Of a stretch of 64,000 nucleotides of DNA, positions 1-64,000 are shown in pieces. Source of the stretch: Clostridiales bacterium. GTDB lineage: Bacteria; Bacillota; Clostridia; Saccharofermentanales; Saccharofermentanaceae. The stretch covers positions 1 to 64,000 of the forward strand of contig JAFWLP010000081.1 of NCBI GenBank assembly GCA_017511005.1. The letters run 5' to 3'. The position numbers and the translations under genes are program-made. Under the pieces are notes generated by a model that ran no database searches, was not told the DNA's origin, and was given only the letters and a program-made list of their open reading frames with translations. Each line of letters begins with the position of its first letter. Within the stretch, counting starts at the first letter, position 1.

Positions 1-513
1 ACCGAAATTGCACTCCTTGACGCCGATGATGTTCTCATATACGGCAAGTCTCTTCAAAAGAGCAGGACCGATGTTAACATTGGTTCTGGAAGGAACGTTA
101 TAAAGTATGATCGGCAGTTCGGGAACAGCTTCCGCGATCTTTGCATAATGACGGAAAAGACCTTCCTGTGTGCACTTATTGTAATAGGGCGTAACGAGAA
201 GTGCGGCATCAGCACCCAGTTCATAAGCTTTCTTCGTGAGCTCAACACCGAATGCAGTGTCATTGGAACCCGTGCCTGCGATTACCGGAACGCGGCCTGC
301 AACAGTATCTACTGCAAACTTGATAGCTTCAACATGCTCTTCCTCGGTCATCGTGGCAGCTTCACCGGTCGAACCGCAGATAACGATCGAATCGATCTTC
401 TGTTCTATCTGGAATTCGATAAGTCTCTTAAGCTCATCGAAATTGATCCCGCCGTCATCATAAAACGGAGTAACGATAGCAACACCGGCACCTTCAAATA
501 CAGGCTTGGACAT
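1..513 (-). CDS. dapA: 4-hydroxy-tetrahydrodipicolinate synthase, N-terminal part
   Basis: The enzyme condenses pyruvate with aspartate semialdehyde at the first committed step of lysine/diaminopimelate synthesis in the cytoplasm. The gene is cut by the window edge, so only about 171 residues are visible. They include the early GVAIVTPF strand, the phosphate-binding GSTGEAATMT loop near residue 45, and the VTPYYNK and YNVPSRT segments typical of DapA; the catalytic lysine lies beyond the edge. The ATG at 513 is preceded by a good ribosome site (GGGAGG, 7-8 nt upstream). It has its own promoter and stands behind the priA terminator, so it starts a separate transcript. Confidence 0.93.
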   Translation of the reverse strand, partial: MSKPVFEGAGVAIVTPFYDDGGINFDELKRLIEFQIEQKIDSIVICGSTGEAATMTEEEHVEAIKFAVDTVAGRVPVIAGTGSNDTAFGVELTKKAYELGADAALLVTPYYNKCTQEGLFRHYAKIAEAVPELPIILYNVPSRTNVNIGPALLKRLAVYENIIGVKECNFG

Positions 514-581
514 ATATATGCCTCCCTAAAATTATTCACAAAAAATGGTTAAAATGCCTGAAAGCGCATTCTGACTTATGG

Positions 582-611
582 ATTGTATCACCTTATATAA
601 TTAATAGTCAA
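582..611 (-). promoter_or_regulatory. Probable sigma-A promoter of dapA
   Basis: On the minus strand, TTGACT (606-611) and TACAAT (582-587) are separated by 18 bp. The predicted leader is about 60 nt, too short for a lysine riboswitch, and I see no riboswitch-like fold in it. Confidence 0.6.
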
Positions 612-696
612 TTTATACTTCTGGGGTGCACATATGTACTTCCACAGCGCACAAATGCTTACATTTTGAGCTGTAGCTAAAAAAGTTTTTATATGT

Positions 697-718
697 TTAA
701 AACGGGATAATTACCCGT
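697..718 (-). terminator. Rho-independent terminator after priA
   Basis: On the minus strand ACGGG pairs with CCCGT and is followed by a short T run. The stem includes the priA stop codon itself. It closes the rpsB-to-priA block. Confidence 0.6.
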
Positions 719-2972
719 CCTGCGGATCGTTATCGAAAGACATCGGGTACTTAGTGTGATCGAAATCCTCGATAAGTCTTTTGAACACACTGTTTATGGC
801 CGACTTGTTGACAGCCTTTATTATGAAAGACATTCTGTATCTTCCTCGAAGCTCATAGATAACGCACGGAACGGGACCGAATACCTCGAACTGGTATTTT
901 CTGTCCTGGAAACCCAGAAAATCATTAAGGTACTTAGCCAGTTCGTTGGATCTTTGGATCAGCTTATCCTCATCCTGCAAAGAGAGCACTATCTCACCGA
1001 CCGCTTTATACGGAGGAAGCCTGAGCTTTTGCCTGTACTCGATCTCCTGTTCATAGAAAGCCCTGTAATTCTGGGTGCATGCGAACTGGAACAACGGCTG
1101 GTCAGGTCTGTAACTCTGTATGAAGACTTTTCCCGGAGCGTCTCCCCTTCCCGCTCTTCCCGCAGCCTGAGTGATCAGTTGGAAAGCGCGTTCTGACGCT
1201 TTGAAAGAAGATGATGCAAGCATCAGATCAGCACCGAGGACTCCAACGACCGTTACATCGGGAAAATCAAGGCCTTTGGCGATCATCTGAGTTCCGATGA
1301 GAATGGAAGCTTCTTTGTTGGCAAACTTCTCGATTATCTCTTTGTGGGCACCCGGTGTCATGGTCGAATCCTGGTCCATCCTGAGAACGTTCTCGTGCGG
1401 AAAGACCTTGTGAAGGAATTCTTCAAGCTGCTGTGTTCCGAAGCCGGCTTTGGTAAAGTGATTGCCGGTGCAGTATGAACATCTTGCCTCATACGAGGGA
1501 ACGGTATATCCGCAGTAATGGCAGATAAGACTCTGTGTGCCGCTGCGCCTGTTATTGTGAAGCGTCATCGGAACAGAACAGTTTACGCATGTTACGGCTT
1601 CCCCGCAGTCTTCACATATCAGGGTCCTCGAGAAGCCTCTCCTGTTCAGGAGAAGAATGACCTGCTTATTCTCGGAGAATGCTACGGACATAGCCTGCCG
1701 CAAAGGCAAAGACAGCATGTCGCCTGCTCCCTGCTTGATCTGCTCTTTCATATCAACGGGTATGATCTCCGGAAGCCTTGCTTCAGACCTTGCCCTTTCC
1801 TTAAGTTCAAGAAGCTTAAACGCACCGACCTGGGCAGCGTAAAAGCTCTCGACTGAAGGCGTTGCGGAACCGAGCACGACACAGCAGCCCGTTATCTTCG
1901 ATCTCATTCTCGCGATGTCACGGGCCGAATATCTTGGGTGTGATTCAGCTTTGTATGAACCGTCATGCTCTTCGTCTAGTATTATGAGTCTTAGATCGAC
2001 TGCAGGCGCGAAAACACCGCTTCGCGGACCGACGATTACTTTTGCTTTGCCAGTCCTGATATTGTCCCACTGTTCGTACCGCTGCTTATCGGTAAGCCTG
2101 CTGTGAAGAACCGCAACACTGTCACCGAGCCTGCCCTTTATCCAGTTGATCGTCTGAGGCGTAAGGGAGATCTCGGGGACCATATAGATAACGCTGCCGC
2201 CTTCGGATATTACTTTCTTTGCAATATTCAGATAGACTTCCGTCTTTCCGCTGCCGGTTATGCCGAATAAGAGATAAGTGTTGTCTTTTCTTTGTTCGAT
2301 GCCTTCAAGGATCTGATCTATGGCATTCTTCTGTTCACCGCTGAGTTCATATTCCTCGGTAAACTTGCCTGACGGAGCCTCTTCAGAAGATGCAGGTGCA
2401 CTTACATAGTCTGAAGCTTCCTTAACGAGTCTGATCAGACCTTTGTCTTCAAGTGCTTTTATCTGTGCGGCAGAGCATGAAAGCGAAGCCATCAGTTCTT
2501 TGCGCGGGCACCTTCCCTGCTCCAAAAGATACTCAAGGATGTTTATCTGGGCCGCGGATCTTAACTTCTCACTCTCAAGGACCGCCTCTGCATGTTCTCT
2601 CGATACGAGCTCGGCAAAGATCTCAACGGGGTTCTTGTGATTGACAACACAGGACGGAACCATCAGTTCGACAACATCGCCCTTTGTGCAGTTGAATCTT
2701 TCGCTTATCCTGTCGATCAGAGTTATCTGATCAGGATTGAGTACAGGCCTTCCCGAGATTACGGAACTGATATCTTTAATTACGCTTTCATCACCGTCAA
2801 ACGAATCAGTCAGTTCAATGACTACGGCACATCTTTCGTTGTCACCCTTGCCAAAAGGAACATTCACCAGCGAACCTGCAACAACAGATTCCGAAAACTC
2901 TTCAGGAATCCGGTAAGTATACAGGTTGTCAGTCTGTCTGACTGCGCCTCTCAGGATAACACTGCAATACAT
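711..2972 (-). CDS. priA: Primosomal replication-restart helicase PriA
   Basis: PriA recognises abandoned forks and reloads the replicative helicase. The 753-residue protein has the expected order: an N-terminal DNA-binding region, a Walker A motif GSGKT near residues 240-244, the DEEH box near 332, and a zinc-binding region with paired cysteines (CEDC, CVNC, CHYC, CSYC) before the C-terminal helicase motifs (GTQMIAKGLDFP, QAAGRAGR). The ATG lies 2 bp after the polC stop and has only a weak ribosome site, so translation is probably coupled to polC. All zinc cysteines and helicase motifs are intact. Confidence 0.96.
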   Translation of the reverse strand: MYCSVILRGAVRQTDNLYTYRIPEEFSESVVAGSLVNVPFGKGDNERCAVVIELTDSFDGDESVIKDISSVISGRPVLNPDQITLIDRISERFNCTKGDVVELMVPSCVVNHKNPVEIFAELVSREHAEAVLESEKLRSAAQINILEYLLEQGRCPRKELMASLSCSAAQIKALEDKGLIRLVKEASDYVSAPASSEEAPSGKFTEEYELSGEQKNAIDQILEGIEQRKDNTYLLFGITGSGKTEVYLNIAKKVISEGGSVIYMVPEISLTPQTINWIKGRLGDSVAVLHSRLTDKQRYEQWDNIRTGKAKVIVGPRSGVFAPAVDLRLIILDEEHDGSYKAESHPRYSARDIARMRSKITGCCVVLGSATPSVESFYAAQVGAFKLLELKERARSEARLPEIIPVDMKEQIKQGAGDMLSLPLRQAMSVAFSENKQVILLLNRRGFSRTLICEDCGEAVTCVNCSVPMTLHNNRRSGTQSLICHYCGYTVPSYEARCSYCTGNHFTKAGFGTQQLEEFLHKVFPHENVLRMDQDSTMTPGAHKEIIEKFANKEASILIGTQMIAKGLDFPDVTVVGVLGADLMLASSSFKASERAFQLITQAAGRAGRGDAPGKVFIQSYRPDQPLFQFACTQNYRAFYEQEIEYRQKLRLPPYKAVGEIVLSLQDEDKLIQRSNELAKYLNDFLGFQDRKYQFEVFGPVPCVIYELRGRYRMSFIIKAVNKSAINSVFKRLIEDFDHTKYPMSFDNDPQDG

Positions 2973-2974
2973 AA

Positions 2975-5900
2975 TTACTTATCGCCACTATTATCGTTCT
3001 TATCGCCACTATTATCATTGAACAGATCGAAAAGGTTGATCTGCGCACTCTCGGGAAGATCATCAAGGATACCGCCATAAGCCAGGAGTTTATCGGTAAT
3101 GGACTGGCCTACACCGGTTCTCTTCATGAAGTCATCACGGTTCTTGAACGGTGCTTCATCTCTCGCTTTCTCAATAGCTTCGCCGGCTGCGGGAGAAACA
3201 GCGCTGATGGCGCAGAAAGGAGGTCTGATCTTCTTGGGACCGGACTTCTTAAACTTTTTTCCCATGGAATCGTTAAGGGTTATAGGATCAAAAGTTATTC
3301 CTCTGGCATACATCTCCTCGACAAGCTCATAGAAATAGTACTTGAGCTTTGTGTTCGGGTCTCCTTTGGCATGCATCTCATCAGCAAGTTCGATCCTTCT
3401 CTTCTTTACCTTCTCGGGACCGTTGCACATATCCTCAGCGTTAAACAATCCCTCACCTCTGTGAGTGAAGAAAGAACAATAGTATTCTTCAGGATAGTAG
3501 ACCTTAAACCATGCAACACGGAGGGATGAGATCGCGTAAGCTGCGGCATGTGCCTTAGGGAACATGTACTTGATCTTTTGACAGGATTCGATATACCAGT
3601 CAGGCACTCCGCACGCCTTCATCTCCTGTACGTACTCGGGCCATTTCTCAATTTGCCCCTTTGCTACTTTTCCTTTACGGACGCCTTCCATGATGTCGAA
3701 AGCATCCTTATTGGGAAGTCCCCAATAGATAAGACTTGTCATGATCGAGTCACGGCATCCGATAACCGAGTTAAGGTCACAGGTTCCGCTTCTTATGAGT
3801 TCCTGGGCATTGCCCGTCCAAACGTCCGTACCATGTGAAAGACCCATGAGCTGAACAAGATCATAGAACCTCGTTGGCTTTGTTTCTTTGATCATGCCGC
3901 GGGCCATGTTGGTACCAAGCTCTGAAAGACCCAATGTTGCTGAACCTGCGTCAGTAGCGTCGATCGGGAAGCCCAATGCTTCCGTACCTGTAAGAAGACT
4001 CATTACCTTCTCGTCAGGGATAGGGATATCAGTTATGGTCACTCCCGTAATATCACTGAGCATTCTCAACACCGTAGGATCAGCGTGACCTAAGATGTCG
4101 AGCTTTAAGATCGTATCGTGCATCGCACGGAAATCGAAGTGCGTAGTGATTATCCCGCAGTCGGTCTTATTTGCCGGGAACTGGATAGGCGTGAATTCAT
4201 AAACATCCATCTCCTTTGCAATAACGACGATACCGCCGGGGTGCTGGGATGTCGTCCTCTTAACGCCTATGATGTCCCTGGCCATGAAAGCAAGATGTGC
4301 CTGGGTAAAAGGTTCACCCTTCTCCTCACAGATCTTACGGCATACACCGTATGCGTTCTTATCCTGGTATGCGCCGATCGTTCCGGCCTTGAACGTATGC
4401 GTTCCACCGAAAAGCACACCTACATAAGCATGTGCCCTCGGCTGATATTCACCTGAGAAATTAAGGTCAATATCCGGCTGTTTATTGCCTTTAAATCCAA
4501 GGAATGTCTCGAATGGAATATCCTGACCTTCAGGTATCAGCTTTTCTCCGCATTCAGGACAGTTCTTGGGAGGCAGGTCGTAACCTGAACCATATACGCC
4601 TGTATTATCAAACTCTGCATAGTTGCATTTTGGACACCTGTAATGCGGAGGCAGCGGATTAACCTCTGATATACCGCACATCGTTGCGGCAAACGAGGAA
4701 CCTACCGAACCTCTGGAACCGACAACATATCCGTCATTGTTAGACTTCTTAACAAGCCTGTATGCGATATAATACATGATCGCATAACCGTTGACGATGA
4801 TCGATTCGAGTTCCCTGTCGAGCCTGGCCTTTACAACCTCATTAAGCACGCCGTTATGACGGTACAGCTTGTTCGCCCTCGTATATGCAATATCTCTGAC
4901 ATCGGCAGCGGCTCTTGCGATCTGCGGAGGATAGGATCCGTCCGGGAACGGCTTGATGCCGAACTCGATCAGGTCAGCGATCTTGTTTGTATTATCGATA
5001 ACGACTTCTTCAGCCTTTTGCTCACCAAGATAAGAAAACTCTTTAAGCATCTCATCAGTTGTCCTGAAATACAGATCACTCTGCATCTCGGCATCATCAA
5101 ATCCCATGCTCATGAGCATATACTTACGGTAGCGGCCGTCTTCCTTATTCAGGAAATGCGAGTCAGTTGTCGCACAGCACATCATGCCGTGATCATCTGC
5201 AGTCTCTACAAGCAGTTCATTGATCACCTGTATATCAGCTTCATTCATCGCAACCGGTCCCGTGTCAGACTTTGCCGGGTCCTGTCTCATAATGAACATG
5301 TTGTTACAAAGCGGCTGGATTTCCACATAATCGTAAAGGCTTAGAATATTAAGGAACTCAGGATCTGTCTTAAGGAATTCTCTTGTGACATTTCTGTCCT
5401 TGCCGAGTCTCTTATATGCTGAGATAACGTATCTGTATATCTCACCGCGCTCGCAGGCACCGCCTATGATGATCCCGGACTTGTAATACTTCAGAAGACT
5501 CTTTGGTGTTCTGGGTCTTCTGGAATAATAATGTATCTGTGATTCAGAAACGATGCGGTACAGGTTATAAAGACCCATATTTGAACGAACAAGATAGATG
5601 ATATGGTACATTGGTGATTCCGGGAATTCACCTGTCTTCTTTGTTGATTTGATTCTTTCCGGTGTGTAATGGCCAACTGAATAGTTGATCTTAAGAGCAT
5701 CAACTGAACCAGCATCCTTAAGGCATGCGGCAAGACAGCTTGCAGATTTATAACAAGCAGAAAACAGCTCATCAAACTTATTCCCGGATGCACTATAAAC
5801 GAAGTCTGTGCCCTTGGAAGAAAGCAGTTCATCAACAGACTTATATTCACCCTTGAAATATGTCTCAAGGATATCCTCATCCGTAGTTGCAGGCATAAGG

Positions 5901-7966
5901 AACTTATGTCTGTAATATTTGTGTTCTTCAATATTGATTCCGTATCCGGCACGGCGGAGGAAAGCCAATGTTGTGAATACATCAGGACCCGTGATATAGG
6001 AATCGCCGATGAATTCAAGAAGCTCGCCCATTGCAAAATACGAATCACAGGGCTCGCCGCTTCCGGGATAGATTTTATCTTCAAATTCAGCGTGAAAATC
6101 AGCTACATGCTCAAAGACCAGTTCTTCCGGAACGACTTCATCAGAGCCGTCAGCATATTCACCGTTAACATCAAGGTCTGAATTAATTATCCGGCCAAGC
6201 AGAGCATGAGGTTCCAAAGGCTTTTTCGCGATCTTCTCATCAGTTAGTGATTCAGGTATCTCATCCGGATTCCAAAGCGATTTATCGATGTCATGCGAAG
6301 CAAACTCCATCGCATCCTGATCGGATTCACCTTCCTCCTCAGGCTTAACGGCCTTAAAGCCCTTAAGTCTGAACTTCGAAGCGCAGACAGAAGTAAAAGT
6401 ATCGCGGAGCGCATCATCGCCATTGCGCTCAATGACGATAGAGACAAAGGAACCCACGGCCTTAGGATTCTCGATGAAGTTCAGCGAAGCATCGTCATCA
6501 ACCTCTGACGGCTTGATCTTATCGTTCTTAGCATCATAAGGCAGATTATAGAAAACGGTCGGACCGTCATCCACCAGATATCCCTCGCAGCCCAGAATAC
6601 ACTTAATAGGCGCTTCGCCTGTATCCTTACGCTTTTTGTTGATCTTCTTAGCCTGTTCGAAAACATGAGGGAAAGCCTGTACAACGCCGTGATCGGTAAC
6701 CGCACATGCGGAATGGCCGAACTGTGCCGCAAGCTTTATTAGATCGGCGGGATCAGTCGTAGCATCACTCTCGCTCATCTTGGTATGCACGTGAAGCTCT
6801 ACTCTCTTGCGTGGAGCATTGTCCTTCCTCTTCGGTGGTTTCTCGGCACTGAAGAATCCGGATACGCGAAGGCTCTTATCACCTGTAAAAGAATCATTCT
6901 CGACGTTGCCCTGAATGCCGATAAAAGCACCGCTTTCGAATTCATTCTGGAATTTATCCGTTTCTTCCGGTTTAAGAAATGCGATACAGGAAATACCGTC
7001 AGTATCATCAAGACACATGAACTTGAATATTACGCTCTTGCCTGTCTTGGCAAGCTTAAAGGAATCTTCATTAAAAATGATATTTCCTGCTATATTTACA
7101 TCGAAGCATCCTATCGTAAGATCGGCGATCTTCATGAAGGTTGCCTGCTTCTTTACCTTGCCGTAAAGCTGGTTCTCGGCATTCTCCTTTGCCTTGTAGA
7201 ACGACTGCTTATCTTCCTGCTTTGCCTCTTTCCTGGCCTGTTCAGCCTTGAAAGTCCAGGTATTCTTACCGGCATTAGTCTCCGGTTCAGATGAACTTTT
7301 CTCGTCAGTTTTTTTCTTCTTCCTGCCTGACTTATTCGTCTCTTTTACTTCCTCGTCTTCAGGAAATTCCAGAGCTCCCGATTCAATAACGCGTAAGATG
7401 TCATCTTCAGGTGAGAAATCGCTTCCGGCCATATCGGTATCCATGCTCAGGATCTCGAAAGATGCCGGAATGTCATCGCCGATACATGTATGACTTGATT
7501 CGCTGACAGCATGTATAAGATTCTCGCGGTCATACTCTCCGAGCATCTGATACCAGCCTGAAGCAACATAGATCTGTGTGTTATAGGCAAGAATGCCGCC
7601 TTGGTCATAATCGATGTCGGATCTCAGTGTTATAAAGTCGGCAATATTGCTGACAGCACCCTCGTTGTCTCTGGCTATGTAATACTTGATCAGATCAACG
7701 ATCCTGTCATATGATTCCGGGAAATTAACATAGTCAAATCCCCTGAATCTCAGATTGACCTTTGTCCCGAAATCACGCTCCAGTTCCTCGACAAAAGAAA
7801 CGAGCGTATTGCTGTCTTTAATGGAATCAACACCGTCAATTATAAGATTGATCGATGCTTTTGCCTTATATATGTCGACCTTCAGAACATATAGCCCGTC
7901 CAGGTCTTTGTATTTATCGGAATCTACATTGAACAGTTCAAGTAGTTTTACGCTTTTCTTCTCCAA
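2975..7966 (-). CDS. polC: DNA polymerase III alpha subunit, PolC type, with degenerate proofreading domain
   Basis: This is the replicative polymerase of low-GC Gram-positives. Over 1663 residues (the family is usually about 1430-1450) I see an N-terminal domain and OB fold, the first PHP half (HVHTKMS, residues 392-398), the second PHP half (SQIHYYSRRPRTP, TTDSHFLN), the polymerase core (GSRGSVGSS; PDIDLNF with D1165 and D1167) and zinc-knuckle CPKC/CPEC pairs. The 3'-5' exonuclease normally inserted between the PHP halves is expected at about 470-780. There the DxExTG motif is replaced by SIVIERNG (about 509-516), the HNxxFD motif by TGPDVFT (about 659-665), and the HxAxxD motif is absent near 729-738. 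The polymerase site is complete. The 5' end overlaps ispG by 29 bp. Identity is certain; loss of exonuclease activity is inferred from the missing residues. Confidence 0.96.
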   Translation of the reverse strand: MEKKSVKLLELFNVDSDKYKDLDGLYVLKVDIYKAKASINLIIDGVDSIKDSNTLVSFVEELERDFGTKVNLRFRGFDYVNFPESYDRIVDLIKYYIARDNEGAVSNIADFITLRSDIDYDQGGILAYNTQIYVASGWYQMLGEYDRENLIHAVSESSHTCIGDDIPASFEILSMDTDMAGSDFSPEDDILRVIESGALEFPEDEEVKETNKSGRKKKKTDEKSSSEPETNAGKNTWTFKAEQARKEAKQEDKQSFYKAKENAENQLYGKVKKQATFMKIADLTIGCFDVNIAGNIIFNEDSFKLAKTGKSVIFKFMCLDDTDGISCIAFLKPEETDKFQNEFESGAFIGIQGNVENDSFTGDKSLRVSGFFSAEKPPKRKDNAPRKRVELHVHTKMSESDATTDPADLIKLAAQFGHSACAVTDHGVVQAFPHVFEQAKKINKKRKDTGEAPIKCILGCEGYLVDDGPTVFYNLPYDAKNDKIKPSEVDDDASLNFIENPKAVGSFVSIVIERNGDDALRDTFTSVCASKFRLKGFKAVKPEEEGESDQDAMEFASHDIDKSLWNPDEIPESLTDEKIAKKPLEPHALLGRIINSDLDVNGEYADGSDEVVPEELVFEHVADFHAEFEDKIYPGSGEPCDSYFAMGELLEFIGDSYITGPDVFTTLAFLRRAGYGINIEEHKYYRHKFLMPATTDEDILETYFKGEYKSVDELLSSKGTDFVYSASGNKFDELFSACYKSASCLAACLKDAGSVDALKINYSVGHYTPERIKSTKKTGEFPESPMYHIIYLVRSNMGLYNLYRIVSESQIHYYSRRPRTPKSLLKYYKSGIIIGGACERGEIYRYVISAYKRLGKDRNVTREFLKTDPEFLNILSLYDYVEIQPLCNNMFIMRQDPAKSDTGPVAMNEADIQVINELLVETADDHGMMCCATTDSHFLNKEDGRYRKYMLMSMGFDDAEMQSDLYFRTTDEMLKEFSYLGEQKAEEVVIDNTNKIADLIEFGIKPFPDGSYPPQIARAAADVRDIAYTRANKLYRHNGVLNEVVKARLDRELESIIVNGYAIMYYIAYRLVKKSNNDGYVVGSRGSVGSSFAATMCGISEVNPLPPHYRCPKCNYAEFDNTGVYGSGYDLPPKNCPECGEKLIPEGQDIPFETFLGFKGNKQPDIDLNFSGEYQPRAHAYVGVLFGGTHTFKAGTIGAYQDKNAYGVCRKICEEKGEPFTQAHLAFMARDIIGVKRTTSQHPGGIVVIAKEMDVYEFTPIQFPANKTDCGIITTHFDFRAMHDTILKLDILGHADPTVLRMLSDITGVTITDIPIPDEKVMSLLTGTEALGFPIDATDAGSATLGLSELGTNMARGMIKETKPTRFYDLVQLMGLSHGTDVWTGNAQELIRSGTCDLNSVIGCRDSIMTSLIYWGLPNKDAFDIMEGVRKGKVAKGQIEKWPEYVQEMKACGVPDWYIESCQKIKYMFPKAHAAAYAISSLRVAWFKVYYPEEYYCSFFTHRGEGLFNAEDMCNGPEKVKKRRIELADEMHAKGDPNTKLKYYFYELVEEMYARGITFDPITLNDSMGKKFKKSGPKKIRPPFCAISAVSPAAGEAIEKARDEAPFKNRDDFMKRTGVGQSITDKLLAYGGILDDLPESAQINLFDLFNDNSGDKNDNSGDK
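2978..3019 (-). repeat. 21-bp tandem duplication at the polC 3' end
   Basis: Two adjacent 21-bp units (2978-2998 and 2999-3019) differ at one base and encode a repeated NDNSGDK at the PolC C-terminus. The duplication keeps the frame and ends just before the stop codon. Confidence 0.85.
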
Positions 7967-8999
7967 CTCTGATCACTTCCCTTACAAATTCATCAACTGC
8001 ATCTGATGCAGGTATCTTTCTGACCGGTATACCTTTCTCAAACAACAGGAATTCGTCGATCCCGCCGGCTAATCCGATATCGCATTCTCTTGCTTCCCCC
8101 GGACCGTTAACGACACATCCCATTACGGCAACCTTCAGATCGTAAGGAAGGTCAGATACTTTCTTCTCTATCTGTCCCGCAAGTTCGATAAGGGGCACCT
8201 GTGTCCTTCCGCATGTTGGACAGGAAATGAATGTTATCCCGCCGTCTCTCAGCTCCAAGGCTTTGAGGATCTGCTTGGCAGTTATAACTTCATCAACGGG
8301 ATCTCCCGTAAGAGATACCCTTATCGTATCACCTATACCTTCAGCCAGAAGCGCTCCTATACCCACTGCAGACTTGACCGCCCCTTCTCTTACGGTACCC
8401 GCTTCGGTAACACCGACATGAAGAGGATAATCACACGATCTTGCCAGGATTCTGTAAGTGTCTATGGTCAGCTTCGGAGAAGATGACTTGATCGATATGA
8501 CAATATCGTCAAAATCCTGGTCTTCGAGCAGCCTTACGGCTCCAAGCGCACTCTCTGTCATTGCCTCGGCATTGACTTCACCATATTTGGCAAGGATCTC
8601 TCTTGATATGGAACCGGAATTGACACCCACACGGATAGGGATATGCCGTTCTTTGCATTTATCGGCAACAAGCCTTAACTTCTCGGGACCGCCTATATTA
8701 CCGGGATTGATCCTTATCTTGGAGGCACCGTTATCGGCCGCTGCCAAAGCAAGACGGTAATCGAAATGGATATCGGCAACAACCGGAATGGGCGACCTTG
8801 AAGTTATCTCTTTAAGGCTCTCGGCAGCCTGCATATCGGGAACTGCAACTCTGGTGATATCGCATCCGTGATCCGCAAGATCGCGGATCTGCGCAAGTGT
8901 CGCTTCAGCATCTCTCGTATCCGTATTGTTCATCGACTGGATCTTTACGGAAGACCCGCCACCGACTTCAACATTACCGATGAAGACTTTCTTCGTCAT
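7938..8999 (-). CDS. ispG: 4-hydroxy-3-methylbut-2-enyl diphosphate synthase (flavodoxin)
   Basis: IspG converts MEcPP to HMBPP in the MEP isoprenoid pathway with a 4Fe-4S cluster. The iron-sulfur ligands are visible in SCPTCGR and GCVVNGPGEA towards the C-terminus, and the N-terminal barrel begins with the typical VQSMNNTDT-like segment (here IQSMNNTDT). I chose the ATG at 8999 over a TTG at 9005 because a GGAG lies 8 nt upstream of the ATG. With dxr and uppS upstream and ispH at 22201, the window holds several steps of isoprenoid and undecaprenyl-phosphate synthesis. About 353 residues, normal for the family. Confidence 0.96.
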   Translation of the reverse strand: MTKKVFIGNVEVGGGSSVKIQSMNNTDTRDAEATLAQIRDLADHGCDITRVAVPDMQAAESLKEITSRSPIPVVADIHFDYRLALAAADNGASKIRINPGNIGGPEKLRLVADKCKERHIPIRVGVNSGSISREILAKYGEVNAEAMTESALGAVRLLEDQDFDDIVISIKSSSPKLTIDTYRILARSCDYPLHVGVTEAGTVREGAVKSAVGIGALLAEGIGDTIRVSLTGDPVDEVITAKQILKALELRDGGITFISCPTCGRTQVPLIELAGQIEKKVSDLPYDLKVAVMGCVVNGPGEARECDIGLAGGIDEFLLFEKGIPVRKIPASDAVDEFVREVIRVGEEKRKTT

Positions 9000-9019
9000 A
9001 TGCAAAACTCCTGATCCGG

Positions 9020-10366
9020 TCAGTAACCGAATATGATCCTAAGAATATCCGAGATGAAGGCAAAGACCACCAGAAGGATTATTATGACAAATCCGACTAC
9101 GGTGAGCCATTTCTCCGCTTTCTCGGACAGCTTGTGTCCTATGACCATCTCAACAACTATAAAGATGATCTGTATACCGTCAAGTCCGGGTATCGGAAGA
9201 AGATTGGAGAAAGCAAGAGCGATGGAGATAACAGCACTCAGCATTATGAGCACATATATCTTCTCGCCTACAGTATCCTTCTCATCCTTAACGACATCAT
9301 TGACCATTGTCGTGATACCTATCGGACCCGATACCAAATTATAAGCTTTTTCTTTCCCGGCAATTATGTCTTTTATGCCTCTTATCGAGATATTACCGAT
9401 CGTAGCCGGCATTTTGGCCGCATAACCTAACGCAGCGAAAAAATGCGAAGGCGAATCGATCACATAAGACATCAGCCTTATTCCCCTGGCGGTTGCATAA
9501 TCAACATAATGAGGAATGATCTCATCTTCCATCGTCACGCCGTCTCTTATGTATGTAACGGTAAGGACGTCATCAGTAACGTTATAGATAAATTCCTCAA
9601 ACTCTTCATCGGAAACCGAGACACCGTTTATGTGGGTAATGTAATCCCCCGGCTTAAGGACAGGATTATAATCGTTCTGATCCTCATCAACAGAATGAAC
9701 GAGCATTCCTCCGTTCTGGTTCGCCTCATCCGCCATGTTTACGGTAATGCCAAGCATGGCACGGTTCCTGATGACAGGTGTGAGTACGAGATCGTAATCC
9801 TTGCCTGTCTCCTGGGATCTGAGAGTAAGTGTCATCGGCTCGGCCGGATCGGCGGCATCGAGTTCATAGTAAAGGTCATAAGTCGTATAGATCTTATTGC
9901 CGTTGATCCTTCTGATATCATCCCCTGGTGTATACTCGGAAGCGACCTCATATGTCTGTGTGCCCTCGATGGCAGGTCCGATCTCCGTCGATACAAAGCC
10001 CGTTACGCAGAACATAGCGACAAAGATTAGAAAACCCAGTATCAGGTTCATGACGGGACCCGCAAGAGAGACCAGCAGTCTCTTGAATCTCGGCTGATTT
10101 ATGAGCAGATCGGGCTCATTGCCGTTGACAACATAACCGGCTTCGTCTATCTCCGTGAATCTGACGTAAGCGCCGATCGGAATGAGCCTGATCGTGAAAT
10201 TCACGTCTTTATGCTTCCAGGATATCAGCTTTGGACCGACAAATATCGATACTTCAAACACTTTTATCTTGAGAAGTCTGGCAACCCAGAAATGTCCGAG
10301 CTCATGAAGAGTTGCGAGAACTCCGAGCATTATTATCACGAAAATTATGCTTCTTAATATACTCAT
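9020..10366 (-). CDS. rseP: Site-2 intramembrane metalloprotease RseP (M50)
   Basis: This zinc protease cuts membrane-bound signalling proteins and remnant signal peptides within the bilayer. Its zinc site HELGH lies in the first membrane helix (about residues 21-25), a PDZ-like region fills the middle, and a late helix carries the third-ligand motif PIPGLDG. The ATG at 10366 overlaps the dxr stop codon as TAATG, so the genes are translationally coupled. An upstream in-frame extension is rejected because the natural signal helix starts at MSILRS. About 448 residues. The position between dxr and ispG is the conserved order for this block. Confidence 0.94.
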   Translation of the reverse strand: MSILRSIIFVIIMLGVLATLHELGHFWVARLLKIKVFEVSIFVGPKLISWKHKDVNFTIRLIPIGAYVRFTEIDEAGYVVNGNEPDLLINQPRFKRLLVSLAGPVMNLILGFLIFVAMFCVTGFVSTEIGPAIEGTQTYEVASEYTPGDDIRRINGNKIYTTYDLYYELDAADPAEPMTLTLRSQETGKDYDLVLTPVIRNRAMLGITVNMADEANQNGGMLVHSVDEDQNDYNPVLKPGDYITHINGVSVSDEEFEEFIYNVTDDVLTVTYIRDGVTMEDEIIPHYVDYATARGIRLMSYVIDSPSHFFAALGYAAKMPATIGNISIRGIKDIIAGKEKAYNLVSGPIGITTMVNDVVKDEKDTVGEKIYVLIMLSAVISIALAFSNLLPIPGLDGIQIIFIVVEMVIGHKLSEKAEKWLTVVGFVIIILLVVFAFISDILRIIFGY

Positions 10367-11547
10367 TATCTGATTTTTCCGTCTATTATTTCTTCTGCAT
10401 ATATTCTGGCATCCCTGTCGGTCTGACATATCGAACCGATCGTCAGTTCACAGGAGGATACCGAAGGTTCCATTTTCGAGACTGTCTCGAAAACAGTCTC
10501 CTCAATCCCGAGGAAACCGATCTTTCCGGCAAGATATGCCCTAACGGCTGATTCATTTGCCGCGTTCATTACCGTCGGGATAAGACCGCCTTTCCTGCCA
10601 GCCTCGTAAGCAAGCCCTACAAGTCTGAAAACATCCGTGTCACAGGGCTCGAACGTAAGGCTCGACATGGCCGCGTCAAACGGATCGAACTCCGTAACGA
10701 TCGACGGTCCGCGCTGAGGATAATACAGAGCAACCTCGATCGGAAGGATCATTGATGGCTTGCCCATCTGAGCAAGAACAGAACCGTCTTTGAGCCTGAT
10801 CATCGAATGGATGACACTCTGGGGGTGAACCACGACATCTATCCTGTCACACTCAATGCCGTACAGATGATGCGCCTCGATGATCTCAAGGCCTTTATTC
10901 ATCATGGTGGCGGAATCTATCGTTATCTTGCCACCCATGTTCCATGTCGGATGGTGAAGAGCATCTTCAACAGTGACATTCCCCAGTTCTTCTCTGGACC
11001 TGCCCCTGAACGGACCGCCGGAAGCCGTTATCAGTATCCTGTCAAGGTCCGCCCTGTCTTCACCTTTAAGACACTGCCAGATGGCCGAGTGTTCGCTGTC
11101 GATCGGGAGCATCATGACGCCCTTTTCCCTGATAAGAGGCATGATCACGTCTCCGCCGGCAACAAGTGTCTCTTTGTTGGCAAGTGCAATGTCCTTCCCT
11201 GCCAAAACGGCATGATATACCGGTTCGAGGCCGGCAAATCCGACGATCGCACCAACGACAGTATCGCAGCTGTCCAGAGTGGCACAGGCGATATTGCCTT
11301 CTTTTCCCGCGAGCACTTCGGTACCGGTATCAGAACCTCTGAGCCTTTCGGAAAGCTCTTTTGCCTTCTGTTCATCAGCCATGGAACATACCTTTGGTCT
11401 GAATTCCAGTATCTGACCGTAAAGCGTATCAATGTCACCGCCGCATGTAAGCGATTCGACGGTAAAGTCATCCGGTGCTTTTCTTACTACTTCAAGGGTC
11501 TGTTTACCGATGGAACCCGTGGAACCCAATATGGACAATCTGCGCAT
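10366..11547 (-). CDS. dxr: 1-deoxy-D-xylulose 5-phosphate reductoisomerase
   Basis: Dxr makes MEP from DXP with NADPH, the first committed MEP-pathway step. The N-terminal nucleotide-binding motif GSTGSIGKQT (residues 8-17), the ASGGPFRG loop and the metal/substrate region SATMMNKGLEIIEAHHLYG are all present. Length of 393 residues is normal. It lies between cdsA and rseP; the stop overlaps the rseP start by one base. Confidence 0.97.
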   Translation of the reverse strand: MRRLSILGSTGSIGKQTLEVVRKAPDDFTVESLTCGGDIDTLYGQILEFRPKVCSMADEQKAKELSERLRGSDTGTEVLAGKEGNIACATLDSCDTVVGAIVGFAGLEPVYHAVLAGKDIALANKETLVAGGDVIMPLIREKGVMMLPIDSEHSAIWQCLKGEDRADLDRILITASGGPFRGRSREELGNVTVEDALHHPTWNMGGKITIDSATMMNKGLEIIEAHHLYGIECDRIDVVVHPQSVIHSMIRLKDGSVLAQMGKPSMILPIEVALYYPQRGPSIVTEFDPFDAAMSSLTFEPCDTDVFRLVGLAYEAGRKGGLIPTVMNAANESAVRAYLAGKIGFLGIEETVFETVSKMEPSVSSCELTIGSICQTDRDARIYAEEIIDGKIR

Positions 11548-11587
11548 TATAGCTCTCCCGACAAATGATTAAATGTTGACATGCCGC

Positions 11588-12454
11588 TCACAGGAAATTA
11601 TTGGCGATTATCGCAAGCAGCAGTGCCGTCGGGATCGTAAAGAACGCGCTGTCGAATCTGTCGAGCATCCCGCCGTGTCCCGGGAAAATGTTGCCGAAAT
11701 CCTTTATGCCGGTCCTTCTCTTGATAACGGAGCAGAACCAGTCACCTAGCTGCGACATTATGGATATGAGAATGCCCAGAAGGAACATTATGATCCCATA
11801 TGGAACGATCCCCATCTGTATGTTTTCGAGCTTATAGATAACCACACAGGAATAGATCAATACCGCGAGCGCGCAGAAAACTGCTCCGCCAATACAACCT
11901 TCCCATGTCTTCTTGGGAGAAATATGCGGAACTATCTTGTGCTTGCCGATGGCAACACCTGTAAAATATGCGAATGTATCCGTGGCCCAGGGCGCGAAAA
12001 GTCCTATGATCATGTAGAACCAGCCGTGAGGCAGGAAGAGCATCGCAAGATCCAGACAGAATAACGGGAATGAGATATAAAAGATCATTCCCCCGGTGAA
12101 CATGCCGTTGAGAAAGGATTTCTCATCATACGGCCGCGCAAGGGGAAGCGCGATTCCGCAGGAAACACAATACATGCAGACGACTATCAGATAAAGTGCC
12201 ATCGTATTCTCGACCTTGAGTTCGAAAGCAAGTCCTGCGATCACTACTATAACAGTAAGAGCAATGCCGATGATGAGAAGGAATGCCGACGGTTGATAAC
12301 CGCCGTGCTTCAGTGCCTTGAACATCTCGATGCACGCGAAGACTCCGATGATTCCAGACATTATCACAGCCGTGACCGGCCAGAAATAAGCCGGCAGGAA
12401 GAACAGCAGCACCAGAACGGTAAAGATAATGCCTGTAATAATCCTCTGTCTCAA
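11588..12454 (-). CDS. cdsA: Phosphatidate cytidylyltransferase
   Basis: CdsA makes CDP-diacylglycerol, the branch point for membrane phospholipids. The 288-residue protein is almost entirely hydrophobic, with about seven to eight membrane helices, and has the CDS signature around KHKIVPHISPKKTWEG and the C-terminal FGNIFPGHGGMLDRFDS segment. The start appears to be TTG at 12454, one base after the uppS stop, with AAGG six bases upstream. No in-frame ATG precedes the first helix, so TTG is preferred. Confidence 0.94.
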   Translation of the reverse strand: MRQRIITGIIFTVLVLLFFLPAYFWPVTAVIMSGIIGVFACIEMFKALKHGGYQPSAFLLIIGIALTVIVVIAGLAFELKVENTMALYLIVVCMYCVSCGIALPLARPYDEKSFLNGMFTGGMIFYISFPLFCLDLAMLFLPHGWFYMIIGLFAPWATDTFAYFTGVAIGKHKIVPHISPKKTWEGCIGGAVFCALAVLIYSCVVIYKLENIQMGIVPYGIIMFLLGILISIMSQLGDWFCSVIKRRTGIKDFGNIFPGHGGMLDRFDSAFFTIPTALLLAIIANNFL

Positions 12455-12455
12455 T

Positions 12456-13223
12456 TTAAGCCTTGCTCTCCTTCTTGGAAAGGCCGCCGAAGCGCCTGTC
12501 CCTTAATGCAAAATCCCGGAAAGCCTGTGTAAGCTCCTCGTAGCCGAAGTCCGGCCATAACGTATCGGAGACCCAGAATTCCGAATAGGCACTTTCCCAT
12601 AAAAGGAAATTGGATAATCTCATCTCTCCGCTGGGTCTGATGATCAGTTCCGGATCAGGTACGTCAGGAAGATAAAGATTATCAGATATCATTTGCTCGG
12701 TAATGTCTTCAGGAGCGATCTGTCCTTCCCTGACCTGCATGGCTATCTTGCGGCAGCTGCTCAGGATCTCGCGTCTTCCGCCGTAATTGAGCGCGACAAT
12801 AAGCTGCATGTTAGGACGATTCTTCGATCTCTCCTCGGCTGTCCTGCAGACATCCCTTACCTTTTGGGGAAGTTCCGAATCATCGCCCGTGAATCTGACC
12901 CTGATACCTTCTTCAGCAAGTTCGGGATCATACTTGTCGAAAAGCTCGACAAAGAGCTTCATCAGGAAATCGACTTCACCCTGCGGTCTGGACCAGTTCT
13001 CGGTGGAAAAGGCATAGACCGTAAGATACTTGACGCCATACCTTACGCAGTTGCGGCAAAGCTCTTTGAGATTCTCCGCACCGACCTTGTGACCGGCACT
13101 TCTCGGAAGGTGACGGTTGGTTGCCCATCTCCCGTTACCGTCCATTATTACACCCAAAGATACGGGGACCTTAAGGTCACCCGTATCATAAGACTTTACG
13201 ATTTTCTTTCCGGTTAACGCCAT
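12456..13223 (-). CDS. uppS: Isoprenyl (undecaprenyl) diphosphate synthase
   Basis: UppS condenses isopentenyl diphosphate units onto farnesyl diphosphate to make the lipid carrier for peptidoglycan precursors. The catalytic aspartate is in VIMDGNGRWA (about 27-36), followed by the FSTENW motif and the RPSGEMRLSNFLLWESAYSE region that binds the homoallylic substrate. At 255 residues it is of normal length. Its ATG overlaps the frr stop codon by one base (TGATG). Confidence 0.96.
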   Translation of the reverse strand: MALTGKKIVKSYDTGDLKVPVSLGVIMDGNGRWATNRHLPRSAGHKVGAENLKELCRNCVRYGVKYLTVYAFSTENWSRPQGEVDFLMKLFVELFDKYDPELAEEGIRVRFTGDDSELPQKVRDVCRTAEERSKNRPNMQLIVALNYGGRREILSSCRKIAMQVREGQIAPEDITEQMISDNLYLPDVPDPELIIRPSGEMRLSNFLLWESAYSEFWVSDTLWPDFGYEELTQAFRDFALRDRRFGGLSKKESKA

Positions 13224-13795
13224 CAGATCTCCATAAGTTCCTTATTCTTAGCCTCGCAGACCTTGTCTACTTCGGCTGTGAACTTATCGGTGATCTTCTG
13301 AACCTTCTCCTCGAATTCCTTGAGGAGATCATCAGTCAGTTCCTTCTTCTTGTTGGCGGCACGCATCTTATCGATCGCATCGCGGCGGTTGTTGCGGATG
13401 ACGACCTTTGTCTCGTCTCCGTAAACCTTAACCTGCTTAACGAGATCCTTACGTCTTTCCTCTGTGAGCATAGGGAAAACGAGTCTGATCATCTTACCGT
13501 CATTCGTGGGATTGATTCCAAGATCGGAAGCCTGGATGGCATGCTCGATATCTCTTAACATCTTCGGATCCCAGGGTGAAAGAGTGATCATTCTTGCTTC
13601 GGGAACCTGAATGTTCGCTACAGCATTAAGAGGAGACGGAGCACCGTAGTAATCAACGGTGATCTTGTCCAGAACATGCGGATTCGCACGTCCGGCACGG
13701 ATTGTGTTGAGGTTCTCCTGAAGATTGTCGATGCATTTCCGCATTTTCGCTTCGATATCATCATAATCTTTCTTTGTGATCTCGATCATAGCCAT
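13223..13795 (-). CDS. frr: Ribosome recycling factor
   Basis: RRF splits post-termination ribosomes together with EF-G. The 190-residue protein shows the family core RAGRANPHVLDKI and the three-helix bundle with the NPTNDGKMIRL segment. The first ATG has AGGAGGC 7 nt upstream and is preferred over the second Met. pyrH lies 33 bp upstream and uppS overlaps downstream. Confidence 0.97.
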   Translation of the reverse strand: MAMIEITKKDYDDIEAKMRKCIDNLQENLNTIRAGRANPHVLDKITVDYYGAPSPLNAVANIQVPEARMITLSPWDPKMLRDIEHAIQASDLGINPTNDGKMIRLVFPMLTEERRKDLVKQVKVYGDETKVVIRNNRRDAIDKMRAANKKKELTDDLLKEFEEKVQKITDKFTAEVDKVCEAKNKELMEI

Positions 13796-13828
13796 AAATA
13801 AAGCCTCCTCTTATATGATTTATTTTTC

Positions 13829-14536
13829 TTATTCAACTATCGTTCCTAATTCTTCGCCCTTCGCGATCCTTACGATATTCTCAGGATCCTTCATGGAGAA
13901 TACGAGGATCTTGGTGTGATTATCGCGGCAGAGAGCGGCTGCCGTTGCATCCATGACCTTAAGGTTCAGCCTTAATACCTCGTCATGGGATACCTTGTCA
14001 TACTTCTTGGCGTCAGGATAAACATTGGGATCCTTATCGTAAACGCCGTCAACCATGGTGGCCTTAAGGAATACGTCAGCACCGATCTCGGTTGCTCGTA
14101 ATGCAGCACCTGTGTCAGTTGAGAAATACGGATTGCCTGTTCCGCATGCGAAAATAACGATCCTTCCCTTCTCCAGATGTCTTACTGCTCTCTTTCTGAT
14201 ATAGGGTTCAGCCATCTGTCTTACTTCGATAGCCGACAGGACTCTTGTTACGGCACCCTGCTGTTCCAGAGCATCGGAAAGCGCCAGGGAGTTCATCAGT
14301 GTTGCGAGCATTCCCATGTGATCTGCCGTAACCCTGTCCATCTTCTCGGATGATCTTCCGCGCCAGAAGTTGCCTCCGCCTACAACGATCGCAACCTGTA
14401 CGCCGAGATCGGCAACAGCCTTGATGTTGGCTGATATCTCTTTAAGCACTTCATCATTGATGCCCATCTTGGCATCGCCGGCCAGAGCCTCACCCGATAT
14501 CTTCAGAAGCACTCTGTTATATTTTGTCTCACTCAT
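13829..14536 (-). CDS. pyrH: UMP kinase
   Basis: PyrH phosphorylates UMP to UDP in pyrimidine synthesis. The amino-acid-kinase fold motifs KISGEALAG (near residue 12), [10 protein letters not shown] and the [14 protein letters not shown] loop are present in 235 residues. A strong terminator lies between tsf and pyrH, so pyrH must depend either on readthrough or on a promoter in the AT-rich 14537-14650 interval; I see no consensus pair there (TAAAAT exists without a good -35). Confidence 0.97.
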
Positions 14537-14650
14537 TTTAAGTTCTTTCCTCCGCGTAAAATTCTCTCAATAGATTTTAACAGTAATACTCCTTTAATAA
14601 AAGTAAAAAAAGAGATAGTTGAGGTATGTTTTCGGGAACGGCATAAAAAC

Positions 14651-14678
14651 AAAAAAGGGCTGCCCCTTGGGACAGCCC
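14651..14678 (-). terminator. Rho-independent terminator after tsf
   Basis: A perfect six-pair GGGCTG/CAGCCC stem with further pairing of CCC and GGG, followed on the minus strand by TTTTTTGTTTTT. It separates the abundantly expressed rpsB-tsf unit from pyrH and the downstream genes. Confidence 0.9.
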
Positions 14679-14710
14679 TGAAACACTTGATCAACAGACC
14701 TTAAGATCTA

Positions 14711-15649
14711 TTAAAGACCTGCCTGCTTTCTTACTTCCTCAGCGAAATCGTCAACTTTCTTCTCGATGCCCTCACCAAGACCGAATCTTGTGAAACGGAC
14801 TACGGAAACGTTAGCGCCGATAGCCTTGATGGACTGTTCGATATACTGGGAGATAGTAAGATCGTCATCTCTGAAGAACTCCTGATCTACGAGGCAGTTA
14901 AGCTTGTAGAAGTTCTTGATCTGGCCGGGAACGATCCTGTCCATGATGATCTTCTCAGGCTTACCCTCTTCGAGAGCCTTGTTCTTGATGATATCAACTT
15001 CCTTGTCGAGCTCTGCCTGGGGAACTTCATCCTCTGTAACCCAGTTAGGTCTCATTGAAGCAACCTGCATGCCGATGTTCTTTGCGAAATCAGCGAACTC
15101 AGGCTTTGTGATTACGGAATCGTCATCTGTTGTAACTTCAACAAATACGCCGACCTTACCGCCCATGTGGATGTAAGAAGCAACAGCACCGTTGCCCTCC
15201 ACTTCATAGATAACGAATCTTCTGATGGATGTGTTCTCACCGATATCAGCGATAGCTTCCTTCTGGAAGATCTCAACAGTCTTGGACTCGTCACTGTAAA
15301 GAGGCTGAGCCATAAGCTCTTCGATATCAGCAGGCTTCTTAGCAAGGATGTGTGTAGAAACAGCTTCACAGAAGTTCTTAAACTTATCAGTGTTAGCAGC
15401 AAAGTCTGTCTCAATGTTGATCTCTACGAGAACGCCGGACTTCTTGTCATCAGCGATCTTGGAAACAACTGCACCCTCTGCAGCGATCCTTGCGGACTTC
15501 TTCTCAGCCTTAGCCATACCCTTCTCACGGAGCCAAGCCTTAGCCTTCTCGATATCACCTTCACACTCGATAAGTGCCTTCTTGCAGTCCATGATGCCGC
15601 AATCTGTGAGCTCACGGAGTTCTTTAACCTGTTGTGCTGTAACTGCCAT
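14711..15649 (-). CDS. tsf: Elongation factor Ts
   Basis: EF-Ts regenerates EF-Tu-GTP. The N-terminal UBA-like domain (LRELTDCGIMDCKKAL, residues 10-25) and the TDFAANTDKF segment that contacts EF-Tu are visible; 312 residues is normal. It follows rpsB by 38 bp and ends just before a strong terminator. Confidence 0.97.
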   Translation of the reverse strand: MAVTAQQVKELRELTDCGIMDCKKALIECEGDIEKAKAWLREKGMAKAEKKSARIAAEGAVVSKIADDKKSGVLVEINIETDFAANTDKFKNFCEAVSTHILAKKPADIEELMAQPLYSDESKTVEIFQKEAIADIGENTSIRRFVIYEVEGNGAVASYIHMGGKVGVFVEVTTDDDSVITKPEFADFAKNIGMQVASMRPNWVTEDEVPQAELDKEVDIIKNKALEEGKPEKIIMDRIVPGQIKNFYKLNCLVDQEFFRDDDLTISQYIEQSIKAIGANVSVVRFTRFGLGEGIEKKVDDFAEEVRKQAGL

Positions 15650-15687
15650 ATATATTCTCCTTTGCGTTTATAGTTAAGATTCGGAAA

Positions 15688-16497
15688 TTAAGACTCGGAA
15701 GCGATCTCTTCGATGGACTTCTCGCCTGCTTCCTCAGCAGCCTGCTCTTCAGCAACCTCAGCTGTAGCAGCCTGAGCCTCAGCTGAATCAAGATCCATAC
15801 CCTCAGATGTAGCGTCCTCACCCTGATGAGCTTCGATAACAGCGTCAGCCATCTTAGCTGTGATGAGCTTAACCGCACGGATAGCGTCATCGTTACCGGG
15901 GATTACATAGTCAACTTCATCAGGATCGCAGTTTGTATCAACGATAGCAATGATCGGGATACCGAGTCTCTTAGCTTCTGCAACTGCATTGTGCTCTTTC
16001 TTTGTATCAACGATGAAGAGTGCTGCAGGGAGCTTTACCATGCCTACGATACCGCCGAGGTTCTGGTCGAGCTTTGTCATCTCGAGCTTAAGCTTGGCAA
16101 CTTCCTTCTTTGTTCTGAGTTCGAAAGAACCGTCTGCTTCCATTCTGCGGAGCTCTTCAAGTCTTGCTACTCTCTTCTTGATCGTTACGAAGTTTGTGAG
16201 AGTACCGCCGAGCCAACGGTAGTTAACATAGAACTGACCGCAGCGCTGTGCTTCTTCCTTGATGGAATCCTGAGCCTGCTTCTTTGTACCGACGAAAAGG
16301 ATATCACCCTTCTCAGCGAGCTCGCGCATAGCGTCATAGGCCTCGTCGACCTTCTTGACTGTCTTCTGCAAATCGATGATGTGGATTGAGTTACGCTCCG
16401 TGAAGATGTACTCTGACATCTTAGGGTTCCAACGGCGTGTCTGGTGACCGAAGTGTACGCCTGCTTCAAGAAGCTGCTTCATTAAAATAACTGGCAT
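15688..16497 (-). CDS. rpsB: 30S ribosomal protein S2 with acidic C-terminal tail
   Basis: S2 binds near the neck of the 30S subunit. The signature start ([20 protein letters not shown]) and [19 protein letters not shown] are present. After about residue 220 comes a tail of roughly 45 residues rich in Ala and Glu, beyond the usual S2 core. The ATG follows AGGAGG. A leader of about 90 nt with a long hairpin precedes the gene, suggesting autoregulation. Confidence 0.97.
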
Positions 16498-16588
16498 AAA
16501 ATAAATCCTCCTGTTTTTTCTTCCGCATACATCAGGTAATATTCAGCTCAAAATGGCCACAGTCGGAATGTATGCGTGATTTTTATGC
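16498..16588 (-). promoter_or_regulatory. rpsB 5' leader with long stem, candidate S2 autoregulatory element
   Basis: The predicted transcript start is near 16588. Arms CGCATACAT (16524-16532) and ATGTATGCG (16568-16576) pair perfectly over 9 bp and enclose about 35 nt; the ribosome site (AGGAGG) lies about 15 nt after the stem. rpsB leaders are autoregulated by S2 in several bacteria, but I do not recognise a specific Rfam motif, so the role is inferred. Confidence 0.5.
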
Positions 16589-16594
16589 TCGAGT

Positions 16595-16623
16595 ATTCTA
16601 ACAAAAAGGTAAATGCAATGCAA
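16595..16623 (-). promoter_or_regulatory. Sigma-A promoter of rpsB-tsf
   Basis: TTGCAT (16618-16623) and TAGAAT (16595-16600) are separated by 17 bp on the minus strand. The -35 box sits inside the 3' arm of the preceding folA hairpin. Confidence 0.65.
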
Positions 16624-16689
16624 TAACAACCTCACTTCGAACAGTATTTTCTTCGAAAATAACCCGTGAGTGATGTCAGCATTGCATTT
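16611..16689 (-). terminator. Long hairpin ending the folA transcript
   Basis: Eleven-base arms (16611-16621 and 16679-16689) are perfect inverted repeats, with further internal pairing (CTCAC/GTGAG; ATTTTC/GAAAAT). On the minus strand they are followed by ACC and TTTTT. The outer arm overlaps the rpsB -35 box. Confidence 0.6.
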
Positions 16690-16712
16690 TTCGTATCTGA
16701 ACACTCAAAGAA

Positions 16713-17204
16713 TTATTTTCTCTTATAGTGCTTAACCGTGAATTCCACACCTTTCTCGCTCATTACGGGAGGTTCTTCCTCTTCAAGTTCCCAATCCGGA
16801 TCCTCATCAAGGTTCGGGAACCAGCAGTCAGCTTCGAACTCGGCACGGATGCTGGTGATTATCGCCCTGTCACAGAGTCCGATAAGCGAATTATACAGAG
16901 ACGCTCCGCCGATAAGATAGACCTCATCAGAGGTAAGTTCCAAAAAATCTTCCAGCTCATCAACGGAATGAAGAATCATGGCACCTTCCTTCTCATACTC
17001 ATAACTTCTGGACATTATGACGTTGACACGGTTAGGCAGAAGCCTCTGTCCCGGGAAAGTCTCAAGCGTCTTTCTTCCGAATACGACTGTATGTCCGGAC
17101 GTGTATTTTCTGAAGACGCCTTTCTGGTCTTCCGGCAGTGAGATAAGCAGATGTCCCTGATTGCCGATTGCCCAATTCTTGTCAACTGCTGAAATCGCGA
17201 TCAT
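16713..17204 (-). CDS. folA: Dihydrofolate reductase
   Basis: The enzyme reduces dihydrofolate to tetrahydrofolate with NADPH, replacing the folate oxidised by thymidylate synthase. At 163 residues it has the family start (ISAVDKNWAIGNQG), the NADPH-binding GRKTLETFPG and the IGGASLYNSL motif. It lies in one cluster with thyA, as is common, with a histidine phosphatase gene between them. The C-terminal part is unusually acidic (a run of Glu near residue 140). Confidence 0.95.
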   Translation of the reverse strand: MIAISAVDKNWAIGNQGHLLISLPEDQKGVFRKYTSGHTVVFGRKTLETFPGQRLLPNRVNVIMSRSYEYEKEGAMILHSVDELEDFLELTSDEVYLIGGASLYNSLIGLCDRAIITSIRAEFEADCWFPNLDEDPDWELEEEEPPVMSEKGVEFTVKHYKRK

Positions 17205-17241
17205 ACTTGTAACCCCCGAAAATATTGATTATCCAGATTTA

Positions 17242-17955
17242 TCAGCCCTCGAAAAGCTGAGTAAAATACCCTGACTGTGATATCGGCTCGCCTGCTTCAA
17301 GCAAATGTCTTGAATCGGCGAAGACCTGTACCCTGAAGCTCGCTTCCCCGGGTATCCTTTCTTCAGAACCCAAAACAGTTATTGATGTCGGCGCCATCAT
17401 CATTCCCTGCCATATCGCAGGAGCGGCAACACCGATAAGATGACCGATTATGAGAGCCGTAACGCCGAAATGACAGAAGAACACGATGTTATCGTCATTA
17501 TGCTCCAACACATCATAGAAGTTTCTGTCATTACGCTTATAGCCGTGCTTTTCGAGCAGGGCATCAAATCCGTCATATACTTCCTGTGCGTGCTCTGCGA
17601 TATTGCCTGACTTCATGATCTCCGTATAGGCCCACTTATCCTTGTCATGAAAGTCATCCCTGTGATTGAAATCCCTCGGATAGAAGTCCCATGCAATGGT
17701 CCATTCCTTAACGTCCTCATCCCAGATCCTGTAATAGAATTCCTGCAGCCAGTCGCATGTGACCGCTTCACGGCCCGTCTTATTAAGAGTAGCCGAGCAG
17801 GTGTCTTTCGCGCGTCCCATCGGAGAACAGTAGATCTGCTTAATGTCCCATTTGGCTACACGCTCCGCGAGTATCTCAGCTTCACGCCAGCCCTTTTCCG
17901 TAAGGGAATCCTTCTCGTAATCTGGATCCCCGTGTCTTATAAAGATCAGCTTCAT
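17242..17955 (-). CDS. Histidine phosphatase family protein
   Basis: A phosphoglycerate-mutase-like phosphatase of 237 residues. The phospho-accepting histidine is in FIRHGDPDY (residues 5-13), the arginine of the pocket in CSPMGRAKDT, and the second catalytic histidine in FFCHFGVTAL near residue 170. The family acts on many small phosphate esters and the substrate cannot be inferred. It lies between thyA (15 bp) and folA, so a link to nucleotide or folate metabolism is possible but unproven. Confidence 0.85.
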   Translation of the reverse strand: MKLIFIRHGDPDYEKDSLTEKGWREAEILAERVAKWDIKQIYCSPMGRAKDTCSATLNKTGREAVTCDWLQEFYYRIWDEDVKEWTIAWDFYPRDFNHRDDFHDKDKWAYTEIMKSGNIAEHAQEVYDGFDALLEKHGYKRNDRNFYDVLEHNDDNIVFFCHFGVTALIIGHLIGVAAPAIWQGMMMAPTSITVLGSEERIPGEASFRVQVFADSRHLLEAGEPISQSGYFTQLFEG

Positions 17956-17970
17956 GTATTTACCGCCGCA

Positions 17971-18804
17971 TCAGACCGCAACAGGAATGCCCTTGATCTT
18001 GGGTCCTGCCTCGTAACCTTCAAGTCTGATACTGTCAGTCGTGAACTGATAGAAATCCGTGATTCCTTCATCAAGAACAAGCTTCGGAGCCGGATATTTG
18101 GGTCTCTCGATGAGATCCTTAACGATATCGACGTGTCTGTCATAGATGTGTGCATCAGCGATGACATGAACGAATTCACCGACTTCCAATCCTGAGCATC
18201 TTGCGAAAAGATGTACCAACACAGCGTACTGGCAGACGTTCCACGCATTTGCGACGAGCATGTCATTACTCCTCTGGTTGAGGATCGCATTGAGCTTGTT
18301 GCCCGTAACGTTGAATGTCATCGAATAAGCGCAGGGATAAAGATGCATCTCGCTCAGGTCCTGATGGACATAGATGTTTGTCATGATGCGGCGCGAAGAC
18401 GGGTTGTTCTTAAGATCGTAGAGAACGCGGTCGACCTGGTCGAACTCGCCTTCCTTATACTTGTGCTTAACGCCAAGCTGATATCCGTAAGCCTTGCCGA
18501 TCGAGCCACTCTCATCAGCCCATGCGTCCCAGATATGAGAGTTAAGATCGTTGACATTGTTGGATTTCTTCTGCCAGATCCAGAGAAGCTCGTCAACAGC
18601 TGCCTTGAAATTGATCCAGCGTTGTGTGAACATCGGGAATTCCTCGGCAAGGTTATACCGGTTAACGATGGCAAACGCCTTGTAAGTATATGCGGGAGCT
18701 CCGTCGTCAGCCCAATGCGGCCTTACCTTGTCATTGATCGTGGAATAGCCTGAATTAAGTATTGTTCTTATGTTCTCATCGAAAATATCATCTGCCCGGC
18801 TCAT
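17971..18804 (-). CDS. thyA: Thymidylate synthase (ThyA type)
   Basis: ThyA methylates dUMP to dTMP with methylene-tetrahydrofolate. The active-site cysteine is in LYPCAYSMTF, followed by the QRSNDMLVANAWNV dUMP-binding region. I take ATG 18804 (277 residues), which has AAAGGCGG about 8 nt upstream, rather than a TTG at 18834. The classical enzyme is paired with a folA gene in the same cluster. Confidence 0.93.
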   Translation of the reverse strand: MSRADDIFDENIRTILNSGYSTINDKVRPHWADDGAPAYTYKAFAIVNRYNLAEEFPMFTQRWINFKAAVDELLWIWQKKSNNVNDLNSHIWDAWADESGSIGKAYGYQLGVKHKYKEGEFDQVDRVLYDLKNNPSSRRIMTNIYVHQDLSEMHLYPCAYSMTFNVTGNKLNAILNQRSNDMLVANAWNVCQYAVLVHLFARCSGLEVGEFVHVIADAHIYDRHVDIVKDLIERPKYPAPKLVLDEGITDFYQFTTDSIRLEGYEAGPKIKGIPVAV

Positions 18805-18835
18805 ACCATATACCGCCTTTATTAATATATTCAAA

Positions 18836-18864
18836 AGTATATCATAACGTCTCAGGCGGAATAA
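18836..18864 (-). promoter_or_regulatory. Possible promoter of thyA cluster
   Basis: TTATTC (18859-18864), 17 bp, TATACT (18836-18841) on the minus strand. The -35 overlaps the end of higA and is a weak match. Confidence 0.4.
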
Positions 18865-19145
18865 GGAATAATCTTGTCAAACTCCTCTTTCTGATTCTCT
18901 TTTAAGAGTCTTATATCTATATCATTTTGTATATCCAAAAAATACTTATCAGTTAATCCAAAATATTTAGCCAATCTTAATGAAGTATCAGCCGTAACTT
19001 TACGCTTCCCATGAAGTATTTCCAAAACTCTTGATGTAGGTACGCCTATATCTTTAGCTAATTTGTAAGCAGTTATATCCAAAGGTTCCATAAATTCCTC
19101 TTTAAGGATTTCACCGATTGTAGGTAATTTAATTCTGTCAGTCAT
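18852..19145 (-). CDS. higA: HigA-family antitoxin, helix-turn-helix
   Basis: A 97-residue XRE-type DNA-binding antitoxin. The helix-turn-helix covers about residues 25-65 (ITAYKLAKDIGVPTSR...LHGKRKVTADTSLRLAKYFG), typical of the HigA/VapI addiction-module family. It lies 11 bp downstream of higB; toxin before antitoxin is the usual order for hig modules. HigA normally neutralises HigB and represses the operon, and a perfect palindrome lies in the promoter. Base composition is clearly more AT-rich than the neighbours, pointing to acquisition. Confidence 0.9.
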   Translation of the reverse strand: MTDRIKLPTIGEILKEEFMEPLDITAYKLAKDIGVPTSRVLEILHGKRKVTADTSLRLAKYFGLTDKYFLDIQNDIDIRLLKENQKEEFDKIIPYSA

Positions 19146-19156
19146 ATTTCTGCCTC

Positions 19157-19438
19157 CTAATGATAATCAACAATCTCGACGTCATAACAATCATTTAGAC
19201 TGTATCTAAAGCAAATCCTGTATTGATCATTGATTCTGATACTAAATTGTCCTTTTCTGTTTCCGTTAAGTTGTTCCAAATGATTTGCCGGAGGAACTCG
19301 AAGATCATCAATACATTTTGCATTATTCATCATAATCAGTTTTCTTAAAGCAACCCCCTGAATCGAAGCTGGTAATTTCTTTGAGAATTCCTGATTAAAG
19401 ACCTTCTCTGTTTCTTTATTGGCAAAACTTTTAATCAT
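19157..19438 (-). CDS. higB: HigB-family mRNA interferase toxin (RelE fold)
   Basis: About 93 residues with the RelE/HigB pattern: basic helices at the start (FANKETEKVFN), LRVPPANHLEQL and the core QFSIRINDQYRICFRY. HigB toxins cut mRNA on the ribosome. I take the ATG at 19438 (MIKSF). A TTG two codons upstream has no ribosome site either. The -10 box ends only 6 nt before this ATG, so the transcript should begin at or next to the start codon and be leaderless. The toxin is intact, with no frameshift. Confidence 0.88.
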   Translation of the reverse strand: MIKSFANKETEKVFNQEFSKKLPASIQGVALRKLIMMNNAKCIDDLRVPPANHLEQLNGNRKGQFSIRINDQYRICFRYSLNDCYDVEIVDYH

Positions 19439-19444
19439 AAACAA

Positions 19445-19473
19445 ATTATATCCGTTATACGTATATACGTCAA
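19445..19473 (-). promoter_or_regulatory. higBA promoter with palindromic operator
   Basis: On the minus strand TTGACG (19468-19473), 17 bp, TATAAT (19445-19450): close to consensus. The perfect 12-bp palindrome ACGTATATACGT (19459-19470) overlaps the -35 box and spacer and is the natural candidate for HigA binding. Confidence 0.8.
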
Positions 19474-19489
19474 CCAGATATAGACTCGC

Positions 19490-19524
19490 TAAAAATAACC
19501 TCCGTACTTAGTACGAAGGTTATT
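19490..19524 (-). terminator. Terminator after the tRNA-Pro pair
   Basis: A 14-bp stem (19494-19507 with 19511-19524, one G-T wobble, 3-nt loop) followed on the minus strand by TTTTT. It isolates the tRNA transcript from higBA. Confidence 0.85.
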
Positions 19525-19533
19525 CCTGAGTAT

Positions 19534-19610
19534 TGGTCGGAGTGACGGGACTTGAACCCACGACCTCTTGCTCCCTAAGCAAGCACTCTAGCCACCTGAG
19601 CTACACCCCG
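19534..19610 (-). tRNA. tRNA-Pro (anticodon AGG)
   Basis: A 77-nt cloverleaf with encoded CCA. The acceptor stem pairs CGGGGTG with CACTCCG (one G-T), the T arm reads GTGGGTTCAAGTCCCGT, and the anticodon stem CTTGC/GCAAG encloses TTAGGGA, so positions 34-36 are AGG with U33 and G37 in place. An A34 tRNA-Pro is unusual for bacteria. It is closely similar to the neighbouring tRNA-Pro(CGG). Confidence 0.93.
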
Positions 19611-19638
19611 ATGATCACGCCTTGTTAAGGAAAAATAT

Positions 19639-19714
19639 TGGTCGGAGTGGCGGGACTTGAACCCACGGCCTCCTGCTCCCGAAGCAGGCACTCTACCACC
19701 TGAGCCACACCCCG
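19639..19714 (-). tRNA. tRNA-Pro (anticodon CGG)
   Basis: A 76-nt cloverleaf with encoded CCA. Anticodon stem CCTGC/GCAGG encloses TTCGGGA, giving CGG for CCG codons. It differs from the downstream AGG gene at only a few positions, suggesting tandem duplication. Both are in one transcript. Confidence 0.94.
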
Positions 19715-19744
19715 ATGGAGTATTCCTCTAACAAGCTAAATAAT

Positions 19745-19771
19745 ATTATAACAACAGATAAAAATATGCAA
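19745..19771 (-). promoter_or_regulatory. Probable promoter of the tRNA-Pro genes
   Basis: A consensus TATAAT (19745-19750) lies 30 bp upstream of the first tRNA. The best -35 match, TTGCAT (19766-19771), has a short 15-bp spacer. Confidence 0.5.
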
Positions 19772-19810
19772 GTTCAAAATTGCAAAGCTGTATAGGTTCA
19801 GATAATTAGA

Positions 19811-19980
19811 TGGATTTTGTTTATTAGATTCATTGTGGAATACCGGACAGCTAATGTTATGATTACGTTTTCCAAAATATTACCAGAATGACACGAAACA
19901 GGAAATGTTTTTAGTAAAACACAGTAAGATTACCAGAATCATTGCCTAAAACGGAAAAAACAGGAAATATACAGGAAATA
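19811..19980. repeat. Dispersed intergenic repeat, copy A
   Basis: This AT-rich stretch aligns with 37593-37769. The last 102 bp (19879-19980 against 37668-37769) align without gaps at about 76% identity by my own count, and weaker similarity continues upstream to about 19811 (gapped at the far end). Inside each copy CAGGAAAT or a close variant recurs three times. No gene is visible here; a minus-strand reading is interrupted by stops. With the hairpin and terminator listed next, this is all I see in the 19715-20176 gap. Confidence 0.65.
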
Positions 19981-20014
19981 AACAAGATATCATTAAATAA
20001 TTACCACACGTCAT

Positions 20015-20060
20015 TGAAGTGAACCCCAGAAGTTGAACAGAACTTCGGGGGGTCACTTCA
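20015..20060. repeat. Orphan 46-bp hairpin, possible IS3-type end remnant
   Basis: TGAAGTGA (20015-20022) pairs with TCACTTCA (20053-20060); CCCC/GGGG and AAGTT/AACTT continue the stem inward. TGAACCCC..AAGTT resembles terminal inverted repeats of IS3-family elements as I remember them. No transposase is nearby. A T run about 10 nt downstream on the plus strand is too distant for a standard terminator. Confidence 0.45.
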
Positions 20061-20124
20061 CATAGCGGGTGTTTTTTCGCACGCTTCGTGCCTCGCGAGT
20101 TCAACGGAGCCACGTCTCCATAAT

Positions 20125-20153
20125 AAAAAACCGCGCCCCCTAAAGAGCGCGGT
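20125..20153 (-). terminator. Terminator after ispH-rpsA
   Basis: ACCGCGC (20147-20153 on the minus strand) pairs with GCGCGGT (20130-20136) around a 10-nt loop and is followed by TTTTTTATT. Confidence 0.88.
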
Positions 20154-20176
20154 CCGGAATCACATTAAGTAATAAC

Positions 20177-22201
20177 TCAAGCCTCGTCTGTTGTCTCGGC
20201 AGGTGCTTCCTCAACGGGAGCTTCTTCAACAGGCTCTTCAACCTCGGGATCGATAGGAGCAACTTCCTTGATGGAGATGGAGATCCTTCTCTCATCAGGC
20301 TCGATCTTGATGACCTTGGCCTGAACAACCTGACCTACGGAAAGGACATCCTCAGGTTTCTCAAGTCTTCTGGAAGAGATCTGTGATACATGGCAGAGAG
20401 CGTCGAGATCGGGTTCGAGCTGAACGAAAGCACCGAACTTTGTAAGACGAACGACAGTACCCTGAACGATGCAGCCTACAGGCATTCTCTCTTCGATATT
20501 GTAGTAAGGATCATCCTCGAGCTTCTTGTAACCCAGGGAGATCTTCTTTGTCTCTTTATCGAAAGACTTAACGTAAACGTCGATCTCCTCGCCAACCTTC
20601 AGAACATCTGCAGGCTTTGCATTGCGGCTCCACGAGAGCTCGGAAACATGAACGAGTCCGTCAACACCGCCGATATCGATGAAAGCACCGAAATCAACGA
20701 GGCTTCTTACAACACCTTTATAGTGCTTACCTTCCTCGATGTTGTCCCATATCTCAGCTGACTTCTTGCGGCGCTCCTCGGAAACGATGATCCTGTGGCT
20801 GCCGGAGATCCTGAGACGGCCCTTCTCGGTATCGAACTTTGTAACGATGATCTCAAGAACCTGACCAACATAAGCTTCGAGGTCCTTTACATCACCGGAC
20901 TTGATCTGTGTTCTGTGGATATAGATATCAACGCCCTTGTAAGTACCGATGACGCCGTCCTTAACAGTGCGTGTGATCTTAACTTCGATTGGAGTCTTGT
21001 TCTTGTAAGCTTCCTCGATCTCGGCTCTGCCCTTCTCGGACTCGACATCATTCTTGGAAAGGATGATCTCTTTACCCTGATCGGAATTCTTAATGCTTCT
21101 TACTTTAACTGTAACTTCAGTGTGCTCGGCAATTGCCTTGTCAAGATCGAAGTCAGGATCCGAATCAAACTCCTTACGTGAAATTCTACCTTCGGACTTG
21201 TCGTGTACGTCTACGTATACATAGTCGTCATCAGCAGATGTGATCGTGCCCTTAACAACAGCACCTCTTCTAACCTGCGCAATTAAATCGACAGCATTGG
21301 CAAACTCCGTGTCAAAGCCCTGATTTGTGATCTTCTCTTCTTCGTTCATTTGTTGAACAACCTCCAAAATAATAGCTTCCGGTGTAGATGCACCCGCTGT
21401 GATCCCGACTTTGTCAGCCGCAAGTATCTTCCCCTCTGAGATAAGACTTCTTACTTCAGTGCCGGAATTCACAAGGAATGTTCTTGCACAACGACCTTTG
21501 CAGATGTCCAAAAGCTTAGTGGTGTTCGAACTGTGAGCAGAACCGATGACTATCATCGAGTCTGATAACTCAGAGAGCGAAGCGGCTTCCTTTTGCCTAC
21601 TTTCAGTCGTAATACATATTGTATCAAAAACATTATATTTTTCAATTTTATTTTTAACTGATTGACAGATTTTTTTGAATATTTCGCTCGAAAATGTGGT
21701 CTGGGAGACCAATATTGCGCTTTCAAGCGGAAAATCCAGGCTTTCGAGCTCCTCCGGAGACTTGATGACGGCACATTTTACGCCAGTCCCCTCCGTCTCT
21801 CCCAGGATTCCGATAACTTCCGGATGACCCTCGGCACCAGAGATTATTATATTTTTTCCTTTAAGGGCATTCTCCCTGACGATATTATGGATCTTTGAGA
21901 CAAAAGGACATGTCATATCCCTGATGTCACAGTTCTTAGACTTCAGGACCGCAATCTCATCAGGTGTAACGCCGTGTGCCCTAACTATTACGGTGGAGCC
22001 TTCCGGACAGTCTTCAGCCTTTCCGCAGATCTCAAATCCGCCTTCGAGAAGCCTGTCGACAACATATTTGTTGTGGACTATCTCGCCGAGCATAATGAGT
22101 TTTCTGCCGTCAGGATGCTCAGCAACGGCATTTTGGGCTGCCGTCACGGCATTTTTGACTCCAAAGCAGAAGCCTGCGGATCCGGCGACAGTTACTTTCA
22201 T
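20177..22201 (-). CDS. ispH: IspH-ribosomal protein S1 fusion (HMBPP reductase / S1)
   Basis: One 674-residue protein joins two functions. Residues 1 to about 285 are IspH, the 4Fe-4S enzyme making IPP and DMAPP from HMBPP: cluster cysteines in GFCFGVKNA (C12), MTCPFVSK and DTICITTESRQ, plus the substrate loop SSNTTKL. From about residue 300 there are four S1 RNA-binding domains (e.g. GAFIDIGGVDGLVHVSELSW and FGAFVQLEPDLDALCHVSQI), then an acidic Glu/Pro/Ala tail. This fusion is known in Clostridia. The ATG overlaps the cmk stop by 4 bp. All catalytic cysteines are intact. Confidence 0.95.
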   Translation of the reverse strand: MKVTVAGSAGFCFGVKNAVTAAQNAVAEHPDGRKLIMLGEIVHNKYVVDRLLEGGFEICGKAEDCPEGSTVIVRAHGVTPDEIAVLKSKNCDIRDMTCPFVSKIHNIVRENALKGKNIIISGAEGHPEVIGILGETEGTGVKCAVIKSPEELESLDFPLESAILVSQTTFSSEIFKKICQSVKNKIEKYNVFDTICITTESRQKEAASLSELSDSMIVIGSAHSSNTTKLLDICKGRCARTFLVNSGTEVRSLISEGKILAADKVGITAGASTPEAIILEVVQQMNEEEKITNQGFDTEFANAVDLIAQVRRGAVVKGTITSADDDYVYVDVHDKSEGRISRKEFDSDPDFDLDKAIAEHTEVTVKVRSIKNSDQGKEIILSKNDVESEKGRAEIEEAYKNKTPIEVKITRTVKDGVIGTYKGVDIYIHRTQIKSGDVKDLEAYVGQVLEIIVTKFDTEKGRLRISGSHRIIVSEERRKKSAEIWDNIEEGKHYKGVVRSLVDFGAFIDIGGVDGLVHVSELSWSRNAKPADVLKVGEEIDVYVKSFDKETKKISLGYKKLEDDPYYNIEERMPVGCIVQGTVVRLTKFGAFVQLEPDLDALCHVSQISSRRLEKPEDVLSVGQVVQAKVIKIEPDERRISISIKEVAPIDPEVEEPVEEAPVEEAPAETTDEA

Positions 22202-22875
22202 TTTTTATCTTCTTCGTCAAGATGGCTTAAGAGGAATGCTCTCGTACCATCGATATCATACTTTCCGGTATCGATAACGATTGCCTCAGGCACCTGTACG
22301 AGCGGTGACGCAGCCCTGGTGGAATCCTGCTCATCCCTGTACTTAATGTCCCTTAACACCTCTTCATATGTCTGGGAATGGTCGCCTGCTGCCTCAAGCT
22401 CGGCAAGTCTTCTCTCCGCCCTGACCTCAGGCGCGCATAATACGAAAAACTTATATTTCGCATCAGGAAGGACCACGGAAGCGATATCCCTGCCGTCAAG
22501 GACGAACGTCTGATTCTTGGCTATCTCTCTTTGAAGGGATACCATGGCTGTTCTTACGAAAGGAAGCGCAGATATGTCGGATGCCGCAATGGATGTCTGC
22601 GGAGTCCTGAGCTCGCCTGTCACATCCTCGCCGTCAAGGATCATGTGCTGAACGCCGTCTATGAACTCGACTTCGATCTTCACTTCATCCATCATTTTCT
22701 TAACGGCTTCAGCGTCTTTGGCGTTGATGCCCTTTTTTATGGAAGCCACGGCGCAGGTCCTGTACATCGCGCCGGTATCGAGATACATGATGCCGAGTTC
22801 TTTGGCAACACCTTTGGCAAGCGTGCTCTTGCCTGATCCTGAAGGTCCGTCGATCGCGATCTGATAAATTCCCAT
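22198..22875 (-). CDS. cmk: Cytidylate kinase
   Basis: Cmk phosphorylates CMP and dCMP. The P-loop GPSGSGKST is at residues 9-17, followed by YLDTGAMYR and the DGRDIASVVLPDA motif; 225 residues is standard. It overlaps ispH-rpsA downstream by 4 bp. The cmk-ispH-rpsA order is conserved in clostridia. Confidence 0.96.
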   Translation of the reverse strand: MGIYQIAIDGPSGSGKSTLAKGVAKELGIMYLDTGAMYRTCAVASIKKGINAKDAEAVKKMMDEVKIEVEFIDGVQHMILDGEDVTGELRTPQTSIAASDISALPFVRTAMVSLQREIAKNQTFVLDGRDIASVVLPDAKYKFFVLCAPEVRAERRLAELEAAGDHSQTYEEVLRDIKYRDEQDSTRAASPLVQVPEAIVIDTGKYDIDGTRAFLLSHLDEEDKK

Positions 22876-22889
22876 AATTATTCTCCTTA

Positions 22890-23777
22890 TTACAATATAT
22901 CTCCGTCTTCGGTATTCCTGTCTCTTCCGGTCTCATAGACACGGTACTGGGACCATAAGGTCTCCAATGACTCAAGCGAAGCCTGAATGTGTTCTTTCCT
23001 GTGCATTCCGAGCGACACGAGCAGAGCGTTGATGAGTGACAGTGGTGCCGTCAGGGAATCAACAAACGAGGCCATTGACGACCTTGCGAAAAGCTTGATG
23101 TCGGCATATTCCGTCATGGCCGTATCATCTTTATCCGTAATTGCTATGATGGTCGCGCCCTTTTTCTTGGCATATCCCATCGAATTGATGGTCCTGGCCG
23201 AATACCTCGGGAAAGAGATGCCGATCATGACATCACCCTCGCCTATAGGCATGATCTGCTCGAAAAGCTCATTAGTACACGTACTCCTTACGAGAACGAC
23301 GTCATCGAACAGGAGCGTCATGTAGAAATGCATGAACTCCGATAACGGAGCTGATGCCCTGATGCCCATGATATATATCTTCCGCGCACCGAGAATGGAA
23401 TTGACCGCTTTTCCGAACTCCTTCTCGTCGATCGAATTAAGGGATTCCCTTAAATTTGAGATGTCCTGGGCAACCACTGCCCTGAGCGCGTCGCTGTCGC
23501 TCTCGAACTTCTCGGTAAGTCCGAGTCTCTGAACAGAGGTAAGCTTCGATTTCAGGTCTTCCTGCAGAGCTTTCTGGAATTCCGGATAGCCTTCGAATCC
23601 GAGTTCCGTAGTGAAACGCACCACGGTTGATTCGGAAACCCCTACTTCCTCGCCAAGTCTGGCAGCCGTCATGTAAGCGGCCTTGTCGTATGATTCAAGA
23701 ATATAATTCGCGATAGCCTTATGGCCTTTACTCATATCGGAGACCGCAGTCTCGATCAGCTCAAGTGTTCCCGTCAT
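22890..23777 (-). CDS. MurR/RpiR-family transcriptional regulator
   Basis: An N-terminal RpiR helix-turn-helix (KGHKAIANYILESYDKAAYMTAAR, then VSESTVVRFTTELGFEGYPEF) is followed by a SIS sugar-phosphate-binding domain (about residues 120-260; IYIMGIRAS, IGISFPRYSA). Family members sense phosphosugars and control sugar or cell-wall catabolic genes; the ligand is not evident. The gene overlaps scpB. I take the ATG at 23777; another ATG at 23798 would add seven residues. Its position among chromosome-segregation and housekeeping genes is unusual. Confidence 0.88.
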   Translation of the reverse strand: MTGTLELIETAVSDMSKGHKAIANYILESYDKAAYMTAARLGEEVGVSESTVVRFTTELGFEGYPEFQKALQEDLKSKLTSVQRLGLTEKFESDSDALRAVVAQDISNLRESLNSIDEKEFGKAVNSILGARKIYIMGIRASAPLSEFMHFYMTLLFDDVVLVRSTCTNELFEQIMPIGEGDVMIGISFPRYSARTINSMGYAKKKGATIIAITDKDDTAMTEYADIKLFARSSMASFVDSLTAPLSLINALLVSLGMHRKEHIQASLESLETLWSQYRVYETGRDRNTEDGDIL

Positions 23778-24432
23778 CTTCTCCGCCCTCTTCATCATCT
23801 TCCTTCTTCGGATTCATGATGCTCTCAATGGATATCTGCTTATCTTCACCGCCCGCAGCTTCCCTGAGCGAATCCTCCATGTCCCTTATGGTCTGATAGC
23901 TCATGAGTTCAAGCGGAGGCAGATCCCTGACCGATTCGATACCGAATTCGGTAAGGAACTTTTTGGACGTTCTGAACAGTGAAGGCCTGCCCGGTGCGTC
24001 AAGATTGCCGGCTTCCTCGATCCATCCTCTGTCGAGGAGTCTCGAGATAATGGAATCAGAGGAAACTCCTCTGACGAGCTCGACCTGCGCCCTCGTACAG
24101 GGCTGGTTATAGGCAATGACCGCCAGAGTCTCATATGAAGCCTGGGAAAGCGGCGGAGACTGTCTTGGTCCGAACATCCTGTCAAGGATCTTCTTCTGCG
24201 AAGGCCTGGTCATGATGGCATAAGAATCTTCAGTCCTTCTGATCTCAAGCCCGCTCCACGGGTTTGATGAATACCTGTCCGTAAGTGATTTAAGCGCTTC
24301 CGTAACTGCATTCTTGGAGCAGTTCAGGATATCGGCGAGTTTGTCGACGGAGACGGGATCCCCGGATATGAAAAGTATTGATTCGATCGCTGCCGGCAGT
24401 TCCTGCGCGGTTACCTTGAAATCGTCTTCCAT
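23761..24432 (-). CDS. scpB: Segregation and condensation protein B
   Basis: ScpB dimers bind ScpA in the SMC condensin complex that organises and separates chromosomes. The 223-residue protein has two winged-helix domains (about 10-90 and 95-175), with the family motif LAVIAYNQPCTRAQVELVRG. The C-terminus is extended and very acidic. scpA lies 5 bp upstream and the regulator gene overlaps downstream. Confidence 0.94.
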   Translation of the reverse strand: MEDDFKVTAQELPAAIESILFISGDPVSVDKLADILNCSKNAVTEALKSLTDRYSSNPWSGLEIRRTEDSYAIMTRPSQKKILDRMFGPRQSPPLSQASYETLAVIAYNQPCTRAQVELVRGVSSDSIISRLLDRGWIEEAGNLDAPGRPSLFRTSKKFLTEFGIESVRDLPPLELMSYQTIRDMEDSLREAAGGEDKQISIESIMNPKKEDDEEGGEDDGNT

Positions 24433-24437
24433 GTTGA

Positions 24438-25196
24438 TCAGCCCTTCTTCTCTTCTATAGATATCTCGCCGAAGTTTCTGTCCTGTTCTACCGTTATCTT
24501 ATTGTCTCTTACAAGCTCCAGCACGGCGAGGAAACTGACGACCTTATCCATTTTCTCAGCCTTCTTTCCGAAAAGACTGCTGAACAGGATCCTGCCTTTA
24601 CCGGTTATGCTGCGCCAGATGGACTTTATCCTCTCTTTAACGGACCGCTTATCCCTCTGCAGAATGTGCGTGATCTTGGTCGTTATGTCCGTGAACCTCA
24701 TGTCATTGCGTTCATTGATCGTGGCAACGGCTTCGTTGAACTCTTCGATGGAGAATGCCTGCTCGGCAGAAGCAATGGTTATTCCGAGAGATTTTGCCGT
24801 CGAAGCATAACGGAATCTGGCTCCATCAAACTTCTCTCTTCTCTCTTTAAGATCAGATGCGAAAACGCGGCATCTTTTGTATCTCATGAGGGATATAACA
24901 AGTTCTTCCCTTGGATCCGCTGCTTCATCACCGGTTCCAAGCGCGGCCTGCATTCCGGGCAGCATCATCCGGGATTTGATGGATACGAGTGTCGCGCCCA
25001 TAACAAGGAAATCCGAAGCGATCTCCATGTCGAATTCCTTCATGGACTCGATGTAATCCATATACTGACCCGTAATGGTACTTATCGGGATATCGTAGAT
25101 ATCAACATCGTTCTTTTCGATGAGATGCAAGAGCAGGTCCAGAGGGCCTTCGAATTGTCTTAACTTAATCTCCGGCTTTACCGCTTGCTCGAGCAT
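24438..25196 (-). CDS. scpA: Segregation and condensation protein A
   Basis: ScpA is the kleisin that bridges SMC heads. The N-terminal signature FEGPLDLLLHLIEKNDVDIYDI (start near residue 15) and DFLVMGATLVSIKSRMMLP are clear, and the C-terminal winged helix is present. 252 residues. It starts 3 bp after the M50 peptidase stop and precedes scpB. Confidence 0.95.
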   Translation of the reverse strand: MLEQAVKPEIKLRQFEGPLDLLLHLIEKNDVDIYDIPISTITGQYMDYIESMKEFDMEIASDFLVMGATLVSIKSRMMLPGMQAALGTGDEAADPREELVISLMRYKRCRVFASDLKERREKFDGARFRYASTAKSLGITIASAEQAFSIEEFNEAVATINERNDMRFTDITTKITHILQRDKRSVKERIKSIWRSITGKGRILFSSLFGKKAEKMDKVVSFLAVLELVRDNKITVEQDRNFGEISIEEKKG

Positions 25197-25199
25197 ATT

Positions 25200-25931
25200 T
25201 TACAGTCCCATCATCTGGAAAAGCATGTAAAGCGGCATGCAGATAATGCTTATTATGAATTCGAAAGGTGTCTCGATAAGATTGATGACATAGCTCAATA
25301 TGGAAACATTCGAGACAGTACTTACTATAAATACTATCCAGATAATATACGGCGAGAAGCGCTGGAACTTCATATAACCTTCAGTATGCCTGAGCCTGTA
25401 AGGCAGGAGTTCCTCCAGGACATGGAAACCGTCAAGAGGCGGGATCGGGAGAAGATTGAACGCGAGGAGCATCATCGAGAACGCATATGTATAACTGAAA
25501 GCGTCAGTCAATGCACGGAGCACATTCTCGGCTCCCGGGAACTTCACCTGCAGCGCGGCGAAAAGAAGGAACAGTATATTTGCTATCAGCGCAAGCACGA
25601 AATTGCCGGTAACGCCTGCAAGATGGACCATGATGTTCATCCATCTGTGGCTCTTGAACCTGTGAAGGTTGTTGGGGTTATACATGACGGGTTTTCCCCA
25701 GCCGAATCCGGCAATAAGAAGCAGGACCGTTCCGACAGGATCGACGTGAGCAACAGGGTTGAGCGTAAGCCTTCCCATGTTTCTCGGCGTCGGGTCGCCC
25801 AGCCATACAGCCGTTGCCGCATGCATGAACTCATGGAATGAGAACGAGAGCGTCAGGGCAAACAGAAATATGATGAGATAATAGATTATCTCCTGCGCGC
25901 TTAATCCTTGTCTGAACAGATCAATTATCAT
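25200..25931 (-). CDS. Site-2 protease family protein (M50, YwhC/Rip3-like)
   Basis: An integral membrane zinc protease of 243 residues. The zinc motif HEFMH (HExxH) lies in the first helices at about residue 33, followed by the NPVAHVDPVGT loop and a later NLLPIPPLDGFHV motif supplying the third ligand. About five to six membrane segments. Substrate unknown. The ATG has GAGG 6 nt upstream. It sits between ileS and scpA, a common clostridial neighbourhood. Confidence 0.88.
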   Translation of the reverse strand: MIIDLFRQGLSAQEIIYYLIIFLFALTLSFSFHEFMHAATAVWLGDPTPRNMGRLTLNPVAHVDPVGTVLLLIAGFGWGKPVMYNPNNLHRFKSHRWMNIMVHLAGVTGNFVLALIANILFLLFAALQVKFPGAENVLRALTDAFSYTYAFSMMLLAFNLLPIPPLDGFHVLEELLPYRLRHTEGYMKFQRFSPYIIWIVFIVSTVSNVSILSYVINLIETPFEFIISIICMPLYMLFQMMGL

Positions 25932-25939
25932 AATTTACC

Positions 25940-28900
25940 TCAAGCTTTTACGACGGAGAATGTGATCTTCTCGCCATTGACATTCCATTCCTTGGAGTTG
26001 TCACCTGTGCCCTTGGTGATCTCAACAGCAAGAACCTCGGAAGCGAGATAATCCTTCTTCTTCTCGATGACTTCAGCAAGCTTGTCATTACCGTCGTACT
26101 TAAGAACGATCCTGTCGGATACGGTAAGACCTTCAGTCTCCTTACGGTGATTCTGGATCTTTGAGATCATCTCTCTTACAAGACCGTCTTCAATGAGTTC
26201 TTCAGTGAGGACCGTGGAGATGGAGACAGTAAGGTTGCCGGATGTCTGTGTTGAGAATCCTTCAGGCTGCGTAGTCTCGATAAGGAAGTCTTCTTCTGTC
26301 ATCTCATACTCTTCACCATTCACGGTGATCTTGACTGAACCGTTCTTGAGAGCATTGTATGTCTCTTTGCCCGGGAGGTTTGCGATAACTTCCTTGGCAT
26401 CGTTTAAGTTCTTGCCGAACTTTCTGCCACAAGTCCTGAGCTGTGGCTTGAAGCTGTAATCAACGAGAGTTGAAGCGTCGCTCAGCACTTCGATCTTACG
26501 GATATTAAGCTCATCCAAAACGATCGGCTTATATTCGTCGTCAAGACCGATCTCAGATACAACGTAGATCTCAGACAAAGGCTGACGGTTCTTGATTGAA
26601 GCAGCTTCACGGCAGCTGTGTCCAAGAGTAACGATCTGCTGTACGAGTTCCATCTCTTCTTCAAGCTTAGCGTCGATGAGGCTCTCATCAGCTACGGGAT
26701 ACTTGGCGAGGTGCACTGAGATTGGAGCTTCCTTATCTACAGAGCATACGATGTTCTGATAGATCTCTTCCGTCATGAAAGGAACGAAAGGTGCGCAGAG
26801 TCTTGTGAGATTGTCGAGAACAGTATAAAGAGTCATGTAAGCATTGACCTTATCCTGAGTCTCTTCGGCACCCCAGTATCTGTCACGGCAGCGTCTTACA
26901 TACCAGTTCGAGAGCTCTTCGGTGAAGTCCTGAATGAGTCTGGCGGACTGGGCGATGTCGTAATTATCCATCTTCTCGTTAACGACCTTGATGAGCGTGT
27001 TGAGACGTGAGAGTACCCATCTGTCCATCGCGCCCAGAGTTGCCTTATCGAGTGTATGCTTTGTCGGATCGAAATTATCGATGTCGGCATACATTACATA
27101 GAAAGCATATGTGTTCCAGAATGTTCCGATGAACTTCTTGATACCGTCGTTAACGGCTTCTTTGGAGAATCTCGAAGGAAGCCACGGCTGGTTAGCCGTA
27201 TAGAAATACCATCTTGCGGCATCCGCACCCTGGGAATCAAGAACATCCCAAGGGTCAACAACGTTGCCCAGGTGCTTGCTCATCTTGATGCCGTCCTTAT
27301 CCTGAACGATACCCATTACGATACAGTTCTCAAACGGAGCCCTTCCGAAGAGAACAGTGGAAATGGCGATAAGCGAATAGAACCATCCTCTCGTCTGGTC
27401 GATACCTTCTGAGATAAATTGGCAGGGATAGTGCTCCTCAAAGAATTCCTTGTTCTCAAAAGGATAATGATACTGTGCGAAAGGCATTGAACCTGAGTCG
27501 AACCAGCAGTCGATGACCTCTGTGACCCTCTTCATCTGACCGCCGCACTTGGGACATTTGATATGAACGTTGTCAACATAAGGCTTATGAAGCTCGATGT
27601 CATCCGGGCAGTCATCGCTCATGGACTTCAGCTCTTCGATCGAACCGATGCAGTGTCTCTCGCCGCACTCACACTCCCATACCGGAAGCGGTGTTCCCCA
27701 GTAACGCTCACGGGAGATACCCCAGTCGATGACGTTTCTTAAGAAGTCGCCCATACGGCCGTCCCTGATCGTCTCAGGCATCCAGTTGACCATATTGTTG
27801 GACTTTAAGAGCTCGTCTCTCTTTTTGCTCATCGCAATGAACCATGTGGATCTTGCGAAATAGATCAGCGGTGTGTCGCATCTCCAGCAGAAAGGATACT
27901 CGTGCTCGAACTTGGGAGCAGAGAAAAGGAGTCCTCTTGAATCAAGATCCTTCAGAACTTCAGGATCCGCATCCTTGACGAACATGCCTGCGAAAGGTGT
28001 CTCTTCGGTAAGATTACCCCTTGTGTCAACAAACTGAACCATAGGAAGGTCATTGTCTCTTCCTACTCTTGCGTCGTCTTCACCGAAAGCGGGAGCGATG
28101 TGAACGATACCCGTACCGTCTTCCATCGTTACATAGTCATCGCATACGGTATAGTGAGCCTTTTTCTTCTGATTTGCAGCCTCTTTTGCCGTTCCTTCGA
28201 AAAGAGCAACATAACTCATACCCTTAAGGTCAGAACCCTTGTATGACTCAAGGATCTCATATGCTGTCTCACCGTCTTTTGCAAGGTTTCCGAGTACGGA
28301 ATCAAGCAAAGCCTTAGCCATGTAGTATGTATATCCGTCACAAGCCTTAACCTTGCAGTATTCAGCATCAGGATTAAGGCACAAAGCTACGTTGGAAGGA
28401 AGTGTCCAGGGAGTTGTCGTCCATGCGAGGATGTAAGCATCTTCATCTGTACACTTGAATCTTACAACTGCGGATCTCTCCTTGACTGTCTTGTATCCCT
28501 GTGCAACCTCGTGTGAGGAAAGAGCAGTACCGCATCTCGGGCAGTAAGGAACGATCTTATGGCCTTTATAGATGAGGCCCTGATCCCACATCTGCTTCAA
28601 AGCCCACCATTCGGACTCGATGTAGTTATTGTCGTAAGTTACATAAGGATTCTCCATGTCAGCCCAGAAGCCTACACGGTCACTCATGTGCTCCCACTGG
28701 TCCTTGTATGTCCAGACGGATTCTTTGCACTTCTTGATGAAGGGCTCTACGCCGTAGCCTTCGATCTGAGGCTTGCCGTTAATGCCCAAAGCCTTCTCGA
28801 CCTCAAGCTCAACAGGAAGACCGTGTGTATCCCAGCCTGCCTTGAAGACGATCGTCTCGCCCTTCATTGCGTGATATCTCGGGATTACATCCTTAATGAC

Positions 28901-29089
28901 TCTTGTCTTGATATGTCCGATATGGGGCTTGCCGTTAGCCGTCGGAGGCCCGTCATAAAGTGTAAAAGTAGGAGCACCGTCAGCTTTGGGAGCTATGCTC
29001 TTCCTGTAAACGTCATTCTTCTTCCAGAAATCGAGAATATTCTTCTCTCTGTCTACGAAATTGAGGTCTTTTGAAACTTTGTTGTACAT
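25940..29089 (-). CDS. ileS: Isoleucyl-tRNA synthetase
   Basis: IleRS charges tRNA-Ile. The 1049-residue protein has the class I HIGH motif in GKPHIGHIKT, the editing domain (TTPWTLPSNVALC), the tryptophan-rich WFDSGSMPF segment and the KMSKHLGN loop. The length and the KMSKH variant suggest the eukaryote-like second IleRS class rather than the roughly 920-residue bacterial class with a C-terminal zinc finger; this is an inference. Only 65 bp separate it from the upstream gene, with a promoter in that space and no room for a T-box leader. Confidence 0.96.
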   Translation of the reverse strand: MYNKVSKDLNFVDREKNILDFWKKNDVYRKSIAPKADGAPTFTLYDGPPTANGKPHIGHIKTRVIKDVIPRYHAMKGETIVFKAGWDTHGLPVELEVEKALGINGKPQIEGYGVEPFIKKCKESVWTYKDQWEHMSDRVGFWADMENPYVTYDNNYIESEWWALKQMWDQGLIYKGHKIVPYCPRCGTALSSHEVAQGYKTVKERSAVVRFKCTDEDAYILAWTTTPWTLPSNVALCLNPDAEYCKVKACDGYTYYMAKALLDSVLGNLAKDGETAYEILESYKGSDLKGMSYVALFEGTAKEAANQKKKAHYTVCDDYVTMEDGTGIVHIAPAFGEDDARVGRDNDLPMVQFVDTRGNLTEETPFAGMFVKDADPEVLKDLDSRGLLFSAPKFEHEYPFCWRCDTPLIYFARSTWFIAMSKKRDELLKSNNMVNWMPETIRDGRMGDFLRNVIDWGISRERYWGTPLPVWECECGERHCIGSIEELKSMSDDCPDDIELHKPYVDNVHIKCPKCGGQMKRVTEVIDCWFDSGSMPFAQYHYPFENKEFFEEHYPCQFISEGIDQTRGWFYSLIAISTVLFGRAPFENCIVMGIVQDKDGIKMSKHLGNVVDPWDVLDSQGADAARWYFYTANQPWLPSRFSKEAVNDGIKKFIGTFWNTYAFYVMYADIDNFDPTKHTLDKATLGAMDRWVLSRLNTLIKVVNEKMDNYDIAQSARLIQDFTEELSNWYVRRCRDRYWGAEETQDKVNAYMTLYTVLDNLTRLCAPFVPFMTEEIYQNIVCSVDKEAPISVHLAKYPVADESLIDAKLEEEMELVQQIVTLGHSCREAASIKNRQPLSEIYVVSEIGLDDEYKPIVLDELNIRKIEVLSDASTLVDYSFKPQLRTCGRKFGKNLNDAKEVIANLPGKETYNALKNGSVKITVNGEEYEMTEEDFLIETTQPEGFSTQTSGNLTVSISTVLTEELIEDGLVREMISKIQNHRKETEGLTVSDRIVLKYDGNDKLAEVIEKKKDYLASEVLAVEITKGTGDNSKEWNVNGEKITFSVVKA

Positions 29090-29128
29090 AAACCTGCTTC
29101 ACCTTTATATATAATTTTGCAAGTTAAT

Positions 29129-29158
29129 ATTATATATATTAAGGGGCTTTAAAGTCAA
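29129..29158 (-). promoter_or_regulatory. Sigma-A promoter of ileS
   Basis: TTGACT (29153-29158), 18 bp, TATAAT (29129-29134) on the minus strand. The -35 box overlaps the stop codon of the upstream pseudouridine synthase. The leader would be about 35 nt. Confidence 0.7.
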
Positions 29159-29847
29159 GCAAACAGGCTCCACGGAAAGCCTGACGGAACCGGAGCCTCA
29201 AATGTAACATTTTCACGCTTTACGGGATGTTCGAAGGACAGTTTGTAGGCTTCAAGAGCGATATCTTTGCATCTTTTGTACGCAGAACCGTACTTCAGAT
29301 CCCCTATCAGAGGATGTCCCGTGTGAGCCATCTGTGCCCTGATCTGGTGCGATCTTCCGGTTCCGAGCCTGACCTCAACGAGAGTCAGACCGTCTTTTGA
29401 TGCCAGCACCCTGTAATCGAGGCAGCATGCCTTATATCCGGGCAGTTTCAGGTCGGATACGGTAACGGTATTGGTCTTCTCATCTTTGCAGATATAGTTT
29501 TCGAGCCTTCCGCATCCTTCCATAACGCCATCAACGACGCATCTGTATATCTTGCCGACTTTCCTTGATCTGATCTGCTCTGACAGTCTGGATGCCGCCT
29601 TGCTGGTCCGTGCGAAGACCATTACCCCGGAGACCGGCCTGTCCAGCCTGTGCACCAGTCCGAGATAGACTTCTCCGGGCTTTTCGTACTTTTCCTTGAT
29701 ATAAGCCTTAAGGACAGTGAGCATATCGGGCGCCCCGCTGCCGTCGCTCTGCGAGAGGACACCCGCAGGTTTTAAAGCAACGATTATATGATTGTCCTCA
29801 TAGAGAACATTTACACCGTATGGAAGATCCGTCACTTTGCCGTCCAT
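29155..29847 (-). CDS. RluA-family pseudouridine synthase
   Basis: Converts specific uridines in rRNA or tRNA to pseudouridine. The catalytic aspartate is in LVHRLDRPVSGVMVF and the family motif GRSHQIRAQMAHTGHPLIGD follows; there is no S4 domain, so it is a short RluA-type enzyme. The exact target base cannot be inferred. Start uncertain: ATG at 29847 or GTG at 29865, both inside the upstream methyltransferase gene and without a clear ribosome site, so translation is probably coupled. Confidence 0.9.
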   Translation of the reverse strand: MDGKVTDLPYGVNVLYEDNHIIVALKPAGVLSQSDGSGAPDMLTVLKAYIKEKYEKPGEVYLGLVHRLDRPVSGVMVFARTSKAASRLSEQIRSRKVGKIYRCVVDGVMEGCGRLENYICKDEKTNTVTVSDLKLPGYKACCLDYRVLASKDGLTLVEVRLGTGRSHQIRAQMAHTGHPLIGDLKYGSAYKRCKDIALEAYKLSFEHPVKRENVTFEAPVPSGFPWSLFA

Positions 29848-30731
29848 CTGGCTGTCTGACCGCACGGGAGATACGCGTTCATCTTCGATACAGGGAGCAT
29901 CAGTTCCTCAGCATCGACTTTTCCGCCGGGGATGGCAAGCTTAAGGATCTGGCCCGATGCCTGTGCCGTAATACCGGTGGCATAGGAACTTGCTATGAAA
30001 AACAGAGGATCATCAGAGAGCAGGTTCGCGCACAGCTTTACCAGGTCATAGAAGGAGTCTTCGAGCTTCCACAATTCACCTGACGGCCCCCTGCCATAGG
30101 AAGGCGGATCCATGATTATCCCGTCATATTTCCTTCCGCGCCTTATCTCACGCTCAACGAATTTCTTGCAGTCTTCCGCAATAAACCTTACATAACGTTC
30201 TTCGAGACCGCTTTCCTTAATGTTCTCTTTTGCCTTGGCGATCATTCCCTTTGAAGCGTCGACATGCACGACTTCATCCGCGCCGTGCGCGGCACATGCA
30301 AGTGTCTGCGCGCCGGTATAAGCGAAAAGATTAAGGATCCTGATGTCTTCCCTTCCGGAATCCTTGGCCTTAGAGATCAGGTCACCGCAGAAATCCCAGT
30401 TTGATGCCTGTTCTGGGAACAGACCGGTATGTTTGAAGGCAGTCGGCTCGATGATAAAAGTCAGCCTGCTGCCCAAAGAATCATAGCTGATCTTCCAGGT
30501 TGACGGAAAACTCTTGAGCTTTGTCCAGGCTCCTCCGCCCTTGTCACTTCTGGTATAAAAGGCATCGGGCTTCTCAAGATCATCCATCGGGATCTCTTTG
30601 CCGTTCCTGATAACGGGCCAGACAGCCTGGGGATCGGGACGTCTCAGGATAACATTGCCCCAGCGCTCGTATTTTTCGCCGTCTCCGCAGTACAACACTT
30701 CATAATCTTTCCAGTTATCTGATAGAAACAT
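29832..30731 (-). CDS. Class I SAM-dependent RNA methyltransferase (RlmI/RlmK-like)
   Basis: A Rossmann-fold methyltransferase of 299 residues. The SAM-binding motif is ILNLFAYTGAQTLACAAHGA and the catalytic-loop motif DPPSYGRG resembles those of 23S rRNA cytosine/guanine methyltransferases. The PUA domain found in RlmI is not evident; instead there is an N-terminal region of about 100 residues. The gene overlaps the pseudouridine synthase and together they look like an RNA-modification pair. The start follows the upstream stop directly (TAAATG on the coding strand). Confidence 0.82.
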   Translation of the reverse strand: MFLSDNWKDYEVLYCGDGEKYERWGNVILRRPDPQAVWPVIRNGKEIPMDDLEKPDAFYTRSDKGGGAWTKLKSFPSTWKISYDSLGSRLTFIIEPTAFKHTGLFPEQASNWDFCGDLISKAKDSGREDIRILNLFAYTGAQTLACAAHGADEVVHVDASKGMIAKAKENIKESGLEERYVRFIAEDCKKFVEREIRRGRKYDGIIMDPPSYGRGPSGELWKLEDSFYDLVKLCANLLSDDPLFFIASSYATGITAQASGQILKLAIPGGKVDAEELMLPVSKMNAYLPCGQTARWTAK

Positions 30732-31349
30732 TTACCTGACCCTCATCTTCGATGTATTGGCTACCGGTTTTCCGTCATAAAGCAGTTCTATGTAATAATC
30801 CCCGGTATCGAAATTGCCTGTTCCTTCAAGCCCCGCACTGAAATCAGCCTCTGCCGTGACATTATCGTTCAGCTTGATCTCCCTGGTCATAATGACTGAA
30901 TCATCCTTGTAGAGGTTAGCCTCAAAAGAGACGCTCAGCGGCGTGCTGAAATAGAAAACGCCTTTAAGCGCAAAAGCCTTGCGGGATTCGATCGAATTAT
31001 AGTTTACCGGATTGCTCTCAACTGCATCATACCAGACCGCATAGACATAAACGTCTTTTACAGTGTCATAATCAGGTCCTTTGGGCTTGGTGGTCTCACT
31101 TGGCTCAGATGAAGCGCTCGTCTCAGGTGAAGGTGTCACCGTGGGAGTCAAAGGAGGCGTAACCGTCACAGTTGTCTCCGAAGGACTGGTTTCAGGCTTT
31201 ACGGCAGCTGTTGTTTCCGTCGTACCCGTCTCAACCGTTATCTCCGGTTCTTCGGACCCGACATAAAACGTAAAGGCGAACAATACAGCAGCAGACACCA
31301 CTAACGCTGCCAGGAACTTAAAAAACACTGTCGATCTATGTTTTCTCAT
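30732..31349 (-). CDS. Membrane-anchored protein with Thr/Pro/Ser linker and beta domain
   Basis: Function unknown. A single N-terminal membrane segment (about residues 9-28) is followed by a Thr/Pro/Ser/Glu-rich stretch to about residue 90, typical of a wall-spanning spacer, and then a beta-rich domain of about 110 residues ending in DTGDYYIELLYDGKPV. That domain resembles ones in the two lipoproteins upstream (e.g. FESGTYTIELYYKG), so the three genes form a related envelope set. 205 residues. Confidence 0.7.
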   Translation of the reverse strand: MRKHRSTVFFKFLAALVVSAAVLFAFTFYVGSEEPEITVETGTTETTAAVKPETSPSETTVTVTPPLTPTVTPSPETSASSEPSETTKPKGPDYDTVKDVYVYAVWYDAVESNPVNYNSIESRKAFALKGVFYFSTPLSVSFEANLYKDDSVIMTREIKLNDNVTAEADFSAGLEGTGNFDTGDYYIELLYDGKPVANTSKMRVR

Positions 31350-31391
31350 ACATCTTAACCGGAAACCACGAAACTCAGACCGGCCCTGTCA

Positions 31392-32750
31392 TCAGTTCAT
31401 TTCTGCACTTGTTTCCTCAACGACCATGCAGGACGCCGTGAAAACAATATGCTTCTTTGCAGCATCACCATATACGACAAGTCCGTAGTAACCCGGGTTT
31501 ATGTCTCCTGACGAATAGTCGAGGTCATAACAGGCCAGATCCTGATACAGCGAAGGCTTGCACGATCTTTCATATACTGGTTTGGATTCGCTGATACCGC
31601 TGAAATCCGCTTCTTCGCTGTAATAATACTCGTAGTACAGTTCCATGTCATTTTCATTGCTTACAGCAAGAGAGAAACCGATTATCGTCGTATCGGATCC
31701 GAAGGCGCTCTTTCCTACCGAAGTACCGTCATAATCCCACCATCCGGAATTATAGACGAATGTCCTGCTCATCAGTTCGCTGTCCTTAAACTCGTAAATA
31801 AGGTCAGAAAGGTATTGGTCATTTGAGAATTCCTCGAATTCGATCTCTTCTTTCTCAACAGGCACAGTCTTCACTTCACACGTAAAACCTGCGATATCGT
31901 TTGAATGCTCATCAAAGACCATGACCGTATACTTACCTTCCTTAAAGAAACCGTCCTCATTGAGTGCTTCGGGACCGGTCATATCCGGAGTAAAGTCAAG
32001 CCTTATGCTCTTGTCAGAGAGATAAAGAACGTCAGACGCGAACAACACCTTATCACCGGCGGCAACGGTATATGTAATACCCGGAACATATCTGTAATCC
32101 ATGACATCTTTCTTGAAATTCAACCTGACGCCTATCTCTTTGGTGTTGGTGTAAACGCCCTTTGGCGCCAGCACCCATTCACCTGAAGAATAATAATCCT
32201 TGAGAATTCCGGGTAATATGCCGTGATCTGCGGCATTAAACGCATAGACAGCGTCGATAACGGACTTCGGATCCGTTATAACGGGAGTCTCTCCGTTAAG
32301 ATCCACCGTTACGCACGATGTAATAATGCTGGCCGGTGCGGTTTTGATGGCAGACTTCATCGCGGTTACCGAATCCGCTGTTCTGACGGCATCACAGTTG
32401 TAATCAGCCTCTTCCCAGGACAGATATACCGTGGCGGTCTTTGCCTTGTAATCATATACCGGTTCCTGAACTTTATAGTTCAGGGTTTCCTTAATGCTGG
32501 CCGAGACGGCAGCTTCCTCACTGTTGAAACCCGAAGGAGCAATGATCTCTTTCAGTTTATCCTGAGTGATCTCAGGGTCATTGAAATATGTGATGATCTT
32601 TCCGGTATCCCCGCTTTTCACGTCCTCGCAGAACTGTGTGCAGAAATTAAAGGCTTCATCCGTCTTCTTGCTGTTGTTGCATCCGCAAAGTGAGAGCACG
32701 ATGCTCAATACAGTCACTATAGACAATACTATTGTTGTTTTCTTATTCAT
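31392..32750 (-). CDS. Lipoprotein of unknown function, paralogue of the 34228 gene
   Basis: Starts MNKKTTIVLSIV with a lipobox LSLCGC, so it should be an exported lipoprotein. I take ATG 32750 (AAGGA 6-7 nt upstream) rather than an upstream start that would bury the signal peptide. The first 120 residues after the lipobox resemble small alpha/beta lipoprotein domains (NTF2-like, DUF4878/DUF5105 type; tentative). Two beta-sandwich-like units follow, each closing with an acidic-F-x-x-G-x-Y pattern (FFKEGKYTVMVF; NPGYYGLVVY). Same architecture as the neighbouring lipoprotein. Confidence 0.75.
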   Translation of the reverse strand: MNKKTTIVLSIVTVLSIVLSLCGCNNSKKTDEAFNFCTQFCEDVKSGDTGKIITYFNDPEITQDKLKEIIAPSGFNSEEAAVSASIKETLNYKVQEPVYDYKAKTATVYLSWEEADYNCDAVRTADSVTAMKSAIKTAPASIITSCVTVDLNGETPVITDPKSVIDAVYAFNAADHGILPGILKDYYSSGEWVLAPKGVYTNTKEIGVRLNFKKDVMDYRYVPGITYTVAAGDKVLFASDVLYLSDKSIRLDFTPDMTGPEALNEDGFFKEGKYTVMVFDEHSNDIAGFTCEVKTVPVEKEEIEFEEFSNDQYLSDLIYEFKDSELMSRTFVYNSGWWDYDGTSVGKSAFGSDTTIIGFSLAVSNENDMELYYEYYYSEEADFSGISESKPVYERSCKPSLYQDLACYDLDYSSGDINPGYYGLVVYGDAAKKHIVFTASCMVVEETSAEMN

Positions 32751-32774
32751 CAAGATTCCTTTTTCGTACATTTT

Positions 32775-32806
32775 AAGTGGCGCCTTCCCCATGAAGACGC
32801 CACCTT
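32775..32806 (-). terminator. Hairpin between the two lipoprotein genes
   Basis: An eight-base AAGTGGCG/CGCCACTT-like stem extended by CTTC/GAAG, in the 104-bp gap. The T run on the minus strand is weak (TTAAAATG), so this may attenuate rather than end transcription. Confidence 0.5.
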
Positions 32807-32854
32807 ATTTTCGCATATTATATCAAAACTCAGTTAATACAATTAGGCAGATTC

Positions 32855-34228
32855 TTAAGAAACGGCGCAGAAACCGTACATCAGGATATTTTCCGTGCCA
32901 GCTTCAAAGACTGCGAACACGTAAAGACCGGGTTTTGCCGAACCGCCGACATCATACTCGATATCATAGAAATAACCGTTGGAATACTGTTTTGGACTGA
33001 TGGTCGCGGAATAGATCGGATTGGTAAGAGCTTCCTCAAGAGCTGCCGTATCGGCATTCTCAGAATAATAGAACTGATAATCAACAGCCTTGTCATATGC
33101 CGGCTTGACCTGCATAGAGAAAGCTATTGTCTGGACATCAGTCGTATAAGTCATATCATCGATCATGCAATCATCATAATCATACCATTCGGCATCTATG
33201 ATAAAGCTTCTGAAGACGAAATCGGTAAACGCATAGTAATCGCCTTCACCGGAAAGCGTATCTCCGGACGGATCCGTTCCTGTGGTAAGAATGGGAACAA
33301 CCGTCTTCTCGACATCAATAGAATTGGAATCAACGAGCTCGTCACCGTTTTCGCCTTTGTAATACAGCTCAATGGTATATGTTCCGCTCTCGAATTCACC
33401 GAATGCCTCAAGACCGATATCCCCGCCTTCAACACGGCATTCGACCTTCGCATTCTCACCTAAGCGCATGTCAGAACTGCAGTATATCTGTGCTCCGTCT
33501 TTCTTGAGCACGAAATATATCTGCTCGCCGCGGTCTTCATATCCGAGAATGGCAGAATCAAAATAATAATCATATTCGATGAATGTGGTATCGGTATACT
33601 TATTCTCATCACCGTAGATCCAGAAAGAACTCTCATCCTTATCGATAAAGCCGGCGATCATCTCAGCCGTAAGGGCGAAGCTGATATCGGCCTTTCTGTA
33701 CTCATAGAACTTCATGAACTTCTTGCTTCCGACATTGTCGGGGATCCACTCTTTGTCTTCTTTCGAAAATTCGGCCGTGAACTTGAATGTTGCGGAATCG
33801 GCTTTCTTTATCGCGGAAGTAAGCTCATCGGCATTCTTAAAATCCTCAAGGAGAACGTCAGAATAATCCGCAATGGAGAAAATAATATTAACGGAAGCCG
33901 AATCTTTATCAACACTCACGGAATCCTCATCGATCTCATAGTCGATGGTCTTCTCCACCGCCTTGTAAAATGCGATCTCATCATCCGTGTGTCCGCTATC
34001 TGACAAAAGCTCTGTCAGTGCCGAAGCCTCATCACTCTTCTTGCTCAACGTCGAATTCTTTATTAACTTGGACGCATCGGCAGCAGCCATGTCAGCAGCA
34101 AAAGTTTCTGCAGCCTCAATGACCGCTTTCTTACTTCCGCCGCCGAGATTCATACACCCGGCAAGACTGAATAAAACAGCACCTGTAAGCAAAACAGATA
34201 CGGTTTTCTTGATGGAATTCGTTATCAT
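32855..34228 (-). CDS. Lipoprotein of unknown function with repeated beta domains
   Basis: A 457-residue predicted lipoprotein (signal peptide with lipobox SLAGC, cysteine near residue 25). An N-terminal alpha/beta domain to about residue 190 is followed by two beta-rich units with the recurring pattern FESGTYTIELYYKG and KPGLYVFAVFEAG. It is the first gene of a three-gene set of related envelope proteins, and its start is divergent from a two-component system 155 bp away. No enzymatic motif is visible. The ribosome site GGGAGGAAG is strong. Confidence 0.75.
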   Translation of the reverse strand: MITNSIKKTVSVLLTGAVLFSLAGCMNLGGGSKKAVIEAAETFAADMAAADASKLIKNSTLSKKSDEASALTELLSDSGHTDDEIAFYKAVEKTIDYEIDEDSVSVDKDSASVNIIFSIADYSDVLLEDFKNADELTSAIKKADSATFKFTAEFSKEDKEWIPDNVGSKKFMKFYEYRKADISFALTAEMIAGFIDKDESSFWIYGDENKYTDTTFIEYDYYFDSAILGYEDRGEQIYFVLKKDGAQIYCSSDMRLGENAKVECRVEGGDIGLEAFGEFESGTYTIELYYKGENGDELVDSNSIDVEKTVVPILTTGTDPSGDTLSGEGDYYAFTDFVFRSFIIDAEWYDYDDCMIDDMTYTTDVQTIAFSMQVKPAYDKAVDYQFYYSENADTAALEEALTNPIYSATISPKQYSNGYFYDIEYDVGGSAKPGLYVFAVFEAGTENILMYGFCAVS

Positions 34229-34324
34229 ATATGCTTCCTCCCTTATCCTTGTAACTATAATTTTATATTTTATATAGGAAAAACTCTATGAAATTGATTA
34301 TTTAATTTGATTTTCCAAATCCGA

Positions 34325-34354
34325 TTGCACTTTTAAGATAATGAATAATATAAT
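34325..34354 (+). promoter_or_regulatory. Sigma-A promoter of the two-component system
   Basis: TTGCAC (34325-34330), 18 bp, TATAAT (34349-34354). The leader is about 23 nt with the ribosome site GGGAG. Confidence 0.65.
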
Positions 34355-34383
34355 AAGAACAATTAAATTGGGAGAATCTGAAA

Positions 34384-35070
34384 ATGGCTGTAGCACCTAA
34401 CATTTTAATCTGTGATGACGACCCCGTCGTACACGAATCCTTAGGTTTATATCTCGACAACGATAATTTTACTCATTCCGATGCCTATGACGGCAGGGAA
34501 TCACTTGAGATGGCCCAGGCAAATAAGCCGGACCTTATCCTTCTCGACGTAATGATGCCTGAGATGAGCGGTCTTGATGTATGCCGTGAGTTAAGGAAGA
34601 CGATGGCAACGCCCATCATCATGCTTACAGCAAAAGGTGAAGAGATAGACAAGATCGTCGGTCTTGAGCTTGGTGCCGATGACTATATCGTAAAGCCGTT
34701 TTCCCCCCGTGAGGTCATCGCCCGTGTCAAGGCGGTCCTCCGCCGCTTTGGTGACACTCCGAAGCCTTCTTCAGTCCTCTCTTTTGACGGTCTTGAGATC
34801 AATCTGAACAATTATGCCGTCAGATCCAACGGCGAGAATGTTCCCTGTACGCCTAAAGAGGTTGAGATCCTCTATCTCCTTGCGTCACATCCGGGCCAGG
34901 TCTTCGGACGTGAACAGATCCTTGAAGCAGTTTGGGGCGTCGATTACAACGGCGATTCAAGAACCGTGGACACCCATATCAAGAGGATCAGACAGAAGAT
35001 TACTTACGATAATGCTCCCTGGTCCATCCAGACCATATACGGTATCGGTTATAAATTCGAGGTCTCGTAA
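34384..35070 (+). CDS. OmpR-family response regulator
   Basis: A 228-residue DNA-binding regulator. The receiver domain (about 5-120) has the acidic pair ICDDD, the phospho-acceptor aspartate in LLLDVMMPEMSG, and KPFSPRE with the conserved lysine. The winged-helix domain (about 130-228) ends with the DTHIKRIRQKI recognition region. It is immediately followed by its kinase (TAAATG). The target genes are unknown; the divergent lipoprotein genes are candidates by position. Confidence 0.93.
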   Translation: MAVAPNILICDDDPVVHESLGLYLDNDNFTHSDAYDGRESLEMAQANKPDLILLDVMMPEMSGLDVCRELRKTMATPIIMLTAKGEEIDKIVGLELGADDYIVKPFSPREVIARVKAVLRRFGDTPKPSSVLSFDGLEINLNNYAVRSNGENVPCTPKEVEILYLLASHPGQVFGREQILEAVWGVDYNGDSRTVDTHIKRIRQKITYDNAPWSIQTIYGIGYKFEVS

Positions 35071-36876
35071 ATGTTCCAAAGTGCGCTGCTGAAGCGAACA
35101 ATGACTCTTGTAGTATTGTCTCTCCTGGCTTCCGCCATACTTGCGACCATAGCGTTCCTGGTAGCCGGAAGAAGCGCCGCCATATCTCTTGAACGCGATA
35201 ACAACCTGGAACAGGATATCCAATACAAAGCATTTTTTGACAGCAATCCCGAATTCTTCGACAGTTCCGACTTCAGGTACTTCTTTTTCAGTTCCAGTTA
35301 TGCCACCGGACATGACTATTACCTCGTAAACTCAAAAGGCAGCATAGTCAGTTCCACGGGAATAGAGCACAGGAACGTTGCCGTTACGGACACCACCAAT
35401 CTAATCCCTGTCCTTAATGCCCTGAAATACAAAGAACAGAACGGTATCGAGTACTACACCTTTGATTCTCTTAAGATCAATTACACGATAATAATCGCAA
35501 GATTCCCGGTCACGATCGAAGGAAATCCTTATTATCTTTACTCGCTCTCATACCTGAACGGATTCAATGACCTTATCGTCAAGTACGTTAACATTCTCCT
35601 GCTGTCCACGCTGATGGCCGCATGTGCGATGCTCGTTCCCGCATACGCCTTTGTATGCAGGATGGTACTCCCTCTCCAGAAGATCAATGAAGTAGCGATG
35701 GAATACGGTAAGGGCAACTTCAGCATCAGAGCCGATGAGTCGCATAAGGGCGAGATCGGTGAACTCGGTCAGTCATTCAACTTCCTGGCAGACAGGCTCT
35801 CCAAATCCATCAGCGACCTTACGGCGGAACGTAACCAGCTGCAGGATATTTTCGACGTGATATCAGACGGAATCGTGGTTGTGGACAAGGATTCCGTTCC
35901 GGTAACCACAAACAAAGCCATACACAAACTCTTTGAACGTGCCGAAAAGAACAATATGTTTACCGAGAGACTCCAGCTCATTCCTTTCGATGACGTATGG
36001 ACGGATTTCGAGGACTGCATCGCAACCGGTGAGACAAAGACCAGACAGATCGACAACCGCGATTACGCTTACCAGTGCACGATCATTCCAAAATACGATT
36101 CAACTGACAGCACGAGCATCATCGGTGCTACAGGCTTCTTCCGTGATATCTTCGAAGAACAGAAGAACGAAAGATTCCGTCAGGATTACGTTGCCAATAT
36201 CTCACATGAGCTCCGTACTCCTCTTCAGACCTTGAGAGGTCTTATCGAGCCTCTCTCCGACGGTATGGTAAAGAAAGAGGCTGACCGCCAGCGTTATTAC
36301 CAGATCATTCTCAACGAGACAATGAGACTTTCGCGTCTGATCGACGACATGTTGGAGCTCTCCAAGCTCCAGTCCAGAACGCTTGCTTTCAAGACGTTCC
36401 CTTTCAATCTCAATACGCTAATCTCAAATATCGAGATCAGGTTCAAACCTATCATGAAAGAATCCGGCATCAGGTTCTCCGTTCAGAATAATTACGGTGA
36501 ATTGCCGACCGTTATGGGAAACCCTGACCGTGTTGAACAGATCCTCGTAATCCTTTTGGACAACGCCAAGAAATATACGCCCGCAGGCAAGAGCATTACC
36601 ATTCTGACCGATTATATCGAGACCGAGAAGAAGGTTTACATCTCCGTCGCTGACACAGGCCAGGGCATCCACGAATACGACATCGGCCATATTTTCGACA
36701 GATTCTTCAAGGCTGACCGTGCGCGAGGCAAGAAAGGTTCCGGCTTAGGTCTTTCCATTGCAAAAGAGCTTCTTACTTACATGGGTGAGACGATTACCGT
36801 CAACAGCAAGTATGAGGAAGGTTCCACATTCACATTTACGCTGACCAAAGCAGAGGTTCCTGATGCCTGGGACTGA
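35071..36876 (+). CDS. Sensor histidine kinase (WalK/PhoR-like)
   Basis: A 601-residue membrane kinase. TM1 at about 8-32, an extracytoplasmic sensor domain to about 170, TM2 at about 171-200, HAMP (to about 255), PAS-like domain (about 260-370), HisKA with the phospho-accepting histidine in NISHELRTPLQT (near 379), and the HATPase_c motifs DNAKKYTP, DTGQGIHEYD and GSGLGLSIAKEL. All catalytic boxes are intact. It is read from the ATG touching the regulator stop; the last 14 bp overlap the pseudouridine synthase gene. Confidence 0.93.
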   Translation: MFQSALLKRTMTLVVLSLLASAILATIAFLVAGRSAAISLERDNNLEQDIQYKAFFDSNPEFFDSSDFRYFFFSSSYATGHDYYLVNSKGSIVSSTGIEHRNVAVTDTTNLIPVLNALKYKEQNGIEYYTFDSLKINYTIIIARFPVTIEGNPYYLYSLSYLNGFNDLIVKYVNILLLSTLMAACAMLVPAYAFVCRMVLPLQKINEVAMEYGKGNFSIRADESHKGEIGELGQSFNFLADRLSKSISDLTAERNQLQDIFDVISDGIVVVDKDSVPVTTNKAIHKLFERAEKNNMFTERLQLIPFDDVWTDFEDCIATGETKTRQIDNRDYAYQCTIIPKYDSTDSTSIIGATGFFRDIFEEQKNERFRQDYVANISHELRTPLQTLRGLIEPLSDGMVKKEADRQRYYQIILNETMRLSRLIDDMLELSKLQSRTLAFKTFPFNLNTLISNIEIRFKPIMKESGIRFSVQNNYGELPTVMGNPDRVEQILVILLDNAKKYTPAGKSITILTDYIETEKKVYISVADTGQGIHEYDIGHIFDRFFKADRARGKKGSGLGLSIAKELLTYMGETITVNSKYEEGSTFTFTLTKAEVPDAWD

Positions 36877-37576
36877 ATCTGAAGGCATAAGACTGAACAA
36901 GTACATTGCTTCGTCAGGTCTGTGTTCGAGGCGCGAAGCCGATACCCTGATAGAGAATGGTAAAGTCACACTTAACGGAATGACCGCTGTACAGGGCAGC
37001 AAAGTCTGTCCAGGCGATGTAGTTGAAGTAAACGGGAGAAAGGTAACCCCGGGCGATGACATGATATATATCGCCTTCAACAAGCCGCTCGGCATTACCT
37101 GCACGACAGACAGCCGCGATCCTTCAAACATCATTGATTACATAGGATTCGAAGAACGCATCTTCCCTATAGGCCGTCTTGACAAGAATTCTTCCGGACT
37201 GATATTGCTTACCAATGACGGTTCCATTGTTAATAAGCTCCTCCGTGCCGAGAACGGTCATGAGAAGGAATATCTCGTAACGGTCAACCGGCCTTACGAC
37301 AGAGCATTTATCAAATCAATGGAATCAGGTGTTCCGGTTCTCGGTCAGCTGACTCTTCCCTGCAAGCTCATGCCTGCCGGCGAGAAGTCTTTCCGGATCA
37401 TCCTTCATCAGGGACTGAACCGCCAGATCCGCCGCATGTGCGAGTATCTGGGTTACAAGGTAACCCGCCTTAAGCGCATCCGCTTCATGAACATCCGACT
37501 GGATGATCTTGAATCAGGCAAATGGCGCTATCTTACTGCGGAAGAAAAAAGGATCCTTCTCAAGGACGTCGATTAA
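36863..37576 (+). CDS. S4-domain rRNA pseudouridine synthase, RluF-like
   Basis: An RsuA/RluB/RluF-family enzyme of 237 residues. The N-terminal S4 RNA-binding domain (LNKYIASSGLCSRREAD) is followed by the catalytic aspartate motif GRLDKNSSGLIL and the C-terminal QGLNRQIRRMCEYLGYKV, then LKRIRFMNIRL, which fits RluF better than RluB. RluF modifies 23S rRNA U2604 in E. coli; the target here is inferred. It overlaps the kinase gene by 14 bp, an odd partnership, probably only shared transcription. Confidence 0.87.
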   Translation: MPGTESEGIRLNKYIASSGLCSRREADTLIENGKVTLNGMTAVQGSKVCPGDVVEVNGRKVTPGDDMIYIAFNKPLGITCTTDSRDPSNIIDYIGFEERIFPIGRLDKNSSGLILLTNDGSIVNKLLRAENGHEKEYLVTVNRPYDRAFIKSMESGVPVLGQLTLPCKLMPAGEKSFRIILHQGLNRQIRRMCEYLGYKVTRLKRIRFMNIRLDDLESGKWRYLTAEEKRILLKDVD

Positions 37577-37592
37577 TTACTGAAATCATTAC

Positions 37593-37769
37593 AGATTGGT
37601 TTTTCGGAATCTTCAGACTTAATGTGATCTTCCTATCAGATCGTGTCAGCATTATTTTTTCCTAAAGATTTCCCGAATGACCGGATTCAGGAAATGGTTA
37701 TGGAAAAACACGGTCAAATTACCAAAAACATTGTCTAAAACGGGACAATCAGGAAATCTTCGGGAAAAG
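37593..37769. repeat. Dispersed intergenic repeat, copy B
   Basis: Second copy of the repeat at 19811-19980, lying between the convergent rluF-like gene and the gene at 37830. It ends right beside the T run of the downstream gene's terminator. About 76% identity to copy A over the ungapped 102-bp core. The 253-bp gap holds no other gene. Confidence 0.65.
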
Positions 37770-37770
37770 C

Positions 37771-37803
37771 AAAAAAAGCTGTCCCAACGATCTGAGACAG
37801 CTT
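37771..37803 (-). terminator. Terminator of the acidic-tailed membrane protein gene
   Basis: On the minus strand AAGCTGTC pairs with GACAGCTT around a 12-nt loop, followed by TTTTTTT. Confidence 0.88.
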
Positions 37804-37829
37804 CCATGTGGTTAAACTTTATAATATTC

Positions 37830-38618
37830 TTACTCTTCGTCAGAATCAGTATCTTCTGCAGCTTCCTGGCTCTCAGCAGCTGCTTCCTCTGCCGCTTTTG
37901 CTGCAGCTTCTTCAGCTTCTCTGGCAGCCTGCTCTTCGGCACGCTTTGCAGCTTCAGCCTCTTCATCAGCCTTCTTCTCTGCCTTGGTCTCTTCGATGAT
38001 GGCATCGATCTCCGTAGAACCTGTATCTTTCTCTACGTCCTTCTCATAATAGAACTTGACCTTGTCCTTGCTGTTGCGTGCGCCGTAAGCTTCGGCAATG
38101 GCGAAAGCCTCCTCACGCAGCTGCTTGAAATCATCGATAGATTCGAGATCTGCCGAAGATGTCTGATAGCAGGCGTCTTCGAAAACATCATCAAGAACGA
38201 GATAGAAATTCGATTCTTTCTTGAAGTTCTTGTCGATCAGAGCTTCAGCCTGATCTGGTGTTCCGTCTCTTCCGTCAAAATTCTCGAACGGGATCGAGAT
38301 CTTGCTGTAGCGGTATCTAAGAACGACATACTTCTCGTTGTAATCCACTGCTACGCGGAATTTTGCAATCAGGAAAGACTGTGCAAATACCAGAATGCTG
38401 ATAATGCAGCTGAGACCGCCGACAACAAGCAACGCTATCTTGATGATATTGTCGCTGACCTTAAGCAATCCGTAGAATACCAGGAATAATCCGACAACGA
38501 AGAATATAACAGAAACGATCCTGTTACGTGAGATCTTCGAAGGATTAGCAGGATAACAATGAACCCCCTCCTTTGGAAGCTTGTCGATCAGTTCTTTGTT
38601 CTCGAGTTCATTAGCCAT
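37830..38618 (-). CDS. Membrane protein with acidic Ala/Glu-rich coiled tail
   Basis: Function unknown, 262 residues. Two membrane helices at about 32-54 and 60-84 are followed by a cytoplasm-facing mixed region to about 205 (VDYNEKYVVLRYRYSKISIPFENFDG resembles a PH-like or YcxB-like strand pattern, tentative), then about 55 residues made almost only of Ala, Glu, Lys, Arg and Asp, likely helical or coiled coil. The ATG has GGAGGAGAG upstream. valS precedes it by 18 bp, so they may share a transcript. Confidence 0.75.
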   Translation of the reverse strand: MANELENKELIDKLPKEGVHCYPANPSKISRNRIVSVIFFVVGLFLVFYGLLKVSDNIIKIALLVVGGLSCIISILVFAQSFLIAKFRVAVDYNEKYVVLRYRYSKISIPFENFDGRDGTPDQAEALIDKNFKKESNFYLVLDDVFEDACYQTSSADLESIDDFKQLREEAFAIAEAYGARNSKDKVKFYYEKDVEKDTGSTEIDAIIEETKAEKKADEEAEAAKRAEEQAAREAEEAAAKAAEEAAAESQEAAEDTDSDEE

Positions 38619-38636
38619 AAAAACTCTCCTCCTTAA

Positions 38637-41291
38637 TTATTTGCTCAAAACCTCTATCCTGTCTGAAAGATTAGCATACATTTCTTCATACTTTGCGAGC
38701 TTGGCCCTCTCCTGCTCGACAACTGCGGCAGGTGCCTTGCTTACAAACGATTCGTTGGAGAGTTTTCCGTTAAGACGTTTGATCTCTCCGTCAAGACGTG
38801 TCTTCTCTTTATCGAGTCTCTCAAGCTCTTTGGCGATATCGATAAGATCTTCCAGAGGGATGTATATCTCTCCGCCGCCGAATACTGCGGTAACGGCGGT
38901 TGACGGGATCCCTTCCTTGGACTGTCTTGTCTCAAGGCTGCTTACGGAAGCAAGTCTCTCAAGGAAGCCTTCTCCGTCGGTAAACATCTTAGCGATCTTA
39001 TCTGAAGCCGTAACAACGATGATATGAGCCTTGCGTGAAGGCGCAACGTCCATGTTCTTGCGTACCGCACGGATGCCCCTTATGGCATCGATCATGGTGT
39101 TCATCATCTCCGCGTCCTCAGGGCTTGACATCACACGGTCAGCCTCAGGCCATTCTGAGATCATGATGGATTCAGCCTTATCAGCGATAACAAGATTTGA
39201 ATAGACCTCTTCGGTAATGAAAGGCATGAAAGGATGCAGGAGCTTCATTGCTTCGCTCAATACGTAGTTGAGCAGATAAATGGCATTATTTCTCGTCTTG
39301 CATTCCTTATCGTATAGTCTGCTCTTTGTGATCTCGATATACCAGTCACAGAAGTTATCCCAGAGGAAATCAACGATCTTGCTGAGAGCAACACCGAACT
39401 CATAGTTATCGATGTTAACGGTAGCTTCGGAAATGAGATCATGCAGTTCAGTAAGGATCCACTTATCTTCCGTTGTAAAGAGCGATTCATCGAGCATATC
39501 GGGCGTGAAGTCATCATCCGTATTCATGACAACGAATCTCATGGCATTCCAGATCTTATTGGAAAGATTTCTTCCCATGAGGATCTTGTCCTCCTGGAAT
39601 CTCTGATCGTTTCCGGGTGCGTTTCCTGTTACGAGGGCGAATCTCAGAGCATCGGCACCGTTCTGGTCAATGATCTCAAGAGGATCGATGCCGTTGCCCA
39701 GTGACTTGCTCATCTTGCGGCCCTGTGAATCTCTTACGAGACCGTGAATGAGGATATCGCGGAAAGGAACATCATCCATATGCGCAAGACCGGCAACGAT
39801 CATTCTGGAAACCCAGAATGTGATGATGTCATAGCCTGTTACGAGCGTATCCGTAGGATAGAACTTCGCAAGGTCTTCAGTCTTCTCGGGCCATCCCAAT
39901 GTAGAGAACGGCCAAAGCGCAGACGAGAACCATGTATCCAGCGTATCGGGATCCTGACGCATTTCCCTGCCGCATTTGGGACAATTGCAGGAACTTTCCT
40001 TGGTAACGGAGATCTCACCGCAGTCATCACAATAGAACGCAGGGATCCTGTGACCCCACCAGAGCTGACGTGAGATGCACCAGTCTCTGATGTCTTCCAT
40101 CCAGTTGAAATAGTTCTTCGAGAATCTCTCGGGAACAAATCTGATGGAACCGTCCTTAACAGCCGCAATGGCAGGCTTTGCGAGTTCTTCCATCTTAACG
40201 AACCACTGGAGTGATACACGGGGCTCGATCGTGGTGCCGCATCTGTAGCAGGTACCGACATTATGGGAATAATCCTCGATCTCAGTAAGGTAACCGCCAT
40301 CTTCAAGATCCTTAACGATCACTTCCCTTGCCTCATATCTGTCCATACCGGCATACTTCGGGTAATCTTCCGTAATCTTAGCATCTTCAGTAAGAACATT
40401 GATAACTTCAAGCCCGTGACGCAGACCGACCTCGAAATCGTTGGGATCATGTGCAGGCGTGATCTTTACGGCACCCGTACCGAACTCAATGTCAACGTAA
40501 TCGTCTGCAATTACCGGTATCCTGCGGCCTACCAAAGGAAGGATCAGCATCTTGCCGATAACATCCTTATATCTTTCATCCTTGGGATTAACGGCAACAG
40601 CTGTATCACCAAGTAAAGTCTCAGGTCTGGTCGTGGCCAGATCGATATATCCGGATCCGTCCTCGAAAGGATATCTGATGTGCCAGAAATGACCTGCCTG
40701 ATCAGCATAATCAACTTCAGCGTTTGAAATGGATGTAAGGCAATGAGGACACCAGTTGATGATCCTCTCTCCTCTGTAAATAAGTCCCTGATTATAGTAT
40801 TTTACAAATACTTCCTTAACGGCATCAGAACAACCCTCATCCATGGTGAAACGCTCATGTGACCAGTCGCATGAAGAACCGATCTTCTTAAGCTGCTCAA
40901 CGATCCTTCCGCCGTACTGTTCCTTCCAAGCCCAGGCTCTCTCAAGGAACTTCTCACGTCCGAGATCCTCCTTGGTAAGACCTTCCTCACGCATGGTTGC
41001 AACAATCCTGGCTTCAGTTGCTATGGAAGCATGATCCGTACCTGGCAGCCAGAGAGTCTCATAGCCTGCCATTCTCTTATATCTTGTAAGTGTATCCTGC
41101 AAAGTATTGTCCAGTGCATGACCCATGTGGAGCTGACCGGTAATATTCGGCGGGGGCATTACAATGGAGAACTTCTTCCCCGTCTTTCCTGCCTTGGGCT
41201 GAAAATAATTGCTCGTCATCCACTTTGCATAGAGTCTGCTCTCAGCCTCATTCGGATCAAAAGCTTTGCTGATATTATCTATTCTTGCCAT
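38637..41291 (-). CDS. valS: Valyl-tRNA synthetase
   Basis: ValRS charges tRNA-Val and edits mis-charged Thr. The class I HIGH equivalent is HMGHALDNT (near residue 56), the editing domain carries TTRPETLLGDTAVAV, the KMSKS loop is GRKMSKSLGNGIDP, and the C-terminal tRNA-binding coiled coil (about 820-884) is present. 884 residues is standard. The 21-bp gap to the ROK gene leaves no room for a T-box, so control must act further upstream or elsewhere. Confidence 0.97.
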   Translation of the reverse strand: MARIDNISKAFDPNEAESRLYAKWMTSNYFQPKAGKTGKKFSIVMPPPNITGQLHMGHALDNTLQDTLTRYKRMAGYETLWLPGTDHASIATEARIVATMREEGLTKEDLGREKFLERAWAWKEQYGGRIVEQLKKIGSSCDWSHERFTMDEGCSDAVKEVFVKYYNQGLIYRGERIINWCPHCLTSISNAEVDYADQAGHFWHIRYPFEDGSGYIDLATTRPETLLGDTAVAVNPKDERYKDVIGKMLILPLVGRRIPVIADDYVDIEFGTGAVKITPAHDPNDFEVGLRHGLEVINVLTEDAKITEDYPKYAGMDRYEAREVIVKDLEDGGYLTEIEDYSHNVGTCYRCGTTIEPRVSLQWFVKMEELAKPAIAAVKDGSIRFVPERFSKNYFNWMEDIRDWCISRQLWWGHRIPAFYCDDCGEISVTKESSCNCPKCGREMRQDPDTLDTWFSSALWPFSTLGWPEKTEDLAKFYPTDTLVTGYDIITFWVSRMIVAGLAHMDDVPFRDILIHGLVRDSQGRKMSKSLGNGIDPLEIIDQNGADALRFALVTGNAPGNDQRFQEDKILMGRNLSNKIWNAMRFVVMNTDDDFTPDMLDESLFTTEDKWILTELHDLISEATVNIDNYEFGVALSKIVDFLWDNFCDWYIEITKSRLYDKECKTRNNAIYLLNYVLSEAMKLLHPFMPFITEEVYSNLVIADKAESIMISEWPEADRVMSSPEDAEMMNTMIDAIRGIRAVRKNMDVAPSRKAHIIVVTASDKIAKMFTDGEGFLERLASVSSLETRQSKEGIPSTAVTAVFGGGEIYIPLEDLIDIAKELERLDKEKTRLDGEIKRLNGKLSNESFVSKAPAAVVEQERAKLAKYEEMYANLSDRIEVLSK

Positions 41292-41312
41292 AATCTGATC
41301 TGTAATCCTCTC

Positions 41313-42269
41313 TTACTTCTTTATCATCGAGAGCGCGCCATAGAGGATGGAATCATCGCCCAGAGCGGCTTTCTTGAATTCAACGGTTTCTCTTATCGAA
41401 GGCATGCAGTATCTGTCAACTTCAGCCAGTATCTTCTCCATGAAGATATCACCCACCGCTTCGATCACGCCTCCGCCGTACACGACAACATCAGGACTGA
41501 AAGTATTAACGAGATTGCCTGAAGCCACCGCAAGATAATGGCAGGCACGGTTCACGGCTTCGCGCGCAACCGCATCGCCTTCGGCCAGCGCATTCTTAAG
41601 GACCTTTGACTTGAACACACCGTTCTCGACGGCTTCAGCCATGGAGGACTTTCTTCCCCTGGAAACCTGCTGTCTGATGTATGAAGACATTCCCTGCTTG
41701 CTTGAGAAAGCCTCAAGGCAGCCCCTCTGTCCGCAATTGCACAAAGGTCCCTCAGGATCGAGGATCATGTGTCCGTATTCTGCAGCCTTGAACTTATTTC
41801 CCGTGAACAGCTCACCGTTCAGGATAAGTCCGCCGCCCATGCCTGTACCGACGAACAGACCGACAACATTCTTGTAACCTTTGGCGGCACCAAACTTATA
41901 CTCTCCAAGAACTCCGACATTTACATCGTTTCCGATATAGAACGGACAGCCGAATTCGTCTTCGATCGGCTTTCTGATATTGTAATTCCTCCACGGAAGA
42001 TTGGGTGAGAAAAGAACCACGCCTGTCTCCTGATTGATAACACCGGGAGCACCGGCTGCGATGGCGTGGATATCACTCTTCTTGATCCCCGAGGTATTGA
42101 TAAGCTCTTTTACGACGTTGATGATAACCTGCTCAACGTTCTCGGAAGAATCTCCGCCTGCCTTGGTCTTCTTCTTAAGTCTGTAGACGACTTCTTTCTT
42201 GGAATTGAACACGACACCAAGCACCTTGGTTCCGCCGATATCCAAACAAAGATTATAAGATTCTGCCAT
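41313..42269 (-). CDS. ROK-family sugar kinase (glucokinase-like)
   Basis: A 318-residue kinase with the ATP-binding LDIGGTKVLGVVF (about 9-21), catalytic aspartate in GNDVNVGVLGEYKFGAAKG, EYGHMILDPEGP and the ROK zinc motif CNCGQRGCLEAFSS. The pattern fits glucokinase or N-acetylmannosamine kinase; glucose is the commonest substrate in this group but specificity is an inference. There is no N-terminal helix-turn-helix, so it is an enzyme rather than a repressor. Confidence 0.9.
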   Translation of the reverse strand: MAESYNLCLDIGGTKVLGVVFNSKKEVVYRLKKKTKAGGDSSENVEQVIINVVKELINTSGIKKSDIHAIAAGAPGVINQETGVVLFSPNLPWRNYNIRKPIEDEFGCPFYIGNDVNVGVLGEYKFGAAKGYKNVVGLFVGTGMGGGLILNGELFTGNKFKAAEYGHMILDPEGPLCNCGQRGCLEAFSSKQGMSSYIRQQVSRGRKSSMAEAVENGVFKSKVLKNALAEGDAVAREAVNRACHYLAVASGNLVNTFSPDVVVYGGGVIEAVGDIFMEKILAEVDRYCMPSIRETVEFKKAALGDDSILYGALSMIKK

Positions 42270-42307
42270 AGCTTATGTCCTCCTTGATTATTGATAGTGA
42301 TTTAAGA

Positions 42308-43633
42308 TCAGCTGACGCCCAGCGCGGCACCGTTGCTGCCGACGTCACCGTAACTCTTCTCCTGGGATCCGTTCTTATAAATGAGCACAGGCTGTTTGCC
42401 CTCAACGATGGTCTCTTTCTTGATAATGCACTCCTTAACGTCCTTCTCGGAAGGAATGTTGAACATTACGTCCCTCATAGCCTCTTCGATAATGGCTCTC
42501 AGGCCTCTTGCACCCGTATTCTGCTCAATTGCCTTATCTGCGATGGCCTTTATCGCGTCTTCCTCGAAAATCAGATCCACGTCATCCATCTTGAGCATCT
42601 TCTGGTACTGCTTGATGATGGCATTCTTGGGTTCCGTAAGGACTTTTACGAGAGCCTGGCTGTCAAGCTTGTCCAATGCGACTGTAACAGGAAGACGTCC
42701 GATAAACTCCGGGATAAGACCGAACTTCATAAGGTCGTCAGGCTTAACGTCGTGGAAGTAAACACCGCTGTTACGGTCCTTTCTGGACTGTACCTCGGCA
42801 CCGAAGCCGTACTGCTTCTGCTCCACTCTCTGAGCGATTATCTCATCAAGGCCGTCAAAAGCGCCGCCCACGATGAAGAGGATGTTCGTGGTGTCGATCT
42901 TGATGCACTCCTCATTGGGATGCTTTCTGCCGCCCTTCGGCGGTACGTTCGCAACAGTGCTTTCGAGTATCTTAAGCAGAGCCTGCTGGACGCCTTCACC
43001 GCTTACGTCACGTGTAATAGATACGTTCTCGGTCTTCTTTGTTATCTTATCGATCTCATCGATATAAACGATACCGGTCTGAGCTCTCTCGACATCATAA
43101 TCGGCAGCGATGATGAGCTTCAAAAGGATATTCTCGACATCCTCACCGACATATCCTGCCTGGGTAAGGCTTGTCGCATCGGCAACCGCAAAAGGAACAT
43201 TAAGGATCCTTGCGAGTGTCTGCGCAAGGAGAGTCTTGCCTGAACCCGTAGGTCCGAGCAGAAGGATATTGCTCTTGGATATCTCCGTATCATCCTGCGG
43301 AAGATCGGAATAGACTCTCTTATAGTGATTGTAGACAGCAACGGAAAGAGCGATCTTTGCGTCTTCCTGTCCGATGACATACCAGTCCAGCTTATCTTTT
43401 ATCTCGCGGGGAGTAACAAGCTTCTTCGGCTTAATGCTGCGCATCTTGCGCTTCTTGCTGACCTTCTCTTCTTCGGCCACGATCCCGTATGCCGTCCTGA
43501 TGCAGTCGATGCAGATATAGCAGTTAACGCCCGAAAAGAGTCTGGGGACCTCATACTCCGATTTGCCGCAGAAAGAGCAGCTCAGGACTTCTCTTGAGTC
43601 ACCGCCGTAATTGCCGTTCTTAGAATTAGCCAT
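42308..43633 (-). CDS. clpX: ATP-dependent Clp protease ATP-binding subunit ClpX
   Basis: ClpX unfolds substrates and feeds them to ClpP. The N-terminal C4 zinc domain ([10 protein letters not shown]...NCYICIDCI), Walker [12 protein letters not shown], Walker B YIDEIDKI, the pore loop within [11 protein letters not shown] and the ClpP-binding loop region (KQYGFGAEV) are present in 441 residues. Expression probably starts at its own promoter. No clpP is visible in the window. Confidence 0.97.
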
Positions 43634-43650
43634 TAAAAATCTCCTAAAAA

Positions 43651-43698
43651 ATGATATTTTTAGTCATGATATTTTATCACTACCAGCCATTTTAACAA
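43651..43698 (-). promoter_or_regulatory. clpX promoter with paired direct repeats
   Basis: TTGTTA (43693-43698), 16 bp, TAAAAT (43671-43676) on the minus strand. A 10-bp direct repeat ATGATATTTT (plus strand, 43651-43660 and 43666-43675) overlaps the -10 box and the start of the leader with a 15-bp period, and could bind a regulator. It is not a CtsR site. Confidence 0.45.
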
Positions 43699-43760
43699 AT
43701 ATAATAAATATAAATATTTCAAAACGGTGATAATTTAGGCTCTATTAAGACAATCCGGTA

Positions 43761-44207
43761 TTAAATGGCCGCAGAATCAAGGATAACGGTGAACGGACCG
43801 TCATTGATAAGACTGACCTGCATGTCGGCACCGAAAACTCCGAGTTCAAGCTTTCTGACCTGCGGTCTTATGGAATCCGCTATGTAGTTGTAAAGTTCCT
43901 CTGCTCTCTGAGGACCCATGCTGTCGGTAAATGAAGGCCTGTTGCCGTGCTTGCAGTCGGCGTACAGGGTGAACTGTGATACAAGGAGCATTTCTCCGTC
44001 AATATCGGAGAGGCTGAGATTGGTCTTGCCGTTCTCATCTGAGAAAATCCGCATTTTAAGCAGTTTGGCTATCATCTTGTCCGCAACTGCTTCATCGTCT
44101 TCTTTTCCGATGCCGGCAAGAACAAGCATGCCGGGACCGACAGATGCGGTCCTTACGCCGTCAATGTCAACCGATGCCTGCTTTACGACCTGAATGCAAA
44201 ATCTCAT
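43761..44207 (-). CDS. dtd: D-aminoacyl-tRNA deacylase
   Basis: Dtd removes D-amino acids from tRNAs. The 148-residue protein has the active-site motif SQFTLYADCKHGNRPSF (about 78-94) and the cross-subunit Gly-Pro motif in NDGPFTVILDS near the C-terminus. It begins 3 bp after the lipoprotein stop, within a rarA-lipoprotein-dtd run. Confidence 0.96.
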   Translation of the reverse strand: MRFCIQVVKQASVDIDGVRTASVGPGMLVLAGIGKEDDEAVADKMIAKLLKMRIFSDENGKTNLSLSDIDGEMLLVSQFTLYADCKHGNRPSFTDSMGPQRAEELYNYIADSIRPQVRKLELGVFGADMQVSLINDGPFTVILDSAAI

Positions 44208-44210
44208 AGA

Positions 44211-44750
44211 TCAGAACCCCGCGTCTTCCTGATAGCCTTCCAGCATGTACCATGAGCCGCCGGCCTCATAAACGACATAGTAGAAGTCGGCGGTAACATT
44301 TTCGGTCCCGCTGCTGAAGAAAACCGTCACTTTCTGTATCTGAACAAGTCCGATCGAAGAATACTCAAAACCAGTCAAAAGACAGATTCTCGATCTCATT
44401 ACGGCTTCGTCATAACCGTTTGCAAGACAGTAATCCTTGTATCCCGCTGAGGCTGTTCCGCTGACGGAAGCGCTTATGTTAAAGATATTCCTGTACTGTC
44501 CGTACAGATCGTCTCCCGAAATATCCCCTAATCTCTCGAAAAATCCTTCAGGATAACACTTATCGAACATTGCCCTGTTGTCCGTAAACAGAGCTTCCAG
44601 AAAACCTCTGGCAACAAATCTGCCGTCAGTATTGACCTGATCTATCGTCACGGGCTCCTCAGGCACTATCTTCTGCTCCTTGCCGGCACATCCCGTAATA
44701 CACAACACCAAAAGCATTACGGCAATTGCCGCAGCCATCATCCTGCGCAT
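44211..44750 (-). CDS. Small lipoprotein of unknown function
   Basis: A 179-residue protein with a signal peptide and lipobox ITGC (cysteine at about 21). The mature part looks like a compact alpha/beta NTF2-like fold (FVARGFLEALFTDNRAMFDKCYP; VTVFFSSGTENVTADFYYVVYE). No catalytic motif is seen. It lies 1 bp after rarA and 3 bp before dtd, so it is cotranscribed with cytoplasmic quality-control genes, an uninformative context. Confidence 0.75.
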   Translation of the reverse strand: MRRMMAAAIAVMLLVLCITGCAGKEQKIVPEEPVTIDQVNTDGRFVARGFLEALFTDNRAMFDKCYPEGFFERLGDISGDDLYGQYRNIFNISASVSGTASAGYKDYCLANGYDEAVMRSRICLLTGFEYSSIGLVQIQKVTVFFSSGTENVTADFYYVVYEAGGSWYMLEGYQEDAGF

Positions 44751-44751
44751 C

Positions 44752-46050
44752 CTATTCCTCCTGCCCCGTCATCTTCTTAACGTAATCAAGATACTCGGCA
44801 ACCTTCCGTTCATATCCGATATCGGTCGGCACGTAATAATGCTTTCCGAGTGTCTTATCGGTCATATACTGCTGTTTAGTAATATGTCCCGGGAAATCAT
44901 GCGGATACTTATATCCGACAGAATATCCGAGCTCTTCCATTCCCTTCGCAGGAGCATTCCTGAGATGCATCGGAACAACACCTGTATCGGTATTATTGAC
45001 GTCACGCAAAGCATCCCCGATAGCCATGTATGCTGAATTGGACTTGGGAGACGTTGCGACCGTTATGGCAGCTTCAGCCAAAGGTATCCTTGCCTCAGGC
45101 ATTCCGACAGCCCTTGCGCACTCATATGCGGCAACAGCCACCAGGAGCGCGTTGGGATTGGCCATTCCGACATCCTCAGCTGCGCAGATCATTATCCTCC
45201 TTGCGAGGAACTCGATGTCTTCTCCTGCAGCCAGAGCCCTTGCCAGATAAAGTACAGCGGCATCGGGATCAGAGCCTCTCATGGATTTGATCATGGCACT
45301 GATGTTGTCGTAATGATACTCGCCGTCCTTATCGAAAAGAACGGTCTTAGTCTGTATGCATTCCTTCATTACCTCATCAGTAATGGTGATGGATCCGTCT
45401 GCAGATGGAGGAGTCATGATGACCGCGAGCTCAATGCTGTTCAAAGCGGATCTGGCATCCCCGTTGGATGTCTCGGCGATCTTTTCGAGCGTGCCGTCCG
45501 ACACCTTAACATCCATGGAACCAAAGCCTCTTTCATTATCGGATAAAGCATTCCTCAGGACCTTGACGATATCCCTGGCTTCAAGAGGCTTTAGCTGGCA
45601 TACGGTAGACCTCGATACCAAAGCCTTGTTCACTTCGAAAAAAGGATTCTCGGTGGTTGCTCCGATCAGTATGACTGTCCCGTCTTCCACGAAAGGAAGA
45701 AGGGCGTCCTGCTGCAATTTATTGAACCTGTGTATCTCGTCAATGAAAAGGACCGTCTTGCGTCCTTCGGAAAGCAGCGGATTCTGCGCATCAGCGACGA
45801 TCTTCTTGATATCGGAAACACCTGCCGTTACGGCGTTAAGCTGTTCAAACCTTGATTTGGTGGTATTTGCAATGACTCGCGCCAAAGCTGTCTTGCCGAC
45901 GCCCGGGGGACCAAACAAAATGATCGAAGACAGTCTGTCTGCCTCGATCATTCGTCTTAACATCTTTCCTTTGCCGATGATATGCTCCTGACCCGCATAC
46001 TCATCCAAAGTCAAAGGTGACATTCTGTAAGCGAGCGGTTTATCTTCCAT
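44752..46050 (-). CDS. rarA: Replication-associated recombination protein RarA (MgsA)
   Basis: An AAA+ ATPase of the clamp-loader clade acting at stalled forks. Walker A GPPGVGKTALA (about 45-55), Walker B FIDEIHRFNK, sensor GATTENPFFEVN and the tetramerisation region (RGSDPDAAVLYLARAL) are all clear. 432 residues. The start has no strong ribosome site; glyA ends 33 bp upstream. Confidence 0.95.
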   Translation of the reverse strand: MEDKPLAYRMSPLTLDEYAGQEHIIGKGKMLRRMIEADRLSSIILFGPPGVGKTALARVIANTTKSRFEQLNAVTAGVSDIKKIVADAQNPLLSEGRKTVLFIDEIHRFNKLQQDALLPFVEDGTVILIGATTENPFFEVNKALVSRSTVCQLKPLEARDIVKVLRNALSDNERGFGSMDVKVSDGTLEKIAETSNGDARSALNSIELAVIMTPPSADGSITITDEVMKECIQTKTVLFDKDGEYHYDNISAMIKSMRGSDPDAAVLYLARALAAGEDIEFLARRIMICAAEDVGMANPNALLVAVAAYECARAVGMPEARIPLAEAAITVATSPKSNSAYMAIGDALRDVNNTDTGVVPMHLRNAPAKGMEELGYSVGYKYPHDFPGHITKQQYMTDKTLGKHYYVPTDIGYERKVAEYLDYVKKMTGQEE

Positions 46051-46083
46051 AATATCAGGGCATCAAGCTTAATTGCCTGGAGA

Positions 46084-47325
46084 TCAAACGATATCAGGAT
46101 ATACGGGATACTTATCAGTAAGAGCCTTAACTCTCTTGATAGATTCTTCCTTCTTGTTATCGTAATCGAAGATGCAGTCAGCAATGATGTTTGCAACTTC
46201 AACGAAGTCCTCTTCCTTGAAGCCCCTTGCCGTAGCAGCGGGAGTACCTACACGCACACCGGATGTAACTGTCGGCTTCTCGGGATCGAAAGGAATTGTA
46301 TTCTTGTTTGCAGTGATGTTGACATCATCAAGACGCTCCTGGAGCATGGCACCCGTAACGCCTGTGCCTCTGAGGTCGATGAGCATGAGGTGATTGTCCG
46401 TACCGCCTGAAACGAGGTTAACGCCTCTTGCAAGAAGAGCCTCGCTCATAGCCTTTGCATTCTTAACGATCTGCTCAGCATATGCTCTGAACTCAGGAGA
46501 GAGTGCTTCTTTGAAAGCAACAGCCTTTGCGGCGATGATGTGCATGAGGGGACCGCCCTGCTGTCCGGGGAATACTGCGGAATTGATCTTCTTGGCATAT
46601 TCCTCTTTGCACATGATGATACCGCCGCGGGGTCCTCTCAGTGTCTTGTGAGTTGTTGTTGTAACGAAATCAGCATACGGAACCGGATTAGGGTGAAGTC
46701 CTGCGGCAACGAGACCTGCAATGTGAGCCATGTCAACGAAGAGATAAGCGCCGACTTCGTCAGCGATCTCTCTGAACTTCTTGAAATCGATGATCCTCGG
46801 ATATGCGGAAGCGCCTGCTACGATAACCTTCGGCTTGCACTCAAGAGCCTTAGCGCGGATCGCATCGTAGTCGAGCATCTGTGTCTTCTCGTCTACCTGG
46901 TAGAACTCGGAGTGATATGTTCTGCCTGAAACGTTGATCTTCATACCATGTGTCAAGTGACCGCCATGTGAGAGGTCAAGGCCGAGGATCGTATCACCGG
47001 GCTCAAGAATGGCAAAGTAGACTGCCGTATTAGCCTGTGCACCGGAATGGGGCTGTACGTTAACATGCTCTGCACCGAAAAGCTGCTTTGCCCTGTCGAT
47101 AGCAAGCTGTTCAACGATATCCACATACTCGCAGCCGCCGTAATAACGCTTTCCCGGGTAACCCTCAGCATACTTGTTTGTGAGCGGTGAACCGGCAGCT
47201 TCAAGAACTGCCTCGGAAACCATGTTCTCGGATGCGATAAGCTCGATCTTGTTCCTCTGACGTCCGATCTCCTGCATTATTGCGGAATAGACTTCAGAAT
47301 CCTCGGCTTTGATGTGGTCGTACAT
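46084..47325 (-). CDS. glyA: Serine hydroxymethyltransferase
   Basis: GlyA interconverts serine and glycine, charging tetrahydrofolate with one-carbon units used by thymidylate synthase. PLP lysine in [15 protein letters not shown] (about 225); [11 protein letters not shown] and [12 protein letters not shown] are also conserved. I take ATG 47325 with AGGAGG upstream (413 residues), rejecting a longer frame that reads through the leader and promoter. Confidence 0.96.
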
Positions 47326-47363
47326 ATATGTAAATCCTCCTGGGGTTGTAATCAACGCGTAAT

Positions 47364-47392
47364 ATTTTAGTATAAGGACACTTTTCAATCAA
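47364..47392 (-). promoter_or_regulatory. Probable promoter of glyA
   Basis: TTGATT (47387-47392), 17 bp, TAAAAT (47364-47369) on the minus strand, giving a leader of about 32 nt. Confidence 0.55.
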
Positions 47393-47477
47393 GCAAAAAA
47401 ACATTAAGAAAGAGCGTGCTTTAGTGTGTAATCTGACACTTAATGCAGTTTGTCCCGTCAATTAAATTTGACAGACT

Positions 47478-48506
47478 TCAGATCTTGTAGATCTCGTCAG
47501 CGGACGGGGCAGGCATTGGCCTTGCAATTCCGTCAAGACCGATGGTTTTCGCACCTTCGGAAGGATCGGTGAATTCTCCGATCACGGTCGCCCTTATCCC
47601 CTGAGCTTCCAGAGCCCCGATTACTCTCTCAGGTTCCGAAGATGCGATCATAAGCGCACCCGAGGAGATAAGTCTGTACGGATCAAGTCCCAGTGCATCA
47701 CAGATTGCTTTTGAGCAATCTGTAAAAGGCACGAGGCGCTGATCCAGAGCAACTCCCGTCTTCGAGAAATCAGCCATCTCAAACGCGGCGCCCTCTACAC
47801 CGCCCTCGGTTACGTCATGCATGAGATTTACGCATGATCTCGGGAACCCGTCATCCCGAAGAGCACCGGAAGCTGAAGCCAAAGGACCGAGTATTGTGCC
47901 TTCCCTGACCACTGATATCAGTTCACTGTACGTCCTTGCCTCAGCGATATACTCCGGCGGCACTTTGCCTTCAAGTTTATCCGCATGTTCATTGGCAGCT
48001 ATGAAGCTTCCCTCTATGGCACCTGTCTTGGTAATGATCAGCTTGTCACCGGGCAGAGCATGTCCCAACGGAACGGGACTCCCCTTCTCTACAACGCCGA
48101 AAGCAGTGGAAATGACGACAAAACGGTTGACACAGTCGGACACCTCCGTATGACCACCGACAATGTCCACTCCGAGTTTTCCGGCCTCTCTGCTTGCCTG
48201 GTCGACGATCGAACTGATCTCATCCTCGGAAGCATCCGGCGGAGCGATTATGACGATAAGGATTCCCGTAGGGGCAACTCCGCACGCCGCTATGTCGTTG
48301 CATGACACGTGGATCGCAAGTGTTCCGGACTCGCTTCCTCCTGCCGTTATGGGATCCGATGAAGTTACAAGAAGGTTCTCGCCGGTCCTGAGCCATGCGC
48401 AGTCAGCGCCTATTCCGGCACCCGACAGAGTTTTGCTCGAGAGCTTCGGAAGTCTTGACAGGACAAGAGATTCCAGCTGCTCGTCTGTAAGTTTTCCTAT
48501 CCTCAA
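47478..48506 (-). CDS. AIR synthase-related protein (HypE-like)
   Basis: An ATP-binding PurM/HypE-superfamily protein of about 342 residues with GADCAWLRTGENLLVTSSDPI, the metal/ATP loop CNDIAACGVAPTG and the C-terminal AIRS domain (HDVTEGGVEGAAFE). Neither the C-terminal cysteine of HypE nor the catalytic Cys/Sec motif of SelD is seen, so the reaction is unknown. It is next to thiI and a cysteine desulfurase, suggesting a role in sulfur transfer or tRNA modification. TTG 48506 is preferred (GGGAGG 5 nt upstream; the family usually starts MKIGKL-like); ATG 48521 would add five residues. Confidence 0.8.
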   Translation of the reverse strand: MRIGKLTDEQLESLVLSRLPKLSSKTLSGAGIGADCAWLRTGENLLVTSSDPITAGGSESGTLAIHVSCNDIAACGVAPTGILIVIIAPPDASEDEISSIVDQASREAGKLGVDIVGGHTEVSDCVNRFVVISTAFGVVEKGSPVPLGHALPGDKLIITKTGAIEGSFIAANEHADKLEGKVPPEYIAEARTYSELISVVREGTILGPLASASGALRDDGFPRSCVNLMHDVTEGGVEGAAFEMADFSKTGVALDQRLVPFTDCSKAICDALGLDPYRLISSGALMIASSEPERVIGALEAQGIRATVIGEFTDPSEGAKTIGLDGIARPMPAPSADEIYKI

Positions 48507-48563
48507 AAACGCCTCCCGCATTCAGGCCTGCAAAGCCTCTTTATCATACGCAAAATCAAAAGA

Positions 48564-49766
48564 TCAGAATGGATCGATAACAATATCTTCCGTACCAAGA
48601 ACGCCTGCCTCAACAAGAGTCTCGATGTCCAGATCTTTCTCTGCTTCGATTATATCCTCTGGATGCGGGTGTGTCTTTGGATGTTTTGCAACAAAAACCG
48701 TGCAGCAATCCTCGTAAGGAAGTATGGATGTATCAAAAGCTCCGATCCTGCGGGAAATATCACATGTCGCCTGCTTATCCAATCCGATAAGAGGTCTCAT
48801 GACAGGCATCTTTACCACTTCATTGGTGGCCGCGATAGCTTCCATCGTCTGAGAAGCGACCTGGCCGAGGCTCTCACCCGTGATAAGACACTTGCAGTCA
48901 TACTTTTGCGCAAGTCTCTCCGCTATCTGGAGCATGACGCGGCGCATGGTTACCGTGAGCATGTCCTGCGGTGAGTGCTTGTATAGATCCAGCTGGATCT
49001 GCGTAAAATTGACGATATGGAGCGTCATGCGTCCGGAATACCCTGAAACGATCTTTGCCAGGTCTATTACCTTTTGTTTAGCAAGGTCGCTCGTATATGG
49101 ATATGAGTGAAAATACACCGCATCGAGTGGCATTCCGCGTGATGCCATCATGAATCCGGCCACCGGGCTGTCGATGCCGCCGGATAACAGCAGCATTCCC
49201 TTGGCACACGAACCGACAGGAAGGCCTCTGTGTGCCATCATCTTGCCGGAATAAACATAATTGGATTCGCGGATCTCAACGTTCAGGATAAAATCCGGGT
49301 TCTTGACCTTAACCTTCAGATTGGGGAAAGTATCGAGGATATAACCTCCGAGCTCGTCACAGATCTCGGGAGAAGTCATCGGGAAAGTCTTGTTTCCGCG
49401 CTTGCTCTCTACCTTAAACGTAACATAGCCGGGATTATTCTCAAGGAGTTCTCTGACACAGATAACTGCATTCTCCTTTATAGATTCGAAGTCACCTTCG
49501 AACTTCCTCGCAAGGCTTACTGATACGATGCCGAAAACCTGGCATACGGCCTTCATGATGTCCTCGGCTTCCGCCATGCCAGCAAAATTCGGATTGTCCT
49601 CATCCTTAGGTTCTATCCATATGCGGCTCTGGCTCTGATATATCTTCAGATTGCCGAATTTCCTGAGTCTGTATTTGAGATTGCTCTTAAGCTGTATCTC
49701 AAAAGATCCCCTGTTAAGTCCTTTGAGGGTTACTTCACCCATCCTCGCAAGAAGGACATTTGCCAT
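48564..49766 (-). CDS. thiI: tRNA 4-thiouridine synthase ThiI
   Basis: ThiI adenylates U8 of tRNA and inserts sulfur. The N-terminal ferredoxin-like and THUMP domains (about 1-165) are followed by the PP-loop LLLSGGIDSPVAGFMM (about 184-199) and the GESLGQVASQTMEA motif. At 400 residues it lacks the C-terminal rhodanese domain of E. coli ThiI, as in Bacillus, where a dedicated cysteine desulfurase supplies the sulfur; such a gene lies directly upstream (11 bp). Confidence 0.95.
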   Translation of the reverse strand: MANVLLARMGEVTLKGLNRGSFEIQLKSNLKYRLRKFGNLKIYQSQSRIWIEPKDEDNPNFAGMAEAEDIMKAVCQVFGIVSVSLARKFEGDFESIKENAVICVRELLENNPGYVTFKVESKRGNKTFPMTSPEICDELGGYILDTFPNLKVKVKNPDFILNVEIRESNYVYSGKMMAHRGLPVGSCAKGMLLLSGGIDSPVAGFMMASRGMPLDAVYFHSYPYTSDLAKQKVIDLAKIVSGYSGRMTLHIVNFTQIQLDLYKHSPQDMLTVTMRRVMLQIAERLAQKYDCKCLITGESLGQVASQTMEAIAATNEVVKMPVMRPLIGLDKQATCDISRRIGAFDTSILPYEDCCTVFVAKHPKTHPHPEDIIEAEKDLDIETLVEAGVLGTEDIVIDPF

Positions 49767-49777
49767 TTTCTATCTCC

Positions 49778-50917
49778 TCACTTCACCAGAAATTGTTCGT
49801 AGATCTCATCAACGTGCCTGATGAACTCTTCCGCCTCATCCATCGTATTATACCTTGAGAAACTCAGCCTGACAGCATTTGCGGCGGTCTTCCTGTCAAC
49901 TCCCATCTCAAGGAGAACGTAAGACACTTTCTTCTGTTTTGCCGAGCAGGCGGAGACCGTCGACACATAAATATCGTATATCTCAAGGCAATGAAGCATC
50001 GTTTCCGATTCGAATCCGTCAAATGACACATTAAGCACATAAGGCAGGGCATCTTCGGGAGACAGTATTTTCGCGCCACGCGCAGACAGCTCCCTGCGCA
50101 GATATGAATTGATCTCTGATGCCTTTACGCGGGCCCCGTCAATGCCTTCTGACACTTCTTTGAGCGCTGCCAGAAAAGCTCCTGCCAGAACTGCGCTCTG
50201 CGTTCCCGAACGCATGCCGTCCTGCTGTCCTCCGCCGAGGATCAGCGGATCGATCCTGACGCCTTTACGCACATATAAAACACCGTTTCCTTTTACCGAA
50301 TGTATCTTGTGGCCGGAGAATGAGCACATATCCGCGCCCATTGCAGTAAGATTTACCGGCATCTTGCCCAGCGCCTGGACACAGTCAAGATAGATAACGG
50401 TTGACGGAGATATTGATCTGATTGTTTTCGCAATACTCTCAAAAGGCAGTACGGAGCCTGTCTCGTTATTAACCAGCGTAAAACACGCAAGAGCAACATC
50501 ACCTTTATTCAGTTCTTCTTCAAGGCTTTCAAGTAAAGGCTTGCCGTCGATACCGACCTTGACATATCTGATCTCGTATCCGAGTTTTGCCAGATATTCC
50601 AGGCATTCCAGCGTAGCCTTATGCTCGGTCCTCGTGGAGATAACAGCATTACCCGCTCTCTTGTTGCGGCTCATGTATCCTTTGATTGCAGTATTGGCGC
50701 TCTCGGTGGCGCATGATGTAAAGAAGATCTCATCAGGCCTTGCACCCAGGAGTTCAGCTGTCTCTTTCCTTATGCCTTCATACAGCTCGATCGCTTTATT
50801 GCCGAGCTTGTGAAGAGCCCCAGGATTGGCGGATACAGGATCCTCCGAGAGTTCCATAAGCTTTGCCCTTACGCTGTCCGAGACAAAGGTTGTTGCGCTG
50901 TTATCAAAATAGATCAT
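49778..50917 (-). CDS. Cysteine desulfurase, NifS/NifZ-type
   Basis: A PLP enzyme of 379 residues that moves sulfur from cysteine to a carrier. It shows YFDNSATTFV, the histidine in RTEHKATLE, the PLP lysine in SFSGHKIHSVKG (about 205) and the persulfide cysteine in TVSACSAKQK. It directly precedes thiI, matching the nifZ-thiI pair of Bacillus, so its main acceptor is probably ThiI for s4U8. The promoter is recognisable. Confidence 0.92.
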   Translation of the reverse strand: MIYFDNSATTFVSDSVRAKLMELSEDPVSANPGALHKLGNKAIELYEGIRKETAELLGARPDEIFFTSCATESANTAIKGYMSRNKRAGNAVISTRTEHKATLECLEYLAKLGYEIRYVKVGIDGKPLLESLEEELNKGDVALACFTLVNNETGSVLPFESIAKTIRSISPSTVIYLDCVQALGKMPVNLTAMGADMCSFSGHKIHSVKGNGVLYVRKGVRIDPLILGGGQQDGMRSGTQSAVLAGAFLAALKEVSEGIDGARVKASEINSYLRRELSARGAKILSPEDALPYVLNVSFDGFESETMLHCLEIYDIYVSTVSACSAKQKKVSYVLLEMGVDRKTAANAVRLSFSRYNTMDEAEEFIRHVDEIYEQFLVK

Positions 50918-50948
50918 GAAATCAATCTCCCGACAAAATAACGCAAAT

Positions 50949-50976
50949 ATTATATATTAGCGGAATTTTAACGCAA
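50949..50976 (-). promoter_or_regulatory. Promoter of the desulfurase-thiI operon
   Basis: TTGCGT (50971-50976), 16 bp, TATAAT (50949-50954) on the minus strand. Confidence 0.6.
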
Positions 50977-50996
50977 CAGGATTTTATCGGTAACCG

Positions 50997-52091
50997 TCAC
51001 AGCCTTGAAGTGGTCGCGTTCAGGTTCCTGACCTTCTTGATCTCGGCCTTGTTGTCGTACATCAGCTGGTCCGAGACTCTTATCGCGTCCTGGATGCTTT
51101 TCGCCCTTGCGGTCATCTCATAACCGAATGCGCACACATATTCCGTTTTGCCCATCGCATCACGCATCGCTTTAATGTCATTGCAGATGACTATCTCGCT
51201 GGTCCTGATATAGAAGATCATGAATTCATCGCCGCCAACACGGTAGACGGTGGCATTGTTTCCGCAGTTGCTCCTTATGATCTTCGCGACTGTCTTCAAT
51301 GCGTCATCCCCGGCCTGGTGACCGAAATTATCGTTAAGATATTTGAGGTCATTCATATCGATGGATACAACACCGGTAATATATTTCGAATTCATGTCGA
51401 TATCCTGGTAATAACTCTGACGGTTATAGAGATTTGTCAGCGGATCCTTCTTAGCCATATGGATATAGAGATAAGTAAAATACAGGAGCATGCCAGACGT
51501 GAACAGCGTACTGTAATCCTTGTCTATCCCGAGCAGCATAAAGCCTATGGCACCGGCCAGCGGACAAATCGATATATAGAAGGCTATGGTGCGGTCTATC
51601 CTTGAAGAAAACCTGAGATAAATAAGATTATGCACGAGGAACACGATCACATAGAATATAAAGAGAACGTATGGCAGCTTCGGTACCAGGCCTCCCGCAT
51701 AGTTATTTGACAAATGATAATAGAAAACGATATGAGTCCATTGGGAAGTATAGAACAGCGGAACACAGACCATCTCGGGTATCAGGATTAAAACGAACCG
51801 CTTTCTGCTCATATTCGTCGATATGATCAGCATCATTACGATGATTATTGCGGGATATATTGAATACAATGTTGCCGTAAGAAGAGGGCGCAAAATACTG
51901 TATGAAGGAAATGTCTGGGTCCAGCGTTCGGCTACATAACAGAACAGTTCCACAAAGAGCATAAGGACCGCGATAAACGTCCTGCGCTTCATTTTCGCAG
52001 ATATATGGGCGCCGACGAGCAAAAGGATCACAAGACCCCCAAGCTCGTAGATCATGACAAAATTATCACCTAAGAATTTATCTACTGTCAC
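50997..52091 (-). CDS. Membrane GGDEF-domain diguanylate cyclase
   Basis: A 364-residue protein. Six to seven membrane helices fill residues 10-210, with no recognisable sensor domain. The GGDEF domain (about 215-350) keeps the active motif RVGGDEFMIF and the upstream SIDMNDLKYLNDNFGHQAGDDAL, so cyclic-di-GMP synthesis is likely. No EAL domain and no obvious RxxD inhibitory site. The start is GTG 52091 with AGGGG about 10 nt upstream. Confidence 0.87.
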   Translation of the reverse strand: MTVDKFLGDNFVMIYELGGLVILLLVGAHISAKMKRRTFIAVLMLFVELFCYVAERWTQTFPSYSILRPLLTATLYSIYPAIIIVMMLIISTNMSRKRFVLILIPEMVCVPLFYTSQWTHIVFYYHLSNNYAGGLVPKLPYVLFIFYVIVFLVHNLIYLRFSSRIDRTIAFYISICPLAGAIGFMLLGIDKDYSTLFTSGMLLYFTYLYIHMAKKDPLTNLYNRQSYYQDIDMNSKYITGVVSIDMNDLKYLNDNFGHQAGDDALKTVAKIIRSNCGNNATVYRVGGDEFMIFYIRTSEIVICNDIKAMRDAMGKTEYVCAFGYEMTARAKSIQDAIRVSDQLMYDNKAEIKKVRNLNATTSRL

Positions 52092-52124
52092 GGTCAGCTT
52101 ACCCCTGAGTTCGGAATTACAATA

Positions 52125-52133
52125 ATTATATCA
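52125..52133 (-). promoter_or_regulatory. Extended -10 promoter of the GGDEF gene
   Basis: TGATATAAT on the minus strand is an extended -10 (TGnTATAAT) with no good -35 box. The same nonamer precedes the GH51 gene. Confidence 0.5.
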
Positions 52134-52157
52134 GACAGGATATAAGACGGGCAGACT

Positions 52158-52403
52158 TCACCATTTCCGGTACGGGCATTTCCCCTTCTTCATTGCAGCC
52201 CTTATCTCGACATAACAGCCGCAGGCAAGGCAGGTTCCCTGGTTGATCTTTTCGCACTCTTTGCAGAAGACGAGCCTTTCAGACAGTACCTCATCAGAAA
52301 CAAGCTCTTCCGGCGGAAGAGCTTTGATTCCTTCTACGATTATCTTGTCGTACTGTTCCTTGCTGAAATCACGCAGCAGACAGCGCGTGCAGATCTTTGG
52401 CAT
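52158..52403 (-). CDS. Small cysteine-rich protein (DUF6171-like)
   Basis: An 81-residue protein with CTRC, CKEC, CLACGC and a final CPYRKW, probably one or two zinc knuckles. The family is of unknown function; I recall it as DUF6171 but cannot confirm. It starts one base after the GH51 stop, so it is cotranscribed with it. Confidence 0.7.
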   Translation of the reverse strand: MPKICTRCLLRDFSKEQYDKIIVEGIKALPPEELVSDEVLSERLVFCKECEKINQGTCLACGCYVEIRAAMKKGKCPYRKW

Positions 52404-52404
52404 C

Positions 52405-53916
52405 TCAGATCACTGCTTCGATGTGCATTACGCTTGATGCGGGGATCTTGAAGCTGATCCTGTCGCCTTCGAAGCTGATGTTATCGAAAGTCTTCTCGCT
52501 TACGACATCAGGTTCATCGAACGTATTGTGATCATCCATCCTGCCGCCGACGACCGAAGCCTTTACGGACTTGATCTGAACCCCCATGAGAGTGCTGCTT
52601 ACATCGTAAGCGTCAGTACACGAGAGGTTAGCGAGTGTTATATGTATCTTTCCGTCCTTGTCCTTCGAGACTGACTCATGGAGATTCGGTACCATGTACT
52701 GATCCTCAAGGCCGATCTGTTCAGCATTGACGGAGCTCTCCAGAAGTTCACCGTCCTGGTGGCAGCTGTACATCTTGAAAACGAAATAAGTAGGTGTCTT
52801 GATCATCCTGTCACCCTCGGTGAGGATAACAGCCTGGAGCACGTTAACGAGCTGAGCGATGTTTGCCATCTTGACTCTCTTGCAGTGCTTGTTGAAGATG
52901 TTGAGATTGATCGCTGCTATAAGAGCATCCCTTATTGTGTTCTGCTGATAGAGGAAGCCCGGATTGGTCCCTTCCTCTACGTCATACCATGTACCCCATT
53001 CGTCAACCATAAGACCGATCCTGCATTCGGGATCATACCTGTCCATGATCGCGGAGTGCTTCTCGATGAATTCCTCCATTGCAAATGTCTTGGCAAGAGT
53101 CATGTACCACTCTTTGTCATTGAAGCCCGTGGCACTGCCCTTGTGATCCCAGTCATAAGGAAGCGTGTAGTAATGGAGCGTGAGGCCGTCCATGTATCCG
53201 AAGTTCTGCGGGAACGAACCCTGCTGCCTGAAGCACTCCCGGAGAAGTGTCTCTGTCCAGTTATAGTCCTTGTCAGTGGGGCCTACCGCAAGTTTCTTGA
53301 TCTTCTTGTTCTGATCGTAGTTCTTGACGAAAGTCTGATACTGCTTGTAGAGATTGGCATAGTACTCCGGCACCATGTTGCCGCCGCATCCCCATGTCTC
53401 GTTGCCGACTGCGAAATAATCGACCGTCCAGGGCTTCTCCCTGCCGTTGGCTCTTCTGAGATCAGCCATCGGGGAAACTCCGTCAAAAGTCATATACTCG
53501 ACCCATTCGCTCATCTCCCTGACGGTGCCGCTTCCTACATTGCCGTTGATGTAGGTCTTGCATCCGAGCTGTTCGGCGAGTTCCATGAATTCATGGGTAC
53601 CGAAGCTGTTATCCTCGGTAACTCCGCCCCAGTTGGTATTGATCATCTTCTTGCGGGATTCCTTGGGACCGATACCGTCCTTCCAGTGATATTCGTCAGC
53701 AAAGCACCCGCCCGGCCAGCGAAGGACAGGTATCTTCATCTCCTTAAGGGCTTCGACAACATCATTACGCATGCCCCTGGTATTGGGAATATCGGAATTC
53801 TCACCGACATAAATGCCTTCATATATGCATCTTCCGAGATGTTCGGAAAAATGGCCCTGGATCTCAGGATTGATGTGACCTGCTTCTTTGCCGGTATTGA
53901 TGAACAGATTGTACAT
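52405..53916 (-). CDS. Alpha-L-arabinofuranosidase, GH51
   Basis: Releases arabinose from arabinoxylan or arabinan oligosaccharides. 503 residues with no signal peptide, hence cytoplasmic. The acid/base glutamate is in GNETWG (E173), the nucleophile in VDEWGTW (E306), and the C-terminal beta domain is present. I take ATG 53916 (GAGG 6 nt upstream) over a longer upstream frame. The promoter has an extended -10 followed by a perfect palindrome, suggesting local repression. No arabinose transporter or catabolic genes adjoin it. Confidence 0.95.
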
Positions 53917-53946
53917 AGCTGACCTCACTTGAAAGAATTCGTGATG

Positions 53947-53982
53947 GAACCGTACGGTTCTCAAAAAAAAATAATTATATCA
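53947..53982 (-). promoter_or_regulatory. GH51 promoter and palindromic operator
   Basis: On the minus strand the extended -10 TGATATAAT (53974-53982) is followed by the perfect 14-bp palindrome GAACCGTACGGTTC (53947-53960), starting about 7 nt after the expected transcript start. Size and place suit a dimeric LacI- or GntR-type repressor site. Confidence 0.6.
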
Positions 53983-54031
53983 GAGAAAAGCCCGGCCAAT
54001 ATATATGAATGACCGTACTTCTGAAACCGGA

Positions 54032-54952
54032 TCAAACGTCCAGTACGATCCACATAGCCGGCCGAATTCCGCGGACAATGCCGTGCCCGTGTGCGCCGGT
54101 CCCTTCAGATGAACGCTGACGGTCGAACGAGGGATGCACGATTCCCTTTTCATCGACAGAAGGCGAGCAATGAGCATACCTGCGGGCATATCGCAGCCAC
54201 CATCCTTTCCCAGCAGCTCTTGATTCATTGTCCGGGAAATAGTTCTTTGCTTCCTTCGCGCTCAGCAGGAATACCCGGTCAGCCGCAGAATCACCGGCAG
54301 ACGCATTAAGATCGTAGGTTTCATCATTGACTATAATGCAGGGAACGATCCGGTCTCTTTCCTCCTGTGTGAAATACTCATCAAGGAAAGTACCGTTAAG
54401 GTATTTCCGTAATGTGCAATCCTGCCATGAGAAAGATCCGTCGGTTTGGTTATATGGCATCTCGAAAACCGTATCCGAGCTTATGATAAGAGCTTTATTT
54501 TCTCTGACCGCAAGCACTTTCCATGAGACGGGCTCGCCGGTTTTGCTGTCAGATCCGAAACCAAATTCATCATTTACCCCGGGATTCAGCTTTTTCGGGA
54601 CTTCCGTGATTGTTTCATTCTCCGTTACAGGCTCAGGAATAACATAAGACTCATCCTCTGCAACGTGCGTTTCGGTCTCATCAGTCAACGGTTCAGTCTC
54701 AATAACAGGCTCAGCCTCAACGGCATCCGTTACGTCTTCAGAAACATCACTCCGGGTTACAACAGCCTCCGTTTCAACTTCAGCAACATCCGGCTCAGCC
54801 TCAAGGGGCATTAACACATCTTTCTGAGCATCCCTTTTATCCGCCGCCTTAAATGACGCAGCCGTCAGCGGCTTAAGTTTTTGCGGTGCTCCGCACTTCA
54901 TACAGAACTTAACATTTTCAGGCAAAATATGTCCGCATATGACACAATACAT
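54032..54952 (-). CDS. Zinc-ribbon protein with DUF6273-like domain
   Basis: Function unknown, 306 residues. It opens with a zinc ribbon (CVICGHILPENVKFCMKCGAPQ-type, residues 3-20), a disordered acidic Glu/Thr/Val-rich linker to about 125, and then a domain with SWKVLAVRENKALIIS, LRKYLNGTFLDEYFT, VFLLSAKEAKNYF and a closing GIRPAMWIV, which is the pattern of the DUF6273 family. No membrane segment. Strong ribosome site (GGAGG). Confidence 0.8.
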   Translation of the reverse strand: MYCVICGHILPENVKFCMKCGAPQKLKPLTAASFKAADKRDAQKDVLMPLEAEPDVAEVETEAVVTRSDVSEDVTDAVEAEPVIETEPLTDETETHVAEDESYVIPEPVTENETITEVPKKLNPGVNDEFGFGSDSKTGEPVSWKVLAVRENKALIISSDTVFEMPYNQTDGSFSWQDCTLRKYLNGTFLDEYFTQEERDRIVPCIIVNDETYDLNASAGDSAADRVFLLSAKEAKNYFPDNESRAAGKGWWLRYARRYAHCSPSVDEKGIVHPSFDRQRSSEGTGAHGHGIVRGIRPAMWIVLDV

Positions 54953-55092
54953 ATTGATCCTCCATCCTTTATCCTTTATTGATTTATATATTTTACCCGA
55001 AAATCAGGAAAATTTGTCTTTCTGTTGCGAAAGGATGCAGAAATGTGTGTTCTTACAATCAGGCTCCATATGATCACGGTATGGTTACCGGC

Positions 55093-55127
55093 AAAAAAAT
55101 GGCTCCCCACGGACAACCGTGAAGAGC
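55093..55127 (-). terminator. Terminator of tRNA-Leu
   Basis: An 11-bp stem (GCTCTTCACGG with CCGTGGGGAGC, two G-T pairs) followed on the minus strand by ATTTTTTT. Confidence 0.9.
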
Positions 55128-55136
55128 TTTGAATAA

Positions 55137-55223
55137 TGGTGCAGATGGCGGGACTTGAACCCGCACGAGATTGCTCCCACTAGCACCTGAAGCTAGCGCG
55201 TCTGCCAATTCCACCACATCTGC
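55137..55223 (-). tRNA. tRNA-Leu (anticodon CAG)
   Basis: An 87-nt class II tRNA with encoded CCA and a long variable arm. The acceptor stem pairs GCAGATG with CATCTGC; the anticodon stem CTAGC/GCTAG encloses TTCAGGT, so the anticodon is CAG. It has its own promoter and terminator. Confidence 0.95.
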
Positions 55224-55234
55224 GTGCGGGTTAG

Positions 55235-55263
55235 ATTTTATAACAAGCGTCTGCTTTTTTCAA
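55235..55263 (-). promoter_or_regulatory. Promoter of tRNA-Leu
   Basis: TTGAAA (55258-55263), 17 bp, TAAAAT (55235-55240) on the minus strand, divergent from the helicase gene. Confidence 0.65.
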
Positions 55264-55299
55264 TAAGAACATAAAAGACAGTTGGGTTATAATCTCCTT

Positions 55300-57669
55300 A
55301 TGAACAGTATAAGCGTTTCCGTTACAGATCTTGCATCTTACATTTCAAGGAAGGGCAACCTTGCCGGAGGTTCATACGGCTCGGTATCTGCCGTTGAAGG
55401 AACGAGGCTGCATCAGAGGGTTTTCGCAGACCTGAAGAAAGCCTATGGTGACATTGTCGTTACCGAGGAAGCGCTGATATACGATTACATATCGGAATCA
55501 GGGATCAGTCTTTCAGTCAACGGAAGGTTCGACGCCATGATGCAGAGGCCCGGCAGGCCGCCGATGATCTTTGAGATCAAGTCATTCAACTCGACAAAAG
55601 AGAGCTTTGAGGCGCTGGTCCGTCCTGAACACGTTACTCAGCTTAAGCTGTACGGTGCCATGTACCTCCTGACGAATTCGGATATTCTTGATATATCGCT
55701 GACTCTCAGGTATGTCTCCATAACCACGCTCGACAGTTACGAGAATACTTACGACATGTCGTTCGAGGAAGCCGGAAAGTTCTGGGAAGAGATCTGCGCT
55801 GACTACTGTGTCTTTGCGAAAACCTTGCTTGACTACCATAACAGCCTGATGGATACGGTATCGGAAATAAGATTTCCTTTCGATACCATAAGGCCCGGAC
55901 AGAAGGAATTCATGAAGAAAGCCCTGCTGGCACTTAATTCCGGCGAGGCATTCTTTGTTGAAGCCCCCACCGGAATCGGCAAGACCGTCTCAGTCCTCTA
56001 CCCTGCGGTCAAAGGCCTTATAAAGAACAGATATGACAAGATCTTCTATCTTACTGCCAAAGAAGCTACAAGAGGCGTTGCTGAAGCAACACTGAACCAG
56101 ATGCGCAGACAGGGACTCATCATAAGATCGATCACATTAAGATCCAAGGAAAAGATGTGTCCTTTAGGAACCGAATGCGATGCCAAGTTCTGTCCCCTTG
56201 CCAAAGACTATTACGGTAAGCTCAAGGATGCACTGGCGGAATCACTTGTTCTCGACGAGATCACACCTGAGAAGATCACAGAGATAGCCTTAAGACACGG
56301 CATCTGCCCTCACGAATTCATGATCGATACCATGAATTACTGTACGGTGGTGATAGGTGATTATAATCATATATTCAGTCCGAGAGTCTCACTCGCCTCC
56401 AAAGAACCCGGGAATCAGAGGATCGCTGTCCTGGTCGATGAGGCGCACAACATGATCGACAGGGGCAGGGATATGTTCTCAGCATCTTTCTCATTAAGTC
56501 TCATAGATGAAATGATAAAAGACTTCAAAGGCCGCAATACCAAGGTAGAGACGATGCTCCACCAGCTCAGGAACTACTTTGTGAATATCGGAACATGTTT
56601 CGACTCTTCCAGCTCGGGCTTCAAACTTCTTGAACAGGCTGATGAGAACAAGGTCCTGATGACTGAGAACTGGGAAGCAATGCGCCAGCCTCCGAGGCAG
56701 CTTTATGCGAAGCTGTGGTTCACCATAAGGAATCTCTCCCCTCTTCTTGATAATCTCGAACAGGGTCCATGCAGAAGAACGGCCGTTAAGTTCTTCTTTG
56801 AAGCCAGATTCTTCCTGACAGTGCTCGAGCATTATTTCGACAGCGCATACATAACGGCTGCATCCAGGGATAACGGAGACATCACCGTAACTCTGGACTG
56901 TCTTGACTGCGCTTCAAAGCTTGATTACATAATCAGGGACAGATTGTCAGTCATATTCTTCTCGGCTACGTTTACCCCTTACGAATATTATCGCAACTGT
57001 CTGGTCGGCCCTGACTGTGATTATTCGTCTTTCCTGAGGCTTCCGTCACCATTTCCTCCCGAGAACCTGGAGATCATGATCGATTCCGGCATCTCAACTG
57101 CTTACAAGGACCGCTCGCTGACCCAGGCCGATCTCGCCCAGCGGATCTCAGGCTGCCTGTTGGGACGGACAGGAAATCACATGATCTTCTTCCCTTCATT
57201 CGAATACATGAACCAGATAATGCCACGGATAGATGAATATCTCAGGAACAGCGGCGCCGCTGATTACAGGATAATATCCCAGATATCCGAGATGACAAAT
57301 ACGGAGAAAGAAGAGTTCCTCAAAAGCTTCAGCGAACCATACAAAGGTCTCCTTATAGGTGCAGCCGTATTGGGAGGTCATTTCGGTGAAGGAATAGATC
57401 TTGTCGGTGACAAACTTACCGGTGTTGTCATTGTCGGAGTAGGAATTCCAAAAGTCACACCCGAGAGACAGATCCTGAGCAACTACTATTCGGAAAGGTT
57501 CGGTGACGGGTTCTCATTTGCGTACAGATTCCCGGGGTGGCAGAAAGTCCTGCAGGCCGTCGGAAGGGTCATAAGGACAGAAACAGATACGGGCTTTGCG
57601 CTCCTGATAGACTCAAGACTCGAAAAGCCCGAATATATTATGCTTTTTCCGGATCACTGGAAGATCTGA
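55300..57669 (+). CDS. XPD/DinG-type helicase with N-terminal RecB/Cas4-like nuclease domain
   Basis: 789 residues. The N-terminus (about 30-120) has PD-(D/E)XK motifs: EGTRLHQR, GRFDAMM (D near 78), FEIKS (about 92-96) and QLKLYGAMY. The Rad3/XPD-type helicase follows: Walker A APTGIGKT (about 223), iron-sulfur-type cysteines in CPLGTECDAKFC and CPHE (about 287-336), DEAH box (about 379) and motif VI QAVGRVIRTETD. The likely role is DNA repair or structure processing; substrate unknown. I take ATG 55300 over TTG 55282. TATAAT (55288-55293) ends only 6 nt before the ATG, and no ribosome site is visible, so it may be leaderless. Confidence 0.87.
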   Translation: MNSISVSVTDLASYISRKGNLAGGSYGSVSAVEGTRLHQRVFADLKKAYGDIVVTEEALIYDYISESGISLSVNGRFDAMMQRPGRPPMIFEIKSFNSTKESFEALVRPEHVTQLKLYGAMYLLTNSDILDISLTLRYVSITTLDSYENTYDMSFEEAGKFWEEICADYCVFAKTLLDYHNSLMDTVSEIRFPFDTIRPGQKEFMKKALLALNSGEAFFVEAPTGIGKTVSVLYPAVKGLIKNRYDKIFYLTAKEATRGVAEATLNQMRRQGLIIRSITLRSKEKMCPLGTECDAKFCPLAKDYYGKLKDALAESLVLDEITPEKITEIALRHGICPHEFMIDTMNYCTVVIGDYNHIFSPRVSLASKEPGNQRIAVLVDEAHNMIDRGRDMFSASFSLSLIDEMIKDFKGRNTKVETMLHQLRNYFVNIGTCFDSSSSGFKLLEQADENKVLMTENWEAMRQPPRQLYAKLWFTIRNLSPLLDNLEQGPCRRTAVKFFFEARFFLTVLEHYFDSAYITAASRDNGDITVTLDCLDCASKLDYIIRDRLSVIFFSATFTPYEYYRNCLVGPDCDYSSFLRLPSPFPPENLEIMIDSGISTAYKDRSLTQADLAQRISGCLLGRTGNHMIFFPSFEYMNQIMPRIDEYLRNSGAADYRIISQISEMTNTEKEEFLKSFSEPYKGLLIGAAVLGGHFGEGIDLVGDKLTGVVIVGVGIPKVTPERQILSNYYSERFGDGFSFAYRFPGWQKVLQAVGRVIRTETDTGFALLIDSRLEKPEYIMLFPDHWKI

Positions 57670-57675
57670 AACCTG

Positions 57676-58884
57676 TCAGGATACCGTAACCGTTGCCTCC
57701 GAAGGCTCGCTGCTTACGGTAATGACACCTTCCGTGCCTTCGATCACATAAGTGCCCTTGGTTCCTTTGATGCTGACCAGGCCGTCATCATTGGTACGGA
57801 TGACTTCACCCTTTGTCCACCATTCGCCCTTGACCAAGCTGTAGAGCCTGTCGTAAGCGGGTTTGCATCTGTCATCAACTGTTACCAGACCGCTCGGAGC
57901 GTTAAGCCATGCGCCGTCGGCAAAATCCCATCCGGTAATCGCCTTTATATTGGGATCGGCGAAAAGGATCCTGTACATCTCTTCCCATTCATTTGCCTGA
58001 CGTTCCTCCCCTTCCGGAGTCGTCGGCCATTCATCGACCTGCCAGTCGTTAAGGTCTTCGATATAAGCGGGCATGATCTCACCGGAGATAAGCGTATTCT
58101 CCGTAAAATGGATCGGAATGCCGAACCGTCCGAACCTCTTCAGGACATCACGGAGTTTCTCCTCTCCCCAGTATCCCTGATGCTGGTGCGACTGGATGCC
58201 GATTGCGGAAAACTCGACACCTGCCTCCAGGCATTCTTCTATCAGTTCCTCATACTTGGGGGAAACGTTAAAATCATTGATAAGGAATGTACCACCGGGA
58301 TTTGCCGCCTTTGCTGCCGCGAAAACCTCCTTGACGAGTTCCACGCGTCCATATCTTTTGCAGAGTCTCGTTACTGCATTATCATACTTGTCGAAGACCG
58401 GCATTATGACAACTTCATTTATCACGTCCCAGAAATCGATAACCCCCTTGAAAGCCGTGACTTCACGGTTGATCCTTGCAAGCTGCTTGTCCATTATCAC
58501 CTCATCGGGATAATCCATAAGCCAGTCCGCGCAGACCGTATGCCAGCAAAGAGGGTGACCCTTGAGCGTAACATTATTGGCTCTCAGGCGTTTTGCGGCA
58601 TCCATGCGGTTCTCAAATTCAGGATGTCCCTCCTGAGGTTCATATCTTCCCCAATAAAACGGAAGAGTTCCGTAATTCAGCAGAGCAAGCCATTTTTCTC
58701 TTCTCGCCTCTCTGGACGGCATTCCGGGAAATTCAAGGAAATCAAAAGCACCGCTTCCGAACAGAAACTCGTGTGACTTTTGATTCAGCACGAACTCTTT
58801 ATTGCCTGCGGGTTTACCGTTCTTATCGATTACTCTTACAAGTGATTCACCTGTACGGTGAGCGGGAGTTGTTGCTGGATTCAT
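57676..58884 (-). CDS. Endo-1,4-beta-xylanase, GH10, intracellular
   Basis: 402 residues with no signal peptide, so it probably acts on imported xylo-oligosaccharides. GH10 features: TLKGHPLCWHT, acid/base E157 in DVINEVV, nucleophile E262 in HFTENT and the late WDFADGAW. There are about 35 N-terminal and 60 C-terminal residues of beta structure outside the barrel. The nucleophile context FTENT differs from the common ITELD. It ends 6 bp from the convergent helicase gene, and no terminator is seen between them. Confidence 0.93.
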   Translation of the reverse strand: MNPATTPAHRTGESLVRVIDKNGKPAGNKEFVLNQKSHEFLFGSGAFDFLEFPGMPSREARREKWLALLNYGTLPFYWGRYEPQEGHPEFENRMDAAKRLRANNVTLKGHPLCWHTVCADWLMDYPDEVIMDKQLARINREVTAFKGVIDFWDVINEVVIMPVFDKYDNAVTRLCKRYGRVELVKEVFAAAKAANPGGTFLINDFNVSPKYEELIEECLEAGVEFSAIGIQSHQHQGYWGEEKLRDVLKRFGRFGIPIHFTENTLISGEIMPAYIEDLNDWQVDEWPTTPEGEERQANEWEEMYRILFADPNIKAITGWDFADGAWLNAPSGLVTVDDRCKPAYDRLYSLVKGEWWTKGEVIRTNDDGLVSIKGTKGTYVIEGTEGVITVSSEPSEATVTVS

Positions 58885-58922
58885 TGGCCGGTTCCTTTCG
58901 TAACTGTTATGTTTATGACCTG

Positions 58923-58928
58923 ATTATA
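58923..58928 (-). promoter_or_regulatory. Possible -10 box of the GH10 gene
   Basis: TATAAT on the minus strand about 39 bp upstream of the ATG; no convincing -35 box. The palindrome found at GH51 is not repeated here. Confidence 0.35.
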
Positions 58929-58983
58929 GAATATTCGGGACTGAAAGAGTGTCATATATTTTTCTAAAATGTTTAAAAGACAA

Positions 58984-59010
58984 GGGCATCTCAACAGAAT
59001 TGAGATGCCC
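58984..59010 (-). terminator. Terminator of the clostripain-like gene
   Basis: An 11-bp perfect stem (GGGCATCTCAA/TTGAGATGCCC, 5-6 nt loop) followed on the minus strand by TTGTCTTTT. Confidence 0.75.
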
Positions 59011-59045
59011 CGTTAACAAATTCTCAAGTATAAGACTTATTCAGG

Positions 59046-61463
59046 TCATTCCTCGTAGAACCAGACGTCACCGTTTTCATCAACATTGAATGCGGTGAAA
59101 TCTGTCATAAGGTAATCACGGTATATGTCTTCAATGATGAATGTGTACATGAAGTCACCTTCAAAGAGAAGACCATATACGAGCTCAACCTCACCGCTTA
59201 CAGTGAATTCCTCACCCATATACAAAGATTCGGTCATATCATCATCAAGCGTAAAGCTCGTGTACAAAGGAATGATCTTGTCGCCGTCCTTAAGCTTTGT
59301 GATGTTCTTGGATGCGGCACCTGTTTCAGTCATGCCGTCGCAGGCACCCTCGATCTCGATCGAACCGTCTTCTATGGTCATGCGGATACGGAGATATGTC
59401 TCCTCACCGTTAAGCATGACGGGAGATGTAAAGATTACAAACTCATCATTCTTATCAAGGATGCTCATTGAAAGATTCTGACCATCAGGAAGTGAGAGCC
59501 AGTAACCGTCAAACATATCCGCAAAAGAGCCGTTCTCCCAATCGCACTCGACATCATAGGTGTCTCCGAGCAGGATAACCTCATTATCGTCAACGAGCAT
59601 AAATACCATCGCATATACATCGGAGCAGTGATCAAGAGAATACTTGGTCAGAGTAAATCTGAATGTGCCTTCTTCATCCATGGAAGGAGCCCGGAGGAAC
59701 TTAATGTGCTTGCTCTCACCTGTCTTCTCGATGGAATCAGCATAATCGTAACGGTTGGTCTGTGTAGGCGCACTGCGGTATGAACGTGAAGTTGAATCAT
59801 ATTCATAATTGCAGTTCCAGTTCCAGCATCCGCTGTCATCATAGTAATCCGCATCAGAGTAACTGGAGCAGACCTGGTTGGAGCATGAATAATCATACTG
59901 ATCGGCATTAAGACTGTTGTCACTTACCTCTTCCCACTGCTCAGTACCTGCATTGTAGTGATAGTAAACACCGTTATTCTGATCATAAGCATAGTATTCA
60001 TTGTTCTCAACGAAATAGCATATGCCTGTCTCGGCATCCTGGTAATAGTTGGAATCCTGCTCTGCAGCCTGGCTTCCGGAATCTCCGTAATAGATAGATG
60101 CGCTGAAATCACGGCGGTCGATAAACTGCATGTAGTAAGGACTTACACAGATGTCACTGAAGACCTTAAGTTCCTCGGAACCGCCGAGCATTACAGGGAA
60201 ATAAAGTGAAAGTCCGCAGGAATACGGGTGATCGGGACCATGGATCTTATAAAGGACCGCATCATCAACGGCACTTCTTACCGCAGCGGCATTGGAGGAA
60301 TAATCACTGCAGCTTTCGGCAAGCGCGCACACATCGAGCATGTTAAAGCATCCGCCCTCAGAAACGCTTGAACCGAAGAGTTCCGTTGACTCGATCTGAC
60401 GGATCATGGTTGAAAGGCTGTCAGCATCCTCACCCTTCTCGTAGACATCCTTCGCAAAATCATTAAAGCTCATTACTACCTGGTCGATCTTTGAAAGGTC
60501 AATTACAGACAGGGTACAAACATTGTAATCACCGATATCCTTACAGCCCTGGTAGAAGGAATCGCAGACGACTTTACCTAAGTCAGCGCCTGATGCGCCG
60601 GGGTTATTGGCAAGGAAATTACCGATCTCAGTGTAATTCCAGCCTGCACCGGGTTCGATCTCTTCCGAACCGTACATATAATTCGCATAGTTGGCAAGGA
60701 TATTGGCAGCTTCGATGCTTCCCATAAGGCATGCATCAAAACCGATGAATTCCCACTTATCGGTCATATACTGCTGTGCCGTAAGTAAAGCGCTGTCAAC
60801 CTCCCTGAGCGAGAGCGCATCACTGTCATGTCTCTCATCGAAGCAAACACCTGTGATGGATCCGCCGCCGTGATTCCATAGGATAAGGCCCATATTATCC
60901 GCAGGATAATTCTGTACACCCCAGACAAGATAATCTGCAAGTGTATCGGAATCACCCATGGCAAGGTCTCCGCCTTCGTACAACTTTGTGATATCACCGT
61001 TCTCAACAACGAAACGCTCGATCTTATCGGCATCAATACCGTCATAATACCATTGGTTAGTACCGCCGGTCTGAACGACGAACCTGTAATTCGAATCTTG
61101 GGAAGCCTCACACATCTCGGCAAGGTCAGTTACGGCAGCACCGCCGCCGGACTCAAGATCCGTACCGCAAAGATATACGAAAATAGTCCAGGTACCGGAT
61201 TCACCCATAGGTTCGCCCGAGAACTGGGGACGTATAATTGTCATCTCGCCAGTTTCTTTGTTTACGGACATCTGCATGGCTGATACATCAGCAGATCTTG
61301 CTCCGCCGCTGCCGCCTTCGTCTTCCGGAAATTCATCCGGAACAGATTCCTCAGTCCAATCCTCATCAAATCCTTCGTCATCACACGCACAAAGACCCAT
61401 GATCATTGTGCAGGCCATAACAGAAGCGATCAGTCTTTTACCGATTCTGTTAAATCTTTTCAT
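59046..61463 (-). CDS. Clostripain-family (C11) cysteine peptidase, lipoprotein
   Basis: A predicted surface lipoprotein of 805 residues. The signal peptide ends in lipobox GLCAC. After an acidic linker the C11 caspase-like domain starts at TWTIFVYLCGTDLESGGG; the catalytic histidine is in LWNHGGGSITG (about H198) and the cysteine in FDACLMG (about C245). The region 450-560 is rich in Tyr, Asp, Asn and Ser, perhaps a flexible surface linker, then a beta-rich C-terminal part of unknown role. I take ATG 61463 (GAGG 8 nt upstream), not 61481. Target proteins unknown; clostripains prefer Arg or Lys. Confidence 0.9.
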   Translation of the reverse strand: MKRFNRIGKRLIASVMACTMIMGLCACDDEGFDEDWTEESVPDEFPEDEGGSGGARSADVSAMQMSVNKETGEMTIIRPQFSGEPMGESGTWTIFVYLCGTDLESGGGAAVTDLAEMCEASQDSNYRFVVQTGGTNQWYYDGIDADKIERFVVENGDITKLYEGGDLAMGDSDTLADYLVWGVQNYPADNMGLILWNHGGGSITGVCFDERHDSDALSLREVDSALLTAQQYMTDKWEFIGFDACLMGSIEAANILANYANYMYGSEEIEPGAGWNYTEIGNFLANNPGASGADLGKVVCDSFYQGCKDIGDYNVCTLSVIDLSKIDQVVMSFNDFAKDVYEKGEDADSLSTMIRQIESTELFGSSVSEGGCFNMLDVCALAESCSDYSSNAAAVRSAVDDAVLYKIHGPDHPYSCGLSLYFPVMLGGSEELKVFSDICVSPYYMQFIDRRDFSASIYYGDSGSQAAEQDSNYYQDAETGICYFVENNEYYAYDQNNGVYYHYNAGTEQWEEVSDNSLNADQYDYSCSNQVCSSYSDADYYDDSGCWNWNCNYEYDSTSRSYRSAPTQTNRYDYADSIEKTGESKHIKFLRAPSMDEEGTFRFTLTKYSLDHCSDVYAMVFMLVDDNEVILLGDTYDVECDWENGSFADMFDGYWLSLPDGQNLSMSILDKNDEFVIFTSPVMLNGEETYLRIRMTIEDGSIEIEGACDGMTETGAASKNITKLKDGDKIIPLYTSFTLDDDMTESLYMGEEFTVSGEVELVYGLLFEGDFMYTFIIEDIYRDYLMTDFTAFNVDENGDVWFYEE

Positions 61464-61540
61464 GCTCTTTACCTCATGCATTAAAAATCGAAGTGAATTA
61501 TAACACAGTAATATAAAAATATTTAAACACGAAAAAAGTC

Positions 61541-62081
61541 TTATAACCTTCCGGCCATAATTTCATCTATCAGCGTTTTTCCCACACAGAAGCAATTCTT
61601 CATCGATGTCTCAAAAATATCGACAGATTCGATACTGTCTTCTGAAGCGATATGATCCTCATCCTTAACACCCCAGAGCATCTCAGGTGTAACTCCGGAC
61701 GGAAAGAATGTAAGAATCTGAGAAATCAAAACGTTCATCAGAAATGACTGCCGAGGTGTTGACAGCCGAATTGACTTTTCCCTGCCCGACCACGAACATT
61801 GCGACACCGTCTTTATAATACAGTTTTGACGGACCGGTACTTCCTTCAATCTCGTATTCTTTACCGCCGGCCAGGTATTCTTCATAGAAATACTGAGCTT
61901 CGCCGGGAAAATCACCTTATATCCCATCCACCTCAAATTTCGGAAGGATAAGTACTTTAACGGGTATCTTTTTGTCCTTATACGGGAAAAACCGCCAAGC
62001 CATAAATCCGGAAACCGCCAGCACGGCCGCCAGAACGCATGCAATTATCAACCATCCGGTTTTCTTCTTATCGGTATTCAT
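61541..62081 (-). pseudogene. Broken purine nucleoside permease-like (NUP family) gene
   Basis: Three pieces of one gene can be read. Piece 1 (62081-61920): MNTDKKKTG, a membrane anchor and KVLILPKFEVDGI, ended by an in-frame TAA at 61917-61919. Piece 2 continues in the same frame (61916-61683): GDFPGEAQYFYEEYLAGG, then VVGQGKVNSAVNTSAVISD and FDFSDSYILS, ending at a TGA. Piece 3, in another frame (about 61710-61541): VTPEMLWGVKDEDHIASEDS to DEIMAGRL, which matches the NUP C-terminus as I know it. The middle, roughly 200 residues, is missing. So there is one nonsense codon plus a frame-shifting internal deletion. The gene follows recO closely. Confidence 0.82.
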
Positions 62082-62098
62082 ATCATCCAATTCCCAAT

Positions 62099-62833
62099 TC
62101 ACAGATCATTCAGCACTGCAAGTGAATCATAATTCTTTTCGAAATGCACCGACAGATAATCCGTGGTGAATTCCTTTAATTCCTTTTCCGTTCTCTTATC
62201 AGCGCTCGATGTAAAGAGTCTCTTCAGATCACAGGACGAGAAAAAATTAAGGGCCTTAACCGAAGGTTCCTCCAAAAGCCTGTTGAAACTTCTGTTCTGA
62301 CCGCCGTTGCTGCCCGTAATGTCGATGATAAACCTGTTCGGTTTGTCGCCCGATGCCGTATATGCAGGTTCATTCAGGTCATACTGCACCGTAAAGCCCG
62401 CAATGGTCAGCAGTCTCCAGTTGAATGCCGAATATATGAGCAGATATTTATCTTTGTTGTTTGCCAGATTGTAATATGCATAGACCGCCAGTTCGTAAGC
62501 TTCCCTTGAATTTTCACTTTGCAGTGTACAGTCCATGAGACATGAGGATATGTGAGCCGCAACAGTCATCTGTTCAAGGCTTTCCATGATCTTTGAATTG
62601 CTCTCGATGATCGTCGCGTCTTTCAGATAGTAATATCCGTGTGACACGCTTACGACAAGATCACAAAGCATGTACGGCATTGAGAAGCAGCCGAGTGAAC
62701 TGCCGGGTTTGGCAACACCTTTGGCGCAGACCGTTATGAGTCCCCTGTCAGCCGTAAGGACTGACAAAAGCCTGTCCTTCTCTTTATATTCGCTGGAACG
62801 TATTATGAGACCGCGGCAGTTAAAGGGATCCAT
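62099..62833 (-). CDS. recO: DNA repair protein RecO
   Basis: RecO loads RecA on SSB-coated DNA with RecF and RecR. The N-terminal OB fold is clear (GLIIRSSEYKEKDRLLSVLTADRGLITVCAKGVAKPGS, start near residue 9), and a helical C-terminal half follows; 244 residues. The four zinc-finger cysteines usual at about 150-180 are not visible (FTVQYDLNEPAYTASGDK region). The ATG overlaps the era stop (TAATG). Confidence 0.92.
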   Translation of the reverse strand: MDPFNCRGLIIRSSEYKEKDRLLSVLTADRGLITVCAKGVAKPGSSLGCFSMPYMLCDLVVSVSHGYYYLKDATIIESNSKIMESLEQMTVAAHISSCLMDCTLQSENSREAYELAVYAYYNLANNKDKYLLIYSAFNWRLLTIAGFTVQYDLNEPAYTASGDKPNRFIIDITGSNGGQNRSFNRLLEEPSVKALNFFSSCDLKRLFTSSADKRTEKELKEFTTDYLSVHFEKNYDSLAVLNDL

Positions 62834-64000
62834 TATTCGTCAATGTCTTTGCCGAGACCTGTGGAACCGAGCATGGCATCGTTGTTCTGCCAGTCGTTCC
62901 TGACCTTAACATAAAGATCGAGATAAACCTTGCAGCCGAGCATCTTCTCGATGTTCCGCCTTGCGGCTGTACCGATGCGCTTGATCATCTGGCCGTCCCT
63001 GCCGATGATGATCGCCTTATGCGAATCCCTGTTGCAGATAATGTCAGCCTTGATGACAGCTATTGTACGGTCATCGTCAGATGTCACCTCACCGTCATCA
63101 TTCTTCTCCTTGAACTCATTGATGATGACAGCAGTTCCGTGAGGGATCTCCTGATCGGTATAATGAAGCACCTGCTCGCGGATAAGCTCTGCGGCGATAA
63201 CGCGCTCCGTCTGATCCGTCATGTATTCACTGTCGTAAAGACGCGGTCCTTCAGGGAGCATTTTCGTGATGACGGAAAGAAGCAGATCGACATTCCTTCC
63301 CGTCTTCGCGCTTAACGGAACGATATCCACAAAATCATAGAGCTCCGAATATTTCTGTGTTAACGGCAGGAGCTTCTCCTGCCCTGCCTCATCGTATTTA
63401 TTGATCGCAAGTATAACCTTCTTGCCGCTTTCCTTCAGAAGTGCCATGAGTTTCTTCTCAACGGCTCCGGGATCGGGGAACCTTCCGTCAGCAATGAGGA
63501 CGACACAGTCAGCACCCAGGGCAGCCTTGTAAGACCTGTCCACCATGAACTCACCCATCTTGGAAGTCGGCTTATGGATGCCGGGCGTATCGGTGAAGAT
63601 GATCTGTGTATCTTCAGTGTTATAGATCGTTCTGATGTTGGTCCTCGTTGTCTGCGGCTTGTGTGACACGATGGCGATCTTCATTCCAGTAATATAATTG
63701 AGCAGAGTAGACTTGCCGACATTAGGGCGTCCCAGCAAAGCAACGGTCCCGCAATGTTTGCAGGGTGTTCCCGCAGGTATCAGACCTTCGGACGCGCCGG
63801 CATTATCCCTGTGGTTATCCATCTCACAGATATCCTCAAGCTCATCGTCAAACGCAAGTCCGATATCCCTCATAAGGCGCTTCTGCTTATCTGACATGAT
63901 CTTCTCATCCGTAGGATCAATGTGATCATAGCCGAGAAGATGCAAAAGCGAATGGGCAATAAGGAACATCGCCTCACGCTCAAAAGAATGACCGTAGCTT
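62833..64000 (-). CDS. era: YbeY-Era fusion: rRNA endonuclease plus ribosome-assembly GTPase (partial)
   Basis: The frame is open from the window edge through both parts. The first visible residues (SYGHSFEREAMFLIAHSLLHLLGYDH) are the C-terminal core of YbeY, with all three zinc-binding histidines; YbeY takes part in 16S rRNA 3'-end maturation. After a linker of about 55 residues, including CKHC, comes Era: G1 GRPNVGKST, DTPG, NKYD, then the KH domain (IIGRDGQMIKRIG). No stop separates the parts. An internal ATG at 63822 with GAGGA 10 nt upstream could also yield Era alone. The stop overlaps the recO start. The YbeY N-terminus is outside the window. Confidence 0.9.
   Translation of the reverse strand, partial: SYGHSFEREAMFLIAHSLLHLLGYDHIDPTDEKIMSDKQKRLMRDIGLAFDDELEDICEMDNHRDNAGASEGLIPAGTPCKHCGTVALLGRPNVGKSTLLNYITGMKIAIVSHKPQTTRTNIRTIYNTEDTQIIFTDTPGIHKPTSKMGEFMVDRSYKAALGADCVVLIADGRFPDPGAVEKKLMALLKESGKKVILAINKYDEAGQEKLLPLTQKYSELYDFVDIVPLSAKTGRNVDLLLSVITKMLPEGPRLYDSEYMTDQTERVIAAELIREQVLHYTDQEIPHGTAVIINEFKEKNDDGEVTSDDDRTIAVIKADIICNRDSHKAIIIGRDGQMIKRIGTAARRNIEKMLGCKVYLDLYVKVRNDWQNNDAMLGSTGLGKDIDE

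What the first reader, a model, noticed from the sequence alone, without database searches (positions are those of the whole stretch)
5750..6560. PolC with an apparently dead 3'-5' proofreading exonuclease
PolC normally carries a DEDD exonuclease inserted in its PHP domain. Here the insert region is present and even longer than usual, but none of the catalytic motifs survives: the DxExTG position reads SIVIERNG, the HNxxFD position reads TGPDVFT and no HxAxxD is found near residues 729-738. The PHP halves and the polymerase aspartates (1165, 1167) are intact. The other reading frames of the region contain no such motif, so this is not a simple frameshift. If correct, this lineage copies its genome with a proofreading-deficient replicase or supplies proofreading in trans (DnaQ-like protein, or via the PHP site).
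Basis: partly seen in the sequence, partly recalled or inferred. Interest (0 to 1): 0.78.

Follow-up and report, generated by a model that had tools for sequence, protein, structure and literature searches.

The report
PolC replicase with a pseudo-exonuclease domain
The main DNA-copying enzyme of these gut and rumen bacteria has kept its built-in proofreading domain but lost that domain's active site, while a second, zinc-type nuclease site in the same protein stays intact, so that second site probably does the proofreading.

Summary
The window's only PolC (2975-7966, minus strand, 1663 aa) carries a 321-aa insert in its PHP domain where PolC normally has a DEDDh exonuclease. The insert descends from that exonuclease (profile-profile E 2.6e-5; 15 controls 0.042 or worse; 1.6e-17 against the intact domain of a sister genus), but its active site is gone. 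It is not an assembly error: 64 rows that I place in the genus lack the site, under purifying selection. In the order the state changed at least 6 times on the tree found (4 forced by strong branches), and a single dead clade is rejected (p-AU 7e-49). Outside the order, 63 of 344 clostridial PolCs have no alignable exonuclease; 47 of the 49 such genomes read have it deleted. All 135 PolC genes read with a dead or missing exonuclease keep the nine PHP ligands. The one broken PHP site among 70 exonuclease-intact rows sits beside an intact exonuclease; three short accessory copies have neither. Standalone DnaQ-type exonucleases are patchy. Best reading: the PHP site proofreads and the pseudo-domain is a structural part. 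Exonuclease-less PolC is published; a retained, conserved pseudo-exonuclease is a new variant. No activity was measured and no structure predicted.

The parts
2975..7966 (-). polC, PolC-type DNA polymerase III alpha, 1663 aa, TTG start; the only full polC match in the held genome
   Evidence: ORF; NF001688 1234.5 bits, cut-off 873; TIGR01405 1111.8, cut-off 1043.45
6572..6811 (-). first half of PHP domain (residues 386-465): ligands H392, H394, D401, H426, E461
5615..6571 (-). pseudo-exonuclease insert (residues 466-784): degenerate DEDDh domain; catalytic columns V511, E513, T666, D732, A737
5132..5614 (-). second half of PHP domain (residues 785-945): ligands H788, C838, D935, H937
3017..5131 (-). 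polymerase core and HhH (residues 946-1650); catalytic D1165 and D1167 intact
7938..12454 (-). upstream neighbours on the same strand: ispG, rseP, dxr and a cdsA-like gene (the last below its NCBIfam cut-off)
711..2972 (-). downstream neighbour priA

Best explanation
This is the chromosomal PolC, in which the inserted DEDDh proofreading exonuclease has become a pseudo-enzyme (shown from sequence and homology). The domain is kept under purifying selection, so it still does something, most likely structural: holding or guiding the primer strand next to the PHP channel, or docking a partner (inferred). 3'-5' proofreading by this PolC is most likely carried out by the zinc-type PHP site in the same protein, as in Thermus and Mycobacterium DnaE, because in every main PolC read that lacks the DEDDh site the nine-residue PHP site is complete (pattern shown, activity inferred).
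For: Active site not complete in any of 64 rows placed in the genus. Homology to the exonuclease: A2 vs A3 E 2.6e-5, probability 75%, against E 0.042-0.73 for 15 controls; intact sister genus vs A2 1.6e-17. dN/dS of the insert 0.014-0.101 in 12 of 13 pairs, one not computable; residues 615-700 are 84.5% identical in the genus, polymerase 86.4%. PHP HHDHEHCDH in 140 of 140 rows (135 distinct genes) with dead or missing exonuclease (110 rows, 30). The only broken PHP among 70 exonuclease-intact rows is L122. Three short PolC-like paralogs without an exonuclease have broken PHP sites, so the site can decay when the copy is accessory. Six label changes on the tree, one dead clade rejected. Polymerase not relaxed: median PolC/DnaE distance ratio 0.79 in dead-dead pairs, 0.84 in intact-intact pairs of 13 genomes. 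13 of 27 near-complete genomes of the genus have a single RNase_T match, in an ORF of L002's size.
Against: The PHP site is also intact in 69 of 70 exonuclease-intact rows, so within Clostridia the association is not statistically informative by itself. G. kaustophilus PolC PHP, with 8 of 9 ligands, showed no exonuclease activity, and the authors suspect that further residues matter (PMC3666897, passages). No PHP column separated dead from intact cleanly. These genomes also have DnaE1 with an intact PHP site (20 of 21 DnaE read), which could carry high-fidelity synthesis instead. The window's genome does have a DnaQ-like protein. No structure model could be made.
Confidence: 0.58

Rival explanations
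1. Proofreading is supplied in trans by a standalone DEDDh exonuclease: the 220-aa DnaQ-like protein with a C-terminal zinc-ribbon-like stretch (L001) or the 329-aa protein L002, whose best NCBIfam match is KapD (below cut-off).
For: Both are in the window's genome, with DEDDh-like motifs that I read from their translations. 13 of 13 single-match genomes of the genus have their one RNase_T match in an ORF of L002's size, 329-359 aa (kinship to L002 taken from size only).
Against: L001 is matched at E 1e-15 in 32 of 85 genomes of the genus, some only distantly, and also in genomes with intact PolC exonuclease. G038 (96% complete, dead exonuclease) has no PF00929 match at all.
Confidence: 0.15
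2. PolC is no longer the main replicase; DnaE1 with its own intact PHP site copies most of the genome, so PolC proofreading is not needed.
For: DnaE PHP is intact in 20 of 21 read. Two genera of the order have no PolC match at E 1e-30 (16 genomes listed). Timinskas et al. raised this possibility for clostridial PolC (PMC3919608, passages).
Against: PolC polymerase is as constrained relative to DnaE in dead lineages (0.79) as in intact ones (0.84). Polymerase dN/dS is 0.009-0.044 in 13 pairs. The pseudo-domain and PHP site are also kept.
Confidence: 0.16
3. The replicase is truly without proofreading and the lineage tolerates a high mutation rate or relies on mismatch repair.
For: The DEDDh site is dead, and I met no demonstration of PHP exonuclease activity for a PolC in the passages read. 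Mismatch-repair genes were not searched.
Against: PHP ligands are kept in all 135 genes. In B. subtilis the strain with proofreading-deficient polC and deficient mutL reached about a 6000-fold mutation rate, and a section heading says the highest rates are counter-selected (PMC11890065, passages).
Confidence: 0.07
4. The insert has built a new nuclease or metal site from other residues.
For: Acidic and histidine residues invariant in 36 inserts, e.g. D518, E545, E547, D559, D561, D623, D630, E680, H766.
Against: They are not at the DEDDh positions; the insert is strongly acidic (net -31); at least one other dead lineage has not kept the domain recognisably (f2 g6).
Confidence: 0.04

Closest known systems
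PolC lacking the Exo insertion (Timinskas et al. 2014, PMC3919608, passages read)
   Same: Clostridial PolC paired with DnaE1, without a DEDDh proofreading site; PHP site kept in 50 of 50 such proteins read here
   Different: There the domain is deleted (insert 11-53 aa in 48 of the 50 read here); here a 321-aa degenerate but conserved domain remains
Canonical PolC of Bacillota with DEDDh exonuclease (E. faecium PolC, 9QPC, PMC12592400, passages read)
   Same: Split PHP, polymerase, HhH; insert at the same place in the PHP domain
   Different: Active site of the insert lost; position 8 of the PHP site is Asp here, Asn in E. faecium (alignment) and in G. kaustophilus (PMC3666897)
Mycobacterium tuberculosis DnaE1 PHP-exonuclease (PMC5636811, passages read)
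   Same: Nine-residue PHP metal site, in the replicative polymerase, as presumed proofreader
   Different: DnaE1, not PolC; there the loop beside the PHP site is 29 residues, here it holds the pseudo-exonuclease; activity shown there, not here
Pol I orthologs, PolA2 and PolB2 with inactivated 3'-5' exonuclease domains (PMC12926913, passages and one section read)
   Same: Polymerase that keeps a dead DnaQ-like domain
   Different: Those are tied there mainly to repair or translesion synthesis; [quoted passage not shown]

Membership tests
PolC-type DNA polymerase III | Equivalog models above cut-off | tested here: met
   NF001688 1234.5 vs 873; TIGR01405 1111.8 vs 1043.45
PolC-type DNA polymerase III | Polymerase catalytic aspartates | tested here: met
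   D1165, D1167
PolC-type DNA polymerase III | Integral DEDDh exonuclease (typical, not universal) | tested here: not met
   exonuclease-less PolC is an accepted variant (PMC3919608)
DEDDh (RNase_T/DnaQ) exonuclease | Descent from the PolC exonuclease domain | tested here: met
   same insertion point
DEDDh (RNase_T/DnaQ) exonuclease | Five catalytic residues | tested here: not met
   V, E, T, D or A, A at the five columns
Exo-less PolC (Timinskas 2014) | No Exo insertion | tested here: not met
   321-aa insert
PHP-exonuclease polymerase (Taq/Mtb DnaE type) | Nine metal ligands | tested here: met
   HHDHEHCDH
PHP-exonuclease polymerase (Taq/Mtb DnaE type) | Zinc-dependent 3'-5' exonuclease activity | not testable with these tools
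   needs purified protein

The most novel reading that the evidence does not exclude
A replicative PolC has switched from DEDDh to PHP-only proofreading, and the dead DEDDh domain, inserted in the very loop that lines the PHP channel, has been rebuilt into an accessory module (primer guide, regulator or docking site) of that zinc proofreader; the switch happened several times, giving a natural series from active domain through pseudo-enzyme to deletion.
Probability: 0.3. Interest if true: 0.8.

Novelty: new variant of a known kind. Interest (0 to 1): 0.6.

Why it matters
Whether the PHP domain of a PolC can proofread looks open: the one tested case in the passages I read (G. kaustophilus) was negative but lacks one ligand. 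These PolCs have no other evident intrinsic candidate and all nine ligands, so they make the question directly testable. They also give several natural losses, with intact sister genera as controls, of a domain described as a hallmark of PolC, and they run against a 2026 survey statement that in Pol III alpha the DnaQ-type proofreader is not the one inactivated.

Tried and rejected
Assembly error or frameshift: rejected, because 64 rows from many assemblies share the state and the insert is under purifying selection.

A second, normal polC elsewhere in the genome: none found, but the genome is only 76% complete.

A compensating dedicated DnaQ: tested by distribution and not supported, not excluded.

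Relaxed selection on the PolC polymerase: not seen.

PHP substitutions that go with exonuclease loss: scanned with one vote per lineage (28 dead, 53 intact). The top columns are variable positions with mixed residues, and I read no signal in them.

Profile of the insert against solved structures: the top hit is a DnaQ but at E = 1, which is no evidence.

The diverged 145-159-aa inserts of two f36 PolCs: L272 has no detectable similarity to the exonuclease profile (E 0.24); L286 was not compared. I do not count them as pseudo-exonucleases.

Structure prediction and fold comparison were planned and could not be run. Mismatch-repair genes were not searched.

Rows dropped or placed by me: six partial PolCs and the G058 paralog were left out of the table. 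Of the 64 'genus' rows, 4 carry the genus code, 59 are named loci that I placed there from the alignment, and one is the window. The loci L083-L111 were not read. The trees use 84 and 39 chosen rows. In the class survey G299, G400 and G457 are cut by contig ends and not classed, G190 and G320 start inside the exonuclease region, and 14 of the 63 were not read.

Full report
WHAT IS THERE. The window holds one open frame for PolC, 2975-7966 on the minus strand, 1663 aa. It passes both PolC equivalog cut-offs and lies between priA and ispG-rseP-dxr-cdsA-like genes, so it looks like the chromosomal gene. The genome (1.84 Mb, 82 contigs, 76% complete) gave one full PolC and one DnaE. Pfam sees PHP, polymerase and HhH domains but no exonuclease.

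THE INSERT. Between the PHP halves there are 321 residues where six intact references have 207-208 and three intact members of the order 221-233. The five DEDDh columns hold V511, E513, T666, D732 (or A) and A737. In 64 rows that I place in the genus, motif I Asp is V, A, T, S or R in 60 and D in 4, motif I Glu is E in 10, and motif II Asp is never D. RNase_T matches 0 of 36 such inserts and 35 of 35 intact ones.

HOMOLOGY. A profile of 36 inserts aligned with a profile of 35 intact exonucleases at E 2.6e-5, probability 75%, over 192 columns with the motifs in register. Fifteen controls (2 reversed, 8 column-shuffled, 5 other PolC regions) gave E 0.042 to 0.73. Intermediates close the gap: genera 2-4 of the same family, also dead, match the intact profile at 1.7e-11 and the window's profile at 2.5e-26; intact genus 5 of the family matches the window's profile at 1.6e-17. 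Other dead lineages match the intact profile at 7.9e-14 (f2 g12), 5.1e-15 (f2 g10) and 3.9e-7 (f3), but f2 g9 only at 0.005 and f2 g6 at 0.045, that is, hardly or not at all. So the window's insert descends from the exonuclease, and some related inserts have drifted beyond recognition.

SELECTION. Nei-Gojobori dN/dS of the insert is 0.014-0.101 in 12 of 13 pairs (one not computable), against 0.009-0.044 for the polymerase (13 pairs) and 0.063-0.234 for the N-terminal domain (12 pairs); several dS values exceed 1 and are rough. Mean identity in the genus is 68.3% for the insert and 84.5% for residues 615-700, against 86.4% for the polymerase. The insert is strongly acidic, net -31, against -5 and -11 in two intact clostridial references and -16 to -21 in three intact members of the order. 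The domain is kept, not decaying.

HOW WIDE IN THE ORDER. An order-wide search found PolC in 164 of 188 genomes. I read 60 fetched regions from these besides 76 loci from named records, most of them rumen or gut MAGs labelled Ruminococcaceae, Clostridiales or Saccharofermentans. Dead: the genus-1 rows, the members read of genera 2-4 of the family, f2 g6, g9 and g12, one member of f2 g10, and G040 in f3. Intact: f1 g5, f2 g8, two members of f2 g10, the six other f3 members readable there, and the f4 members read. Trees built without the insert need 6 changes of state, 4 forced by strong branches, and holding all dead rows together is rejected (p-AU 6.8e-49). A regain of lost catalytic residues is implausible, so I take these as several losses (inference).

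THE CLASS. Of 393 class genomes 364 have a PolC match at 1e-100: 20 in this order and 344 outside. Of the 344, 149 appear in the rows and all align through the exonuclease region. The other 195 were examined, where 26 of 80, 23 of 80 and 14 of 35 align only from model position 563 or later: 63 of 344. Three more (G299, G400, G457) are cut and not classed. I read 50 proteins from 49 of the 63 genomes: 48 have an insert of 11-53 aa (domain deleted), and two, both of family f36, have an insert of 145-159 aa, which in the one tested shows no similarity to the exonuclease (E 0.24). PolC lacking the Exo insertion in Clostridia and Negativicutes was reported in 2014 as 6% of PolCs (PMC3919608, passages). 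What I found no report of is a retained, conserved pseudo-exonuclease: the listings of full-text searches showed none, and a 2026 survey states the opposite for Pol III alpha (PMC12926913, passages and one section). Most subscription papers are not in that library.

WHO PROOFREADS. All nine PHP ligands are present in 140 of 140 rows (135 distinct genes) whose exonuclease is dead or missing, and in 69 of 70 rows with an intact one. The exception, L122, has HKDRELLNH with an intact DEDDh site. Three short PolC-like paralogs (728-771 aa), in genomes that also have a main PolC, lack the exonuclease and have broken PHP sites (HHDRDGCNH, HHDHEPANH, HHLLEKGNH). So among the PolCs read I saw no main copy without at least one intact site, and the PHP site does decay in accessory copies. 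A like relation is published for Pol III PHP domains and separate exonucleases (PMC3666897, passages). The caution is that PHP is nearly always intact in Clostridia anyway, and that G. kaustophilus PolC PHP (Asn at position 8) was inactive (same paper). E. faecium PolC also has Asn there (alignment); the dead-exonuclease PolCs here have Asp.

ALTERNATIVES TESTED. A DnaQ-like protein with a zinc-ribbon-like tail exists in the window's genome (L001), but is matched at E 1e-15 in 32 of 85 genomes of the genus, some only distantly. Of 27 near-complete genomes of the genus (not every PolC of these was read) 13 have a single RNase_T match, in an ORF of 329-359 aa, the size of L002, whose best NCBIfam match is KapD below cut-off. 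Two intact-exonuclease genomes also have such weaker matches in ORFs of 424 and 561 aa, and a third in one of 345 aa, whose kinship to L002 I did not test. G038, dead, has none. PolC is not relaxed relative to DnaE. DnaE PHP is intact in 20 of 21, so DnaE1 remains a possible high-fidelity partner. Two related genera have no PolC match (16 genomes listed); the DnaE search found a DnaE in the 7 of these tested, but at its threshold it misses known PolCs too and so does not confirm the absence.

MECHANISM. Shown: dead DEDDh site, common descent, purifying selection, PHP ligands kept, recurrent change of state. Inferred: the PHP site proofreads; the pseudo-domain has a structural role. Two published facts make the latter plausible: the PolC exonuclease sits in the loop that in M. 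tuberculosis DnaE1 lines the PHP channel (PMC5636811, passages), and the E. coli exonuclease subunit tightens the polymerase-clamp complex (PMC3642679, passages).

LIMITS. No structure could be predicted, so a metal site rebuilt from other residues is not excluded. Genome absences rest on near-complete but mostly unfinished genomes. The DEDDh motif readings of L001 and L002 are mine from the translations.

Noticed in passing
L290:5943-9710 (G058; also L114): A second PolC-like protein of 1256 aa without NTD/OB, with a dead pseudo-exonuclease, three polymerase aspartates replaced (R, P, E) but an intact PHP site. Neighbours match DnaB-like ATPase, WYL, ADP-ribose-binding and RNA 2'-phosphotransferase models. 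It could be a free-standing PHP nuclease.
   Followed up: partly
L287:3708-5894, L288:3976-6273, L289:3623-5938: Short PolC-like paralogs (728-771 aa) with broken PHP sites in three genomes of different families; the L287 one lies between a gene with matches to PADLOC Orf5/HEC-06/SspE models and a WYL gene. The paralogs themselves have no PADLOC match.
   Followed up: partly
genomes G006, G007 (f2 g7) and G018-G031 (f2 g11): No PolC match at 1e-30 in the 16 genomes listed, though other genera of f2 match at 1e-210 or better; possibly DnaE-only clostridia. One search found a DnaE in the 7 tested but cannot confirm PolC absence.
   Followed up: partly
L122 (G009): PolC with intact DEDDh exonuclease but broken PHP site (HKDRELLNH), on a long branch: the mirror image of the finding.
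   Followed up: partly
G286:C12:133482-137711 and G476:C7:14899-19095 (f30 g111): polC matches over the family cut-off with several in-frame stops: 2 TGA, 3 TAG, 1 TAA in G286 and 1 TAG, 3 TAA in G476.
   Followed up: no
L001:1333-1995: DnaQ-like exonuclease with a C-terminal zinc-ribbon-like cysteine stretch (CPVCG...CASYPDC), patchy in the family.
   Followed up: partly
L208 (G050): DnaE with one altered PHP ligand (HHSHEHCDH) in a genome whose PolC exonuclease is intact.
   Followed up: no
L272 (G267) and L286 (G244), family f36: Two clostridial PolCs keep a PHP insert of 145-159 aa with no recognisable exonuclease; origin unknown.
   Followed up: partly
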